A DNA stretch of 46,811 nucleotides from Merismopedia glauca CCAP 1448/3 (GTDB taxonomy: Bacteria > Cyanobacteriota > Cyanobacteriia > Cyanobacteriales > CCAP-1448), in assembly GCF_003003775.1 (NCBI RefSeq), contig NZ_PVWJ01000026.1, positions 1-46,811 of the forward strand, given 5' to 3'. Both the position numbers and the translations under genes were made by a program. Shown piece by piece: positions 1 to 46,811 of this stretch (positions are counted from its first letter, which is position 1; every line of letters starts with the position of its first letter). A model generated the notes under the pieces. The model saw nothing but the letters and a program-made list of their open reading frames with translations, was not told the origin of the DNA and did no database searches.

Positions 1-19
1 AGATGTGTATAAGAGACAG
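1..19. other. Tn5/Nextera mosaic-end adapter (non-genomic)
   Basis: The first 19 bases, AGATGTGTATAAGAGACAG, are identical to the transferred strand of the Tn5 mosaic end used in tagmentation libraries. The simplest reading is untrimmed adapter at the contig edge. A genomic Tn5 end is unlikely because no transposase or IS50 sequence follows. Genomic sequence should be taken to start at about base 20. Confidence 0.95.
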
Positions 20-27
20 TTCTACAC

Positions 28-1116
28 CTATCCCTGCTTTGGCAACCTAGGCGTACCAGAACGAATGGGAATCAATAGCTGAGTCAATAAACGCAATTGT
101 TCGGGGGTTCCCATACAAATCAGCAAATCTCCAGCCATTAAGACAGTTTCTCCTGTTGGTCCAGCAATTAGTTCCCCTGATTGACGGCGAATAGCTAAGA
201 CTAAAGCGCCTGATTGAGAACGTAATTTTGCCTCTCGCAAACTCTGTCCGATACTGGGACAAGCCCCAGCTTCTAAGAGAAACTCTTCCATATAGAAAGC
301 GCGATCGCTTCCTGTTAAGATCCCATCTACAAAATCAATCACCTGGGGGCGTAATGCCGCCGCAGCCATGCGTTTACCACCTGTGATGTAGGGTGATACC
401 ACCGCATCTGCCCCAGCCCGTTGCAGCTTTTGCAGGGCTTCTTCGGTACTAGCACGGGCTATAGCCCGAATTTTCGGATTGAGGGTTTTGGCAGAAAGTA
501 CAGTATATAAATTTTCCGCGTCTGAAGGTAGTGCAGCCACTAGACAGACAGCATTTTCAATCCCGACACTAATTAAAGTTTCATCTAGAGTAGCATCTCC
601 TTGAATGGTGACATAACCTAATTGTTTCGCCTCTTCCAACGGTTCTGGTAAAGAGTCAATCACCACAAAAGAAATTTCTTCAGCTTGAAATTCGATGGCA
701 ATTTGTCTACCCGTGCGTCCGTAGCCGCAAATGATATAGTGTTCCGATAAAGATTCCACTAAGCGCCTCAATTGCCGTATGCGTCTACCTTCTTGAAAAT
801 ATCCTTGAATTAGGGCTTCTGTAAATCGGTTGACGATGTAACCAATACTGATCAATCCCATAATAATTAGAGACATCGTAAAGATGCGTCCGCGATCGCC
901 CAAGGGATTAATTTCCCCAAATCCCACAGTAGATAGGGTAATCATGGTCATATAAACTGCATCTGACCAATGCCACCCTTCTACAAATTTGTACCACAAA
1001 GTACCTGTAATAAATACTAAAGCTAGAGCGATCGCCCCTGCCCTTAGATCTTTTTGAATCTGACGATATTTTTCTTCTAAAGGTGAAGACACAGGCAACT
1101 TTTTAACATTAGACAC
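28..1116 (-). CDS. Two-TM potassium channel with RCK (TrkA-N/TrkA-C) domains
   Basis: Likely a ligand-gated K+ channel of the inner membrane, MthK-like in layout: TM1 (about residues 27-45), a pore loop, TM2 (about 78-97), then a cytoplasmic RCK domain. The selectivity filter reads TVGFGE at residues 63-68, where TVGYGD is usual; Phe at the Tyr position occurs in some prokaryotic channels. The RCK_N Rossmann motif GYGRTGRQ starts near residue 131 and is followed by acidic strand ends suited to nucleotide or Ca2+ binding. A TrkA-C domain occupies about residues 275-350. At 362 residues it appears complete, with its stop just inside the adapter. It is transcribed away from the secreted protein at 1487. 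Ion selectivity and ligand are inferred from family membership only. Confidence 0.9.
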   Translation of the reverse strand: MSNVKKLPVSSPLEEKYRQIQKDLRAGAIALALVFITGTLWYKFVEGWHWSDAVYMTMITLSTVGFGEINPLGDRGRIFTMSLIIMGLISIGYIVNRFTEALIQGYFQEGRRIRQLRRLVESLSEHYIICGYGRTGRQIAIEFQAEEISFVVIDSLPEPLEEAKQLGYVTIQGDATLDETLISVGIENAVCLVAALPSDAENLYTVLSAKTLNPKIRAIARASTEEALQKLQRAGADAVVSPYITGGKRMAAAALRPQVIDFVDGILTGSDRAFYMEEFLLEAGACPSIGQSLREAKLRSQSGALVLAIRRQSGELIAGPTGETVLMAGDLLICMGTPEQLRLLTQLLIPIRSGTPRLPKQG

Positions 1117-1486
1117 ACAATTTAAATCCTAAGTTAGTGAAATTAAACCAGATCTTTGAAGTCAAAATAATTAGGCTAATAAACCCTTAATTTCTCTGAT
1201 TTTCCCCATCAAAGGTGTTGAAGTGTCCAGCTATAGTAGCAAATTTAACTAACAGATAATTTGAGATTGGTCAATGTCTGACCTGCTTTTCAGATTGTAT
1301 GGTCAAAAATTATGCTTAATTATCTTAAAAAATCATCAATATAAATTCCTATCCCCAATCTAACCAGTGAAATGAGGTAGAGCTAATGTGAGTAGGTGGA
1401 CTTTAAAAAATAGTCATAAACTATTGACCCTTAACAATAGATTTGTTATGACGTAAAAGACCATAAAGCCCTAGGAAATTACGTGT
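1117..1486. other. Divergent intergenic region, no gene seen
   Basis: This AT-rich spacer separates the minus-strand channel gene from the plus-strand secreted protein and must hold both promoters. I could not single out a convincing -10/-35 pair. No RNA gene, strong hairpin or conserved small ORF was recognised. Confidence 0.5.
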
Positions 1487-1819
1487 ATGTTAAAGTTACT
1501 AAATTTCCGCTTCCCAAATCGCCATCAGCTACTACCAATAGGCTTACTATTTGCCATTATGAGTGTAGAGCTAGCAGCCCCTGTAGAAGCCTTTGAATCT
1601 CAAACAGGAACTAACGGTAATCCTACCGCTACTGTATCATCCGATTTACCACAGGACAATCTCGTAGCTCGTTGCCGGATTAAAAGTGTTTACAAGCGTC
1701 GTCGTTCTGTAATTATCAGAAGAGGTCCCTTCGTTTATCGTGGACGACGCTATGGGCGGAATTATGTTCTCAGGCGTGTCTATCCAGCACGTCGTGTGAG
1801 AACCAGAGTTTGCAGCTAA
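1487..1819 (+). CDS. Small secreted Arg-rich protein of unknown function
   Basis: The 110-residue product has a likely Sec signal peptide: a basic N-terminus, a hydrophobic stretch (LLPIGLLFAIMSVELAAP, about residues 16-33) and a possible cleavage after VEA near residue 35. The mature part is Ser/Thr/Asn-rich up to residue 60. Then comes a strongly basic, Tyr-rich tail with repeated RR pairs (KRRRS, RRGPF, RGRRYGR, ARRVRTR) and two Cys, one at about 63 and one next to the C-terminus, which could pair in the periplasm. I do not recognise the family. The charge pattern suggests binding to an anionic surface such as polysaccharide or peptidoglycan, but that is inference. A perfect hairpin follows the stop codon. 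Confidence 0.65.
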   Translation: MLKLLNFRFPNRHQLLPIGLLFAIMSVELAAPVEAFESQTGTNGNPTATVSSDLPQDNLVARCRIKSVYKRRRSVIIRRGPFVYRGRRYGRNYVLRRVYPARRVRTRVCS

Positions 1820-1827
1820 ATGTCGTC

Positions 1828-1846
1828 AGGTGGGCATTGCCCACCT
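1828..1846 (+). terminator. Perfect hairpin after the Arg-rich protein gene
   Basis: AGGTGGGCA and TGCCCACCT form a perfect nine-base-pair stem with a one-base spacer, nine bases after the stop codon. There is no long U tract, so it may be a palindromic repeat of the kind common in cyanobacteria that also serves as a transcript end. Confidence 0.45.
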
Positions 1847-1956
1847 TAATAGTCAGCAACTGCTACCAAACTAGATAGTCAACAAGTCCTCACGAGATGA
1901 AGCTACTCAGAAAAGTTTAGATTAAAATGCCATAAAGCAGTGAGAAGGAATCTGAG

Positions 1957-3252
1957 ATGGTAATGGCAAAAAACTTGGTAGAACAGATAAGCGTTTTGGA
2001 AAATAAAGCACCGGAGGCGATCGCCTCTAAATCTACCGCTTTCAACCCGGAAGATTTTGATAGCTATGTCATGCAAACTTATGGACGCTTTTCCTTAGCT
2101 TTGGAACGGGGTCAAGGCTGCCGAGTTTGGGATACTCAAGGCAAAGAATATCTAGATTTTGTGGCAGGAATTGCTACCTGCACTCTAGGGCACGCTCATC
2201 CAGCTTTAATCGAGGCAATAACTAGCCAAATCCAAACTTTACACCACGTTTCCAATTTATACTACATCCCCGTCCAAGGAGAACTAGCCAAATGGTTAGT
2301 TAATCATTCTTGTGCTGATAAAGTATTCTTTTGCAACTCTGGGGCGGAAGCCAATGAAGGAGCCATCAAATTAGCCCGTAAATACGCTCATACGGTTCTA
2401 GGAATTACAGAACCAATAATTTTGACGGCTCACGCCAGTTTCCACGGACGCACCCTAGCGACGATTACCGCCACCGGACAGCCCAAATATCAGAAAAACT
2501 TCGATCCTCTAGTTCCTGGATTCCACTACGTCCCCTACAACGATATTACTGCCATTGAATCAGCCATTACTGAGCTTGATGCTAGTGAAAAACGAGTTAC
2601 AGCTATCTTGCTAGAACCTTTACAAGGAGAAGGTGGGGTTAATCCTGGAGATCCCGCTTATTTCCAAAAGATTCGGCAACTCTGCGATGAACAAGGAATA
2701 TTACTCATCCTCGATGAAGTCCAAGTGGGGATGGGGCGGACTGGTAAACTTTGGGGATACGAAAACTTAGGCATTGAACCCGATATATTTACTAGCGCTA
2801 AAGGTTTAGGTGGCGGAATTCCCATTGGTGCAACTTTGTGTAAACACCACTGCGATGTGTTTCAACCAGGAGATCACGCTAGTACCTTTGGGGGGAATCC
2901 CTTGGTTTGCGCTGTGGCTTTAGCTGTTTGTCAAACCATCGAAACGGAAAATCTGCTGGCTAATGCTCAAGCGCGAGGAGAACAACTAAGAACAGGATTA
3001 CAAGCTGTAGCCGCCAAATTTCCCCTACAAATAGCTAATGCTAGAGGTTGGGGGCTAATTAATGGCTTACAATTAGTTGAAGACTCGCCGATTACAGCGA
3101 TTGAGATTGTCAAAGCAGCGATGGCAGAAGGATTGTTATTAGTTCCAGCCGGACCAAAAGTCGTCAGATTCGTTCCACCTCTAATTGTCAGTCAAGCTGA
3201 GATTGAAACAGCCTTGCATAAGCTGGAACAAGCGATCGCCTCTCTTGCCTAA
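1957..3252 (+). CDS. argD: Acetylornithine aminotransferase
   Basis: A PLP-dependent class III aminotransferase converting N-acetylglutamate semialdehyde to N-acetylornithine in cytosolic arginine synthesis. Visible motifs are NSGAEANE (residues 127-134), the SFHGRT substrate/PLP region (161-166), LDEVQVGMGRTGK with the PLP-contacting Asp (252-264), and SAKGLGGG with the Schiff-base Lys at 282. The C-terminus fits the usual length, while the first 25 or so residues are a poorly conserved extension. AAGGA seven bases before the ATG supports this start, although a second ATG two codons on is possible. The next gene begins five bases after the stop, so the two are probably co-transcribed. Succinyl-ornithine or GABA transaminase activity is a less likely alternative. 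Confidence 0.95.
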   Translation: MVMAKNLVEQISVLENKAPEAIASKSTAFNPEDFDSYVMQTYGRFSLALERGQGCRVWDTQGKEYLDFVAGIATCTLGHAHPALIEAITSQIQTLHHVSNLYYIPVQGELAKWLVNHSCADKVFFCNSGAEANEGAIKLARKYAHTVLGITEPIILTAHASFHGRTLATITATGQPKYQKNFDPLVPGFHYVPYNDITAIESAITELDASEKRVTAILLEPLQGEGGVNPGDPAYFQKIRQLCDEQGILLILDEVQVGMGRTGKLWGYENLGIEPDIFTSAKGLGGGIPIGATLCKHHCDVFQPGDHASTFGGNPLVCAVALAVCQTIETENLLANAQARGEQLRTGLQAVAAKFPLQIANARGWGLINGLQLVEDSPITAIEIVKAAMAEGLLLVPAGPKVVRFVPPLIVSQAEIETALHKLEQAIASLA

Positions 3253-3257
3253 TAAAT

Positions 3258-3677
3258 ATGAGCAACGCTCTTTTAGATACCACTTTGTCAACTATAGCCG
3301 CCGAAAGAATCACTGGCTTTGACCAAAGCTTTGAGCTAGTCAATCAACTACTCGAAGAATACGGGGAAGATAATCTAGCAGAGACACTCTATGCCCAGAT
3401 ACCTCTGGAATATCCCTGGGAAATAATTGCAGATTTATTCTGTATTCTCATTTGGTCTACTAGCGATCATGGTAAAGCTTTAGCCGAAACTACACAAAAA
3501 TGGTTGTTAGTAGGGCAAGAGATTAATAAAATCAAAATTGCCCTACATTTAGATGTTTATCCTTTTGCCGATCGCGAGCAAATGGAGCAAGTTCTCTCGA
3601 AAATTGCCAGACTTTATCCAGAAGTTGCGGCACGCTGTGACGAACTAATTACTTCCCGCAAAGAACTAAAAGAATAA
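3258..3677 (+). CDS. Conserved hypothetical protein co-transcribed with argD
   Basis: A 139-residue, acidic, largely helical soluble protein with no signal peptide and no membrane segment. I do not recognise a named domain. It starts five bases after argD and is almost certainly translated from the same message, possibly by coupling, since no clear Shine-Dalgarno sequence lies before its ATG. Residues 20-80 are rich in aromatic and aliphatic residues (EYPWEIIADLFCILIW) and look like a helical core. Function is unknown. A role in arginine metabolism is only suggested by position. Confidence 0.75.
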   Translation: MSNALLDTTLSTIAAERITGFDQSFELVNQLLEEYGEDNLAETLYAQIPLEYPWEIIADLFCILIWSTSDHGKALAETTQKWLLVGQEINKIKIALHLDVYPFADREQMEQVLSKIARLYPEVAARCDELITSRKELKE

Positions 3678-3997
3678 TGGCACCAAATCTCTAAGCTGCG
3701 TTTGCAAATAAGCTTGATTGTGAACAATTCTGAAACTCGTCAACGAAAAATCAAGTTTTCTCCCCTTTGTCTTCCTTGTCCTCCCCCTCCCCCTTGTCCC
3801 TTCCAGACCGACAATCTTCAAAATATACACTTGAAAGCTCTCCTGAAGCTCCTCTGCTCCTGGAAAGCGATCGCTTCTTTAGCTCAACATTCCCTTAAGA
3901 TAAGATTTTTTTCCGCAACCCTTTAAGGGGATCGAGTTAACCTGGATGGGACAGCTAAGTTGAATTAATTTAATTTGCCGAGTTACCAAGATAATTT
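3678..3997. other. Intergenic region upstream of gnd
   Basis: No supportable gene. The plus strand has a pyrimidine-rich stretch around 3756-3806 resembling degenerate CCTTGTC/CCCCCTC tandem units. The 74-codon frame through it is low complexity and has no recognisable domain. The gnd promoter should lie in the last 100 bases. Confidence 0.5.
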
Positions 3998-5443
3998 ATG
4001 AGTCAACAAAGTTTTGGCGTAATCGGGCTAGCCGTCATGGGCGAAAATTTAGCCTTAAACGTAGAAAGCAAAGGCTTTTCAGTCGCCGTCTACAATCGCT
4101 CTGGTGAGAAGACTGATGCTTTTATGGCAACCCGCGCTCAAGGCAAAAATATTCAAGCCGCCTACTCTTTACAAGAGTTTGTGGCTTCTCTAGAACGTCC
4201 TCGCAAGATCCTGATTATGGTGAAAGCTGGGGCACCTGTAGACGCTGTGATTAGCCAACTTAAACCAATTTTAGAACCAGGTGATGCAATTATTGATGGT
4301 GGTAACTCCTTATTTGATGATACGGAACGCCGCACCCGCGAACTAGAAGATGCTGGTTTAACCTACATCGGTATGGGAGTTAGTGGTGGTGAAGAAGGTG
4401 CGCTCTATGGCCCTAGTTTGATGCCAGGAGGGACTGAAGGCGCATATCATTATCTAGAACCAATTTTCACTAAAATCGCCGCTCAAGTCGATGATGGTCC
4501 CTGCGTGACCTATATTGGTCGTGGAGGTGCAGGTCACTATGTGAAGATGGTACACAATGGGATTGAGTATGGAGATATGCAGCTTATTGCAGAAGCTTAC
4601 GACATCCTGAGAAAGGTTGTGGGGCTAAATCCCCAGGAACTCCATGAAGTCTTTACTCAGTGGAATACTACTGATGAACTAAATTCATTTTTGATTGAGA
4701 TTACTGCCGATATTTTCAAGTATATCGATCCAGATACTAATCAGCCTCTAGTCGATCTAATTTTAGATGCAGCAGGGCAAAAAGGTACAGGGCGCTGGAC
4801 AGTCCAAAGTGCTTTGGAATTGGGGGTTTGCATTCCTACTATTATTGCGGCGGTGAATGCGCGGATTATGTCTTCCTACAAGAACGAAAGAGTGGCAGCA
4901 TCTCAAGTATTAACGGGGCCAGTTGGCGAATTTAACGGCGATGCAAAAACCTTCATCAACCAAATTCGTGATGCTCTCTATTGCTCGAAAATCTGTTCTT
5001 ATGCTCAAGGAATGGCTTTATTGAGTACGGCATCGCAGACTTACAAGTATAACCTCAATTTAAGTGAAATAGCACGGATTTGGAAGGGTGGTTGTATCAT
5101 TCGGGCTGGCTTTCTGAACAAAATCAAAGGTGCTTTCCAAGAAAATCCCTTATTACCTAACTTGCTCCTAGCACCAGAGTTTAAACAAACCATTTTGGAT
5201 AGACAAGCTGCTTGGCGAGAAGTAATTGCTACTGCCACAAAATTGGGTATTCCTACCCCAGCTTTTAGTGCTTCTCTAGATTATTTTGATAGCTACAGAA
5301 GTGCAAATCTGCCTCAAAACCTAACCCAAGCCCAAAGAGACTACTTTGGCGCGCACACCTACGAACGAACCGACAAACCAGGCACATTTCATGCCGATTG
5401 GACTGAGATTGAGTCGGCATCAGTAGCCAAGTTGGATACTTAG
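3998..5443 (+). CDS. gnd: 6-phosphogluconate dehydrogenase (NADP+, decarboxylating)
   Basis: Catalyses oxidative decarboxylation of 6-phosphogluconate to ribulose 5-phosphate plus NADPH, the last oxidative step of the pentose phosphate pathway, which cyanobacteria use for dark catabolism. The N-terminal Rossmann motif GVIGLAVMGENLALN spans residues 7-21. The substrate loop GGNSLFDDTERR is at 101-112 and SGGEEGALYGPS at 129-140. The catalytic Lys183 and Glu190 sit in HYVKMVHNGIEYGDMQ. The C-terminal helical domain carries KGTGRWTVQSALELG. The 481 residues match the usual 470-485. It appears monocistronic, followed by a long repeat-rich spacer. Confidence 0.97.
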   Translation: MSQQSFGVIGLAVMGENLALNVESKGFSVAVYNRSGEKTDAFMATRAQGKNIQAAYSLQEFVASLERPRKILIMVKAGAPVDAVISQLKPILEPGDAIIDGGNSLFDDTERRTRELEDAGLTYIGMGVSGGEEGALYGPSLMPGGTEGAYHYLEPIFTKIAAQVDDGPCVTYIGRGGAGHYVKMVHNGIEYGDMQLIAEAYDILRKVVGLNPQELHEVFTQWNTTDELNSFLIEITADIFKYIDPDTNQPLVDLILDAAGQKGTGRWTVQSALELGVCIPTIIAAVNARIMSSYKNERVAASQVLTGPVGEFNGDAKTFINQIRDALYCSKICSYAQGMALLSTASQTYKYNLNLSEIARIWKGGCIIRAGFLNKIKGAFQENPLLPNLLLAPEFKQTILDRQAAWREVIATATKLGIPTPAFSASLDYFDSYRSANLPQNLTQAQRDYFGAHTYERTDKPGTFHADWTEIESASVAKLDT

Positions 5444-5473
5444 AAGACAGCGTAAAATCCAGATGGTAGTCAT

Positions 5474-5628
5474 TAGACCTCTTGCATAAGTGCGATATTT
5501 TTGGTGTTTCGGGAGTCGAGAATCGGGAGTCGTTTCCAGAACTAAGGAGTTGGATTTCTCTGATTAATTAAAAAGCGTCTCAAACCCTTAGCATGAAACA
5601 ATATTGCTTTAGTTTTGCAAGAGGTCTA
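5474..5628. mobile_element. MITE-like element with 13-bp terminal inverted repeats
   Basis: TAGACCTCTTGCA at 5474-5486 and its exact complement TGCAAGAGGTCTA at 5616-5628 bound a 155-bp AT-rich core without a reading frame. The same termini recur at 8517, 8690 and 8722. The outer TA could be a target-site duplication or part of the terminus. Probably a non-autonomous element mobilised by a transposase encoded elsewhere; the parent IS family is not determined. Confidence 0.7.
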
Positions 5629-5641
5629 TTATCAACTGCAT

Positions 5642-5729
5642 GACTTACGCAAGTCCCCCTTAGAAAGGGGGATTTAGGGGGATCTTCGGGGGTTGAAATG
5701 GTCGGTTTTTCGTTAGTTGTGCGTAAGTC
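5642..5729. mobile_element. Second short MITE-like element (GACTTACGCA termini)
   Basis: GACTTACGCA at 5642-5651 and TGCGTAAGTC at 5720-5729 are exact inverted repeats enclosing 88 bp in total. Inside is a G-rich block (CCCCCTTAGAAAGGGGGA and GGGGGATC), a motif often seen in cyanobacterial repeats. No coding frame. It lies only 13 bp from the preceding element. Confidence 0.65.
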
Positions 5730-5878
5730 CTGAACTGGTTTACTTCACCTGTGGGGCAGGCATTTTGCCATAGATGTCAAGAGCTACAACCGCCAGGGGT
5801 TTTAAACCCCTGTCTCATAGCCAAAGTCCTCTGTTCGCGTAGCGTCACGCAGTGATAGAGGACTAGGCAATATTTTCT

Positions 5879-5907
5879 GTAGAGACGTAGCAGTGCTACG
5901 TCTCTAC
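5879..5907. repeat. 29-bp near-perfect palindrome
   Basis: GTAGAGACGTAGCA and TGCTACGTCTCTAC are exact complements around a single G, giving a 14-bp stem. It could fold in transcripts from either converging gene and act as a two-way terminator, though no U tract follows. A partial copy of the left arm occurs at 20489-20502. Confidence 0.6.
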
Positions 5908-6009
5908 TTGAGTTCACGGCGGAGTAAGGCTTTTACCGTTAAATTGACACCTATGGCATTTTGCCTACTCCACGAACAGCCGAGAGGGCGATCTGCGCCC
6001 AAATTTTCG

Positions 6010-8439
6010 CTATTTGCTGATGGCGTTAGCCGTCGCTTGCGGCATCACCACTTTTTTTGACTTCAAAGTAGTCAGCAATTGCGGTAATAATCGCCGTAAA
6101 TAGCCCACATCCGCTTCTTTCTGACCATAGCGCCAAGCTACATAAGCTTCGGAAATTTCCTCGACAATCTTGGTTGTAGTTGGTGGGTAATATTGTCGCA
6201 AAGTGGTGGCGTACTCTAAAGGAGTAGTGGCTGGATGCTTGATATAGCCTTCTAAACTCATAGTTTTAAGCATTTGCTGATAAAGTCTTTCCATTGGTGG
6301 TAAACTTTTCAGCCAACGCTGGTAGCGCCAGATTAGCCATTGCTGGGCGAGTAACCACAGGGCAAAACTACAAGCTATCGCCACAATAGTAGCTATAGAC
6401 CAACCCAGCCAACCTTGACTAAATAAACGCAAGAACCAAGCGATCGCCCCTCCTACTATTCCCCCAATTAAGTCAAATAGACCGTTGAGGAAGCCTGCAA
6501 TGGGAGAAGGTAGCCACCCAGCCACCCAGTTCCAAAATGTCTGTAAAGCGCTAAAAGTATAGTCTGCTTCAACTCCTGGGGGCATTAAATCGTGACCAGG
6601 TATCGGATCGAAAGCAAACCAACCGTAATCGGGGAAATACACTTCCGTCATGGCGTAAGCATCCACGTTACGCACTTCATACATTCCTGTAAATGGGTTA
6701 AACTGACCCGGCGCAAAACCGACGACTAAACGGGCGGGAATCCCAACAGATCGCAGCATCATGGTCAAAACTGTCGAAAATTGATCGGGATATCCCCCTG
6801 GTTGACAAGATGAATCTGCACCTACTTTTTGACACCGGAATAGGAATGACTCAACTAAGTCTTCGTTATCTTTGATAACTGGTAAACCTAGGGGATTTCG
6901 GGGGATTTGATAGTGCTGTTTCAGGTATTGAGCTAAATAAAGCGCAGTTTCATGACTGCTAGTCAGTTCTTTTTGAGACTTACCAACCTGTTTTTGCTGG
7001 TACTCAGCTAAGACGGATTCAGTCAACTCCTTGACTTGAGGGGCGATCGCCTCTGGTATATCTAAGTAGTGTTGGCGAATATTGGGCGGATAGTCGGTTC
7101 CAGCTTGATTGAGTAAATCGCGATCGCGATAGGGGACTTGAGAAACTACAGTGTAAGTTAAACCTTCTAATAAACCGACAGGCGATCTAATACTTCCTTC
7201 TGCATCTACACCTATTTGTCTGGTAGGGAAATAAACTTCTTTGGGATAAGTTAAAGCGGGAACCACGTTGGGTAATTCCGAAACCGCCGTGTAACTTTGA
7301 ATTACTTCTTTAGTTTTTCCTACCCTGGTGCGTATCGGTAGTAAGAAGCGAAAAGACCAATTTGAGCGATTGAGTTTCTCGGCTTTGTCATTGCGAGAAA
7401 TTTCCCATCCTTTACCTGTATAGCGATCGAAAGCTAAGACGCGCCAAAAACCAGGCGATTGCGATCGCACCCTCAAAACTGTTTTGGGTTCTAGTTCTCC
7501 TCCCAAACTTTGGTCAATTTTGCTATTAAAACCGTAGTAAAAAGTTTTATCTAACCCATCTGTTTCCCCATCACCACCAGAACCCTTACCTTTTCCATTT
7601 CCCTTCTGATTCGGTTTACCATCTTTGACATAACCTGGATTAACAATTTCCTCCGCATCAAACTCTCCCTGCTGTTCAACTGGAGAACTAACGGGGAAAG
7701 AACGTAACTGATATCCTGGTAATCTGGGCATTAAGGCAAAAATAGTCAAGCCCAGCAGTAAAATTACTAATAAAAATGCTCCCATGCGTCGCCAGGATAA
7801 ATCTGTACTTAGCAAATTTGGCGATCGCTTACTAGCTGTGTCGGGAGGAGAAATAGCTAATCCCAATCGAGAACGATAATCTAATATCAAAGTTGGCAGA
7901 GCTATAGCTAAAAATACCAGTAATAAGGGCGCAAAAGCCATCGTTTGACTCACCGTTCCCGCCACTCCCAGCAAAATTAAACCAATCGTCATCGAATAGC
8001 CTAAATCTTTACGGCGAGGTAGATCGAAACTGTGGAGGACTTGCAACTGAACTAATAATTCTGCCAAAACCAAGCGAGTATCGTTTAAATTACCAATTAA
8101 GTTCTTAAAAAAAGCTGCCATAGCCGCAATCATCGCCATAGCCAAGAAAAACTTGATCGTAATATTCTTTTGACGACGACGATACCAACTCCAAATCGCC
8201 CCGATAATACTTAAAGGAATCGCCCATAAACTCATCTGGGTTTGTGCTGCGACATCAGTGGCGATAATTCCCACACTAACTAAAGCTTGGACTAAAACCC
8301 GCAGCCATATCGAATCTTCTACATGGGGTTTCCGTCGTGAATTATCAGAATTTGGAATTAACCGCCCTAGCTTCAGTTGGGATTTGGCAGAATGGAACAT
8401 ATGATGAAAAGCGAAGAGCTTAGCTGCAACTATTTCCAA
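6010..8439 (-). CDS. Membrane transglutaminase-like (TgpA-type) protein, catalytic residues replaced
   Basis: An 809-residue inner-membrane protein with the TgpA/DUF3488 plan. There are several N-terminal TM segments (about residues 45-190 and 220-238), an extracytoplasmic region with a low-complexity Gly/Lys linker (275-295), a transglutaminase-like core (about 480-615), one TM near 665-695, and a cytoplasmic DUF4129-like tail (720-800). The core keeps the landmark LRSVGIPARLVVGF and the Asp of FDP (611). The position of the nucleophilic Cys is Pro551 (GGYPDQF) and that of the His is Tyr595 (DAYAMTEV). It therefore probably does not act as a protease or transglutaminase by the usual triad. 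I believe cyanobacterial relatives share these changes, but this is from memory. Role unknown; binding of a periplasmic peptide is possible. Confidence 0.85.
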   Translation of the reverse strand: MEIVAAKLFAFHHMFHSAKSQLKLGRLIPNSDNSRRKPHVEDSIWLRVLVQALVSVGIIATDVAAQTQMSLWAIPLSIIGAIWSWYRRRQKNITIKFFLAMAMIAAMAAFFKNLIGNLNDTRLVLAELLVQLQVLHSFDLPRRKDLGYSMTIGLILLGVAGTVSQTMAFAPLLLVFLAIALPTLILDYRSRLGLAISPPDTASKRSPNLLSTDLSWRRMGAFLLVILLLGLTIFALMPRLPGYQLRSFPVSSPVEQQGEFDAEEIVNPGYVKDGKPNQKGNGKGKGSGGDGETDGLDKTFYYGFNSKIDQSLGGELEPKTVLRVRSQSPGFWRVLAFDRYTGKGWEISRNDKAEKLNRSNWSFRFLLPIRTRVGKTKEVIQSYTAVSELPNVVPALTYPKEVYFPTRQIGVDAEGSIRSPVGLLEGLTYTVVSQVPYRDRDLLNQAGTDYPPNIRQHYLDIPEAIAPQVKELTESVLAEYQQKQVGKSQKELTSSHETALYLAQYLKQHYQIPRNPLGLPVIKDNEDLVESFLFRCQKVGADSSCQPGGYPDQFSTVLTMMLRSVGIPARLVVGFAPGQFNPFTGMYEVRNVDAYAMTEVYFPDYGWFAFDPIPGHDLMPPGVEADYTFSALQTFWNWVAGWLPSPIAGFLNGLFDLIGGIVGGAIAWFLRLFSQGWLGWSIATIVAIACSFALWLLAQQWLIWRYQRWLKSLPPMERLYQQMLKTMSLEGYIKHPATTPLEYATTLRQYYPPTTTKIVEEISEAYVAWRYGQKEADVGYLRRLLPQLLTTLKSKKVVMPQATANAISK

Positions 8440-8516
8440 AGATACCCAATTAGTCGCCTTAGAGCGTCATTAACCATTCTGAAGATTTCGTCTTCAGCCA
8501 AGACTCAAAGCTACAA

Positions 8517-8734
8517 TAGACCTCTTGCAAAACTTAAGACGTATCGATTGGAGTAACGAGTAACGAGTAACGAGTAAGAAAATTAGTTCCCATCTTTTAG
8601 AAATTAAACCGTTGAGTAACGACTTTTATGCAGTTTTATGCGGTTAATTAGCGAAAAATGAGGGCTAAACCTGTCCAATTCCTGACTTATGCAAGAGGTC
8701 TAATGATTGTTTTTGGATTTTTGCAAGAGGTCTA
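8517..8734. mobile_element. MITE-like element with a doubled right end
   Basis: The left terminus TAGACCTCTTGCA is at 8517-8529. Two right termini, TGCAAGAGGTCTA, occur at 8690-8702 and 8722-8734, so the element is either 186 or 218 bp, or two insertions share a left end. The interior has a GAGTAAC heptamer tandem (8551-8577). It is the same family as 5474-5628, but the interior differs. Confidence 0.65.
8551..8577. repeat. Heptanucleotide tandem repeat (GAGTAAC)
   Basis: Three full GAGTAAC units plus a partial fourth. The same heptamer recurs in four units at 17961-17990. Short tandemly repeated heptamers are a known feature of filamentous cyanobacterial genomes. Confidence 0.8.
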
Positions 8735-8879
8735 TTCTGAAGATTTCGCCTTCAGCCAAGAGATTACGCGCCTAGACTTACTATTGGGTTATATCCCTTC
8801 ACAAATCTAGGATTTGTCTTATAATGCCCTTCAATTCTGGATCGCTAGGGCGTTTGGAAAACTGCTTGTGACTGTAAAT

Positions 8880-9176
8880 TCAAACCAGTTTAATTGTACA
8901 AGTCGTTTCATTTACCAAGTACATTAGTCTAATTTGTCCCGAAGCTCCCTTTGAAAACCAAAGTTCTAGCTTATGGAATGTCCATCCCTCTGGTAAGCAA
9001 CTTTTGGCTGGTAAAGGTTCCTGACGAGATTTGTTGGGGTATGGCTCGTCGATTAAACCTTCTAAAGTTTGGACAATAAGCTCAACAAAACTCTCTCTGT
9101 TAGCTTTTGCCAGTTTTTTAAAAGAACGCTTGAAATTATCCGAGTGTTCAATCGAGTAAGGAGTTGAGCCAGTCAC
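8880..9176 (-). CDS. RelE/ParE-fold toxin paired with a Panacea antitoxin
   Basis: A small basic protein of the RelE/ParE superfamily, probably an mRNA endonuclease (YafQ/HigB-like) or gyrase inhibitor. It shows an N-terminal Lys/Arg/Phe-rich helix pair (FKRSFKKLAKANRESF), a central strand segment (WTFHKLELWF) and the terminal strands GQIRLMYLVNE and TCTIKLV. An upstream ATG at 9224 would give 114 residues. I prefer the GTG at 9176 (98 residues after the start) because AAGGAG precedes it at good spacing and the longer form would begin deep inside the antitoxin gene. With this start the two genes overlap by 29 bp, typical of a translationally coupled TA pair. The biochemical target cannot be read from the sequence. 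Confidence 0.75.
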   Translation of the reverse strand: MTGSTPYSIEHSDNFKRSFKKLAKANRESFVELIVQTLEGLIDEPYPNKSRQEPLPAKSCLPEGWTFHKLELWFSKGASGQIRLMYLVNETTCTIKLV

Positions 9177-9735
9177 GCACTTCTCCTTTGCTAATACGAT
9201 TTGAAGATTCTGAAGCAAATGCATCCTGCAAAAGCTCAGACATTGCTGGTTCGTATTTATCGTTATCGCGTTCTATTAAATCAAGTTTTTGATAACCTAA
9301 TTTTTTCATATCATCAAGCAGAATTGGCTCTATTGAACTAGCGTCAGGAGGTAGGGCTTTACGGGCTTTTTTCCAGGGAAATTCAGCATGAGTCATATCG
9401 CTGAGTCCATAGGCATGGTAACCGCCAAAGTGTCCCCAGACTTCTTCTAGAACTTCTCTTGTATCGGGTGGAAGTTGCAGTAATGATTCTTTGCCAGGGA
9501 TGGGGAGTTGTTCAGCTTCAAACTTACTATAAAACCTATACGCTGGAGGACAAACAGGGCCGTAGCGCCATGCTTGAATTTCCTCTTCAAATAATGGTTC
9601 GTTGTAAAGTGCCAAATGCAAGCTTTGAGAATAATACAGGAGCTTCTGAACCTTCATATTGGTCATTGCAGCTTCTATACCATCTTCATAAGCTCTCATA
9701 ATGAAGTAGCAAGCCGCATCGAGACAGTCGATCAT
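9148..9735 (-). CDS. Panacea-domain (DUF4065) antitoxin
   Basis: A 195-residue protein with the Panacea/DUF4065 (SocA-like) fold, a domain found in antitoxins that pair with many unrelated toxins. Visible landmarks are the N-terminal helix with DAACYF, the signature MTNMKVQKLLYYSQ (about residues 23-36), EEIQAWRYGPVCPPAY, and a C-terminal segment HAEFPWKKAR. The frame is open to an alternative start at 9792, but the ATG at 9735 matches where the domain normally begins. The gene lies upstream of and overlaps the RelE-like toxin gene, the expected antitoxin-first order. It probably neutralises that toxin by direct contact and may repress the operon. A palindromic AT-rich stretch near 9805-9842 could hold the operator. 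Confidence 0.85.
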   Translation of the reverse strand: MIDCLDAACYFIMRAYEDGIEAAMTNMKVQKLLYYSQSLHLALYNEPLFEEEIQAWRYGPVCPPAYRFYSKFEAEQLPIPGKESLLQLPPDTREVLEEVWGHFGGYHAYGLSDMTHAEFPWKKARKALPPDASSIEPILLDDMKKLGYQKLDLIERDNDKYEPAMSELLQDAFASESSNRISKGEVRDWLNSLLD

Positions 9736-9932
9736 AATCAACTCGCAGCTTAAATTCAACTTTAATATTGCAACAAATTTGTAATGCGTCAATGCATATT
9801 ATTGTATACCAAATTCTTTATTAGTACAATGGTACTAATAAAATGTCTAAAGCAGCAGATCTAGAGAGAGTGTAATTATAGAGTCAGGATAGTCTCACCA
9901 ACTTCCAAACAGGTAAGCTGACTCACAATTAC

Positions 9933-10397
9933 ATGAATCTAGACCAACAAATTCAAGAACTGATCGATAATGCGCCGGAAGATGACCTTACTACTCAAGG
10001 GATCATGGCGATCGCCCCAGTGCTAAAATTACTTGCTTCTCGCTTTAAGCATGAAACATATTTTGTGTGGCAAAACTTTCAGCAACAATGGGTTTTAACT
10101 ACCTTAGCTCATCAAACTAAGCCTAATTTAAGCAAACAGGTAATTTATACTTTTGCTAGTGCGGGTGATGCGGCTAGTTCTAATACTTCCCCTGGTTCTC
10201 CCCAGTCCATCCCTATTATCTCACTGTTATTTCAGCTAATTGCGATGGAATCCGTTGACAGTTTAGTCATTTTTGATCGCCCTGGAGATCTGATGTCAGG
10301 AACAGAAATTGCCCGCCAAGACTTGCAGAACTTAATTCATACTCAACTTCAACAACTTTATCCTTCTGGAGGCGATATACCTTCAGATCTAGCTTAA
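9933..10397 (+). CDS. Conserved hypothetical protein
   Basis: A 154-residue acidic cytosolic protein without signal peptide or TM segment. I do not recognise a domain. The first half is helix-rich (residues 1-35). The middle has alternating strands (YFVWQNFQQQWVLTTLA, 52-68), then a Ser/Pro linker (78-92), and the rest has alpha/beta character (SLVIFDRPGD). It stands between two toxin-antitoxin pairs but is on the opposite strand from them and is not obviously part of either. Its codon use and length look genuine. Confidence 0.65.
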   Translation: MNLDQQIQELIDNAPEDDLTTQGIMAIAPVLKLLASRFKHETYFVWQNFQQQWVLTTLAHQTKPNLSKQVIYTFASAGDAASSNTSPGSPQSIPIISLLFQLIAMESVDSLVIFDRPGDLMSGTEIARQDLQNLIHTQLQQLYPSGGDIPSDLA

Positions 10398-10565
10398 TTA
10401 GTTGATGAGGCATTGCTGATTTGAAGTATGAATTGTTGATTGTTGATTGTTGATTGGGTTTTCTTTCGCCGTGATCTCTCACTATTCCTACTTAGGGTGT
10501 CAACCTAGTTCATACCTTGATTCAGTAACACCGTTGATGATTGAGCAGATTTGCGATCGCACCAG

Positions 10566-10834
10566 TTACCTAATTTCTTTAAATCTATCTTTGGCGCTAG
10601 CAAAAGCCTGTTTCATTACCCCTTGAATCTTTTGCGGATCGGGCTTTTTCCCCCCCATTAAGTCACCAAAATAGACACAAGCACCCTCCCCTAACGCCCA
10701 GGTGTAAGCGGCTGCCCAAGAGGCGGTGATCGCGCTGCCTAAGACTGGGATAAACTTGACTAATTCCCTACCAATGGCTTGCGCCAAGAAACCGCCAGCG
10801 ATCGCACTTACTATACCACCTGCTTGCGATCGCT
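10566..10834 (-). pseudogene. 3' fragment of a duplicated GTPase gene
   Basis: This stretch is nearly identical to the last ~85 codons of the GTPase gene at 13665-15017 (copy at 13680-13929). A 73-codon frame is still open (MAQAIGRELVKF... to KDRFKEIR), with a few substitutions and a different last few residues. It lacks the P-loop and all GTP-binding motifs, so it can only encode the hydrophobic C-terminal segment. Homology ends abruptly at the HIP1 octamer 10826-10833, beyond which the sequence matches the region upstream of the MazE-like gene. Expression is doubtful because no promoter or start context was inherited. Confidence 0.8.
10826..10833. other. HIP1 octamer at a recombination junction
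   Basis: GCGATCGC lies exactly where similarity switches from the GTPase gene (whose copy reads GCGATCTG at 13922-13929) to the sequence upstream of the MazE-like gene (GCGATCGC at 11621-11628, followed by a matching TCTTCAACAATT block). The shared GCGATC could have served as microhomology for the fusion. Confidence 0.6.
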
Positions 10835-10890
10835 ATCTTCAACAATTGAGTTAAAATCTGAGCAGCCCTAGAGCAAACTAGATTGGGAAT

Positions 10891-10960
10891 ATTAATACGA
10901 AACTGGTTGAGTTGATCGCCCAAATAGTTTTATCTCTAACTAACTTTCAAAGAGCAAGAG
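10891..10960 (+). pseudogene. Remnant of the MazE-like antitoxin gene 5' end
   Basis: About 70 bp match the first ~22 codons of the antitoxin gene at 11796 (ACGAAACTGGTTGAGT, CAAATAGTTTTATCTCTAAC). The start codon has changed from ATG to ATT and the frame degenerates after an extra short segment. Upstream of it, CTGAGCAGCC and TAGAGCAAACTAGA are shared with 11756-11781. It forms the second half of the hybrid duplicated fragment that begins with the GTPase piece. Confidence 0.75.
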
Positions 10961-10969
10961 TTGTACGTA

Positions 10970-11320
10970 TTAATTCTCATATTCAGCCAAAATATCTCGA
11001 ACCTCTTCAGCAGGAATGTCCGAAAGGTCTGACTTAGAGTACATCGTAATCATAATGATGCGATCGCTAGCTTTGAGATAATAAAGTACCCGATAGCCAG
11101 CACTTTTGCCTTTCTGGATATTGCTATTCTTGACTCTGACCTTGAAAACAGTATAGTCCATGCCTGGAACTCGATCGCCAAGGATTTCTCCAGTTTGAAG
11201 TCGATCGAGAAGGGGTTGAAGATCGGTGCGAATGTTGCGGTAGCGTTTGGTAAGGGTACGAACATCTCGCTGGAATCTGGCGGTATATTCGATCTGTACG
11301 GTTTCATCAGTCTCCATCAA
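10970..11320 (-). CDS. relE: RelE/ParE-family toxin of a RelN/RelE module
   Basis: A 116-residue basic RelE-fold protein: an N-terminal strand (IEYTARFQRDVRTL), a helical hairpin (KRYRNIRTDLQPLLDRL), then sheet segments with FKVRVKNSN and the basic signature GYRVLYYLK near residues 75-83, followed by IIMITMYSKSDLSDI. Ribosome-dependent mRNA cleavage is the expected activity. It starts inside the end of the antitoxin gene (14-bp overlap), so the two are translated together. The arrangement and sequences resemble the RelN/RelE system described in Synechocystis. Translation could begin at either of the first two ATG codons. Confidence 0.88.
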   Translation of the reverse strand: MMETDETVQIEYTARFQRDVRTLTKRYRNIRTDLQPLLDRLQTGEILGDRVPGMDYTVFKVRVKNSNIQKGKSAGYRVLYYLKASDRIIMITMYSKSDLSDIPAEEVRDILAEYEN

Positions 11321-11552
11321 TACCGTCCCACAGTTGAGAAATCGGGTAGGTTTGACCTGTCATGGCTTCATGCCAACCTTGTCGAATTCCTTCTCGAACT
11401 GTTTCAATCGGATCGTCGTCTGGATCGGTTTCAGATTCGTCAGCAATTAAGACGACGATCCGCACTCGGCGACCGCTTTCAACCATTAAAGGCTCATCTA
11501 GAGAGATTTGCCCTTGAGGATTGACAATTCCAGTTGTTTCGATCGCTTTCAT
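11307..11552 (-). CDS. relN: RelN-family antitoxin
   Basis: An 81-residue acidic protein matching the cyanobacterial RelN pattern. An N-terminal AbrB-like swapped-hairpin segment (IETTGIVNPQGQISLDEPL, residues 4-22, and RRVRIVVLIA) would dimerise and bind DNA. A strongly acidic linker (DESETDPDDDP) follows, then a C-terminal part (GQTYPISQLWDGID) that in relatives wraps the RelE toxin. It is the first gene of the operon and overlaps the toxin gene. It is expected to autorepress from a palindrome just upstream of 11552. Unrelated in sequence to the neighbouring Panacea antitoxin. Confidence 0.88.
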   Translation of the reverse strand: MKAIETTGIVNPQGQISLDEPLMVESGRRVRIVVLIADESETDPDDDPIETVREGIRQGWHEAMTGQTYPISQLWDGIDGD

Positions 11553-11733
11553 TATCGCTTCTCTAAGAGTTAGCCAGATCTTGATTATATTTCAAAGACT
11601 AGAGAGGAGAGGGGAGTTAGGCGATCGCTCTCTTCAACAATTCAGTTACAGCAGTTCCTTCAGTTATGAGGTACGAGAGTAGCAATGAGTCAGGCAGTTT
11701 CCTGAATATCAACGATTCGCTATGTACTTTACT

Positions 11734-11750
11734 ACAGCCGGAACGGCTGT
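11734..11750. promoter_or_regulatory. Palindrome upstream of the MazEF-like operon
   Basis: ACAGCCG, loop GAA, CGGCTGT forms a perfect seven-pair inverted repeat 46 bp before the antitoxin start. It could be an operator for the toxin-antitoxin complex or merely one of the small hairpin repeats frequent in this genome. This part is missing from the truncated copy at 10835-10890. Confidence 0.35.
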
Positions 11751-11795
11751 AAGATCTGAGCAGCCGCTAGAGCAAACTAGATAAGCAAGAAAATT

Positions 11796-12005
11796 ATGAA
11801 TACGAAACTGGTTGAGTCGATCGTCCAAATAGTTTTATCTCTAACCAAAGAAGAGCAAGATCTTTTAACAGAAAGGTTATTTAATTTTTTATCTGAACCT
11901 TCTACTCGCGAATTAGTACAACTAGCTCAGAAGGGAGGAGCGTTTAATTTTCTTGATGATGAGCCTGACTTATACACTCTGGCGGATGGAGAGCCAGTCT
12001 TGTGA
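11796..12005 (+). CDS. Small antitoxin upstream of MazF/PemK toxin
   Basis: A 69-residue acidic protein: an N-terminal helix (KLVESIVQIVLSLTKEEQDLLTERLF, typical of short cyanobacterial antitoxins) and a C-terminal acidic tail (LDDEPDLYTLADGEP) suited to occupying the MazF dimer. Its TGA overlaps the toxin's GTG start by four bases (GTGA). It has no recognisable AbrB or ribbon-helix-helix core, so DNA binding is uncertain. A broken copy of its 5' end lies at 10891-10960, pointing to past duplication of the module. Confidence 0.78.
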   Translation: MNTKLVESIVQIVLSLTKEEQDLLTERLFNFLSEPSTRELVQLAQKGGAFNFLDDEPDLYTLADGEPVL

Positions 12006-12325
12006 ATAAGGGTGATATCGTTTTAGTTCCCTTCCCCTTTACAAATCTGAGTCAGACTAAACTACGCCCTGCGGTCATTCTCTGGGCAGATCCTACAGGC
12101 AACGATGTTACACTTTGTTTCATCTCTTCTCAGAGTGTTGAAAGCCTATATGAAGGTGAGTTCAGACTCGATCCCTCTGATGAGGAGTTTAAAGGTACGG
12201 GATTAAAAGCTGCTTCTAAGGTTAGGGTTACTAGAATTGTGACAATCGAGCGATCGCTTATTTCCAGACGATTAGGACGATTGGGAAACCGCCAAATTCA
12301 GCAGATGAATTCAGCCATAATATAG
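12002..12325 (+). CDS. mazF: MazF/PemK-family endoribonuclease toxin
   Basis: A 107-residue PemK/MazF-fold toxin that would cleave mRNA at short sequence motifs. The N-terminal signature KGDIVLVPFPFTNLSQTKLRPAVIL (catalytic Arg in LRPA) is intact. Further strands are VTLCFISSQ, the hydrophobic/basic LKAASKVRVTRIVTIER, and the terminal helix LGRLGNRQIQQM. It starts with GTG in a four-base overlap with the antitoxin stop, which gives tight translational coupling. Conserved residues look complete, so the toxin should be active if expressed. Confidence 0.92.
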   Translation: MNKGDIVLVPFPFTNLSQTKLRPAVILWADPTGNDVTLCFISSQSVESLYEGEFRLDPSDEEFKGTGLKAASKVRVTRIVTIERSLISRRLGRLGNRQIQQMNSAII

Positions 12326-12351
12326 CGGTTCTCCTGTTTATCGAGTACTCA

Positions 12352-12374
12352 TGGGCGGGCAAGATGCCCACCCC
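12352..12374 (+). terminator. Hairpin after the mazF-like gene
   Basis: TGGGCGGGC, loop AAGAT, GCCCACCCC pairs with two mismatched or wobble positions, 27 bases after the toxin stop. No U tract. It belongs to the same class of GGGC-rich palindromes seen elsewhere in this window. Confidence 0.35.
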
Positions 12375-12406
12375 ACAAGAGTTTTAAACAACTAATTTGT
12401 ACCTCA

Positions 12407-12426
12407 CTCAATTGAGAACTGCTATA
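12407..12426. repeat. Dispersed 20-bp motif, copy 1
   Basis: CTCAATTGAGAACTGCTATA contains the self-complementary core CTCAATTGAG. A second copy with one change lies at 28266-28285, also upstream of a plus-strand gene. A partial copy of the core occurs near 18979-18989. It may be a regulatory site or a dispersed repeat. Confidence 0.45.
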
Positions 12427-12571
12427 GTTAGCCCTTCTCCTCATTTTGGGAATACTGGAGAAGGGCTTGTGAACTCAGCACAATATAGCTGGTAAAAATA
12501 ATTCAGCTATTCATTGGTTACAATGCGAGAAGCTGGCTCCAACATCTTTACAAATATAGGAGCATCCCATT

Positions 12572-13486
12572 ATGGTGCAATGGTTTACAGCACAATGGAA
12601 ATGTATTGAAACTTTCACTGGGCATCAAGGCTGGCACGCTGGTGTAAACTCGGTTGCTTTCAGCCCAGATGGACATACGTTAGCAAGTTGTAGTGATGAT
12701 CAGACTGTAAAACTATGGGATTTACAGACTATGCGAGAGATCCGTACCCTCACAGGGCATAGGGCAACAGTGCGCCAAGTTGCATTTCATAGCAATGGTA
12801 ATCTCCTTGCCAGTGCTTCTCTAGACAGAACAATCAATTTGTGGGATGTCAAGAGTGGCACAAAAATCAAAACATTGTTTGGTCATTACGACGAGGTTTC
12901 CTCCGTTGCTATCAATTCTCGTGCAGATATCATGGCGAGCGGTAGTAATGATGGTGATGTCAAGTTGTGGGATTTGAAGACGAAGGAAGAGATTAAAACC
13001 CTCTCTACATCCGATCCGAAGATTGTTGAATCAGTTGCGTTCAGTCCAGATGGAAAAGTGCTTGCTAGTGGCGGGTGGGACAATATTCCAAAACTATGGG
13101 ATGTGGAGACTGGGCAGTTGGCTCGCAAATTACCTGCTCACTCTCAAAAGATCCGTTCCATTGTGTTTAGCCCCAGCGGTCAAATTCTTGCTAGTGCAAG
13201 TCAAGACAAAACAATTCGACTATTTGATGCTGCTAGTGAACGTGAAGATCTTCTGCAAGGACATACAAAAGCAGTAGTGTGTGTAGCGATCGATCTAAAC
13301 GATGCGGTGTTAGCCAGTGGTGGTGATGACAAGGAGATTAAGATTTGGGACTTGAAAACGAAGCGAGAGACTTGTTCTCTTCGAGGACATGATTCTTACA
13401 TAATGTCTCTTGCATTCAGCCCTGATGGTAAGTTCTTAGCAAGTAGTAGCCATGACAAAAGTATCAAAATCTGGCAACGTGCTTAG
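12572..13486 (+). CDS. Seven-repeat WD40 beta-propeller protein
   Basis: The 304 residues form seven consecutive WD40 repeats of about 42 residues, each with a GH dipeptide (missing or altered in repeats four and five), an AFSPDG-type turn and a final WD or variant (KLWDL, NLWDV, KLWDL, KLWDV, RLFDA, KIWDL, KIWQR). This makes one closed propeller with no other domain. A protein-interaction scaffold is likely; no enzymatic part is present. AGGAG lies ten bases before the ATG. Reads in the same frame after the TAG still look partly protein-like, so a former C-terminal extension is possible. It sits between a MazF module and a GTPase gene, with no clear operon link. Confidence 0.92.
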   Translation: MVQWFTAQWKCIETFTGHQGWHAGVNSVAFSPDGHTLASCSDDQTVKLWDLQTMREIRTLTGHRATVRQVAFHSNGNLLASASLDRTINLWDVKSGTKIKTLFGHYDEVSSVAINSRADIMASGSNDGDVKLWDLKTKEEIKTLSTSDPKIVESVAFSPDGKVLASGGWDNIPKLWDVETGQLARKLPAHSQKIRSIVFSPSGQILASASQDKTIRLFDAASEREDLLQGHTKAVVCVAIDLNDAVLASGGDDKEIKIWDLKTKRETCSLRGHDSYIMSLAFSPDGKFLASSSHDKSIKIWQRA

Positions 13487-13664
13487 TCATGCGGGAGAGA
13501 AGAGCTAACAATCAATGCACCGGAACAAAGTCAAGCGATCGGTGAGTTGCAAAGGGTATCTGTGTCCGGTGATTGGGGTCGTTAAATTTCGTCTGCTGGT
13601 GACCAAGAAAAAGTTGCTCTATCTAAGTGCGATGTCAATAGGTGCAACGATTTGCCGATCGCTT

Positions 13665-15017
13665 TTAACTTCGTTTAAACCTATCTTTGGCACTGGCAAA
13701 AGCTTCCTTCATCACCCCTTGAATCTTTTGCGGATCGGGCTTTTTCCCCCCCATCAAGTCACCGAAATAGACGCAAGCACCCTCTCCTAATGCCAAAGTA
13801 TAAGCGGCTGCCCAAGAGGCTGCGATCGCGCTGCCCAAGACTGGGATAAACTTGACTAATTCCCTGCCAATGGCTTGCGCCAAGAAACCGCCAGCGATCG
13901 CGCTTACTATACCACCTGCTTGCGATCTGCTGACAGTTTGACCGTATAATTTTCCCAATAAACCCACCAGCGATACCTGTAAAGCAGTGAGAACAGGCAT
14001 AGTTGTAAAAGGCAGTGGAACCGCCGCTAAAGTCGCAGCCATCGTCGAAAATGCCAATATGTAGCGCCTAGCCACATCTCGATACAAATCGCCAATCTGT
14101 TTAGTAACTTCCCCATCTAATAGCTGATGTATAGCTTGAGATTCAGCTTCGGGAAGCAAGTCAGCTAAAGCATCTCTTAAAGCTTCTAAACCGTAAAATA
14201 CAGGCGTATATTCGTCTTCTTCTAAAGTGAAGTCGATGAGTAGCGCTGCATCGCAGATATCTGCAAAGTTTGCCTGAATTGCACTATATGCGCGTTTAAT
14301 GTCCGCTAAATCAGGGGGATAAGCAGGATGGTTTTCTATACTGGGTGGATATAGTTCATGCAGACAAGTTACTACCAGCAAACAAGGAATTTGTGGATAT
14401 TTATCGTGTAAATCTGTGGCAATCTGTTTCAGAGTATCCGTAGCAAAATCGTTGATTTTAACAGTTAGGAGAAAAACCCTAGCGCCACTGGCTGGTTTGG
14501 CTAAATCTTTAACTAATTCGGCAATAATACCCTCAGTTTCTTGCTTAATATCTCCCAAACCGACGGTATCAGTAAAAATTAGTAAAGGTAAGTCGTTGGA
14601 AGGATAAGCGTAACGTTCGGTGTGCTGGGTGTGAGGACGAAAACCCTGACCGACTATTTCTGGTGAAACTCCCGTTAATCCCCTAACTATAGAGCTTTTT
14701 CCGGCTTGAGGCTTGCCAATTAGTAAAGCTTCGGTAGTTGGTAGTTTAGCGCGAACAGTTTCTAAAATTTCTGCCACTTCCTCATCACTAACACTAAACC
14801 ACTTAACGGCGGTTTGAGCGATTTGGTCTGTAGGGATAAGTTGTTTAAATCGGCTTGCGGTATCGTTAACTAGATCCCCCATGCGATTTTGCCAGTCATC
14901 AGGTATGGGATTAGAAAAACTCAGATTAATCCCTTTAAAACCATTTTTGCCAGAATTATTGGGTTTTTCTCTGGTATTATCTTCCTCTTGGGGCGATGAT
15001 TGCTGGTTTTCTGCCAT
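13665..15017 (-). CDS. GTPase with hydrophobic DUF697-like C-terminal domain
   Basis: A 450-residue protein: a Pro/Asn-rich N-terminus (1-40), a helical region, a G domain (about 95-260) and a hydrophobic membrane-associating C-terminus (about 320-450) of the DUF697/YcjF type. G1 is GKPQAGKS (101-108) and G3 is DTVGLG (150-155). At the G4 position the usual (N/T)KxD is replaced by TCLHE (217-221), which suggests altered guanine recognition or an ATP/GTP-relaxed site. The C-terminus has Gly/Ala-rich helices (AGGIVSAIAGGFL) that could insert in a membrane. A stress or membrane-remodelling role is possible but not demonstrated. Its 3' end has been duplicated to 10566-10834. Confidence 0.85.
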   Translation of the reverse strand: MAENQQSSPQEEDNTREKPNNSGKNGFKGINLSFSNPIPDDWQNRMGDLVNDTASRFKQLIPTDQIAQTAVKWFSVSDEEVAEILETVRAKLPTTEALLIGKPQAGKSSIVRGLTGVSPEIVGQGFRPHTQHTERYAYPSNDLPLLIFTDTVGLGDIKQETEGIIAELVKDLAKPASGARVFLLTVKINDFATDTLKQIATDLHDKYPQIPCLLVVTCLHELYPPSIENHPAYPPDLADIKRAYSAIQANFADICDAALLIDFTLEEDEYTPVFYGLEALRDALADLLPEAESQAIHQLLDGEVTKQIGDLYRDVARRYILAFSTMAATLAAVPLPFTTMPVLTALQVSLVGLLGKLYGQTVSRSQAGGIVSAIAGGFLAQAIGRELVKFIPVLGSAIAASWAAAYTLALGEGACVYFGDLMGGKKPDPQKIQGVMKEAFASAKDRFKRS

Positions 15018-15104
15018 AGAAGATCTAGATTATAGAATCCTAAGCCGAACTTGGGCGAGTTTTGGATATATCGCGTCTCTACTGTTACACCGTATAGATC
15101 TGGA

Positions 15105-15167
15105 GAGGGCGGGTTTTGTTTGATATCGATCTGTAAGATGAAAATCTATCTGCTAAACCCGCCCCTA
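15105..15167. repeat. Palindromic GGGCGGGTTT element, copy 1
   Basis: GGGCGGGTTT (15107-15116) and AAACCCGCCC (15155-15164) are exact complements. The sequence between begins TGTTTGATATCGAT, shared with two tandem copies at 30788-30880. A dispersed non-coding repeat family. A 19-bp direct repeat (AATACTCCCATTGTATTTT, two units) follows at about 15189-15226. Confidence 0.65.
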
Positions 15168-15266
15168 CTTGAGTGTGCGATCGCACTTCAATACTCCCAT
15201 TGTATTTTAATACTCCCATTGTATTTTCTTTGTGTCCTTCGTGTCTTTGTGGTTTTCCCCACAAAA

Positions 15267-16244
15267 TTACGGCTTCAAATCTGCCAAAATAGTGTTACTA
15301 ATCTCAGTTAAAGTTTGAGTTACATTACGAGGTTGCCATCCTAATTGAGTTTTAGCTTTAGTGGCATCAACCCGCACGCAACGATCGTAAATGTAGTGTA
15401 CTCTTTCTTTACTAATTGGGGGTTGCCAATTAAATAATCGTCCAATTGGATCTAGAATATTACCTGCTATTCTTAACATAATAGGCGGGATTTCTTTAGG
15501 TACGGGAATCCCTGTTTGAGCAGATAGGAAAGCAAACATTTCTTTTAATGAAAGTTCCCCAGCAGAAATTATATATTTCTCTCCAGATTTACCTTTAATT
15601 GCAGCTAAGATGGCAGCTTCAGCTAGATCGTCTACATGAACTATACCAGTAATGCGATCGCCTCCACCCCATACTGGTAGTTTCCCGCTTAAATATTGCC
15701 GTAACACTGGACCAAAATGCGGATCGTCTGCACCAAAGATTCCTGATGGTAGTAAACTAACTACTGGCAATCCTTCACCTGCTAATTTATCCACAATTTC
15801 TTGCGCTGCAAGTTTAGTAGAATCGTAGGCAGAAGAAAAGTTTTTTTGCTCTCTAATAAAGGTTTCATTGATTACTCTACCTTGAGTATCTCCAAAGATT
15901 CCAATCGTACTAAAATGGACAACTTTTTGCACTCCCAACTGTTTAGATAATTCCATCACATTGCGGGTTCCTTCTACATTTACGAGTTGCATTTTCACCG
16001 CATCAACTAAGCCAATTTCGACATAAGCAGCAGTATGGAACACCCAATCTACACCAGTCATAGCTTCAGTAATCGAAGGGCGATCGCCTAAGTCGCCATA
16101 AACCAGTTTCACGCTACAATTATCTAAGTTGGATAAATTACTAGATTTTCTGACCAATCCCACTACTTCAATCCCTCTTTTTTCTAGTGCTTTCACCAAG
16201 TGAGAACCTGTAAAGCCACTCGCACCAGTTACTAATGCTTTCAT
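15267..16244 (-). CDS. NAD(P)-dependent epimerase/reductase (extended SDR), CerR-like candidate
   Basis: An extended short-chain dehydrogenase of 325 residues. The Rossmann motif TGASGFTGSHL lies at residues 6-16, the cofactor-acid region includes VYGDLGD (49-55), and FHTAA, Ser of FSTIG and the catalytic YxxxK (YDSTK) are all present. It resembles dihydroflavonol-4-reductase-like and HpnA-like enzymes, which reduce ketones or epimerise sugars. It is the last in a minus-strand run with an acyltransferase and an alpha-oxoamine synthase. In bacteria such as Caulobacter an enzyme of this superfamily (CerR) reduces 3-oxo-ceramide, so that role is a plausible inference here. A sugar-nucleotide or hopanoid-linked function is the main alternative. 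Confidence 0.85.
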   Translation of the reverse strand: MKALVTGASGFTGSHLVKALEKRGIEVVGLVRKSSNLSNLDNCSVKLVYGDLGDRPSITEAMTGVDWVFHTAAYVEIGLVDAVKMQLVNVEGTRNVMELSKQLGVQKVVHFSTIGIFGDTQGRVINETFIREQKNFSSAYDSTKLAAQEIVDKLAGEGLPVVSLLPSGIFGADDPHFGPVLRQYLSGKLPVWGGGDRITGIVHVDDLAEAAILAAIKGKSGEKYIISAGELSLKEMFAFLSAQTGIPVPKEIPPIMLRIAGNILDPIGRLFNWQPPISKERVHYIYDRCVRVDATKAKTQLGWQPRNVTQTLTEISNTILADLKP

Positions 16245-16335
16245 AAAGCTTTATTGGTAGATTTGATTAAAATCTGTAGGAAATACAAGAGACTTTTATT
16301 GTCAAATTATGACTTGAGAAACAGTTATGAGTTTT

Positions 16336-16545
16336 CTAACTCATTTTGAGTTTACCTAACTTTTGTTTAATCAAAATTTCCACTTCTTGAATCTCAGCCT
16401 TTGAGTTAGGAATATTGAAAGTTTCTGGAGATGCTTCACCAGTGAAACGATCTACAAAAGCATGAAATGCAGTTTTATTTTCAGGATTAGCGATGATATA
16501 AGCTCTTAACTCACTTTTTGTCATATTATTAAAATCAGGGTTCAT
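16336..16545 (-). CDS. DUF6887-type small protein
   Basis: A 69-residue charged protein, MNPDFNNMTKSELRAYIIAN at its N-terminus, matching the small cyanobacterial DUF6887 pattern (MTK-ELRAY and a helix containing FHAFVDRF). The longer frame begins with a TTG at 16560. I chose the ATG at 16545 because GGAG precedes it at suitable spacing and the conserved part begins here. It lies 32 bp after the DUF6888-type frame, and the two usually occur together in cyanobacteria. Function unknown. The size and tight pairing resemble a toxin-antitoxin module, but there is no evidence for activity. Confidence 0.7.
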   Translation of the reverse strand: MNPDFNNMTKSELRAYIIANPENKTAFHAFVDRFTGEASPETFNIPNSKAEIQEVEILIKQKLGKLKMS

Positions 16546-16577
16546 TACAAGAATCTCCAAAGACCATTGCGATATAT

Positions 16578-16718
16578 TTATATCTCTATGTTATCTCCAG
16601 CCAGAATAAATAGATTACCCGTTCGTTCATCAAGACAGACGACAAAAATAGGGGTAAGGGTATTAGTGAGAGATTGACAGAGAATTACACACCTAATACT
16701 TTGTTCGGCAGTTGGCAA
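16578..16718 (-). CDS. DUF6888-type very small protein (46 codons)
   Basis: A short frame starting at a TTG that follows GAGG at suitable spacing. The product reads LPTAEQSIRCVILCQ at the start and CLDERTGNLFILAGDNIEI at the end, which matches the DUF6888 pattern (PTxEQ-IxC, DERTGN-FILAG). An in-frame stop lies upstream, so a longer form is excluded, and no ATG is available. The C-terminus is shorter than I recall for the family (relatives continue after the IEI), so a mild 3' truncation is possible. It precedes the DUF6887-type gene by 32 bp. Function unknown. Confidence 0.65.
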   Translation of the reverse strand: MPTAEQSIRCVILCQSLTNTLTPIFVVCLDERTGNLFILAGDNIEI

Positions 16719-16775
16719 GATTTGTGTACCTCACGACCATAATTTAAACTTTGATAGAGTTAACCTATAACCACT

Positions 16776-17918
16776 TTATAAAGCTTTTTCATAAATTCTA
16801 TAGGTTTTATAAATTTTACCGCCTGAAGCTGCTATCAGTTTGCGAGAGGGAAAATTATCTTCATATACCCAAGATAATTCGGCTCGTTTGTAGGGTTTAC
16901 CTTTCTCAATTCCGGCTTGTAATCCTAAATAAATTAGGGCTAAAGGAACCATTTTTCTTTTATATTCTGGTAACGAACAAATAGCAATAACTCGCCCTCT
17001 ATCTATTTGCCTTTTATACCATAAAAACTTGAGGATGCCAGGTAAATTTAACTTGCCATTTACGTGTTTTAAGGGAATATTATAATCTGGCAATCCCATA
17101 AAAAATCCTACCATTTCGCCATTATATTCAGCGACAGGAAAGACATCTGGATCGACTAAACCTTGTAAGTCTTTCGCCTCTTCTACAAATTCTTCTTGAG
17201 TGCGTGGGGTAGAACTCCAGTTATCAGCAAAAGCGGTATTAAACAAGTTATACAAACTAATACAATCGGCTTCAAATTCTTTACCTTTGGTTCTCAAAGT
17301 CCGAAAATTAACGCCAGATTTGCAAGCGACTCGATAAGCCTTAGCAAATTCTGGCGGTAAAGGTGTATCTAAAGGGAAGTTATAAGCATATGCATCTTTA
17401 GCTTTTTCCCAACCATATTGTTCCCAAAATTCGGGATAATAAGGAGGGTTATATGGCATCATTACCATTGGTGGTGAATCAAACCCATCTACTAAAAATA
17501 AACAGTTATTGTGGGTAGAAAGATCGATAGGACCGCGAGCAATTTTTAGGTTGTGCGATCGCAACCATTCACTAGCATTATCTAACAAAGATTGAGCTAT
17601 TTCAAAATTGTTAATACACTCAAAATAACCAATTAATCCAAGCTGCTCTTTTTCTTTATCTATCAATCTTTGATTAACCGCCGCTACTACCCTACCCACA
17701 GGTTTGTTATCACTTGAAACTGCAATAAATTGCTGGAACTTACCGTAGGTGAGAAATGTATTTTGATCGGAAAGCTGTTTGGCTATACTACTACGTAAAG
17801 GTGATACCCAGTTAGGATCGTTAGCATAAACTACCTTGGGTACATCCAGAAATAACTCCTGTTGCTGACTAGTTGTAACAGGTAATATTTTAAAAGTATT
17901 GTTGTGAGAAAATGACAT
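16776..17918 (-). CDS. GNAT-fold acyltransferase, bacterial ceramide synthase (bCerS)-like
   Basis: A 380-residue protein of the GNAT-related family often mislabelled dATP pyrophosphohydrolase. Family landmarks are YANDPNWVSPLRSS (about residues 31-44), PVGRVVAAVNQR, a long middle with GPIDLSTHNNCLFLVDGF and PPMVMMPYNPPYYPEFWEQYGW, then GEMVGFFMGLPDYN, and the terminal KTYRIYEKAL. Members in Caulobacter and Porphyromonas are reported to N-acylate 3-ketosphinganine, giving 3-oxo-ceramide. With an alpha-oxoamine synthase upstream and an SDR reductase downstream on the same strand, that reaction is the best guess here. No signal peptide or TM segment is evident, so it probably acts at the cytoplasmic membrane face. 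Another acyl-acceptor is possible. Confidence 0.8.
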   Translation of the reverse strand: MSFSHNNTFKILPVTTSQQQELFLDVPKVVYANDPNWVSPLRSSIAKQLSDQNTFLTYGKFQQFIAVSSDNKPVGRVVAAVNQRLIDKEKEQLGLIGYFECINNFEIAQSLLDNASEWLRSHNLKIARGPIDLSTHNNCLFLVDGFDSPPMVMMPYNPPYYPEFWEQYGWEKAKDAYAYNFPLDTPLPPEFAKAYRVACKSGVNFRTLRTKGKEFEADCISLYNLFNTAFADNWSSTPRTQEEFVEEAKDLQGLVDPDVFPVAEYNGEMVGFFMGLPDYNIPLKHVNGKLNLPGILKFLWYKRQIDRGRVIAICSLPEYKRKMVPLALIYLGLQAGIEKGKPYKRAELSWVYEDNFPSRKLIAASGGKIYKTYRIYEKAL

Positions 17919-17960
17919 TTGTTAATGAGTAAAAAAGGAGGATAGAGATTTGGTAAATCA

Positions 17961-17990
17961 CGAGTAACGAGTAACGAGTAACGAGTAACG
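17961..17990. repeat. Heptanucleotide tandem repeat (CGAGTAA), second locus
   Basis: Four tandem CGAGTAA units upstream of the acyltransferase gene. The same heptamer, in another phase, is at 8551-8577. Its position between two minus-strand genes means it is probably transcribed. Confidence 0.8.
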
Positions 17991-18040
17991 ACTGAAGTAC
18001 ATAGACCACCTCATGTAAATAGACAAATAAATATACAAAT

Positions 18041-18060
18041 AATTTTGCCTACCTACTTAT
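18041..18060. repeat. 20-bp direct repeat, copy 1
   Basis: AATTTTGCCTACCTACTTAT is repeated exactly at 21809-21828, and the sequence just before it (ATACAA, T/A-rich) is also similar. The two copies bracket the coiled-coil, oxoamine synthase and Rieske genes. Confidence 0.6.
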
Positions 18061-18067
18061 AAATATT

Positions 18068-18376
18068 TTAATTTGCTGAGCTTCCATTACCTCTTTGACT
18101 TAATAGATATTCCCAAATTCGGCGAATTTCCTGTTGGGTTTCTCTAATTATCTCTTCATGACGACTCGTTTGCTCTTGATAGCGATTAAACTGTTCTTGA
18201 CTTTGCCGTTGATAAACAGCTAACTCGGCAAACAATTGTAAAACATCATTGATAGATGCTCTTAATTCCCTTATCTCAGCCGCGTTTTGCTCTATAGCTT
18301 GAGAATGGCGATCTATATATCTTGCGGCTGTTTCTAATAGTTTCTCGGTTTGAGTTAACCTTTCTTCTGGTGTCAT
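18068..18376 (-). CDS. Small coiled-coil protein
   Basis: A 102-residue, Gln/Glu/Arg-rich protein, almost wholly heptad-patterned (LTQTEKLLETAARYIDRHS, then AAEIRELRASINDVLQLFAEL and repeated Gln-rich stretches to residue 90). It lacks a signal peptide, TM segment or recognised domain. Similar short coiled-coil proteins are common in cyanobacteria, and some partner with membrane or chemotaxis-like proteins; nothing specific can be claimed here. It lies between the acyltransferase and oxoamine synthase genes on the same strand, but long spacers on both sides argue against a tight operon. Confidence 0.65.
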   Translation of the reverse strand: MTPEERLTQTEKLLETAARYIDRHSQAIEQNAAEIRELRASINDVLQLFAELAVYQRQSQEQFNRYQEQTSRHEEIIRETQQEIRRIWEYLLSQRGNGSSAN

Positions 18377-18497
18377 TTTTCGCTGGTATTAGTGAGTGAA
18401 AAAATTAGATAACGAGCGATCGCATTTTCTCCAAAAGTAACCTAAACCTAAGATAGTTAGGCGATCGCATTATTCTACTATCTGAAAGGTAATATCA

Positions 18498-18701
18498 TTA
18501 TTCTAATGCTGTAGAATCAGGGGGACATTCTGGTGCTTTACCTCCTAATTTACCAAATTGAATTGGCGTTGTTGTCGGTTCATTACTTTCACAAATCGCG
18601 CTACTTAGAACGATTTGCTTTTTTGAATTCACGTACCTAACCGTAGCACCCGCATAGCTTTTGAAACTAGGATATTTTATTTTATAGTGAAATAATACCA
18701 A
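18498..18701 (-). CDS. Possible small hypothetical protein
   Basis: A 67-codon frame beginning with TTG. The C-terminal half (PTTTPIQFGKLGGKAPECPPDST) looks protein-like and is Pro/Gly-rich; the N-terminal half is Tyr/Lys/Ser-rich. There is no strong Shine-Dalgarno sequence and no recognised family. It may be a decayed gene end or a chance frame. Confidence 0.25.
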   Translation of the reverse strand: MVLFHYKIKYPSFKSYAGATVRYVNSKKQIVLSSAICESNEPTTTPIQFGKLGGKAPECPPDSTALE

Positions 18702-18726
18702 ATTAGGATAGATAACACTTCTTTGA

Positions 18727-18781
18727 CCTGGCGACTAAAGTCGCGGCTATACAAACAAAGTCCGCCTACGCGGACTCAAGA
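18727..18781. repeat. Double-palindrome repeat (GCGACT and AGTCCGC arms)
   Basis: GCGACT-AA-AGTCGC is followed by GGCTATACAAACAAAGTC and then AGTCCGC-CTAC-GCGGACT. The same arrangement occurs, with base changes, inside the cobN reading frame at 33535-33637, so this is a dispersed repeat family. It could also end transcripts. Confidence 0.7.
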
Positions 18782-19023
18782 AAAAAGGGGTTTTAAAAGG
18801 AGGTTTGATATAATAAGAGTGATCGCTTTTTTCAACTATTATTCTTAACTAGATTTGTGCTGTTGAATCAAGTTATCAAGTATTTGCTTTTCACCAGCAT
18901 CCATCGACTTAGCGATCGCCAATGGTAAATTAAACCTGACAAAAAACTTGCATAGGGACATAATATGAGTCCCTACAGCTACTCAATTGAGTCAGAGAAT
19001 TAAAGCGCGATCGCTATTCCCGT
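18782..19023. other. Spacer downstream of the oxoamine synthase gene
   Basis: Mostly no recognisable content. On the minus strand, 18845-18961 holds a 38-codon ATG frame (MSLCKFFVRFNLPLAIAKSM and a helical end) that could be a tiny gene or the remnant of one. There is no clear ribosome binding site and I recognise no family. Confidence 0.3.
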
Positions 19024-20304
19024 TCAAGCACTAACGGTAGTTTGATACAATAAATTGCGAGTAGCCACCATCCCATTAACTAAGCTATCCATTTCGGCTT
19101 GAGTATGCAAAGCGTTGGCTGTAATTCGCAAGCGAGGTTTAGCGATAAACCAGATGGGAGATACCCACAATCCTGCATCAGCCATCAGTTTTCTGGCATA
19201 TAATTTTGGGTTAATATCTGGCGGTAACAAAACTGGGATGACGTTGGTTTCGCCTATAGCTTCAAAATCGTTTTCCGCCAAGCGATCGCGTAAATATCTG
19301 GTATTTTCTTGCAATTTCTCTACAATTTCTGGATACTGGCGCACTTGGCGAATGCTTTCTAACGCCGCAGCAGTCATCGGAGGTGGTAAAGAAATGGTTC
19401 CAATCGAGGTGGGGGAAACATCAAGTAAAGGACGAAATTCGGGAATGTGGGTACTAATTGCCGCCCCAGCCGAAGCTGCAAACTTAGAGAAAGTACTCAT
19501 AATTAGAGGAATAACACCCCGTTCAATCGCATAATCTGGCTTAATTCCGAAATGCTCGTAAATACCTCTGCCAGTTGCTCCAATCGCGCCACTAGCATGA
19601 GCTTCATCCATCAGCAACACGCTATTGGGATACTGAGACATAACTTGAATCATTTCTGGGAGAGGAGCAATATCTCCATCCATTGAAAAAACAGCATCAG
19701 AAACCACTAAAATGCGATCGCCAGGATGAGCATAGCGATATAATTTCTTGGCTAAATCCTCCACATCGCAGTGACGGTAAGCCTTGACTCGAACCCTAGG
19801 GCTATTTCCAAACACTTTTCCAGAACGAGTATTAGCATTAACCACTGCGGAAACTATACATCCGTGATTGAGGACATCAGTCAAAATCAAAGTTTCGCGA
19901 GTATGCTGAAATCCAGGTACGGGTATCGCCAAATGACAAAAAGCATCAACTACCGCTTGCATTGCCATCCAGGCGTTCATAAATAGCTGCGTGTGGGGTA
20001 AATGCTTAAACGCCGAAATTTCCGCTTCTAGTTGCCTGTGTAAGTCGATTCTACCACTCAAAACCGAGCAAGAACTATTAGAAGTACCGTATTTCCAAAT
20101 AGCATCTACAGCCGCTTGTTTGACAGCATCTGATTGTACTAAACCCAGCACATCATTACTGCAAAAACTCAGAACAGTTCGGCGCTTACCAGTTACTGCT
20201 TCTTCAATCTCAACTAAATTTCCTCGTTTTTCATGACAAATATATTCGTCAGGATCTAGCCCACTTGCGTACCAGCGCTGAACATACTCTTGAACGACTT
20301 GCAC
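19024..20304 (-). CDS. Alpha-oxoamine synthase (serine palmitoyltransferase-like)
   Basis: A PLP enzyme of the AONS/KBL/ALAS/SPT family, 426 residues, joining an amino acid to an acyl thioester with loss of CO2. Family features are DVLNHGCI with the PLP-stacking His147, SMDGDIAPL (207-215), DEAHASGAIGATGRG (233-247, PLP Asp233 and His236) and TFSK with the Schiff-base Lys274. The loop around residues 108-120 (LFMNAWMAMQAVVD) departs from the usual SGYxAN pattern, and an insertion before DVLNH points away from BioF and Kbl. AGGAG precedes the GTG start. With a bCerS-like acyltransferase and an SDR on the same strand, synthesis of a 3-keto long-chain base is the favoured role. Substrates are unproven. 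The Rieske gene lies upstream. Confidence 0.88.
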   Translation of the reverse strand: MQVVQEYVQRWYASGLDPDEYICHEKRGNLVEIEEAVTGKRRTVLSFCSNDVLGLVQSDAVKQAAVDAIWKYGTSNSSCSVLSGRIDLHRQLEAEISAFKHLPHTQLFMNAWMAMQAVVDAFCHLAIPVPGFQHTRETLILTDVLNHGCIVSAVVNANTRSGKVFGNSPRVRVKAYRHCDVEDLAKKLYRYAHPGDRILVVSDAVFSMDGDIAPLPEMIQVMSQYPNSVLLMDEAHASGAIGATGRGIYEHFGIKPDYAIERGVIPLIMSTFSKFAASAGAAISTHIPEFRPLLDVSPTSIGTISLPPPMTAAALESIRQVRQYPEIVEKLQENTRYLRDRLAENDFEAIGETNVIPVLLPPDINPKLYARKLMADAGLWVSPIWFIAKPRLRITANALHTQAEMDSLVNGMVATRNLLYQTTVSA

Positions 20305-20539
20305 AGAATTTTCTCCTCTTACCTTAACCCAGACGAACTATTCCTTTTGGTTTCTCAGTATATTTTTTTATGTTAGCGATCGACACCTGCTCTCTTCACA
20401 AGAGGGTAGCTTACATTGAGCCAAGTAGTCTAATTACAAATATCTAAAATCGAATTTCAGTAACATCTGCAAGACTCCCCTAACTTCTGTAGAGACGTAG
20501 CCGTGTTACTTCTGACTAGCCCCTGCGGGGCGGCTTCGC

Positions 20540-21601
20540 CTACTGACTTCTGACTTCTGACTTCTGACTTCTGTCATATTGTTTCACTAATAATCTTTGT
20601 AAGGCAATAATCGCCGGATTGATTTCCACATAACGTCTAGTTGGATTAGCTAAATAAGTTCGCTGTTCGCTTTCAATCATTTCAATATCTTGGGCGAGAA
20701 ACTTACGGAGAACAAATCTTTCTAGTATAAAGGCTAACCAATGTTTGATGCGTTTAAGTAGCCATGCAGGTAAATTAACTTTGAAAAAAAATAAGGCAAA
20801 GGAACGACTCTCAACTTCTCCTACAGGTAAGCGCATCAGGTAAAGAGAAGAAACACCCTGGAGAGAAGTAGAGTAATTGGGATATTGGTATTGTATAGAG
20901 ATAGGTAAAGTCGTGGTAGCATCAGCGCGATCGCTTAACCCCAAAAACTTTGCCATTCTCCCTTTATAAGACACTAAATACTCAGCACACACTGAGTTTT
21001 CTGTTTCCTTTAAGCTACTCAAAACCGGATCGAACCACCCTTGTAACCCCCGATGTAAAAACCCGTGAAATACATCCATCGTATTCTCGTTACAGATGGA
21101 AAAATGAGCTTGGAAATGGGCAGCAAGGGGCACCATTAACCATTCTGGGCTATCAAATTCGGCTATTTCGGGAATCGAAGCTGTGAGGGTTAAACTAGGA
21201 TCGCCAGGAAATAACCAAACAATGCCATACTTTTCTTGAACTGGGTAAGTACGGGCTTTAGCGTGAGGTAATTTCTGGTTTTTGGGGAGATAGGGAATAT
21301 TAACGCAATTTCCCATCTCATCAAACTCCCAACCGTGATAAGGACAAGCTAAATGACAACCTTGTACCTGTCCTTTATGTAAGGCTACCCCTTTATGGGG
21401 ACAAGCATCTTCAAAGGCGTGTAATTTGCCCTCCACGTCTCGGAAAACAGCTATAGCCATCTTCCAAATGACTACAGACATAATTTGCTCAGGTTTGACT
21501 TGGTGCGCCCAACCCACTGCGTACCAGTAGTTAGGATTGATACCTACCTCGCGGACTTGATTTTGGACTGTTTGTCCTGTAAGAGTTGTTGCTAGTTCCA
21601 T
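20540..21601 (-). CDS. Rieske [2Fe-2S] non-heme iron oxygenase
   Basis: A 353-residue oxygenase alpha subunit. Using numbering from a TTG one codon earlier, the Rieske ligands are C68, H70, C87 and H90 (CPHKG, CPYHGW). The mononuclear iron site shows D177, H180 and H184 (MDVFHGFLH). It belongs near the VanA/PaO-like single-component oxygenases that hydroxylate or demethylate hydrophobic substrates, and it needs a separate reductase, not seen here. A hydrophobic segment near residues 275-300 (LPAWLLKRIKHWLAFIL) may contact membrane. The ATG at 21601 is preferred to the TTG before it. The last ten residues (RSQKSEVRSQ) derive from heptamer repeats. It lies upstream of the oxoamine synthase and could modify the same lipid; the substrate is unknown. 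Confidence 0.88.
   Translation of the reverse strand: MELATTLTGQTVQNQVREVGINPNYWYAVGWAHQVKPEQIMSVVIWKMAIAVFRDVEGKLHAFEDACPHKGVALHKGQVQGCHLACPYHGWEFDEMGNCVNIPYLPKNQKLPHAKARTYPVQEKYGIVWLFPGDPSLTLTASIPEIAEFDSPEWLMVPLAAHFQAHFSICNENTMDVFHGFLHRGLQGWFDPVLSSLKETENSVCAEYLVSYKGRMAKFLGLSDRADATTTLPISIQYQYPNYSTSLQGVSSLYLMRLPVGEVESRSFALFFFKVNLPAWLLKRIKHWLAFILERFVLRKFLAQDIEMIESEQRTYLANPTRRYVEINPAIIALQRLLVKQYDRSQKSEVRSQ
20541..20576. repeat. Heptanucleotide tandem repeat (TGACTTC) inside a gene 3' end
   Basis: Four TGACTTC units in tandem, with a further unit-like TTCTGACT at 20510. On the minus strand they read as the last codons of the Rieske protein (RSQKSEVRSQ), so the repeat has displaced or extended the original C-terminus. 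Confidence 0.85.
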
Positions 21602-21604
21602 CAA

Positions 21605-21950
21605 ACTAGTTCCCCGATCGCCTATGTATTAAAAAGTTCAACCTTTTCATCCAAATTTAGAATAGTGATTAATGATTATCATGAGCTAACTATGATATGA
21701 AACTAGTTGTCATTACTGATAAGTACCTCAACAGAATTAATTGTATATTTTCTAGCGGGTTATGCCCCATGCCCTATGCCCTATGCCCAGACTCAACTTA
21801 TACAATTAAATTTTGCCTACCTACTTATTTAAATGCACAGCAGCTTACATTTTAATCCACTGTAAGCTCAATCCTCTACAGACGTAGAATTAGCTGGTGC
21901 TGACACATCTCTTTAGTCACGTCTCTTCTGACTTCTTTTTGGTTCCCTGA
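21605..21950. other. Divergent intergenic region with heptamer repeats
   Basis: Lies between the Rieske gene (-) and the MFS gene (+), so it contains both promoters. It holds about four ATGCCCY heptamer units (about 21763-21789) and the second copy of the 20-bp direct repeat (21809-21828). No RNA gene or ORF is supportable. Confidence 0.6.
21809..21828. repeat. 20-bp direct repeat, copy 2
   Basis: AATTTTGCCTACCTACTTAT, identical to 18041-18060. Confidence 0.6.
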
Positions 21951-23150
21951 ATGCATCTCAAAAACTACTCACCAGATCGGCAAACATCAAAAACCCCTAT
22001 GTGGCGCAATCCCCAGCTTTTAATTTTGTTGGCGGCTGGATCTATGACAACTATGGCGGGGGGATTAGTCGCACCTATACTGCCAGATATTGTGAAGGAA
22101 CTGAAGCTAGATACAGGTTGGGCAGGAATGTTAGTTAGTATGCATTGCCTGACTATTGCTTTATTTAGCGCTCCTTTGGGAATTTTGGCAGATCGAGTTG
22201 GCAGAATTCGGATTTTGATTCCCTGTTTGCTGCTGTATGCCCTCGTTGGGGTTGCAGGTGCCTTTGCGACTAATTTTTGGGGATTACTACTGACACGGGC
22301 GTTATTGGGGGCTGTCAGTGGCGGAATTGCGGCGGCTAGCTTAGGTTTATTGGGCAGTATGTATGAGGGGAAAAAGCGATCGCAAGCCCTAGGGCTTGCG
22401 ACTAGTACCCTGACGATTACTGGAATTACCGATCCGCTATTGGGGGGTTGGGTAGGAGATAGCAACTGGCGTTACAGTTTTTACTTATATGCTTTGGCTG
22501 TACCGATCGCTTTTTTAGTAGCTGCGATTTTTAAACATGAATCACCTCTACAAGCTAAAGCCATAAAAGATAACCCCACTAAATCTCTGAGGAAGGTATT
22601 AACTCAACCAGGGGCGCTCAGAGTCTTACTAGCGTTAAGTCTCACTTCAGTAGCCATGTATGCAGTGGTGATTTACGCCCCACTTTACCTGAAAAAAGCG
22701 ATCGCGGCTGATTCTCTCCTCAATGGGATAGTTTTAGCTTCTAGAGCGATCGGTGCTTCGGTAATATCGGCTTTTGGTGCAAGTAAGTTAACCCAACTCA
22801 TTGGTATACAACCGACGATTGCTTTAGGATTCGCCTTGATGGCAGCTACTTTAGCTACTATCCCCTTATTACACCAAATAGAGTTGATTTTAGTCGCTTC
22901 TATTATTTTTGGGGTGGGATTTGGGATTGTTTTACCCAGTTTGTACAATGCTTTAGCTAACTTTTCCCCTCCTGAATTGCGATCGAGTGTCTTAGCCATC
23001 GGTACGGGTGTCGGCTTTTTAGGACAATTTATGTCTCCAGTTCTCCTAGGTCCTGTAATTTACTACAGTAGTCTAGAAAATGTTTTTTATGCGGCGGCGA
23101 TCGTCGCCCTATTAACTGGCGTTTTATTATTTGTTCCGCAACGTCGATAA
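21951..23150 (+). CDS. Major facilitator superfamily transporter
   Basis: A 399-residue polytopic membrane protein with about 12 TM helices in two halves joined by a central loop (near residues 200-215). Motif A is recognisable as GILADRVGRIRIL (about residues 77-89), and a weaker copy occurs in the second half. It resembles the drug:H+ antiporter-1/sugar-efflux type (MFS_1). Substrate cannot be predicted. The ATG at 21951 gives a 16-residue polar leader before the first helix; the Met at residue 17 (MWRNPQ) is an alternative start. It is divergent from the Rieske gene, so an export role for that cluster's product is conceivable but unproven. Convergent with the cupin gene. Confidence 0.88.
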   Translation: MHLKNYSPDRQTSKTPMWRNPQLLILLAAGSMTTMAGGLVAPILPDIVKELKLDTGWAGMLVSMHCLTIALFSAPLGILADRVGRIRILIPCLLLYALVGVAGAFATNFWGLLLTRALLGAVSGGIAAASLGLLGSMYEGKKRSQALGLATSTLTITGITDPLLGGWVGDSNWRYSFYLYALAVPIAFLVAAIFKHESPLQAKAIKDNPTKSLRKVLTQPGALRVLLALSLTSVAMYAVVIYAPLYLKKAIAADSLLNGIVLASRAIGASVISAFGASKLTQLIGIQPTIALGFALMAATLATIPLLHQIELILVASIIFGVGFGIVLPSLYNALANFSPPELRSSVLAIGTGVGFLGQFMSPVLLGPVIYYSSLENVFYAAAIVALLTGVLLFVPQRR

Positions 23151-23173
23151 CAGATGAGGAATTTCGCCCGCAA

Positions 23174-24091
23174 CTAAAACATTTGCCGAATTTGTTGGAT
23201 TTTTTGAGTTCTATTAGGACTAAAAAGTGCGATCGCCAAACTCAATAATATTGATGGCATGGCTAACAAAAAACCTAAATATGTCCGCCATCTAGCCCAG
23301 GAAAAGATCGCTCGTGAAGTGGGATAAACGCGCCAAAATCGATTCACAGAACAGACCATTTCATCACCTAAAGCTGTGACTTCGTGCCACCAACCTGCTG
23401 GAATATAAAGGATTTCTCCTCTATTTAAAGTAACTTCATATTTATAATTTAAGGCTTTTTTAAAATTGGGAAAATCTCGAAAATTAGGGTTTTCTGGATA
23501 GGCTTGACTGAACCAAGAACGGGTTTTTAAACCATTTTTTAAGTGCCGCCAAATGGGGAAAGGATATAAGTTATTTAGCTGATTTGGTGGAAATAAAACT
23601 ATTTTTTTCGAGCCGTGCAATTGCATCAAAGTCCCATCTAGCGTATCGTAGTGCAAAGATTCCATATGTCCGCCAGGGCCAATCCAAATATTGAAATCGC
23701 TGACAGGATGTTTTAAACTTAAGCGATCGCCAATATTTGCTAAATAATCTAAATTTCCTAAAGGTGTGTGTTTCAGAGAACATTTAGCTAGATAAATGTC
23801 TTCTTCATGGGCTTGATGACTTTTTAAGAGTTCCGCATATTCATTAAATGGTAACAGTTTAGTAGTCACTCCACTGCCAATACTTTCCCAATTTCGCTTA
23901 TCATGTTGGTATCTGTCTTTACCATAAAAACGCAGGAGAAATTCTTGGTTTCCCAACTGTTGAACTAAATAGTTTAAATCCCAGTCATATCCTGTCAGTA
24001 ATCCTGGAATTACAACAGGTTTACCTTGCTTTTTAAATCGGTTAAATATTTCTGGGTTGATAGATAATGTGTTGAGTATATCTATTTCCAT
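23174..24091 (-). CDS. JmjC/Cupin_8-type 2-oxoglutarate Fe(II) dioxygenase with C-terminal TM
   Basis: A 305-residue protein with the FIH-like cupin fold: the GKPVVIPG N-terminal motif (23-30), the iron-binding HYD (H147, D149), the strand pair GTLMQLHGSKKIVLFPP, and the distal His236 in LYIPAGWWHEV. It should hydroxylate an unknown protein or small molecule using O2 and 2-oxoglutarate. Uncommonly, the C-terminus has a hydrophobic segment (FLLAMPSILLSLAIALF, about 275-291), suggesting membrane anchoring. It stands alone, convergent with the MFS transporter. Confidence 0.85.
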   Translation of the reverse strand: MEIDILNTLSINPEIFNRFKKQGKPVVIPGLLTGYDWDLNYLVQQLGNQEFLLRFYGKDRYQHDKRNWESIGSGVTTKLLPFNEYAELLKSHQAHEEDIYLAKCSLKHTPLGNLDYLANIGDRLSLKHPVSDFNIWIGPGGHMESLHYDTLDGTLMQLHGSKKIVLFPPNQLNNLYPFPIWRHLKNGLKTRSWFSQAYPENPNFRDFPNFKKALNYKYEVTLNRGEILYIPAGWWHEVTALGDEMVCSVNRFWRVYPTSRAIFSWARWRTYLGFLLAMPSILLSLAIALFSPNRTQKIQQIRQMF

Positions 24092-24203
24092 CGCTAACTC
24101 TCAGATTTATTGGCGCTAAATTATTAAAATTTGAGAATCAAGACCGAAAAATCAGTTTTTTGTCTTATTATTTAATAGCTGTTTTTTGAAGAAGCAGAGC
24201 AGA

Positions 24204-24614
24204 ATGTCATCAACCTTATATGATACTGATTATAACCAATGGTTTGAACAGACGGCGCAACAATTACGAGAAGGTAGATTGAATGATGTAGATTGGGAGA
24301 ATTTAATTGAAGAGATAGAGGACATGGGGAAAAGTCAAAGATGAGCTTTAGAAAGTCTTTTAACCCGTCTTTTAGCACATCTTCTCAAGTTGTCTTATTG
24401 GGAGTCGGAAAAAGATAGATCTGGTAACCATTGGGCTGCTGAAATTGTCAATTTTCGCTATCAGATTAACAAGCGGTTGCAAGAATCTCCGAGTCTCAAT
24501 CCAGCGATGGAATCAATGTATGCTGAGGTTTTTCCAGTAGCTTTGAAATCGGTATCTAAACTGTTTTTAATTCCGTCTGATGCTCATATTTCTCTGGCTC
24601 AAGCTTTGGATTAG
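24204..24614 (+). pseudogene. DUF29 family gene with an in-frame TGA
   Basis: The frame starting at the ATG at 24204 reads as a full-length DUF29 protein (MSSTLYDTDYNQWFEQTAQQ at the start, DVDWENLIEEIEDMGKSQR, then LESLLTRLLAHLLKL and WAAEIVNFRYQI) except for TGA at codon 47 (24342-24344). Relatives have Arg at that place (SERRALES-type), so a single CGA-to-TGA change explains it. Everything after stays open and conserved to TAG at 24612. Either a recent nonsense mutation, a sequencing error, or readthrough. Function of DUF29 is unknown; some members accompany toxin-antitoxin or mobile regions. Confidence 0.85.
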
Positions 24615-24652
24615 GATTGGTTTCCTGAAAGTTCGCAGATAGATCGCCACAA

Positions 24653-26020
24653 CTAGAGTTTTTCACAAATTGGTAACCAAATTGTAAAACTTGTTCCAGT
24701 TTTAATTTCTGAGTCAGATTGAGGAGGACTATAGACCTCTATTTTACCCTGCATTTTTTCAATTAGTTCTTTAGCGATCGCCAATCCCAAACCCGTACCA
24801 GGAATGTCTGTATTCGCTTGTACCCCCCGATAACTGCGTTCAAACACTCTGTCTAAATCGGCTGAATTAATCCCATATCCGGTATCAGTAATTGTAATAT
24901 CTAAACACTCTGGCTTAGTGTTTTTCTTGATTTTCTTTTTACTTGCTGTTGACTGTAAAAATACTACCCCAGCCTTAACCCAAATATTACCCCCAGCAGG
25001 GGTATATTTAAGAGCGTTATCAATAATGTTGCTCAAAACTTCCCTTAAAGCTGGAATATTCACTTTTATTAAAGGTAAATTTTCAGGAATAGTTGCAAAA
25101 ACTTGCTGTTGCTTTTCTTGAGCTATAGCTGTCGCTGATACTATTAGCGGTTCGATGATACTAGCAACATGACAAGGCTCTGTAGTTAATTGTTGATTTT
25201 GGGGACTAGTTCCAGGTAAGAGTAGTAATGAAGATTTTTCGGCTTGATTTACCGGAATATTAACATCGATTGGCGTTTGACTCTCTAACATCAAAGGCTC
25301 TGTCTCAGTCAAATCCAAGCAAGCATCAACTTGCTCTAACAACTCCTGAAGGCGATCGCTTTGTTGAACTATTCCTGTGATAATTTCTTGGTTGGGATTT
25401 TCTGGTAATAAGCGTTTCAGCAGCAATTTCCCAAAAGTCCGAATCGCAGTTAAAGGACTGCGGATTTGGTGTAAAAGATTATCTAAAATATCTCTTTGCT
25501 GAGATTGTAGCTTTTGCTGTTGAGCTAGCTCTTGTTTCAACCAGTTTTCTTGTTGCTCCATCACACAGGCTATAGCTAGGGTTTGAGCGATACTTTCAAT
25601 TTGCTCTCTTTCTAGCTGATTCCAACTGCGATCTTGACGGGCTGTCACCAACAGCCCCATCACTAACCTATCATGAATTAAGGGTAAAAAAATCTCGTAG
25701 GGTGGCTTTAATATATCCTCTGGGACTAAGGATGTCTTTTTTTCAGGAGCTAATGGCTTAAAGCTCTCATAATTAACTATATCTACCTCTATATCACCAG
25801 ATATTTCAGTGTTACCTACTGCTGGTAAAATGGCTAAGCTCGATTTTTTAACCACATTTGCTAGATCGGGATAAACCAAGATCGGTACAAAATGATTTTT
25901 GACACCATCTGGGACTTTTTCAGTCAGGTACACCACGCTGTAAACAGCCCCCCAACTTTGTAGTAAGCCCAACTGAGAGCGACACAAACTCATTAATTCC
26001 GAACTAGCACTGATTGACAT
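24653..26020 (-). CDS. GAF-type sensor histidine kinase
   Basis: A 455-residue soluble kinase with an N-terminal GAF-like sensory domain (about residues 10-155), a short coiled coil, a HisKA dimerisation domain with the phospho-accepting His184 (LLHQIRSPLTAIR), a spacer of about 70 residues and a HATPase_c domain. N box is NIIDNALKYTP, G1 DTGYGI, F box VFERSYRG and G2 GTGLGLAIAKE, all intact. There is no TM segment, so it senses a cytosolic signal. Its response regulator is not in the window. A basic Lys-rich insert (SKKKIKKNTK) lies between the N and G1 boxes. Specific ortholog not assigned. Confidence 0.9.
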   Translation of the reverse strand: MSISASSELMSLCRSQLGLLQSWGAVYSVVYLTEKVPDGVKNHFVPILVYPDLANVVKKSSLAILPAVGNTEISGDIEVDIVNYESFKPLAPEKKTSLVPEDILKPPYEIFLPLIHDRLVMGLLVTARQDRSWNQLEREQIESIAQTLAIACVMEQQENWLKQELAQQQKLQSQQRDILDNLLHQIRSPLTAIRTFGKLLLKRLLPENPNQEIITGIVQQSDRLQELLEQVDACLDLTETEPLMLESQTPIDVNIPVNQAEKSSLLLLPGTSPQNQQLTTEPCHVASIIEPLIVSATAIAQEKQQQVFATIPENLPLIKVNIPALREVLSNIIDNALKYTPAGGNIWVKAGVVFLQSTASKKKIKKNTKPECLDITITDTGYGINSADLDRVFERSYRGVQANTDIPGTGLGLAIAKELIEKMQGKIEVYSPPQSDSEIKTGTSFTIWLPICEKL

Positions 26021-26254
26021 CCGATTCTAAATTGGTTCGATTGTTAAGAAACGATAAACAATGTTTATTTTTTTGTACAGTAGTTAATTGCTTGACTGGT
26101 AGCTATAAGGTTTACCTATATTGGAGTTGGGTAGTTGATCCCCAGGGGAATTTGCGTAATTCCACCTATTGAATTCTTGAACCCGAATCGATATACTGAC
26201 GACGGTTTTTGTAACTATCATTACAACTGTTGGCTTAAAGAGGAGGTAATGAGG

Positions 26255-26599
26255 TTGGCAAGGAGACGTAAGCGCAAGAGTCGCCGCCGCCAGGAAGGAC
26301 GCAGAATTTTGGAACATGTACCTCAATTCAGTATTGAAAGTGGAGAGGATAAACCTGTCACTGCTGCCAGGAAATTTATCCACTCTCATGGTATAATCCC
26401 TCCGGCATTACTGCTAGTCAAGCGTAACGAACACACCACAGACCGCTACTTTTGGGCAGAAAAAGGGCTGTTCGGAGCGCAGTACGTCGAAGAAAATCAT
26501 TTTCTGTTTCCCAGTTTGCGGGTGATGGATTCATCTTTAGTTAAGCCGATGGCTCAACCGATGACTCAATCAATGCCTCAAGCAGTAGGTGTTGGCTAA
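26255..26599 (+). CDS. DUF3155 family protein
   Basis: A cyanobacterial conserved protein of about 114 residues with a very basic start (ARRRKRKSRRRQEGRR) and a conserved core (EHVPQFSIESGEDKPVTAAR cut here, then TTDRYFWAEKGLFGAQYVEE and FLFPSLRV). The open frame begins 120 bases earlier, but the strong AGGAGGT sits only one base before an ATG (26249), too close, and seven bases before a TTG (26255). Starting at the TTG gives the family's usual MARRRKRK N-terminus. The C-terminal PMAQPMTQSMPQ repeat is not conserved. Nucleic-acid or ribosome binding is suggested by charge only. Confidence 0.85.
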   Translation: MARRRKRKSRRRQEGRRILEHVPQFSIESGEDKPVTAARKFIHSHGIIPPALLLVKRNEHTTDRYFWAEKGLFGAQYVEENHFLFPSLRVMDSSLVKPMAQPMTQSMPQAVGVG

Positions 26600-27017
26600 G
26601 TAACTAAAAATTGCAAATAGCCCAGCCAAATTGGTCAGATTTGCCCCGTTTAAACGCTGAAAGTCGAATTAGGCGGGTTGGTACTTGTTAGTTAACTGTG
26701 TCTTTACTATCAAGATATCTATCAACTTAGATATCTAGTAGTAGGAGTCTATAGTAAAACTGACAAGTACTATATTTTTGACCAACTACAGGGGAATAGT
26801 TGATTTGAGATTGGAGTATTTATATTACCAGCAAACGGTTAGTTATTGAAATGGTAAGTTAATTGAAGAATTAGAGTTAGCGATCGCATTGTCGCCTAGC
26901 AGCATGGCATATATCGGCTAGCAGAAACAGCACGGCTTATCAAAGCCAGGGCACTATAGGCAGTGCAGAGAGGTTTTTGGGCTAATTTTCCAGGGTGTCA
27001 GTAATTTAAGATTAGTC
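26600..27017. other. Spacer downstream of DUF3155 gene
   Basis: No gene seen between these convergent genes. There is a small inverted pair AGATATCT at 26713-26720 and 26729-26736 with an eight-base loop, which may help terminate the DUF3155 transcript. No tRNA or other RNA gene recognised. Confidence 0.5.
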
Positions 27018-27551
27018 TTAATTCACCGATCGCAACTGTAAAGATTGTTGCAAAATCCTCAATTCATCGCGATGACCAGTAACTGTAATAAGAGTTTGGG
27101 ACTTTTCCGCAGTACTAGCTAACTTTTCCACCTTAAGCGAGACGTACTCTATACGTCCAGCGCGACTCCAATAAAAAATAGCAGCTAGGGGAGCGAGTAA
27201 AATCAACAGTAAAAACCTATTTCCGACTGGGGGATAGAGAAAACCTAGAATTAATCCCAAACAAACTAAACCACAAGCCGCTAAGGTGGTCAAGAAGATG
27301 GCTAAAAACCAACTAGGACGTACAAAACCTTTAAACGTCACTAGCTGGCTACTAGGGTCGACAGTATCTAAACCATAGGCTCTGGTGAGAAAATATTGCT
27401 CCAACTCTGGTAGAAGCAAATCTTCAGAGCGTTCGGCGATTAATTGTAGTTGAGTCGAGCGTTCTTTGACAGAAGCACGGATAAAGAAGACTAAGCCTAT
27501 TGCCGATAATATAGTTAATAGGAAAGTCGAAGATAAAACAGTAGTGTCCAC
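27018..27551 (-). CDS. CCB2/CCB4-like cofactor assembly protein for cytochrome b6
   Basis: A 177-residue membrane protein of the DUF2930 / cofactor assembly of complex C subunit B family, which in chloroplasts helps attach heme ci to cytochrome b6 on the stromal side. Features: an N-terminal TM (STFLLTILSAIGLVFFIRASVKER, about residues 7-30), two adjacent TM helices (about 80-105 and 110-128), the conserved VTFKGFVRPSWFLAIFLT and YPPVGNRFLLLI between, and a soluble end with ITVTGHRDEL. Length agrees with cyanobacterial homologues. CCB2 and CCB4 cannot be distinguished from this sequence. Confidence 0.85.
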   Translation of the reverse strand: MDTTVLSSTFLLTILSAIGLVFFIRASVKERSTQLQLIAERSEDLLLPELEQYFLTRAYGLDTVDPSSQLVTFKGFVRPSWFLAIFLTTLAACGLVCLGLILGFLYPPVGNRFLLLILLAPLAAIFYWSRAGRIEYVSLKVEKLASTAEKSQTLITVTGHRDELRILQQSLQLRSVN

Positions 27552-27688
27552 AGTATTAGTTTGAGTTGCGATCGCTGCTGACTTAAAGCCAACGTATCTA
27601 ACTTAACCTTTAATCTGGGCTTTGTGAAATCTTCTAACTTCTGACTTCTCTAAAGACCTGTAGGCTCAACGAGCGCGTCTCTATAGAT

Positions 27689-28054
27689 TTAAACTTCAGG
27701 ATTTTGATGCCTCCAACGACCACTCAGATATTTTTCCCAAAAATTACTAAGCTCTTGAGCTTGTGCTTGAAAACGTGGTTCAATTTGGTACATCCTTCTA
27801 GGACGACCCCTACCCTCTACCTTTTTCCAGTAACCTGTAATTGTGCCCGTTTCTTCCAGGAACTTCAGCGCACCATACAGAACCGTATCAGAAAGACGGT
27901 ATGCCGGTAGATCTCGCTCTAACAGGGCAATTAATTCTGTCCCATAGGATTCTCCTTTGAGTAAAATCGACAGTACATAACACACTGCCAATTCTTTGTT
28001 CAAATAGAAAGGAGGAGGGTTATCAAAGAACCGATAGATATCCTCAAATTTCAT
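27689..28054 (-). CDS. PadR family transcriptional regulator (Pex-like)
   Basis: A winged-helix DNA-binding protein of 121 residues: helices around LNKELAVCYVLSILL and SYGTELIALLE, recognition region YRLSDTVLYGALKFLEETG, and wing GRGRPRRMYQIEP. The frame extends four codons further to 28066, but MKFEDIYRFF is the conserved beginning in cyanobacterial relatives. It resembles the group that includes Pex, a repressor of kaiA in Synechococcus; the assignment as Pex is tentative. It lacks the C-terminal dimerisation helix length of classical PadR. It is transcribed toward the CCB gene with a 137-bp gap and is divergent from DUF3611. Confidence 0.85.
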   Translation of the reverse strand: MKFEDIYRFFDNPPPFYLNKELAVCYVLSILLKGESYGTELIALLERDLPAYRLSDTVLYGALKFLEETGTITGYWKKVEGRGRPRRMYQIEPRFQAQAQELSNFWEKYLSGRWRHQNPEV

Positions 28055-28265
28055 TAAAATTACCATTTGATAGCTATTATTTACTTATTTTGCCCTGAGA
28101 TTATATTTTCGATACAAGATTTTCAAAAAAGTAGCCTTTTATATAATTTTGTCAAAATATAGTAGTTTTCATGTCCATGAAGTACAAAGTCTCAGGAATT
28201 TCCCACCCAAAACTCAACACTATACAGACGCTAAATTTGGCCTCTCAACACTGACTCGTATTACA

Positions 28266-28285
28266 CTCAACTGAGAACTGCTATA
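28266..28285. repeat. Dispersed 20-bp motif, copy 2
   Basis: CTCAACTGAGAACTGCTATA differs from 12407-12426 at one base. It lies 44 bases before the DUF3611 start, in promoter distance. Confidence 0.45.
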
Positions 28286-28328
28286 TCTATATCTCTCTTC
28301 ACCAATTATCTGGATTATTCCGAATTCT

Positions 28329-28916
28329 ATGGCTGAAAATTTTGAAAGTAACCAAGTTCCTGCCGCTTTAAGGCAAATTGCGGCGACGATGCGTCTAACT
28401 GGCTGGGTGACATTTTGGATACAGTTAGTCTTAGCCGTTGTTTCTAGCTTAATTTTTGTATTTGCGCTGGTCTTATCTGGTGCTGCTGGTCAAGGAAATG
28501 CTCAAGTTAACAATCCAGGTACTGGAGGGGGCGCTTTTTTTGCTGTTTGTGGTTTGATAGCACTTTACTTTAGCGTTTATCAATCTTTCCGTTATACCCG
28601 CTTAGCTAGACAATTAAAAGAGCCAGATCCCAACCTGCGCCCTAAAAAAGCAGATACTATTAAGCTATTGCGATTTGGTTTAATTGTTAGTTTTGTAGGA
28701 ATGTCGTTAGCAGTACTAGGTGCTGAAGCCATTACAGGAACTTTGCTAGGAAAATCATTAGCTCAACCCCAATCCCTGTATAACCCCGCATTTAACCTCA
28801 GAGAACTCATTCAACCTTTAGATATTTTTGTGGTTTTAGCGAATACTCATACCATAGCGGCTCATTTTGTTGGGATTGGGGGAGGATTATGGTTGTTAAA
28901 CCGTCTCAATCGTTAG
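28329..28916 (+). CDS. DUF3611 family membrane protein
   Basis: A 195-residue protein with four predicted TM segments (about residues 25-52, 68-88, 112-135 and 165-190). The cyanobacterial/chloroplast DUF3611 pattern is evident: an N-terminal AALRQIAATMRLTGWVTFW, KEPDPNLRPKKADTIKLLRFG in the loop, and ANTHTIAAHFVGIGGGLWLL at the C-terminus. Function is unknown. It is divergent from the PadR gene, which may regulate it. Confidence 0.88.
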   Translation: MAENFESNQVPAALRQIAATMRLTGWVTFWIQLVLAVVSSLIFVFALVLSGAAGQGNAQVNNPGTGGGAFFAVCGLIALYFSVYQSFRYTRLARQLKEPDPNLRPKKADTIKLLRFGLIVSFVGMSLAVLGAEAITGTLLGKSLAQPQSLYNPAFNLRELIQPLDIFVVLANTHTIAAHFVGIGGGLWLLNRLNR

Positions 28917-28917
28917 A

Positions 28918-29040
28918 AAGTACAGCCACTCTCGTATCGGTACAAGACACCAAGGTGAAGTGACAACTCTCACCGTTAAGTCGGAGTACCTGAAGACTAA
29001 GGCGCTAAAGGATGCGGCGGCTTTCTTTTTTAACCGCCAA
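28918..29040 (+). other. Possible mobile-element remnant with hairpin
   Basis: Downstream of DUF3611 a start-less frame reads protein-like (RIGTRHQGEVTTLTVKSEYL, then ALKDAAAFFF) and ends in GGCGG...CCGCC, a hairpin with a pyrimidine-rich loop. The wording looks like the 3' end of an insertion-sequence unit that I have seen repeated in cyanobacteria, but I cannot name it. The hairpin may act as a terminator for DUF3611. Confidence 0.3.
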
Positions 29041-29044
29041 AATA

Positions 29045-29878
29045 CTACTCCACATCCTTAATCTGAGTTTTGCGCTCCACAATCTCCTTCAAAACTAGAG
29101 TAACTAAAGCCAAACCTGCTAAAACTACCGCCGCCGCAAAAGCCGCTTGACTTTGATACTGTTTATAAGCTGCTTCTACATATAGAGGTAAAGTTTGAGT
29201 TTTGCCAATAATATTGCCAGAAACTACCGAAACTGCCCCAAATTCTCCCATAACTCTAGCATTAGTTAAGATTAATCCGTAAAGTAAACCCCACCGAATA
29301 TTAGGTAAAGTCACCCGCCAAAAAATTTGCCAGTCATTTGCGCCCAAAGTTTTAGCAGCTTCCTCTTGATCTGTACCAGTTTCTTCTAACACTGGGATCA
29401 CTTCTCTAGCGACAAATGGCATAGTAATAAAAGCACTAGCAAATACCATCGCTGGAAGGGCAAAAACCACCTTCAAGTTAGCACTTTCTAGCAAGCCTCC
29501 AAACCATCCAATTCGCCCATATAACAGCACAATCATCAATCCAGTAACTACTGGAGAAACAGCAAAAGGAATATCTAAAATACTAATTAATAAGGTTCTT
29601 CCTCTAAATTGATTTCTAGCAATTACCCAAGCCGCACATAATCCAAAAACAGTATTTATAGGAACCACAATTAAGGCAATTATGACTGTTAATTGAGCAG
29701 CTTTTAGAAAAGCTGACGTACTTAGGGTTTGGAAAAAAGGTAGGACTCCAAATTTGAAAGCTTGGACAAAAACATTGAAGGCTGGAATAAATAAAATTAG
29801 CAGTAGATAAGCAACCGCGATACCAATTAATATAGTTCTTACTACTAGAGGGTCTTCTGCACTTTTCTTAGTTACCAT
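29045..29878 (-). CDS. cysW: Sulfate ABC transporter permease CysW
   Basis: A 277-residue inner-membrane permease with six TM helices, forming the sulfate/thiosulfate channel with CysT. The EAA loop that contacts the ATPase reads EEAAKTLGANDWQIFWRVTLP (cut here) near residues 175-195. GEFGAVSVVSGNI near the end of the domain is typical of CysW. The frame is open for 12 more codons, but the ATG at 29878 has GGGGT upstream at suitable spacing and gives an 11-bp overlap with cysT, as usual in such operons. No cysA follows: the next gene downstream is DUF3611 on the other strand. Confidence 0.93.
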   Translation of the reverse strand: MVTKKSAEDPLVVRTILIGIAVAYLLLILFIPAFNVFVQAFKFGVLPFFQTLSTSAFLKAAQLTVIIALIVVPINTVFGLCAAWVIARNQFRGRTLLISILDIPFAVSPVVTGLMIVLLYGRIGWFGGLLESANLKVVFALPAMVFASAFITMPFVAREVIPVLEETGTDQEEAAKTLGANDWQIFWRVTLPNIRWGLLYGLILTNARVMGEFGAVSVVSGNIIGKTQTLPLYVEAAYKQYQSQAAFAAAVVLAGLALVTLVLKEIVERKTQIKDVE

Positions 29879-30695
29879 ACTTTTTACCCCAAGCTTGTAA
29901 GAGATTAATCGCAATTAAAATTAGCAGGGAAATTCCTAGTAAAATTGTCCCAATGACAGTGGCTCCTTCATAGTCATATTGCTCTAGTCTTTGAATAATT
30001 AATACTGAAGCAATCAAGTCTTTAAAAGGTATATTAGAAGCCACGATCGCAATGGAACCATATTCTCCTACAGCACGAGAAAATCCTAAAGCTACCCCTG
30101 TTAAAATAGCTGGAACTAATGGGGGTAAAATAACGCGCCAAAATGTCTGTAATTTAGATGCTCCTAAACTCCAAGAAGCTTCTTCTAAATCGTGTTCCAT
30201 TTCCTGTAATACTGGTTGCAATGTCCTGACTACAAATGGCAAAGTAATAAATAACATTGCTATAGCTACTCCCCATCTAGTGAAAGCAATCTTAATGCCA
30301 AATGGCGCAAAAAACTGACCGATCCAACCATTTTTACTGTAGACAGTGGCGAGGGTTAAACCAGCAACAGAAGTTGGTAAAGCAAACGGTAAATCTATAG
30401 CTGCGTCAATAAAACGCTTAGCGGGAAAATCGTAACGAACTAGTACCCAAGCAATTAAAATCCCAAAGACACCATTGATTAAAGCAGTTACTAAAGCGGT
30501 GACAAACGTAACTTCATAAGCTGAAAGTGCGATCGCACTAGTTGCAATTTTCCAAAACTCGGCGGGACTTTTGGTACTAGCTTTGGCTAACAATGCAGCT
30601 ACCGGAAAGATTAACATGATAGTTAAATATCCGATAGTAATCCGCCAAGGTAAAGTAAATTTAAGCTTGCGTTCTGACTGACGGGTTAATTCCAT
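29868..30695 (-). CDS. cysT: Sulfate ABC transporter permease CysT
   Basis: A 275-residue permease with six TM helices. Visible CysT features are DLPFALPTSVAGLTLA in the core, the EAA loop (EEASWSLGASKLQTFWRVILPP region, about residues 170-190) and GEYGSIAIVASNIPFKD. It pairs with CysW to form the sulfate path in the cytoplasmic membrane. Overlaps cysW by 11 bp. The upstream spacer to sbpA (239 bp) contains two tandem palindromic repeat units, which may lower read-through from sbpA. Confidence 0.94.
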   Translation of the reverse strand: MELTRQSERKLKFTLPWRITIGYLTIMLIFPVAALLAKASTKSPAEFWKIATSAIALSAYEVTFVTALVTALINGVFGILIAWVLVRYDFPAKRFIDAAIDLPFALPTSVAGLTLATVYSKNGWIGQFFAPFGIKIAFTRWGVAIAMLFITLPFVVRTLQPVLQEMEHDLEEASWSLGASKLQTFWRVILPPLVPAILTGVALGFSRAVGEYGSIAIVASNIPFKDLIASVLIIQRLEQYDYEGATVIGTILLGISLLILIAINLLQAWGKKYGN

Positions 30696-30787
30696 AAATT
30701 ATCTATTTTCTAACTGCTCATCCAACTTTTTATAAGTATCTAAACAGAATTAATTACATAGCTATATCTTCGTCTGAATTTGCGCTG

Positions 30788-30902
30788 AAGAGGGCGGGTT
30801 TTGTTTGATATCGATCACTTTGAATGAATTCGATCTCAAGAGGGCGGGTTTTGTTTGATATTCATCGCTTTGAATGAATTGGCTTGCTAAACCCGTCCCT
30901 AC
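30788..30902. repeat. Two tandem GGGCGGGTTT repeat units between sbpA and cysT
   Basis: A 43-bp unit (beginning AAGAGGGCGGGTTTTG, with TGTTTGATAT and CTTTGAATGAATT) occurs at 30788-30830 and again at 30838-30880 with a few changes. It is followed by GCTAAACCCGTCCCTAC, which pairs with the unit starts. Same family as 15105-15167. It lies within the sulfate operon spacer. Confidence 0.7.
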
Positions 30903-30934
30903 AAACCCATCCCTAGAAAACTTACCCATAAAAC

Positions 30935-32011
30935 CTAAGATTTATTCGCCACAGCATTTTCTACTTTATCAAAGATTCCCCCATCAGCAAAAAACTTATC
31001 TTGAACTTGATTCCAACCCCCAAAATCTTGAATAGTTAGTAATTTGTCAACTTGCGGAAAATCTTGACCAACTTCATTAGATATAGCTGTATCTATCGAT
31101 CTAAATCCAACTTTAGCAAACTCTTTTTGAGCGGTTGGAGTAAATAGATATTGTAGGAAAGCTTCTGCAACTTGCCGATTCTTATGTTTATTGACATTTT
31201 TATCGACTACTGCAACTGGATTGTCAATTGAAATATTAATTTCAGGAACTATATAAGGTAGTTTTTCCCCGTGATTAGCAGCTAAGATGATCTCGTTTTC
31301 ATAGTTAATTAAAGCGTCTCCTTGCTCTTGATTGAAAAATACATCACTAGCTTCACGAGCATCTCTAGGTAAAACAGGGGCATTTTGAAATATCTTAGTG
31401 ATAAATTCTAAAGCTTGCTCTTCATTTCCTCCATTTTTAGTAATCGACCCCCATAAAGCCAGAAAATTCCATTTAGCACCACCGGAAGTTTTAGGATTAG
31501 CTGTAATTACTTGTATCTCTGGCTTTACCAAATCTGTCCAATTTTTAATATTTTTGGGATTACCTTCACGAGTCACAATTGCAGCGACAGATTTGTGAAC
31601 AATACTATTATTTGGTAACTCCTCTTCCCACCCAGGTTCGATTAACCCTGCTTGCTGAATTTTTTTGACATCAAGTGCTAAAGCCAAGGCGACAATATCA
31701 GCATCTAAACCATCTAAAACGGCGCGAGTTTGAGAACCGGAACCGCCATAACTTTGATTGATAATGACATTTTGATGGTGTTCTTTTTGCCAAGTTTGAG
31801 TAAACTGGGGAATTATATTTTCATAAGCGGCTCTAGTGACTGCAAAAGAGACTAAAGTTAGTTCGATATTATTTTGATTGGGATTAAAGCCTAAACCACA
31901 AGAGGCTAAAATTGAACTCAGACAGATGCCTAAAGTCATCCAATAGACAAACTTCCGTCTCCAGATAGAGACTAATTTTTCAGCACCAGCTACCATCAAT
32001 GGAAATTTCAC
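30935..32011 (-). CDS. sbpA: Periplasmic sulfate-binding lipoprotein
   Basis: A 358-residue substrate-binding protein for the sulfate importer. A signal sequence with a lipobox (ILASCG, Cys near residue 38) indicates a membrane-anchored lipoprotein. Conserved sulfate-binding segments include SYGGSGSQTRAVLDGLDADI, TREGNPKNI, TANPKTSGGAKWNFLALWG and the C-terminal IQDFGGW. The encoded frame could start at residue 6 instead, which also leaves a valid signal peptide. First gene of sbpA-cysT-cysW, likely induced by sulfur limitation through CysR/NtcB-like control, though no operator was identified. Confidence 0.94.
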   Translation of the reverse strand: MKFPLMVAGAEKLVSIWRRKFVYWMTLGICLSSILASCGLGFNPNQNNIELTLVSFAVTRAAYENIIPQFTQTWQKEHHQNVIINQSYGGSGSQTRAVLDGLDADIVALALALDVKKIQQAGLIEPGWEEELPNNSIVHKSVAAIVTREGNPKNIKNWTDLVKPEIQVITANPKTSGGAKWNFLALWGSITKNGGNEEQALEFITKIFQNAPVLPRDAREASDVFFNQEQGDALINYENEIILAANHGEKLPYIVPEINISIDNPVAVVDKNVNKHKNRQVAEAFLQYLFTPTAQKEFAKVGFRSIDTAISNEVGQDFPQVDKLLTIQDFGGWNQVQDKFFADGGIFDKVENAVANKS

Positions 32012-32141
32012 CCAGTCGCCTCCATCATCTCCAGTTATTCGCTCGGAATACTATTTAATATTATGGTTAGTTCTAGGACTCTTGCTATATCTCTTTACAA
32101 TAACGTTAAGACCGCAACGATGAAATTAGAGACTTGATAAC

Positions 32142-35100
32142 TTAGGTAGATTGACTCTCAATTTCACCATCTGCTTCGAGAAATAAGTGACGTAATTGGT
32201 TCAGGGTGCGATCGCCCGCATCCCCCCATAAACCGCGTTGATGCGCTTCTAGTAACCGTTCTGCCATGTCTCGCAGCGCCCAGGGGTTGTTTTGTTTGAT
32301 AAATGCTTGAACGGATTCATCAAATAAATAAGCTTCGACTATACCTTGATAGATAAAATCGGGAACGCAATTAGTTGTAGCATCGTATCCGAAGACGAAA
32401 TCTAGAGTCGCAGCCATTTCACAAGCACCTTTATACCCATGACGCATGACTCCAGCAATCCATTTGGGGTTGATAACTCTGGATCGATAAACCCGCAAAA
32501 TTTCTTCGCTCAGTTGCCGAATTTTGGGCTGTTCTGGGCGAGAATTGTCGCCCAAGTAGGTCTGTGGTTGTTTGCCGGAAACAGAGCGTACAGCAGCCGT
32601 TAGACCCCCTTGGAATTGATAATAATCGTCGGAATCTAGGATGTCATGCTCTCGATTGTCTTGATTTTGCAAGACGATCTGCATCTGGTTCAATCGCCAA
32701 TTAAAGGCTTCGGGAGCAGATTTTCCTTCAGATTTACGAGTGTAGGCGTAGGCACTCCAGTTAATGTAAGCTTGGGCTAGATCGGCTTCATTTTCCCAGT
32801 TTTGCGATTCAATTAAACCTTGCAATCCGGCTCCATAGGCACTAGGCTTAGAACCAAAGATACGATAAAGCGATCGCTCTTGAGCCTGTATTTCTGGCAA
32901 TCCTTGAGACTCCCACCAAGTTTGTTCTTGCTTCACCCTTGCAGCTAGGGGATTATCTTCTGCTGGTTCATCTAAACTAGCTACGGCTGTGACGGCGCTA
33001 TCGAATAAATAGATGAGATTGGGAAAGGCATCGCGGAAAAAACCGGATATTCTCAAGGTTACATCGACTCGCGGGCGACCTAAAGCTGAAAGTGGTAGAA
33101 TTTCAAAGTCAACCACGCGCCTAGAAATACCATCCCAAACTGGTTTAACTCCAAGCAGGGCAAGCGCTTGAGCTAGATCATCCCCTCCTGTCCGCATGGT
33201 GGAAGTGCCCCAGACTGACAATCCCAAAGTTTGAGGATATTCACCGTTATCTTGAGTATATCTTTCAACTAATGCTTCTGCGGCTTTCCTGCCAATGTCC
33301 CAAGCGGTTTCTGTGGGGATAGCGCGGATATCCACAGAATAGAAGTTTCTACCTGTAGGCAATACATCCGATCTTCCCCTAGTTGGCGCGCCAGATGCAC
33401 CACTGGGGATATATTGCCCATCCAGTCCTTTTAATAGATTAATTAGTTCTTTATCTGTTTGTTTTAAAGCTGGTAGCAGGCGATCGCCAATCCATTCCAA
33501 TTCTTTTGCCGTTTTTGCACCTATAATGTTACCCTCAGACTGGAAGTCTGGGGCTATACAATCAAAGTCTGCCTTCACAGACTGAATGTAGTCCGCGCAG
33601 GCGGACTTAGCCTGTGTAGCAGCGAATTCCATTCGCCTGGTGACTATTTCTGCCGCAAATTCTTCAATTACTTCCACTAAATCTCCCAAAATCCGACAAT
33701 CGCGGAACTCTACCTCAATTGGTTGACTTAAATCGGCGGTAAGGGGATCTAGATCTAGCTGCCAATCTTGGGCGATCGCACGGGTTAAACCGAGGCGATT
33801 GCGGCTGGGATTACGAGCAATGGCGACAATCAAATCTACTAACTGTCTATCTTGAGGACATTGCCCTAAAATATGTAAACCATCTCGAATTTGAGCTTCT
33901 TTTAACTCGCATAAATAGCCATCAGCCGTTTTCAGAAAGTTGGCTAAATCGTTATTTTCTACCATACCCAGATCTTGATGCAGGTTCTCCTGGGTAATTA
34001 GCTGTAAAATACGTTCTGAGACAAGTTGCGATCGCACTGGATCTAAGGTTTGCGCTTCATAATACTCATCTATCAACCCTTCTAACTGATTTAAATTCCC
34101 ATACAACTCAGCCCGTGTCATCGGTGGCGTAAGATGATCGATAATCACTGCTTGGGTGCGGCGTTTAGCTTGAGAACCTTCTCCTGGATCGTTGACAATG
34201 AACGGGTATAAGTGCGGTAAAGCTCCAAAAGCTGCTTCTGGATAACAATTTTCTGACAAGGCAACACTTTTACCTGGCAACCACTCTAAATTACCGTGTT
34301 TCCCCACATGAACGATCGCATCAGCCTCAAACTTGGTGCGTACCCAGTGATAAAATGCCAGATATTCGTGAGTTGGTTCTAAATCTGGGGCATGATAATT
34401 TAAAGCTGGATCGCGATCGTAACCTCGTGCGGGTTGGATTCCTACAAAAATATGACCTAATTCAATCCCAGATATGGAAAATCCTGGTGATTCCGATTCA
34501 TAATTCTCGTTACCATCAATGTAGGTAGGGGCGCAACGCGTTGCGCCCCTACAGGATCTAATATTCCTCGACAAATCCAGATCTTTGGGTTTTTCCCAGC
34601 GATTTTGGATGCCAGATTGAACTGATATAGGCAACCCATCAAAATAAACTTGATATTCTGCTATAGAAAGAGATTGTCGCGTTTGACGGATGAAACTTTC
34701 TGGATCGTTAGTCACCCCAGCCGTCAATAATTTAATCAGTTCCTTATCTGTTTCGGGAATATTTTCTACGCGATATCCCGCTAACTGAAGCGCCTTGAGA
34801 ATTTCCAAACAACTATTTGGTGTATCTAAACCGACTCCATTGGCTAGCCTCCCATCGCGGGTGGGATAGTTGGCTAAAATTAGGGCAATCTTGCGATTTG
34901 ATACAGGTTTGCGGCGTAGTTTAACCCAATTAGCAGCTAAATCGGCGACAAAATTAATGCGATCGCTCACAGGTTCATACACTACCACATCCGTCTGCAA
35001 ATCCGCATCGCGATCCTGCACGGATTTAAACGAAACTGCACGAGTGACGATTCTGCCATCGACTTCCGGTAAAGCCACATTCATCGCCATATCTTTCGGC

Positions 35101-36002
35101 GCTAATCCTTGAAAGCCATTTTCCCACTGTTCCCGCGTTCCACCACTACAAATTACCTGCAACACCGGAACGTTGAGTTTTTCCCACAATTCCACTTGCG
35201 GGGTTTCGCTGTCTAAACTAGCTAGAGAAAAACTGGTAGTATTGAGCAAAACATCGATTCCCCGTTTCCCATACCTCAATAACTCCTGTTGTACGTCAGG
35301 TTCTCGTAAAGAAGAGACAAATATGGGTACAGGTGTGAGATTTCGGTGAATTAATGCTTGAGATAGAGCATCAATTACCGCAGTATTGCCAGCTAAATAA
35401 TGCGCCCGATAGAATAAAATACCGACACCGCGATCGATTTTAGCGGGAGGTTGTTCTCCATAAATCCCGATTCGAGGGACAGATTGAGGAACATTAAACT
35501 CATAATGCCGAGCTAAATACAGATTAGCGACGTATTTGAGTAGATTGCTGTAGTTATCTACTCCCCCTTCCCTGAAATACTGCCAAATGCGATCGACTTC
35601 CGTTAAAGCTACTGTAGAATGACTAAATAGATTGGGATCTGGGCGATCGTCTCCTGGTAAAATCACCAGTTTTGCGCCAGTTTCCCCAACCAATTCTTCA
35701 ATAACTTCTAAACCGTAATTCCAGTACGATCGCCCGCCTATCACCCGCACTATAATTACTTCAGCCTGACTCAGCACGTCTTCAGCATAAGTATCGATAG
35801 TTAGTTGCTGCTGGAGTTGCAGCAAATTTACGACTCTGATAGCCGGAAAACCTTCTGGTAAGCGATTTGATGCCACAGCCAGGGTTTGAATATCAGTATC
35901 AGCAGCCGTAATAACTACAATTGGTGCGGGTTGCTGTTCGACAAAAATCACGCCCTCTGTGGCTGGATTCCAACCTCCAGGGAGAGTTGCTAGACGATGC
36001 AT
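32142..36002 (-). CDS. cobN: Cobaltochelatase large subunit CobN
   Basis: A 1286-residue chelatase of the CobN/ChlH superfamily. It inserts Co2+ into hydrogenobyrinic acid diamide in aerobic-type cobalamin synthesis, or serves an equivalent role in cyanobacteria, with an AAA+ partner. The N-terminus MHRLATLPGGWNP is typical of CobN and not ChlH. Later landmarks are GRLANGVGLDTPNS, HIFVGIQPARGYDRDP, HVGKHGNLEWLPGKS, LWGTSTMRTGGDD-like VWGTSTMRTGGDDLAQ, and RHGYKGACEMAATLDF. Two in-frame stretches look foreign: about residues 484-493 (CRGATRCAPT), from a perfect 28-bp palindrome, and about 790-822, from a dispersed double palindrome. Both lie in probable surface loops, so activity may persist. 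Confidence 0.92.
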   Translation of the reverse strand: MHRLATLPGGWNPATEGVIFVEQQPAPIVVITAADTDIQTLAVASNRLPEGFPAIRVVNLLQLQQQLTIDTYAEDVLSQAEVIIVRVIGGRSYWNYGLEVIEELVGETGAKLVILPGDDRPDPNLFSHSTVALTEVDRIWQYFREGGVDNYSNLLKYVANLYLARHYEFNVPQSVPRIGIYGEQPPAKIDRGVGILFYRAHYLAGNTAVIDALSQALIHRNLTPVPIFVSSLREPDVQQELLRYGKRGIDVLLNTTSFSLASLDSETPQVELWEKLNVPVLQVICSGGTREQWENGFQGLAPKDMAMNVALPEVDGRIVTRAVSFKSVQDRDADLQTDVVVYEPVSDRINFVADLAANWVKLRRKPVSNRKIALILANYPTRDGRLANGVGLDTPNSCLEILKALQLAGYRVENIPETDKELIKLLTAGVTNDPESFIRQTRQSLSIAEYQVYFDGLPISVQSGIQNRWEKPKDLDLSRNIRSCRGATRCAPTYIDGNENYESESPGFSISGIELGHIFVGIQPARGYDRDPALNYHAPDLEPTHEYLAFYHWVRTKFEADAIVHVGKHGNLEWLPGKSVALSENCYPEAAFGALPHLYPFIVNDPGEGSQAKRRTQAVIIDHLTPPMTRAELYGNLNQLEGLIDEYYEAQTLDPVRSQLVSERILQLITQENLHQDLGMVENNDLANFLKTADGYLCELKEAQIRDGLHILGQCPQDRQLVDLIVAIARNPSRNRLGLTRAIAQDWQLDLDPLTADLSQPIEVEFRDCRILGDLVEVIEEFAAEIVTRRMEFAATQAKSACADYIQSVKADFDCIAPDFQSEGNIIGAKTAKELEWIGDRLLPALKQTDKELINLLKGLDGQYIPSGASGAPTRGRSDVLPTGRNFYSVDIRAIPTETAWDIGRKAAEALVERYTQDNGEYPQTLGLSVWGTSTMRTGGDDLAQALALLGVKPVWDGISRRVVDFEILPLSALGRPRVDVTLRISGFFRDAFPNLIYLFDSAVTAVASLDEPAEDNPLAARVKQEQTWWESQGLPEIQAQERSLYRIFGSKPSAYGAGLQGLIESQNWENEADLAQAYINWSAYAYTRKSEGKSAPEAFNWRLNQMQIVLQNQDNREHDILDSDDYYQFQGGLTAAVRSVSGKQPQTYLGDNSRPEQPKIRQLSEEILRVYRSRVINPKWIAGVMRHGYKGACEMAATLDFVFGYDATTNCVPDFIYQGIVEAYLFDESVQAFIKQNNPWALRDMAERLLEAHQRGLWGDAGDRTLNQLRHLFLEADGEIESQST
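33535..33637. repeat. Intergenic-type palindromic repeat inserted in frame in cobN
   Basis: Within cobN there are CAGACT-GGA-AGTCTG, then GGGCTATACAATCAAAGTC, then GTCCGC-GCAG-GCGGAC (33591-33606) and GCGAAT-TCC-ATTCGC (33622-33636). The order and wording match the intergenic element at 18727-18781. It adds roughly 34 codons (ATQAKSACADYIQSVKADFD and onward) without breaking the frame. Confidence 0.75.
34525..34552. repeat. Perfect 28-bp palindrome in the cobN frame
   Basis: GTAGGGGCGCAACG is followed directly by its exact complement CGTTGCGCCCCTAC. Palindromes of this type are normally intergenic in cyanobacteria. Here it encodes CRGATRCAPT within CobN. Confidence 0.8.
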
Positions 36003-36047
36003 AAGCTTTATAAGATTGTCAGAATAGGTGAATCTTTTATGAAAGCT

Positions 36048-36449
36048 TTACTCATCTAAATCCAACGCTTTAGAACCCCCAGCCTCTAGTTGTTGTAAAA
36101 CTTTCCCCAACTGATACCAAACAAGTAAAGCTGTGAGGAGAGTTAAAGCAAAAGAAATACTAAATGAGAACCAAGCTGGTAAACCAAATACGATCAATCC
36201 AGCCCCCAGAAACAGGCAAATTCCCACTGCCATGCCCAAAAAAGGTAAAGTTAGGGGTGCGCCTTGTAGTTGCAGTAGATTATATTTTGACTGATTTTTT
36301 GACCAATATTGAACCCTATCTTTGAGAGTTCCTTGAAAAGCTAACCCAGAGGTAAACCCCATGAACAAGCCAATTGTCATCAAAAAGTAGGGAGGTACTG
36401 GAAAGTAATAGCTTAATAGTAAATCTTCAGAAGTAGGCACGAGGAACAC
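36048..36449 (-). CDS. Conserved small membrane protein
   Basis: A 133-residue protein with about four hydrophobic segments (residues 17-38, 68-88, 90-105 and 106-118) and a short acidic tail (SKALDLDE). Its start is a GTG at 36449, with a second in-frame GTG three codons on. I do not recognise a named family. Its stop is 45 bp before the cobN start on the same strand, so it is probably in the cobN transcript; a role in cobalt uptake or cobalamin synthesis is only guessed from that. Confidence 0.75.
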   Translation of the reverse strand: MFLVPTSEDLLLSYYFPVPPYFLMTIGLFMGFTSGLAFQGTLKDRVQYWSKNQSKYNLLQLQGAPLTLPFLGMAVGICLFLGAGLIVFGLPAWFSFSISFALTLLTALLVWYQLGKVLQQLEAGGSKALDLDE

Positions 36450-36511
36450 CAGAGGTTAATAGAAAGTTACTTATACGGAAAAAACTAGCAATTTCCATAA
36501 GTCATGGAATA

Positions 36512-36540
36512 GACTTGTGGGATAGCCCTCTGGGCTGTCT
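36512..36540 (-). terminator. Hairpin downstream of the ABC1 kinase gene
   Basis: GGGATAGCCC, short loop, GGGCTGTCTT-type arms pair imperfectly just downstream of the kinase gene and upstream of the small membrane protein gene. The AGCC/GGCT core matches the hairpins at 38584 and 41219. Confidence 0.35.
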
Positions 36541-36616
36541 TAGCAACGGATGTAGTTGCGATCGCACTGCATTCCCATAGGAATCTACCAAAGCGATCGC
36601 CTTTGAATTGCGAAAG

Positions 36617-38326
36617 TCATCTTTTTACAGATTGACTTGGCTCAGAAACCTGAGTATCGCCCGTACCACTATATGCTGGGATGAAACTTGAGGTCAAGGC
36701 ATCCCAAGCCACATTAATTAGTTTAGATGGCTGCAATTCCCCTTTGACTAAATTCCACAACCTAGACACTTCTTCGGTGTGTAGTCTGTGGTTATCTGTC
36801 AAAGCCAAGACTATTTGCTGGCGCAAGAACTGACCTTCATCTGATATCAGGTATTGTATTCCTAGTTGGGCTGTAGGCAACAGGTTAAAGTTACCATCAG
36901 TGCTAGCAATCCCAATCATGTTTTCTAGCCGTTGCCACTGAATTTTACCGTCTTTAAACAACACTTCTAGCAACCGCTTACGCATTTCTGGCGTTTCTCC
37001 TTTCAGCAGTCGTTGCGCTACATAGGGATAGCCAATTTCGACAATTTTGAATTCTGGGTTGAGAGTTAAGGCTAAACCTTCTTGGGTGACTAAAGAACGG
37101 ATAATTAAGGCAAATTTGGCTGGGAGACGGAAGGGATATTCATACATCAAACTAGAGAAGCAATCGGTGATGGTTTTGAAGTTAAAATCCTTGACGCTTT
37201 CACCAATTGCATTGCCCAATACAGCTTCTAAAGCTGGGACAATCGGCATAATATCGGTTTCTGGAGTTAGAAAACCCAATTTCACAAAATTGGCGGCTAA
37301 AGACTCATAATCTTTGTTAATCAGATGGACTATGGAAGCCGCAATAGTTTCTTTTGCCTCTTGTTCCAACTGATCCATCATCCCAAAATCAATATAACCC
37401 ATGCGCCCATCAGGCATGGCAAATAGGTTTCCTGGATGAGGATCGGCGTGGAAAAAGCCGTATTCTAGAAGTTGCTTCAATCCAGATGTTACCCCAATTT
37501 CAATGAGGGAATCTATATCCAATCCACCAGCTTTGATGCTTTCAGTATCAGTTAGTTTACAGCCATTGAGCCATTCTAGAGTTAAGACTCGATGACCACT
37601 GTAGCGCCAATAGATGGCTGGAACCTTGACATCTGGATCGTCGCGGAAGTTTAAGGCAAATTTTTCGGCGTTGCGTCCTTCGTTTTGATAGTCAATTTCT
37701 TCAAACAACTTTGTGCCGAATTCATCAACTATAATAGCTAAGTTATGACCCAAATTCAGAGGTAATAAAGGTCCTAACCAACTTGCTGCCCAGCGCATCA
37801 AGTATAAGTCTAAACTAATGACTGGTAATAAATTGGGACGTTGTACCTTAACGGCAACTTCTTCGCCAGAGTATAATTTAGCTTTGTAGACTTGTCCTAA
37901 ACTAGCTGCGGCGACAGGTTCTGGTGAGATTTCTTGGTAAGCTTCGTCTACGCTGCGTCCTAGTTCTCTTTCAATAATTTCAAAGGCTAAGGCGTTATCA
38001 AAAGGTGGTAATTTGTCTTGTAATTTAATTAATTCTTCTAAAAAGTCTTGACGAACTAAATCTGGTCTGGTAGATAATGCTTGACCAACTTTAATAAATG
38101 TAGGTCCTAATTTAGTCAATATGACTCGCAATTGAGTCGCCCTTTTTAACTTTTTCTGTTCAACCTGGTTAGTCCATTCATCTAACTTCAGGCTAACTAT
38201 AAAACCGGTGAACATCCACGCAATGCTTAATGTACGCCAGATTCCCAACCAAGGGCGAAGGTTATAATAACGGGCGATCGCTTGTGAATCGTAGCGTCTA
38301 TTCTGAGCAAGTTTAAACTGACTCAC
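36617..38326 (-). CDS. ABC1/AarF/UbiB family atypical kinase
   Basis: A 569-residue protein-kinase-like ATPase related to UbiB/COQ8, which supports quinone or isoprenoid lipid metabolism at membranes. The family-specific KxGQ motif (FIKVGQ, residues 78-82) and the Ala-rich loop replacing the Gly-rich loop (AAASLGQVYKAKL, 139-151) are present, as are the VAIK-type Lys (EVAVKVQRP, K160), EEIDYQNEG, the catalytic HADPHPGN and the metal-binding YIDFGMM. The start is a GTG at 38326. The C-terminal 200 residues are longer than in UbiB and helical. Plastoglobule-type or tocopherol/plastoquinone roles are known for cyanobacterial relatives; this one's target is not determinable. Confidence 0.93.
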   Translation of the reverse strand: MSQFKLAQNRRYDSQAIARYYNLRPWLGIWRTLSIAWMFTGFIVSLKLDEWTNQVEQKKLKRATQLRVILTKLGPTFIKVGQALSTRPDLVRQDFLEELIKLQDKLPPFDNALAFEIIERELGRSVDEAYQEISPEPVAAASLGQVYKAKLYSGEEVAVKVQRPNLLPVISLDLYLMRWAASWLGPLLPLNLGHNLAIIVDEFGTKLFEEIDYQNEGRNAEKFALNFRDDPDVKVPAIYWRYSGHRVLTLEWLNGCKLTDTESIKAGGLDIDSLIEIGVTSGLKQLLEYGFFHADPHPGNLFAMPDGRMGYIDFGMMDQLEQEAKETIAASIVHLINKDYESLAANFVKLGFLTPETDIMPIVPALEAVLGNAIGESVKDFNFKTITDCFSSLMYEYPFRLPAKFALIIRSLVTQEGLALTLNPEFKIVEIGYPYVAQRLLKGETPEMRKRLLEVLFKDGKIQWQRLENMIGIASTDGNFNLLPTAQLGIQYLISDEGQFLRQQIVLALTDNHRLHTEEVSRLWNLVKGELQPSKLINVAWDALTSSFIPAYSGTGDTQVSEPSQSVKR

Positions 38327-38647
38327 GCTGTTAATCTATAGCTCCACTATTAATTTTTTTTAAGCAGCCAGCTTGGAAAGCTGTATTTCTTATCTTTTTA
38401 TTAAATATAGTATACGAAAATACACACTCTGACTACTAGCTCCTGAGTATTTTCTACATCAGCAAGTAGTCGGTTTCCGCAATCCAACCGATTCTTATAG
38501 TTAAAATTCCCTAAATTGGTCAGAAGCGATCGCTTTTAACTATAGTAACCATAAGTAAGCCTGTGAGTAATCATAAATCAAGCTGTGGGACAGCCGAGAC
38601 GGCTATCCCACAAGAGGATTTTGCCAAAGTATTCTCATACAAAAGGT
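38327..38647. other. Spacer upstream of the ABC1 kinase gene
   Basis: Contains the kinase promoter region and, near the end of the next gene, a strong hairpin at 38584-38612. No gene or RNA seen. Confidence 0.5.
38584..38612 (-). terminator. Strong hairpin downstream of the PEP-CTERM gene
   Basis: TGTGGGACAGCCG, loop AGA, CGGCTATCCCACA: 12 of 13 positions pair. A near-copy (GGGACAGCCGGGACGGTTATC) is at 41219-41239. No U tract on the minus strand, so it may be a dispersed repeat that also ends transcripts. Confidence 0.5.
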
Positions 38648-39865
38648 CTATTTTCTCCGTTTCCACCAACCCCAAGCAACTAACATTGAAATCCCCACAA
38701 TTCCTGATGGTTCGGGTACGGAAGTTTGATTGACTGCAAAAGCCAGGAATTGAGTTTCTTGGGAAGTACTGAAGTTATTATCGCTGACAATGATGAGCGA
38801 TCGCCTGCCATCTGGTAAATTAGAGCCAAAGGTAATTCCCTCTAGGTTATCTAGCTTTAATCCCAATGTGCTTAAATCTAGTAATAAACGCTTTTGTACG
38901 GGAGTAATATCATTGGTTCCATTAGCATTAAGGCTAGGAATATTAACAATATTAGTGGCGTTTCCGATACAACTTTCATAGATTTTCACAGAATTACCAA
39001 CTCCAGCCGCAAAAGCCCTTTCCATTGACAAGAAACAATTGCCATTATTGTCTAAAGCTAGTAATTCTACTAAACCATTAGTTTTAAACCCACCTGGGGG
39101 ATTGCTGTCTGAAAATATCGGTTCTGTTTGATACAGATATTCAGCAATTGGTTGTCCAGTAGTTAGATCGTATTTGAGAATTCTAGATGGACTTCCATCT
39201 GTCAAACTAGCTTCATTTCCATCTTGAACTAAAGCATTTTCTGTAGCGGAAAATAGATATTGTCGATCTTCTGTAATGGTTAAGCTTTCCAAAGCTAAGT
39301 TATTCCGAATTCCTCGCTCAGTTGGAATAGTTAGTGGTAGAGGTAAAAACTTATTAGCTATAGGTAAAGCTTGTATTTGTTGTCCAGTAGCTAAATCGAA
39401 TTGATTAATAAAAGGATTAATAATTCTATTACTAGAAACTTCTCCTTCAGAAGAAACAAAAATTGAGTTTCCTAAGAGAGCGATGCCTTCTGGATCTAAA
39501 CTATTTGGGGCAAAAACCGAGTCATCTGGTTGAGTTAAGTTAGTAACACTGGTGAAATTGATGTTACTAGAAGTTAAAGAACCAGAACTGAGATCGATAT
39601 CTAAAGTATAGAATCGGGCTGGATTAATAGTACTGCGATCGTCAGAAATTGCATAATATTTGTTTGTATGAGAATTGTAGGTAATACCAGATAAACCACC
39701 TATCTCAGTCCCCTGAAACTGAGTTCTAGTTGCGACAGTTGCTTGACCGATAAAATCTAAACTAGTAATATTTGCAGCTTGACTGGGTGTAGATGATATA
39801 GCAGAAAACAAGACAGTAGAAAGAGCGATCGCCTTCAGATTTACTCTATATTTGTTTGATATCAT
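38648..39865 (-). CDS. Secreted esterase-like phytase-family protein with PEP-CTERM anchor
   Basis: A 405-residue exported beta-propeller-like protein. The frame extends ten codons further, but the ATG at 39865 begins a clean Sec signal (MISNKYRVNLKAIALSTV region, cut after SQA). The body has the esterase-like activity of phytase family pattern: GGLSGITYNSHTNKYYAISDD, LDPEGIALLG, ESLTITEDRQYLFSATE, GFKTNGLVELLALD and LDNLEGITFG. The end VPEPSGIVGISMLVAWGWWKRRK (shown in parts: VPEP, a TM helix, KRRK) is a PEP-CTERM sorting signal, so the protein is probably processed by an exosortase and placed in the outer layers. A phosphoesterase role is inferred from the family. Confidence 0.88.
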   Translation of the reverse strand: MISNKYRVNLKAIALSTVLFSAISSTPSQAANITSLDFIGQATVATRTQFQGTEIGGLSGITYNSHTNKYYAISDDRSTINPARFYTLDIDLSSGSLTSSNINFTSVTNLTQPDDSVFAPNSLDPEGIALLGNSIFVSSEGEVSSNRIINPFINQFDLATGQQIQALPIANKFLPLPLTIPTERGIRNNLALESLTITEDRQYLFSATENALVQDGNEASLTDGSPSRILKYDLTTGQPIAEYLYQTEPIFSDSNPPGGFKTNGLVELLALDNNGNCFLSMERAFAAGVGNSVKIYESCIGNATNIVNIPSLNANGTNDITPVQKRLLLDLSTLGLKLDNLEGITFGSNLPDGRRSLIIVSDNNFSTSQETQFLAFAVNQTSVPEPSGIVGISMLVAWGWWKRRK

Positions 39866-40018
39866 CTTTAAAAACTTTAGTTGAAAATCAACCATAATCT
39901 GCTATTTACTAGATAAATTAGCATCAGTATATACACATTTTTTTAAATCTAGAAAAACATACTGTTAAATATTAGTTAATAATTTACTAACCTATCAAAA
40001 ATACTACAAAATTATTTT

Positions 40019-41056
40019 TTAAATTATCCCCCGATCCGCTAAATGCGCGATCGCATCTTGTTGAGTTTGCAAAAAGTGTTTGCGGTCTACTTCTTGATCT
40101 TGTATGGTATTAGCTGGATAGAAATGAGATTGGCTGTAACTTTCTGCATATAGCTCAAATCTTTGGCGTGAAAGCAAATTATTTAATCCAGGACGGCGAC
40201 GGTAACGACGTAAAGCAGCTAAGTCAATTTCGGCAAATGCTGCCATGCTCTCGCCTGTAGCTGTCTCTGCTAAAACTAATCCGCGATAATCAACTATTTT
40301 AGAGCCTCCATCAGCAGAAGCAACGGGAATAGGAATATTATTAATCCCTGCGGTATTGGCTGAAACTACATAAGCCATATTTTCTACAGCACGGACAATT
40401 TTAGCAGCATCTTTGGGCGATCGCTCTTTGCCATATACTTCTGAGGTAGAGTGCAAGAAAATCTCTGCACCGCGCATTGCCAAGCACCTAGCTACTTCAG
40501 GATACAAAATCTCTTCCGAGGCTAAAGCTGCTAAATTACCAATTTCCGTCTTTGCAACCGGAAAAACTCCTTCCAAGCCATAGCAGTCCAAATACTTATC
40601 CCAGACATCGTGGGGTGTTGGCGCAAACATGGAATTTAACCGTCGATACCGCAACACAACCGATCCACTGGGGTCAATAACAAAGCAAGTTTGAAAGTAC
40701 AATTTGGGAAAGTTGGGATCGAGTTCGTAGGCGTTACCAGCCAAAAAGATATTATATTTTTGGGCAATTTGACCTAGTGCTTTATACTCAGCCCCAGCTA
40801 TTTCTAAACAAGCCTTTTCTGCCCATACAGCGATCGATTCACCTAGAGGAAAGCCTGTCAAAAAGTATTCTGGTAGGACAATTAAACGACAGTCAGAGCC
40901 AATAAAAGCAATACTGCCAGCAATTTGTTGTCCCAACCGATCTATCGCCTCTTGCATCATAGAACGGGCTTGGGCGCGATCGCTTGCCTGATTTACGGCA
41001 TGACAAGTTACCTGGAGTGCTAAAGCTCGGAATGAGTCGATGGGATTGGTTGACAT
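40019..41056 (-). CDS. Nitrilase/amidase-superfamily protein with Ser at the nucleophile position
   Basis: A 345-residue carbon-nitrogen hydrolase fold protein. In the numbering of the longer TTG-started frame, Glu70 is retained (VLPEYFLTG). The Lys position reads Arg146 (YRRLN), and the Cys position, six residues before the conserved PE, is Ser187 (LAALASEEILYPE). The normal Glu-Lys-Cys triad is thus altered at two of three positions. It may be a binding or regulatory protein, or use a Ser nucleophile. The ATG at 41056 is preferred to the TTG at 41077. C-terminal residues are long and charged. Similar LASEEILYPE sequences exist in other bacteria as far as I recall, so this is a subfamily trait and not a local lesion. 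Confidence 0.82.
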   Translation of the reverse strand: MSTNPIDSFRALALQVTCHAVNQASDRAQARSMMQEAIDRLGQQIAGSIAFIGSDCRLIVLPEYFLTGFPLGESIAVWAEKACLEIAGAEYKALGQIAQKYNIFLAGNAYELDPNFPKLYFQTCFVIDPSGSVVLRYRRLNSMFAPTPHDVWDKYLDCYGLEGVFPVAKTEIGNLAALASEEILYPEVARCLAMRGAEIFLHSTSEVYGKERSPKDAAKIVRAVENMAYVVSANTAGINNIPIPVASADGGSKIVDYRGLVLAETATGESMAAFAEIDLAALRRYRRRPGLNNLLSRQRFELYAESYSQSHFYPANTIQDQEVDRKHFLQTQQDAIAHLADRGII

Positions 41057-41300
41057 AGCGATCGCGGGTAGAACCAAGTCTACTTATATAATAAATCCGA
41101 ACAGCGATCGCATTTCAAACACAAAATTGCCATTAACTCGCCTTCGGTGTAACTATAGCGAGTCTAAATCATTGGTGAACAATCTTGTGGGGTAGGCTTC
41201 TAGCCTGCCCCTGCCCCCTGGGACAGCCGGGACGGTTATCCCACAAGTCATTTAGAAAGGCTATGGCAGCATTATTTAAGAGGTCTAATAGGATACTGAA
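41057..41300. other. Spacer with stacked hairpin repeats
   Basis: GGGGTAGGC-TTCTA-GCCTGCCCC (41189-41211) and a following GGGACAGCC...GGTTATCCC pair (41219-41242) are dispersed cyanobacterial hairpins. AAGAGGTCTA at 41279-41288 matches the right end of the TAGACCTCTTGCA element and may be a decayed copy. No gene recognised. Confidence 0.5.
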
Positions 41301-41375
41301 TTATTCTTCTTTCTCTATTTCTTTATCTACTTGCTCGATTAATTCCAAAACTTTTCGGAGATGCGATCGATTCAT
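41301..41375 (-). CDS. Possible 24-residue peptide after vapC
   Basis: An ATG one base after the toxin stop opens a frame reading MNRSHLRKVLELIEQVDKEI and a short acidic end, ideal for an amphipathic helix. It could be a translated micro-ORF coupled to vapC or the left-over start of a lost gene. No homology is known to me. Confidence 0.25.
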   Translation of the reverse strand: MNRSHLRKVLELIEQVDKEIEKEE

Positions 41376-41376
41376 T

Positions 41377-41805
41377 TCAACACGTCCAGTCTTCTATTTG
41401 CAAACTAGGAATCAGCGAAAAATCTTTACGATTGCGAGTTACCATGATCCCATTATTTGCCAGTACAATCGCCGCAATTCTTGTATCTTTTTCTAATCGC
41501 TTCTTCGCTAACAATTTATTTTCAGCTAATAAATTAGCATGATAAATTTGACTAGTTTCATTAAAGTTGAAGATGGTAACTCTTTTGAAAAATTCAGTAG
41601 CCCGCCAGAGTTTAGTGTAAAGCGATACTAATTGGTGTGCCTGTGATGGGTCATTAATTCGACCTACCCAACCATTGAATATTTCCTGAACAGTAACGAT
41701 TGTAATTCCTACATCAGGAAATTTAGCGGCGGCTTCTTTGCCGATCTGTTGATTACCTTCGAGAAACAAAGAAACACAGTCAGTATCTAAAATCCACAGA
41801 GTCAT
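41377..41805 (-). CDS. vapC: PIN-domain toxin (VapC-like)
   Basis: A 142-residue PIN-fold ribonuclease toxin. The four acidic positions appear intact: Asp7 (ILDTD), Glu41 (TVQEIFNGW), Asp107 (EKDTRIAA) and Asp128 (TRNRKDF), which would hold Mg2+ or Mn2+. VapC proteins cleave tRNA or rRNA. It overlaps the antitoxin gene by four bases (ATGA), so translation is coupled. A tiny frame follows one base after its stop. Confidence 0.9.
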   Translation of the reverse strand: MTLWILDTDCVSLFLEGNQQIGKEAAAKFPDVGITIVTVQEIFNGWVGRINDPSQAHQLVSLYTKLWRATEFFKRVTIFNFNETSQIYHANLLAENKLLAKKRLEKDTRIAAIVLANNGIMVTRNRKDFSLIPSLQIEDWTC

Positions 41806-42110
41806 GACAAAGTTGCACTTTCATTTGAAGTGCGCTCTGCTCTAATGGCTTTAGTAATGTCTGCAAAATCTGCATCATCTTTGAAGATTCCGGCAAACTC
41901 AATCCAAGGATTTTGAGGTGGAGGTGCGGGAATTTCAATTGAGATAATCTGTGCTTTAGCTAATCTTTCGGTGAGACGGGTTTGGACTTGGCTGATGGCT
42001 GCTTGGGGATCGATTCCAATCGCGTGGCAATCAGGAATTTCTAAGACGGTAGCAGAAGATTGTCCATCAGCAGTCTGTTCTAGTAAAATCTTGTATGTTG
42101 AGGATACCAT
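41802..42110 (-). CDS. Antitoxin partner of the VapC-like toxin
   Basis: A 102-residue acidic protein. Residues 1-60 have a strand-helix layout (STYKILLEQTADGQSSATVL and AAISQVQTRLTERLAKA) like HicB-type or type II cyanobacterial antitoxins, and the C-terminal part is disordered and acidic (FKDDADFADITKAIRAERTS), suited to occupying the PIN active site. It precedes the toxin with a four-base overlap. Assigned by context and shape; the exact antitoxin family is uncertain. Confidence 0.75.
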   Translation of the reverse strand: MVSSTYKILLEQTADGQSSATVLEIPDCHAIGIDPQAAISQVQTRLTERLAKAQIISIEIPAPPPQNPWIEFAGIFKDDADFADITKAIRAERTSNESATLS

Positions 42111-42241
42111 CAGAACTTTGTGATGCGATTTGTGGGATAAAACTACATTTTATCGAAAATTAGTTTGATAGACAGAAAAAATCGGGATGGAGAATGTTGA
42201 AAACACTTTAAAAATGTTCTAGGACTGAGATCTGCTTCAGT

Positions 42242-43414
42242 TTACAAGTCTTTGCGCGAGAAAAGAGAAACCACAACCACATACTCCTTACTGATAGAAC
42301 CCAGAGTAAAACTAGACCACCTTTCAACACGTACTCCTGTACCCGTACCCCCTACCCGCGCTCCCATAGACGTTCCCCGCAAATTACACGGTAGTTCTCC
42401 TACTGGAGAAAAATCTATTGAGAATTCGAGTTCTTTGTCATACAACCAGTTTCTTTTCCGCCGCCAACCTACGCGAGTGCCAAACTTATCCCACCCTAAA
42501 TTGTAGTAAGTAGTTGGACTACCGCATTCCTCCCAGATTTTTTTCTGCACGCTGAAGCCAAAATGACCGTTACTTGCAGTCACCCACAGGCGATTGATCG
42601 TTCTTAAATCTTTGCAGGGAAAATTCCTCAAACTATCATCATCCAGCCAACCTTCACTTTCTCTATTGGCAGCTTTCAGCATTACTTTTAGTGTCTCTTT
42701 GTCAGCTTCGCGCCATTCGCCAGCCTTCAGTAGATCTCGCAGGTTACGATAGTCCACACCCTGCTCCGATTCCAGGGCAACAGCATCAATTGCATGGGTT
42801 ACCTCAGATTCCTTTGTTGGAGAAGTATCTGGCTCTTGAAGTTCACCAACATTCAAAACAACTGGTGGAGGCTCATGCGATAAAAACTTCGGTTCTGGCG
42901 GTGGTTGGAGTTTTGCCCTTGTAAAGTCTGGTATAGCAATCGTAGGCTGTTTTCTGAGGCGATAACAAAGCTCTGTGAAGCTTAGATTGTCTTCGATGAC
43001 ATATTTATCGTGCCCATTGAGGATAATCGGTACATGATGCAAGTCTCGATCAGAAAACACCACCGGAATAAATTTGGTATCTCTTAACTGTTCGTTATAA
43101 AGATTTTGTCTGATAATCGTTCCTTCCCATGTCACCCCCCGACCAAGACCTGGCTCCTCATCACCCCGAAATCGTCGCTTATATGTCTCAGTGCAAACGA
43201 TTAGGACGAACTCAGCCCATTCGATCCTTTTTTCCATCCAGATATCCCATCCCTGCGGGGGTGTATAAGGAGGCTTGGCTCTCACATACTGGTCTAGATC
43301 TGTTTCAATTCCCCAAGGGTTACGCAAGGTATTTGCTAGCCTCAACACCTCTTCTTTATGTTCTTCCGAGTCCCAGCTATAGCTAATAAACACTTTTGTA
43401 GGTTCTTCTGTCAC
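42242..43414 (-). CDS. SEFIR-GUN4 fusion protein
   Basis: A 390-residue two-domain protein. Residues 6-155 form a SEFIR (TIR-like) domain: VFISYSWDSEEHK (8-20), the GIETDLDQY segment, WMEKRIEWAEFVLIVCTETY (59-78) and FIPVVFSD. Such domains oligomerise for signalling and in bacteria can consume NAD+ in anti-phage systems. A Pro/Glu-rich linker (165-215) leads to a GUN4 domain (about 220-370): YRNLRDLLKAGEWREADKET (cut), WLDDDSLRNFPCKDLRTINRLW and SNGHFGFSVQKKIW. GUN4 binds protoporphyrin IX and Mg-protoporphyrin. This suggests a porphyrin-gated SEFIR effector or sensor; that linkage is inference. It is divergent from a two-TM gene 155 bp away. Confidence 0.88.
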   Translation of the reverse strand: MTEEPTKVFISYSWDSEEHKEEVLRLANTLRNPWGIETDLDQYVRAKPPYTPPQGWDIWMEKRIEWAEFVLIVCTETYKRRFRGDEEPGLGRGVTWEGTIIRQNLYNEQLRDTKFIPVVFSDRDLHHVPIILNGHDKYVIEDNLSFTELCYRLRKQPTIAIPDFTRAKLQPPPEPKFLSHEPPPVVLNVGELQEPDTSPTKESEVTHAIDAVALESEQGVDYRNLRDLLKAGEWREADKETLKVMLKAANRESEGWLDDDSLRNFPCKDLRTINRLWVTASNGHFGFSVQKKIWEECGSPTTYYNLGWDKFGTRVGWRRKRNWLYDKELEFSIDFSPVGELPCNLRGTSMGARVGGTGTGVRVERWSSFTLGSISKEYVVVVSLFSRKDL

Positions 43415-43569
43415 CTATACTCCAGCCAAATTTCATCGGTGTCTGGTTCGTCACAAGCGCGCCTATTGATTATAATCGACTCCTACAGCTTAATGTAGAC
43501 CTGAATGGGGTTAAATCGGTAGAATAGATTAACTTTGACTGTGAGACGGTAATTACCGATCGCTAAACA
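43415..43569. promoter_or_regulatory. Divergent promoter region of SEFIR-GUN4 and the two-TM gene
   Basis: 155 bp shared by two diverging genes; both promoters must lie here. It contains a GCGCGCC stretch (43457-43463) and no strong hairpin. Shared control of the two genes is plausible. Confidence 0.4.
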
Positions 43570-44052
43570 ATGCCAGACAATATACCAAACCAAAACCATA
43601 AGGAAAAGAATCGGGACTACTGGATTAAGCAAAGCGAGATGTTGCAAAATGCGATTGTGCGGATGGCAAACAATTCCCTAGAAGTTAAAAAGGTTGGGTT
43701 AACAGTTTGGGCGGCGATCGTGGGTTTTGGGTTTACCAATCAGAATGCTAATTTATTTGTGCTGGCATTTGTTGCCTTTGTGCTATTTGGGATTCTCGAT
43801 GTTTATTATTTGTATCTAGAGCGCAGGTTTCGAGATAATTTTAATCGCCTCAGTCGCATTATCAATGGGTATGAAACCAGTAAGGATAATGAATGGATCG
43901 AGAAATCCCAAGGGAATTTCTTGAAGATGGATGCTTCGACTATTTTTTTAGCAGAATTACCTCATATATTGCAATCGTGGGCTAATCTGCCTTATTTAAT
44001 TGTGTTTGTGATGAAGATCGCTCTGGTAATTGCACCTTTGCCATTGAAATAG
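43570..44052 (+). CDS. Two-TM membrane protein (RipA/SLATT-like)
   Basis: A 160-residue protein: a polar N-terminus, a helical stretch QSEMLQNAIVRMANNSLEVK (16-38), then two closely spaced TM helices (KVGLTVWAAIVGFGF, about 41-56, and LFVLAFVAFVLFGILDVYYLYLE, 62-84 in parts), the conserved LDVYYLYLERRFRD pattern, a cytoplasmic helical part and a hydrophobic C-terminus (LIVFVMKIALVIAP). This layout is that of small oligomeric membrane proteins often found beside TIR or SEFIR genes and proposed to be pore-forming effectors. It diverges from the SEFIR-GUN4 gene and is a candidate partner. Family name is tentative. Confidence 0.7.
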   Translation: MPDNIPNQNHKEKNRDYWIKQSEMLQNAIVRMANNSLEVKKVGLTVWAAIVGFGFTNQNANLFVLAFVAFVLFGILDVYYLYLERRFRDNFNRLSRIINGYETSKDNEWIEKSQGNFLKMDASTIFLAELPHILQSWANLPYLIVFVMKIALVIAPLPLK

Positions 44053-44162
44053 CGAATAATCCAGGTTAAATTAGCGGCAGTTATTTTGGTAGGATTAGCG
44101 ATCCTTAACTATATTAGTCATTTCAATGATCGAGATATCTAATACTATGAAAAAAAACTCTT

Positions 44163-45185
44163 ATGACTCAGCAACCAGCAACTTCAATTGGCGGGATCTA
44201 TGAGGTGTGTATTGGCGTTTTGGAACCCATCTCTGCGATTCAATATTGGGAGCAATTTGGCTATCGCATTGGTCAAGTGGGTGAATTGTCAGCAGCAGCA
44301 GCCAAGCAGTTATATGGCGTGAATTCTGCTTTGCGCTCAATTCGCCTGTATCACCAAGATGCAGATTGTGGTTTGATTCGGTTGATGGTTTGGCAAAAAA
44401 CCACCAATGAGGGTTTGGGGATGGGATCGATGAAAGTTAACGGCAATCGTTGGGGAACAACTTTAACGGCGGATGCGTTGAATATCTTAAATCAGGTTGA
44501 GGAAGCTGCAAAAGCAGGGTTGTCAATTAAGTATACTAACCCTCACTGGGAAATTATCTACAACAAGGAGAGGAAAAGCCGTCCTTTCATCGATCCAGCA
44601 ATTGGGGTGAGAGAAATGATGGTACTGCAACCCTTTACGAGACAAGTTCTGTTTCAAAGGTTTGGCTACACATTGCCTCATTACGGACAAATTAATGAAA
44701 CCGCAGCTTTTAAAACTAGCCAATTTACCCACATGGGCATGGTAATTCAGGATGATAGCAAAGAAACGCTCAAGTTTTATGAAGAAGTTTTGGGCTTGCT
44801 GCGGGTGCGAGACGATGTGGAAACTAGCTACGAATCGTCGTTAGCAGGTAGAGAGATTTTCGATTTAAAACCTGGCGAAAAGTTTTTCGTTACTGCTTTT
44901 GACGATCCGCGATCGTCGGCTACAGACTTTATGGCTGCACGTTCTGGTAGACTCTACATCATCAGATTTCCCGATTCTCTACACTTAGAATCGCAGTTTG
45001 AGAAGGCACAACCAGGCTGTTTGGGGATGTGTTTGTATACCTATCGCGTGGGTGGATTAGAGGTATATCGCGATAAAGCAAGTCAAGCTCAAAATATTAC
45101 AGATATAGTTAGCAATGAGTTTGGAGAAAAGAGTTTTTCCTTTGTGGCACCAGATGGTTATTTTTGGACGTTACTAGAAGGTTAG
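44163..45185 (+). CDS. Two-domain VOC (glyoxalase-fold) protein
   Basis: A 340-residue protein of two vicinal-oxygen-chelate halves: residues 10-140 (GGIYEVCIGVLEPISAIQYW, then IRLMVW) and 185-335 (FTHMGMVIQDDSKETLKFYE, LGLLRVRDDVETSYESS, and FVAPDGYFWTLLEG). The second half has the His of THMGM and a C-terminal Glu as possible metal ligands; the first lacks the usual starting His, so only one site may bind metal. Possible roles include dioxygenase, glyoxalase or lyase activity; the substrate is unknown. The next gene starts 11 bp later, so the two probably form an operon. Confidence 0.8.
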   Translation: MTQQPATSIGGIYEVCIGVLEPISAIQYWEQFGYRIGQVGELSAAAAKQLYGVNSALRSIRLYHQDADCGLIRLMVWQKTTNEGLGMGSMKVNGNRWGTTLTADALNILNQVEEAAKAGLSIKYTNPHWEIIYNKERKSRPFIDPAIGVREMMVLQPFTRQVLFQRFGYTLPHYGQINETAAFKTSQFTHMGMVIQDDSKETLKFYEEVLGLLRVRDDVETSYESSLAGREIFDLKPGEKFFVTAFDDPRSSATDFMAARSGRLYIIRFPDSLHLESQFEKAQPGCLGMCLYTYRVGGLEVYRDKASQAQNITDIVSNEFGEKSFSFVAPDGYFWTLLEG

Positions 45186-45195
45186 AGAGCATTTA

Positions 45196-45906
45196 TTGAA
45201 GATAGTGCGGAAATTATTGACATTTGGCGGCACAACTCTGGGTATTAGACCTAAGATATACTGCTTCTGGACTACCGTCTCAATTTTACTAGCGGTTGCT
45301 CTAGCTGGTTTTTCATCTGAAAGCGTCACTCGTCTCTTGGTGATTGTGTTTCTCTTTGTCCAAATAGCATGGCGTTCCACATTGGCAAAAGTCCTCCCCT
45401 GGTTTTCACCAAAAACACGATTCATTGTTCTTGGTACTGTCCTTGCTGCGGTGGTGGAGGGCTGTCATATGATCTCCACTCCAGTTTTTCGATCGCTGCG
45501 GATTGGGTGGGATACGTCCTTTACCCAAGGACTGCTTTACTATGTGATCGATCTACTCTTTACTGTGCCTGCTTATCTCGTAATCTTCTCGGTTATCTGG
45601 TATTTCATTAACCAATATCATTATTCGCTCTGGCATTATGTTGTTGTTATGGGATTGGCACATACACTCGGCGATGGTGGTATCTTTTTTTTCCTAAACG
45701 CCCCACAGATGCTCTTGTTTCTGCCCTATCCAATGACGAACTATCATGCGATCGATCTCATTCCATTTTTAGCAGTTTGCGATCGTCTCAGACCTGAGCG
45801 ATTGTCGAGCCCTTTCGCTTACCTTGCTGTTCCAGGGGTAATTGGAACTTATCTCGTCTGTGGCACCATCATCAAGCTCCTAGGTAGGGCTTTTGGGCTT
45901 GAATAG
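45196..45906 (+). CDS. Polytopic membrane protein of unknown function
   Basis: A hydrophobic protein of about 236 residues with six or so TM helices (near residues 23-45, 48-62, 77-95, 120-140, 145-165 and 200-225). The start is not an ATG: TTG at 45196 or GTG at 45205 fit the frame, with only a weak purine run upstream. Between helices lie CHMISTPVF, WDTSFTQGLLYYVIDL and HTLGDGGIFFFLNAP. No family recognised. Probably co-transcribed with the VOC gene. It is convergent with the DUF1838 gene. Confidence 0.65.
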   Translation: MKIVRKLLTFGGTTLGIRPKIYCFWTTVSILLAVALAGFSSESVTRLLVIVFLFVQIAWRSTLAKVLPWFSPKTRFIVLGTVLAAVVEGCHMISTPVFRSLRIGWDTSFTQGLLYYVIDLLFTVPAYLVIFSVIWYFINQYHYSLWHYVVVMGLAHTLGDGGIFFFLNAPQMLLFLPYPMTNYHAIDLIPFLAVCDRLRPERLSSPFAYLAVPGVIGTYLVCGTIIKLLGRAFGLE

Positions 45907-45948
45907 AACTGAAACTAGAACGATTTTTAACAGCAAGTCCAACTGTAC

Positions 45949-46752
45949 TCAAGCAGTTTCTGCAACTGGGAAAACTTCTCCCTTTAGGTAAGACTCAAAG
46001 TGCCGCTTAAAATATAAAATGCTCGTCGTGTTTAGCTCATCACATTCATCTGGTGTGAATTCATAAATAGGCAATTTTTCTCTAACTAACTGAACTAACT
46101 TAGGATTGAGTTCCTCAAAAGTCTTCACTCTTGATATAGTAGTCTCATATCTCAATCTAGCTGGATGACCATAACCCAACTTCATCCAGGGCATCCAGGG
46201 ACAATCTCTCGCCCACTTTGCAGGTGGGGCATCCTTAACTCCAGGTCGCGAAAAACTAGATGTGAAATATTCAACACCCTTAAAAGTCTCCCCTGGGCAA
46301 TAATCTTGGTATTTACTGTCCTTAGCTAAAGGGTGCGGATATTCCAAAGGAATATCGTTGATTTTAGTCAGATATCCTTGTCCTTGGGGAATAGTTATCT
46401 TCCTTTCTTTAAGGGAACCTTGTACCATTCGGTTGGCAATATGCACTACTGGAACTTTCTGACTACTATCCGTTGGCTGCCAATAGTGGAGAATTTCCTG
46501 AGTGTCTGGGTCGCAAAATAAGCCAATTTCTCTATTTAGCCGATAGCCAACTTCACCATATTCAGGATCGGATTTGAGCAATATTTTAGTGGCATTCATG
46601 CCGATAATCGAGAACAGCTTTTCCTTCGGTTTGCCTGGTGTTTCTGTCCACCAAATATCACCCTCCCAGCTATAGTAAAGCTGCTTGCCATGATTTTCTC
46701 GATAGAAAACTAGAGTACTTAATTCGTAGTCGTCTGAATAATCATTCATCAT
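45949..46752 (-). CDS. DUF1838 family protein
   Basis: A 267-residue soluble protein without a signal peptide. The DUF1838 signature region is recognisable: a W-rich segment (YYSWEGDIWWTETPGKPKEK, 26-45) and LFSIIGMNATKI, the mid-protein YRLNREIGLFCDPDTQEILHYW, and the C-terminal PWMPWMKLGYGHPARLRYET region. The protein appears complete, with a double ATG start at 46752. Function is unknown; occurrence in oxygenic phototrophs and fungi suggests a metabolic role in hydrophobic compound handling, which is speculative. Its upstream region runs off the window end. Confidence 0.8.
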   Translation of the reverse strand: MMNDYSDDYELSTLVFYRENHGKQLYYSWEGDIWWTETPGKPKEKLFSIIGMNATKILLKSDPEYGEVGYRLNREIGLFCDPDTQEILHYWQPTDSSQKVPVVHIANRMVQGSLKERKITIPQGQGYLTKINDIPLEYPHPLAKDSKYQDYCPGETFKGVEYFTSSFSRPGVKDAPPAKWARDCPWMPWMKLGYGHPARLRYETTISRVKTFEELNPKLVQLVREKLPIYEFTPDECDELNTTSILYFKRHFESYLKGEVFPVAETA

Positions 46753-46811
46753 ACCTGTTAAGTAGAGCGTTGCTATTGATAAATTGGATGTACTCTTGAG
46801 GGATTGGGGAT

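Follow-up and report, generated by a model that had tools for sequence, protein, structure and literature searches.

Gene content of the locus

The window is the whole 46,811-nucleotide stretch of Merismopedia glauca CCAP 1448/3 DNA that was analyzed. Open reading frames and Pfam matches confirmed the positions given in a sequence-only reading for a locus at 15267 to 21601 with all of its parts on the minus strand, as well as an MFS gene adjoining the Rieske gene (Table 1). The full Rieske ORF occupies 20540 to 21604 with a TTG start; the adjoining codon is the ATG at 21601, the end coordinate used in that reading. The MFS protein is a possible exporter. A 102-amino-acid ORF (18068 to 18376), absent from the earlier reading, lies between the alpha-oxoamine synthase (AOS) and GNAT genes; it had no match at 1e-5 within the DNA of the 64 loci retrieved with the GNAT.

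Table 1. Genes of the locus and its divergent neighbor
Feature	Position	Strand	Length (aa)	Pfam
SDR, extended	15267-16244	minus	325	Epimerase
GNAT-type protein, tandem GNAT	16776-17918	minus	380	agrees
Alpha-oxoamine synthase (AOS)	19024-20304	minus	426	Aminotran_1_2
Rieske oxygenase	20540-21601	minus		Rieske + VanA_C
MFS transporter	21951-23150	plus, divergent from Rieske gene		MFS_1

Co-occurrence of the AOS, GNAT, and SDR genes in cyanobacteria

The AOS, GNAT, and SDR had been read as one pathway of the Spt-CerS-CerR type, with co-occurrence across cyanobacterial genomes named beforehand as a check. Among 291 cyanobacterial genomes, an AOS orthologue was found in 22 (absence being defined as no match at an E value of ≤1e-100), which span 14 family codes and 17 genera, and all 22 also encode GNAT and SDR orthologues, even where the genes are unlinked (e.g., G011 and G280). 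The SDR orthologue was present in exactly the 23 genomes with a GNAT orthologue; in the one further genome, G290, the GNAT, SDR, Rieske, and GH3 genes are kept and the AOS was undetected. On the basis of these counts and of Fisher tests (P = 3.6e-32 for co-occurrence, with kinship ignored), the grouping does not arise by chance, and the proposal of a single pathway stood. CerS-like GNATs (25 to 31% identity) occur without an AOS in 7 of the 291 genomes, so the wider CerS-like family is not tied to the AOS.

Gene order is conserved as well. GNAT-SDR pairs were co-directional in 33 of 33 cases, with a 4-base overlap in 14. A search with the GNAT identified 64 loci, 59 of them cyanobacterial (58 to 85% identity), in keeping with a cyanobacterial origin of the window. 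Counts of neighboring genes are lower bounds because many contigs are short, and the census took ORFs of at least 90 amino acids, which an ACP would escape. Some clusters also have a B12-binding radical SAM protein (with DUF4070) nearby. The identity of the parts, their conserved order, and their co-occurrence are what the analysis shows.

A homologue of bacterial ceramide synthases

The Caulobacter ceramide proteins were represented in our comparisons by stand-in loci (L060, L063, L070, L080, and L089). Across 98 to 99% of the query lengths, the GNAT is 27 to 33% identical to GNATs of proteobacterial sphingolipid clusters, with E values of 2e-59, 2e-58, 2e-52, and 9e-41 against four stand-in proteobacterial cluster queries. 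It therefore passes the published cutoff for CerS homology (E value of ≤1e-30 and coverage of ≥50%; PMC11334938), with stand-ins rather than that paper's own proteins as queries. The "CerS" label of L080 and L089 rests on neighbors such as LptF/LptG, and no SPT was found in the DNA fetched around them; the window GNAT is also homologous to the GNATs of L070 and L060, clusters whose AOS passes an SPT cutoff.

Both landmarks noted earlier in this GNAT-fold acyltransferase, ANDPNW and TYRIYEKAL, are present, and the likeness to bacterial ceramide synthases drawn from them was borne out as full-length homology. KTYR was identical in all 23 relatives that were aligned, three of them GNATs from AOS loci of alphaproteobacteria. 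The protein has a tandem GNAT fold; searched alone by sequence against solved structures, it had no relative at an E value below 2. Cyanobacterial GNATs formed their own clade (100/100) in the GNAT tree. By homology, the protein is a predicted N-acyltransferase related to the bacterial ceramide synthases.

An alpha-oxoamine synthase outside the standard SPT class

The TFSK motif is at AOS residues 271 to 274, as proposed for Lys274. His147, Asp233, His236, Lys274, and Arg393, which we take to be PLP-binding or catalytic residues of the AOS family, are invariant in alignment A2, proteobacterial AOS included. The earlier assignment of the enzyme to the SPT type was not upheld. No NCBIfam AOS model passed its cutoff: the top model was bioF (233 versus 426), and the AOS scored 172 with SPT_CFB (cutoff, 640), 159 with SPT_BetaP (500), and 125 with SPT_AlphaP (670). 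The AOS of L070 (833 versus 670) and L060 (604 versus 500), as positive controls, exceeded theirs.

Phylogenetic analyses also separate the cyanobacterial enzymes. In a 27-row tree, a branch with 100/100 support splits 11 SPT and SPT-like AOS from the cyanobacterial AOS. A clade of cyanobacterial AOS with five proteobacterial SPT rows, of which two (L070 and L060) exceed an SPT cutoff and three were not scanned, was rejected by the AU test (P = 0.015). A clade with the proteobacterial rows and four SPT-like AOS of other phyla, Bacteroidales left out, was also rejected (P = 0.020), and the widest grouping, Bacteroidales included, was not (P = 0.15). The cyanobacterial AOS stood beside HemA in the 27-row tree (88/75, with a long-branch warning) and on the SPT side of a 41-row tree (60/71). 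Among the enzymes compared, TFSK occurs in SPT and SPT-like AOS but not in BioF, Kbl, or HemA, which weakly supports an SPT type. The PPATPxG loop is missing from the enzyme, as is the SR of the motif shared across AOS, and the acyl-side motif is remodeled.

Two other routes to the class of the AOS were dropped. The structure model matched SPT 3a2b (Z score, 44.1), Kbl 1fc4 (43.4), and ThaOS (43.3), which is a tie. A profile search of solved structures, in which an SPT came first, was set aside as biased because alignment A2 contains three proteobacterial AOS rows (L060, L063, and L058). Nineteen phage records were retrieved with the AOS as the query, each below 60% identity, and the annotated ones among the 10 listed were BioF.

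These data bear on a narrow case of the ceramide-type reading, in which the AOS would work as a serine palmitoyltransferase and the pathway would yield a true serine-derived dihydroceramide. TFSK and the PLP residues are as in SPTs, the partner GNAT is CerS-like, a Sphingobacterium SPT is the best match by sequence among solved structures (1.3e-38), and the modeled fold has an SPT as its top match, though tied with Kbl; ceramides with C18 and C17 bases are also reported from two cyanobacteria (PMC8895605). However, the SPT models score far under their cutoffs and below bioF, the proteobacterial SPT clade is rejected, and the acyl side is remodeled with its loop missing. We regard this narrow case as possible but somewhat doubtful. 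Judged from its sequence, the AOS belongs to a separate class and is not a standard serine palmitoyltransferase.

The SDR and the Rieske oxygenase

The SDR carries GASGFTG at residues 7 to 13 and YDSTK at 140 to 144, in agreement with its description as an extended SDR with YxxxK. Its likeness to CerR proved only distant: against two SDRs in the CerR position, E values were 8e-11 and 3e-6 (about 24 to 25% identity), so that the published CerR cutoff (E value of ≤1e-30) is missed; what stands is an extended SDR with these motifs that co-occurs with the AOS and GNAT. Its best cluster match was a Streptomyces cluster SDR (4e-17), and with a Rubrobacter cluster SDR as the query, the window SDR ranked first in its genome (8.5e-17 versus 2e-9). 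We propose that it is a ketone reductase.

The Rieske gene was found in 15 of the 22 AOS genomes and in G290, was missing from 7 of the 22, and was co-directional with the AOS gene in 20 of 20 loci; an optional hydroxylase of the pathway is its proposed role. The best NCBIfam model for the Rieske protein was SdmA (240 bits) and those for the SDR were HpnA (203) and SdmB (158), which, with the radical SAM protein near some clusters, would suit hopanoid or sterol-like chemistry by these two enzymes, the AOS/GNAT neighborhood being secondary. We consider this highly improbable: the scores are under the cutoffs (600, 367.65, and 600 for SdmA, HpnA, and SdmB, respectively), the SDR is present wherever the AOS and GNAT are whereas the Rieske gene is lost from some AOS genomes, and SDRs of sphingolipid-type clusters in Sphingomonas, Rubrobacter, and Streptomyces are also best matched by HpnA.

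Companion genes elsewhere in the genome

The pathway extends beyond the window: a fatty-acid hydroxylase (FAH), a GH3-family enzyme, and an Mpo1-like protein track it, and an amidohydrolase adjoins the Mpo1-like protein. FAH was detected in 20, GH3 in 16, and the Mpo1-like protein in 15 of the 22 AOS genomes, the last versus 0 of 20 genomes without an AOS. The Mpo1 test covered 43 of the 291 genomes (the 22, G290, and the 20 AOS-less genomes, these last all being of the window's order). The order FAH-Mpo1-amidohydrolase was seen in 11 of 11 fetched loci, and Aliterella atlantica has FAH, Mpo1-like, GH3, and amidohydrolase genes together. Family names suggest the pathway links of the hydroxylases, Mpo1, and GH3. 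In Roseomonas and Acidisoma, sterol-desaturase-type genes lie next to the GNAT or AOS gene; these are an analogy at most because their similarity to the cyanobacterial FAH is marginal.

A patchy spread (22 of 291 genomes), an MFS gene that recurs at this divergent position in 12 of the 59 named cyanobacterial loci, and a condensation-domain gene adjoining one Streptomyces set could point instead to an N-acylated amino-ketone or amino-alcohol natural product, made by the AOS, GNAT, and SDR and secreted through the MFS protein, with no membrane lipid involved. The strong conservation of the AOS (71 to 80% identity among the 21 other carrier genomes) and the several lipid-type companion genes make this unlikely.

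Comparison with known systems

The cyanobacterial set shares with the Caulobacter ceramide pathway (CC_1162 spt, CC_1154 cerS, and CC_1164 cerR) the combination of an AOS, a CerS-family GNAT, and an HpnA-type SDR, and with proteobacterial pathways the presence of neighbors for lipid export and lipid modification. It differs from the latter in an AOS outside the SPT clade, in an SDR remote from those in the CerR position, and in the Rieske, FAH, Mpo1-like, amidohydrolase, and GH3 genes. Compact operons of Actinomycetota (Rubrobacter L071 and Streptomyces L073) have AOS, GNAT, and SDR in the identical order, but their AOS group with SPT and Bacteroidales AOS (100/100), with the cyanobacterial AOS outside. 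OlsH of planctomycete ornithine lipids, a GH3-like amide synthetase linked to an amide lipid (PMC12493201), is likened to the cyanobacterial GH3 by family only.

Npun_R3567 of Nostoc punctiforme is likewise a cyanobacterial AOS formerly considered a possible SPT. It is that strain's sole AOS, groups with cyanobacterial BioF, and is reported to make no ketosphinganine, and the strain is reported to make no ceramides (PMC8895605). Unlike that strain, the window genome has a second AOS (contig C44; 31% identity to the window AOS), which is taken to be BioF.

Proposed pathway

In some cyanobacteria, this locus is likely to provide the core enzymes of a pathway for ceramide-type lipids, to which a hydroxylation/turnover module is attached. 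The best reading of the product type is an N-acyl amino-alcohol lipid with its own synthase class. By enzyme type and analogy, the AOS would join an amino acid to a long-chain acyl thioester to give a 3-keto amine, with serine as only one possible substrate for an enzyme outside the standard SPTs. The tandem GNAT would then add a second chain by N-acylation, and reduction of the ketone by the SDR would give an amino-alcohol amide; acylation appears to be the earlier of these two steps in Caulobacter (PMC11087976). Hydroxyl groups may be added by the Rieske oxygenase and the FAH encoded elsewhere in the genome. Breakdown of the amide lipid and chain shortening of 2-hydroxy fatty acids would fall to the amidohydrolase and Mpo1-like protein, and activation of the free acids may fall to the GH3 enzyme; in bacteria, a GH3 enzyme is reported to form the amide bond of ornithine lipids (PMC12493201). 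Against a ceramide-type pathway stand the non-SPT placement of the AOS by model and tree, the distance of the SDR from CerR, and G290, which lacks a detected AOS. To the more specific proposal of a ceramide-like membrane lipid, made by an AOS class recruited independently of known SPTs and a CerS-family GNAT, with a dedicated module of Rieske, FAH, Mpo1-like, amidohydrolase, and GH3 proteins for hydroxylation and turnover, we give about an even chance.

Implications for cyanobacterial sphingolipids

The view that sphingolipids are not usually attributed to cyanobacteria is correct as a rule, but ceramides are reported in Scytonema julianum and Moorea producens; according to the same source, no genes accompany these two isolated structure reports, and the sole genetic study was negative (PMC8895605). 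None of the titles and abstracts found in the literature describes this gene set, and work on CerS evolution may mention cyanobacteria earlier; no lipid data were found there on any carrier strain. The pathway can be missed because published cutoffs, applied with stand-in queries, would catch the acyltransferase only.

A relative of the sphingolipids in our own membranes may have gone unnoticed in the carrier cyanobacteria. The gene set predicts which cyanobacteria should contain the lipid and which should lack it, and it names culturable strains, with Aliterella atlantica CENA595, Calothrix sp. NIES-4105, and Baaleninema simplex PCC 7105 among the cultured carriers. It also suggests that ceramide-type lipids can begin with a synthase outside the SPT clade; if this is true, surveys based on SPT homology at the published cutoff would miss such a lineage.

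Gene content and conservation of the locus

The arrangement of genes for an extended SDR, a GNAT-fold acyltransferase (GNAT), an alpha-oxoamine synthase (AOS), a Rieske oxygenase, and an MFS protein, described in the sequence-only reading, was confirmed by ORF coordinates and Pfam matches.

Features of the Merismopedia glauca locus
Feature	Position	Strand	Pfam
SDR	15267-16244	minus	Epimerase
GNAT	16776-17918	minus	Acetyltransf_1 (weak, 24.6 bits)
102-aa ORF between AOS and GNAT	18068-18376	minus	no match
AOS	19024-20304	minus	Aminotran_1_2
Rieske oxygenase	20540-21601	minus	Rieske + VanA_C
MFS	21951-23150	plus	MFS_1
Cupin_8/JmjC-type protein, past MFS gene	23174-24091	minus	assigned by Pfam

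None of the window's pathway proteins reached an NCBIfam cutoff. The best models were bioF for the AOS (233 versus a cutoff of 426), HpnA for the SDR (203 versus 368), and SdmA for the Rieske protein (240 versus 600); no NCBIfam model matched the GNAT. The window is contig C26 of a 5.2-Mb genome, which encodes one other AOS (contig C44, 31% identity to that of the window), and a third match (contig C89) scored only 22 bits.

When named genomes were scanned with the window GNAT, 64 loci emerged: 59 from cyanobacteria, 4 from alphaproteobacteria, and 1 from Chloroflexi. The 102-aa ORF had no match (1e-5) in the DNA available around these loci. A 66% relative of the Cupin_8/JmjC-type protein adjoins the Rieske gene at one of the 64 (Nostoc sp. 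FACHB-152, L016:14002-14862). Around the 59 cyanobacterial loci, where contigs were often short, ORFs were seen for AOS (27), SDR (34), Rieske (20), and GNAT (55). All 33 GNAT-SDR pairs were on the same strand, 14 with a 4-base overlap; orientation was also shared by 23 of 25 AOS-GNAT and 20 of 20 Rieske-AOS pairs.

Among 291 profiled cyanobacterial genomes (the window's own included), 22 had an AOS ortholog, covering 14 family codes and 17 genera. GNAT orthologs (at least 56% identity) and SDR orthologs occurred in the same 23 genomes, namely, all 22 AOS genomes and G290; Rieske orthologs occurred in 15 of the 22 and in G290. AOS, GNAT, and SDR, which the sequence-only reading had linked by enzyme type and order, were found together in 22 of 22 AOS genomes (Fisher P = 3.6e-32 for AOS with GNAT and likewise with SDR, kinship ignored). 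In several of these, e.g., G011 and G280, the pathway genes lie far apart on one chromosome. These three genes almost certainly form one pathway.

G290 keeps GNAT, SDR, Rieske, and GH3 orthologs (L108 and L109). No AOS was found in it at 1e-100, and none adjoins its Rieske or GNAT genes, reflecting either gene loss or an assembly gap. More distant GNATs (25 to 31%) occurred in seven other genomes of the 291. The surrounding DNA examined at L110 (G272), L111 (G021), L112 (G029), and L113 (G007), with GNATs of 27 to 31%, held no AOS.

Companion genes

Neighbors recurring at the loci were a PF04116 fatty acid hydroxylase (12 loci), an ABC ATPase (10) and an FtsX/MacB permease (7), a GH3-family protein (7), a PF06127 Mpo1-like protein (7), and a B12-binding radical SAM protein (4). 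Across the 291 genomes, hydroxylase orthologs (at least 64%) were present in 20 of 22 AOS genomes, and more distant ones (50 to 60%) in 6 genomes without AOS. At 1e-80, GH3 was detected in 16 of the 22 AOS carriers, in G290, and nowhere else among the 291; the Mpo1-like protein was present in 15 of 22, in 0 of 20 sampled genomes without AOS, and not in G290. The order hydroxylase-Mpo1-amidohydrolase held at 11 of 11 loci (L124 to L134, representing 11 of the 15 Mpo1 genomes) and also at L121, L049, and L050. In M. glauca, the hydroxylase and GH3 genes form a divergent pair on contig C105, and the Mpo1 and amidohydrolase genes adjoin on contig C3. About 12.4 kb of Aliterella atlantica CENA595 (L031) carries amidohydrolase, Mpo1, hydroxylase, GH3, MFS, Rieske, AOS, GNAT, and SDR genes and the ABC pair.

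Fatty acid hydroxylases act in eukaryotic sphingolipids, and the Mpo1-like protein would, going by its Pfam title, be a 2-hydroxy-fatty-acid enzyme. A bacterial GH3 enzyme yields N-acyl ornithine, as described in PMC12493201. The radical SAM protein, which carries DUF4070, adjoins amidohydrolase, Mpo1, or hydroxylase genes (L050:2261-3892, L049:8393-9967, L124, and L126) and may modify lipid chains.

A separate class of AOS

His147, Asp233, His236, Lys274, and Arg393, which we take to be the PLP-binding and catalytic residues of the family, were invariant in an AOS alignment that included proteobacterial AOS. The SR...GT motif of other AOS is replaced by CSVLSGR in the window AOS, where the PPATPxG loop is missing and two insertions (about 11 and 12 residues) are present. 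TFSK is common to the serine palmitoyltransferases (SPTs) and SPT-like AOS compared and absent from the BioF, Kbl, and HemA compared.

In trees, the cyanobacterial clade had a stem of 2.8 to 3.0 changes per column. With 27 rows, a 100/100 branch united 11 SPT and SPT-like rows, with the cyanobacterial AOS outside; the best tree placed the cyanobacterial AOS with HemA (88/75). AU tests gave P values of 0.015 for grouping with proteobacterial SPTs, 0.020 with SPT-like AOS added, 0.15 with Bacteroidales added as well, 0.19 for Kbl, and 0.086 for BioF. Judged from sequence, the cyanobacterial AOS is a separate class, whose nearest kin may be Kbl, BioF, HemA, or the SPTs in their widest grouping.

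GNAT, SDR, and relatives in other phyla

The window GNAT shared 27 to 33% identity, over 98 to 99% coverage, with GNATs of four proteobacterial clusters. KTYR, near the C terminus, was identical in 23 of 23 aligned sequences, and the cyanobacterial GNATs formed their own clade. The predicted structure (pLDDT 88) is a tandem GNAT matching MAB_4324 (Z 23.9), glucosamine N-acetyltransferase (22.8), mycothiol synthase (21.0), and N-myristoyltransferases (about 15). Homologs of about 27% that span nearly the whole window GNAT occur in Escherichia coli (YghO and unannotated stretches).

The alphaproteobacterial clusters L060 and L063 also carry SDR, AOS, and LptF/LptG-type genes, among others (Pfam at L060: DAGK_cat, DUF2141, two LptF_LptG, and MatE), and resemble the Caulobacter sphingolipid region as presented in PMC11324152. 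Two AOS exceeded SPT cutoffs: that at L060 (SPT_BetaP, 604 versus 500) and the Sphingomonas parapaucimobilis AOS at L070 (SPT_AlphaP, 833 versus 670).

In Actinomycetota, AOS-GNAT-SDR operons occur on Rubrobacter (L071:8231-11598) and Streptomyces (L073:7026-11552) plasmids, the latter next to a condensation-domain gene. In Aureispira, the GNAT and AOS genes are accompanied by an SDR gene in divergent orientation, and Nonomuraea (L081) has an AOS-like sequence in two pieces adjoining GNAT. Unlike the cyanobacterial AOS, those of Rubrobacter, Streptomyces, and Aureispira fall inside the clade of SPTs and Bacteroidales AOS. An AOS gene adjoins a TetR-type regulator on a Bacteroides ovatus conjugative plasmid (L078:3923-5158), with similar matches on plasmids of several Bacteroides species.

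The window SDR was about 24 to 25% identical to SDRs in the position of ceramide reductase (CerR) and 29 to 30% identical to the Streptomyces one. With the Rubrobacter SDR as the query, it ranked first in its genome (8.5e-17; next, 2e-9).

Comparison with known ceramide pathways

PMC11334938 gives cutoffs of E ≤ 1e-70 for bacterial SPT (Spt) and 1e-30 for ceramide synthase (bCerS) and CerR. E values for the window proteins, obtained with stand-in queries, were 1e-31 for the AOS with SPTs (3e-43 with Rubrobacter AOS), 2e-59 for the GNAT, and 8e-11 for the SDR (4e-17 with Streptomyces SDR). The AOS and SDR thus fall short, and only the GNAT would be detected. The main text of that article has "cyanobacteria" once, in its reference list, and never "cyanobacteriota." The study in PMC8895605 found Nostoc punctiforme to have no sphingolipids and refers to ceramides from Scytonema julianum and Moorea producens; a structure for mooreaside A appears in PMC6272925. 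Using a cerR mutant, PMC11087976 makes the case that acylation comes before reduction in Caulobacter.

The pathway product is probably a ceramide-type amide lipid; that it is a true, serine-derived ceramide is a more tentative proposal, which we somewhat doubt. By its predicted proteins, the gene set would be a variant of the known kind of ceramide pathway, with a separate class of AOS.
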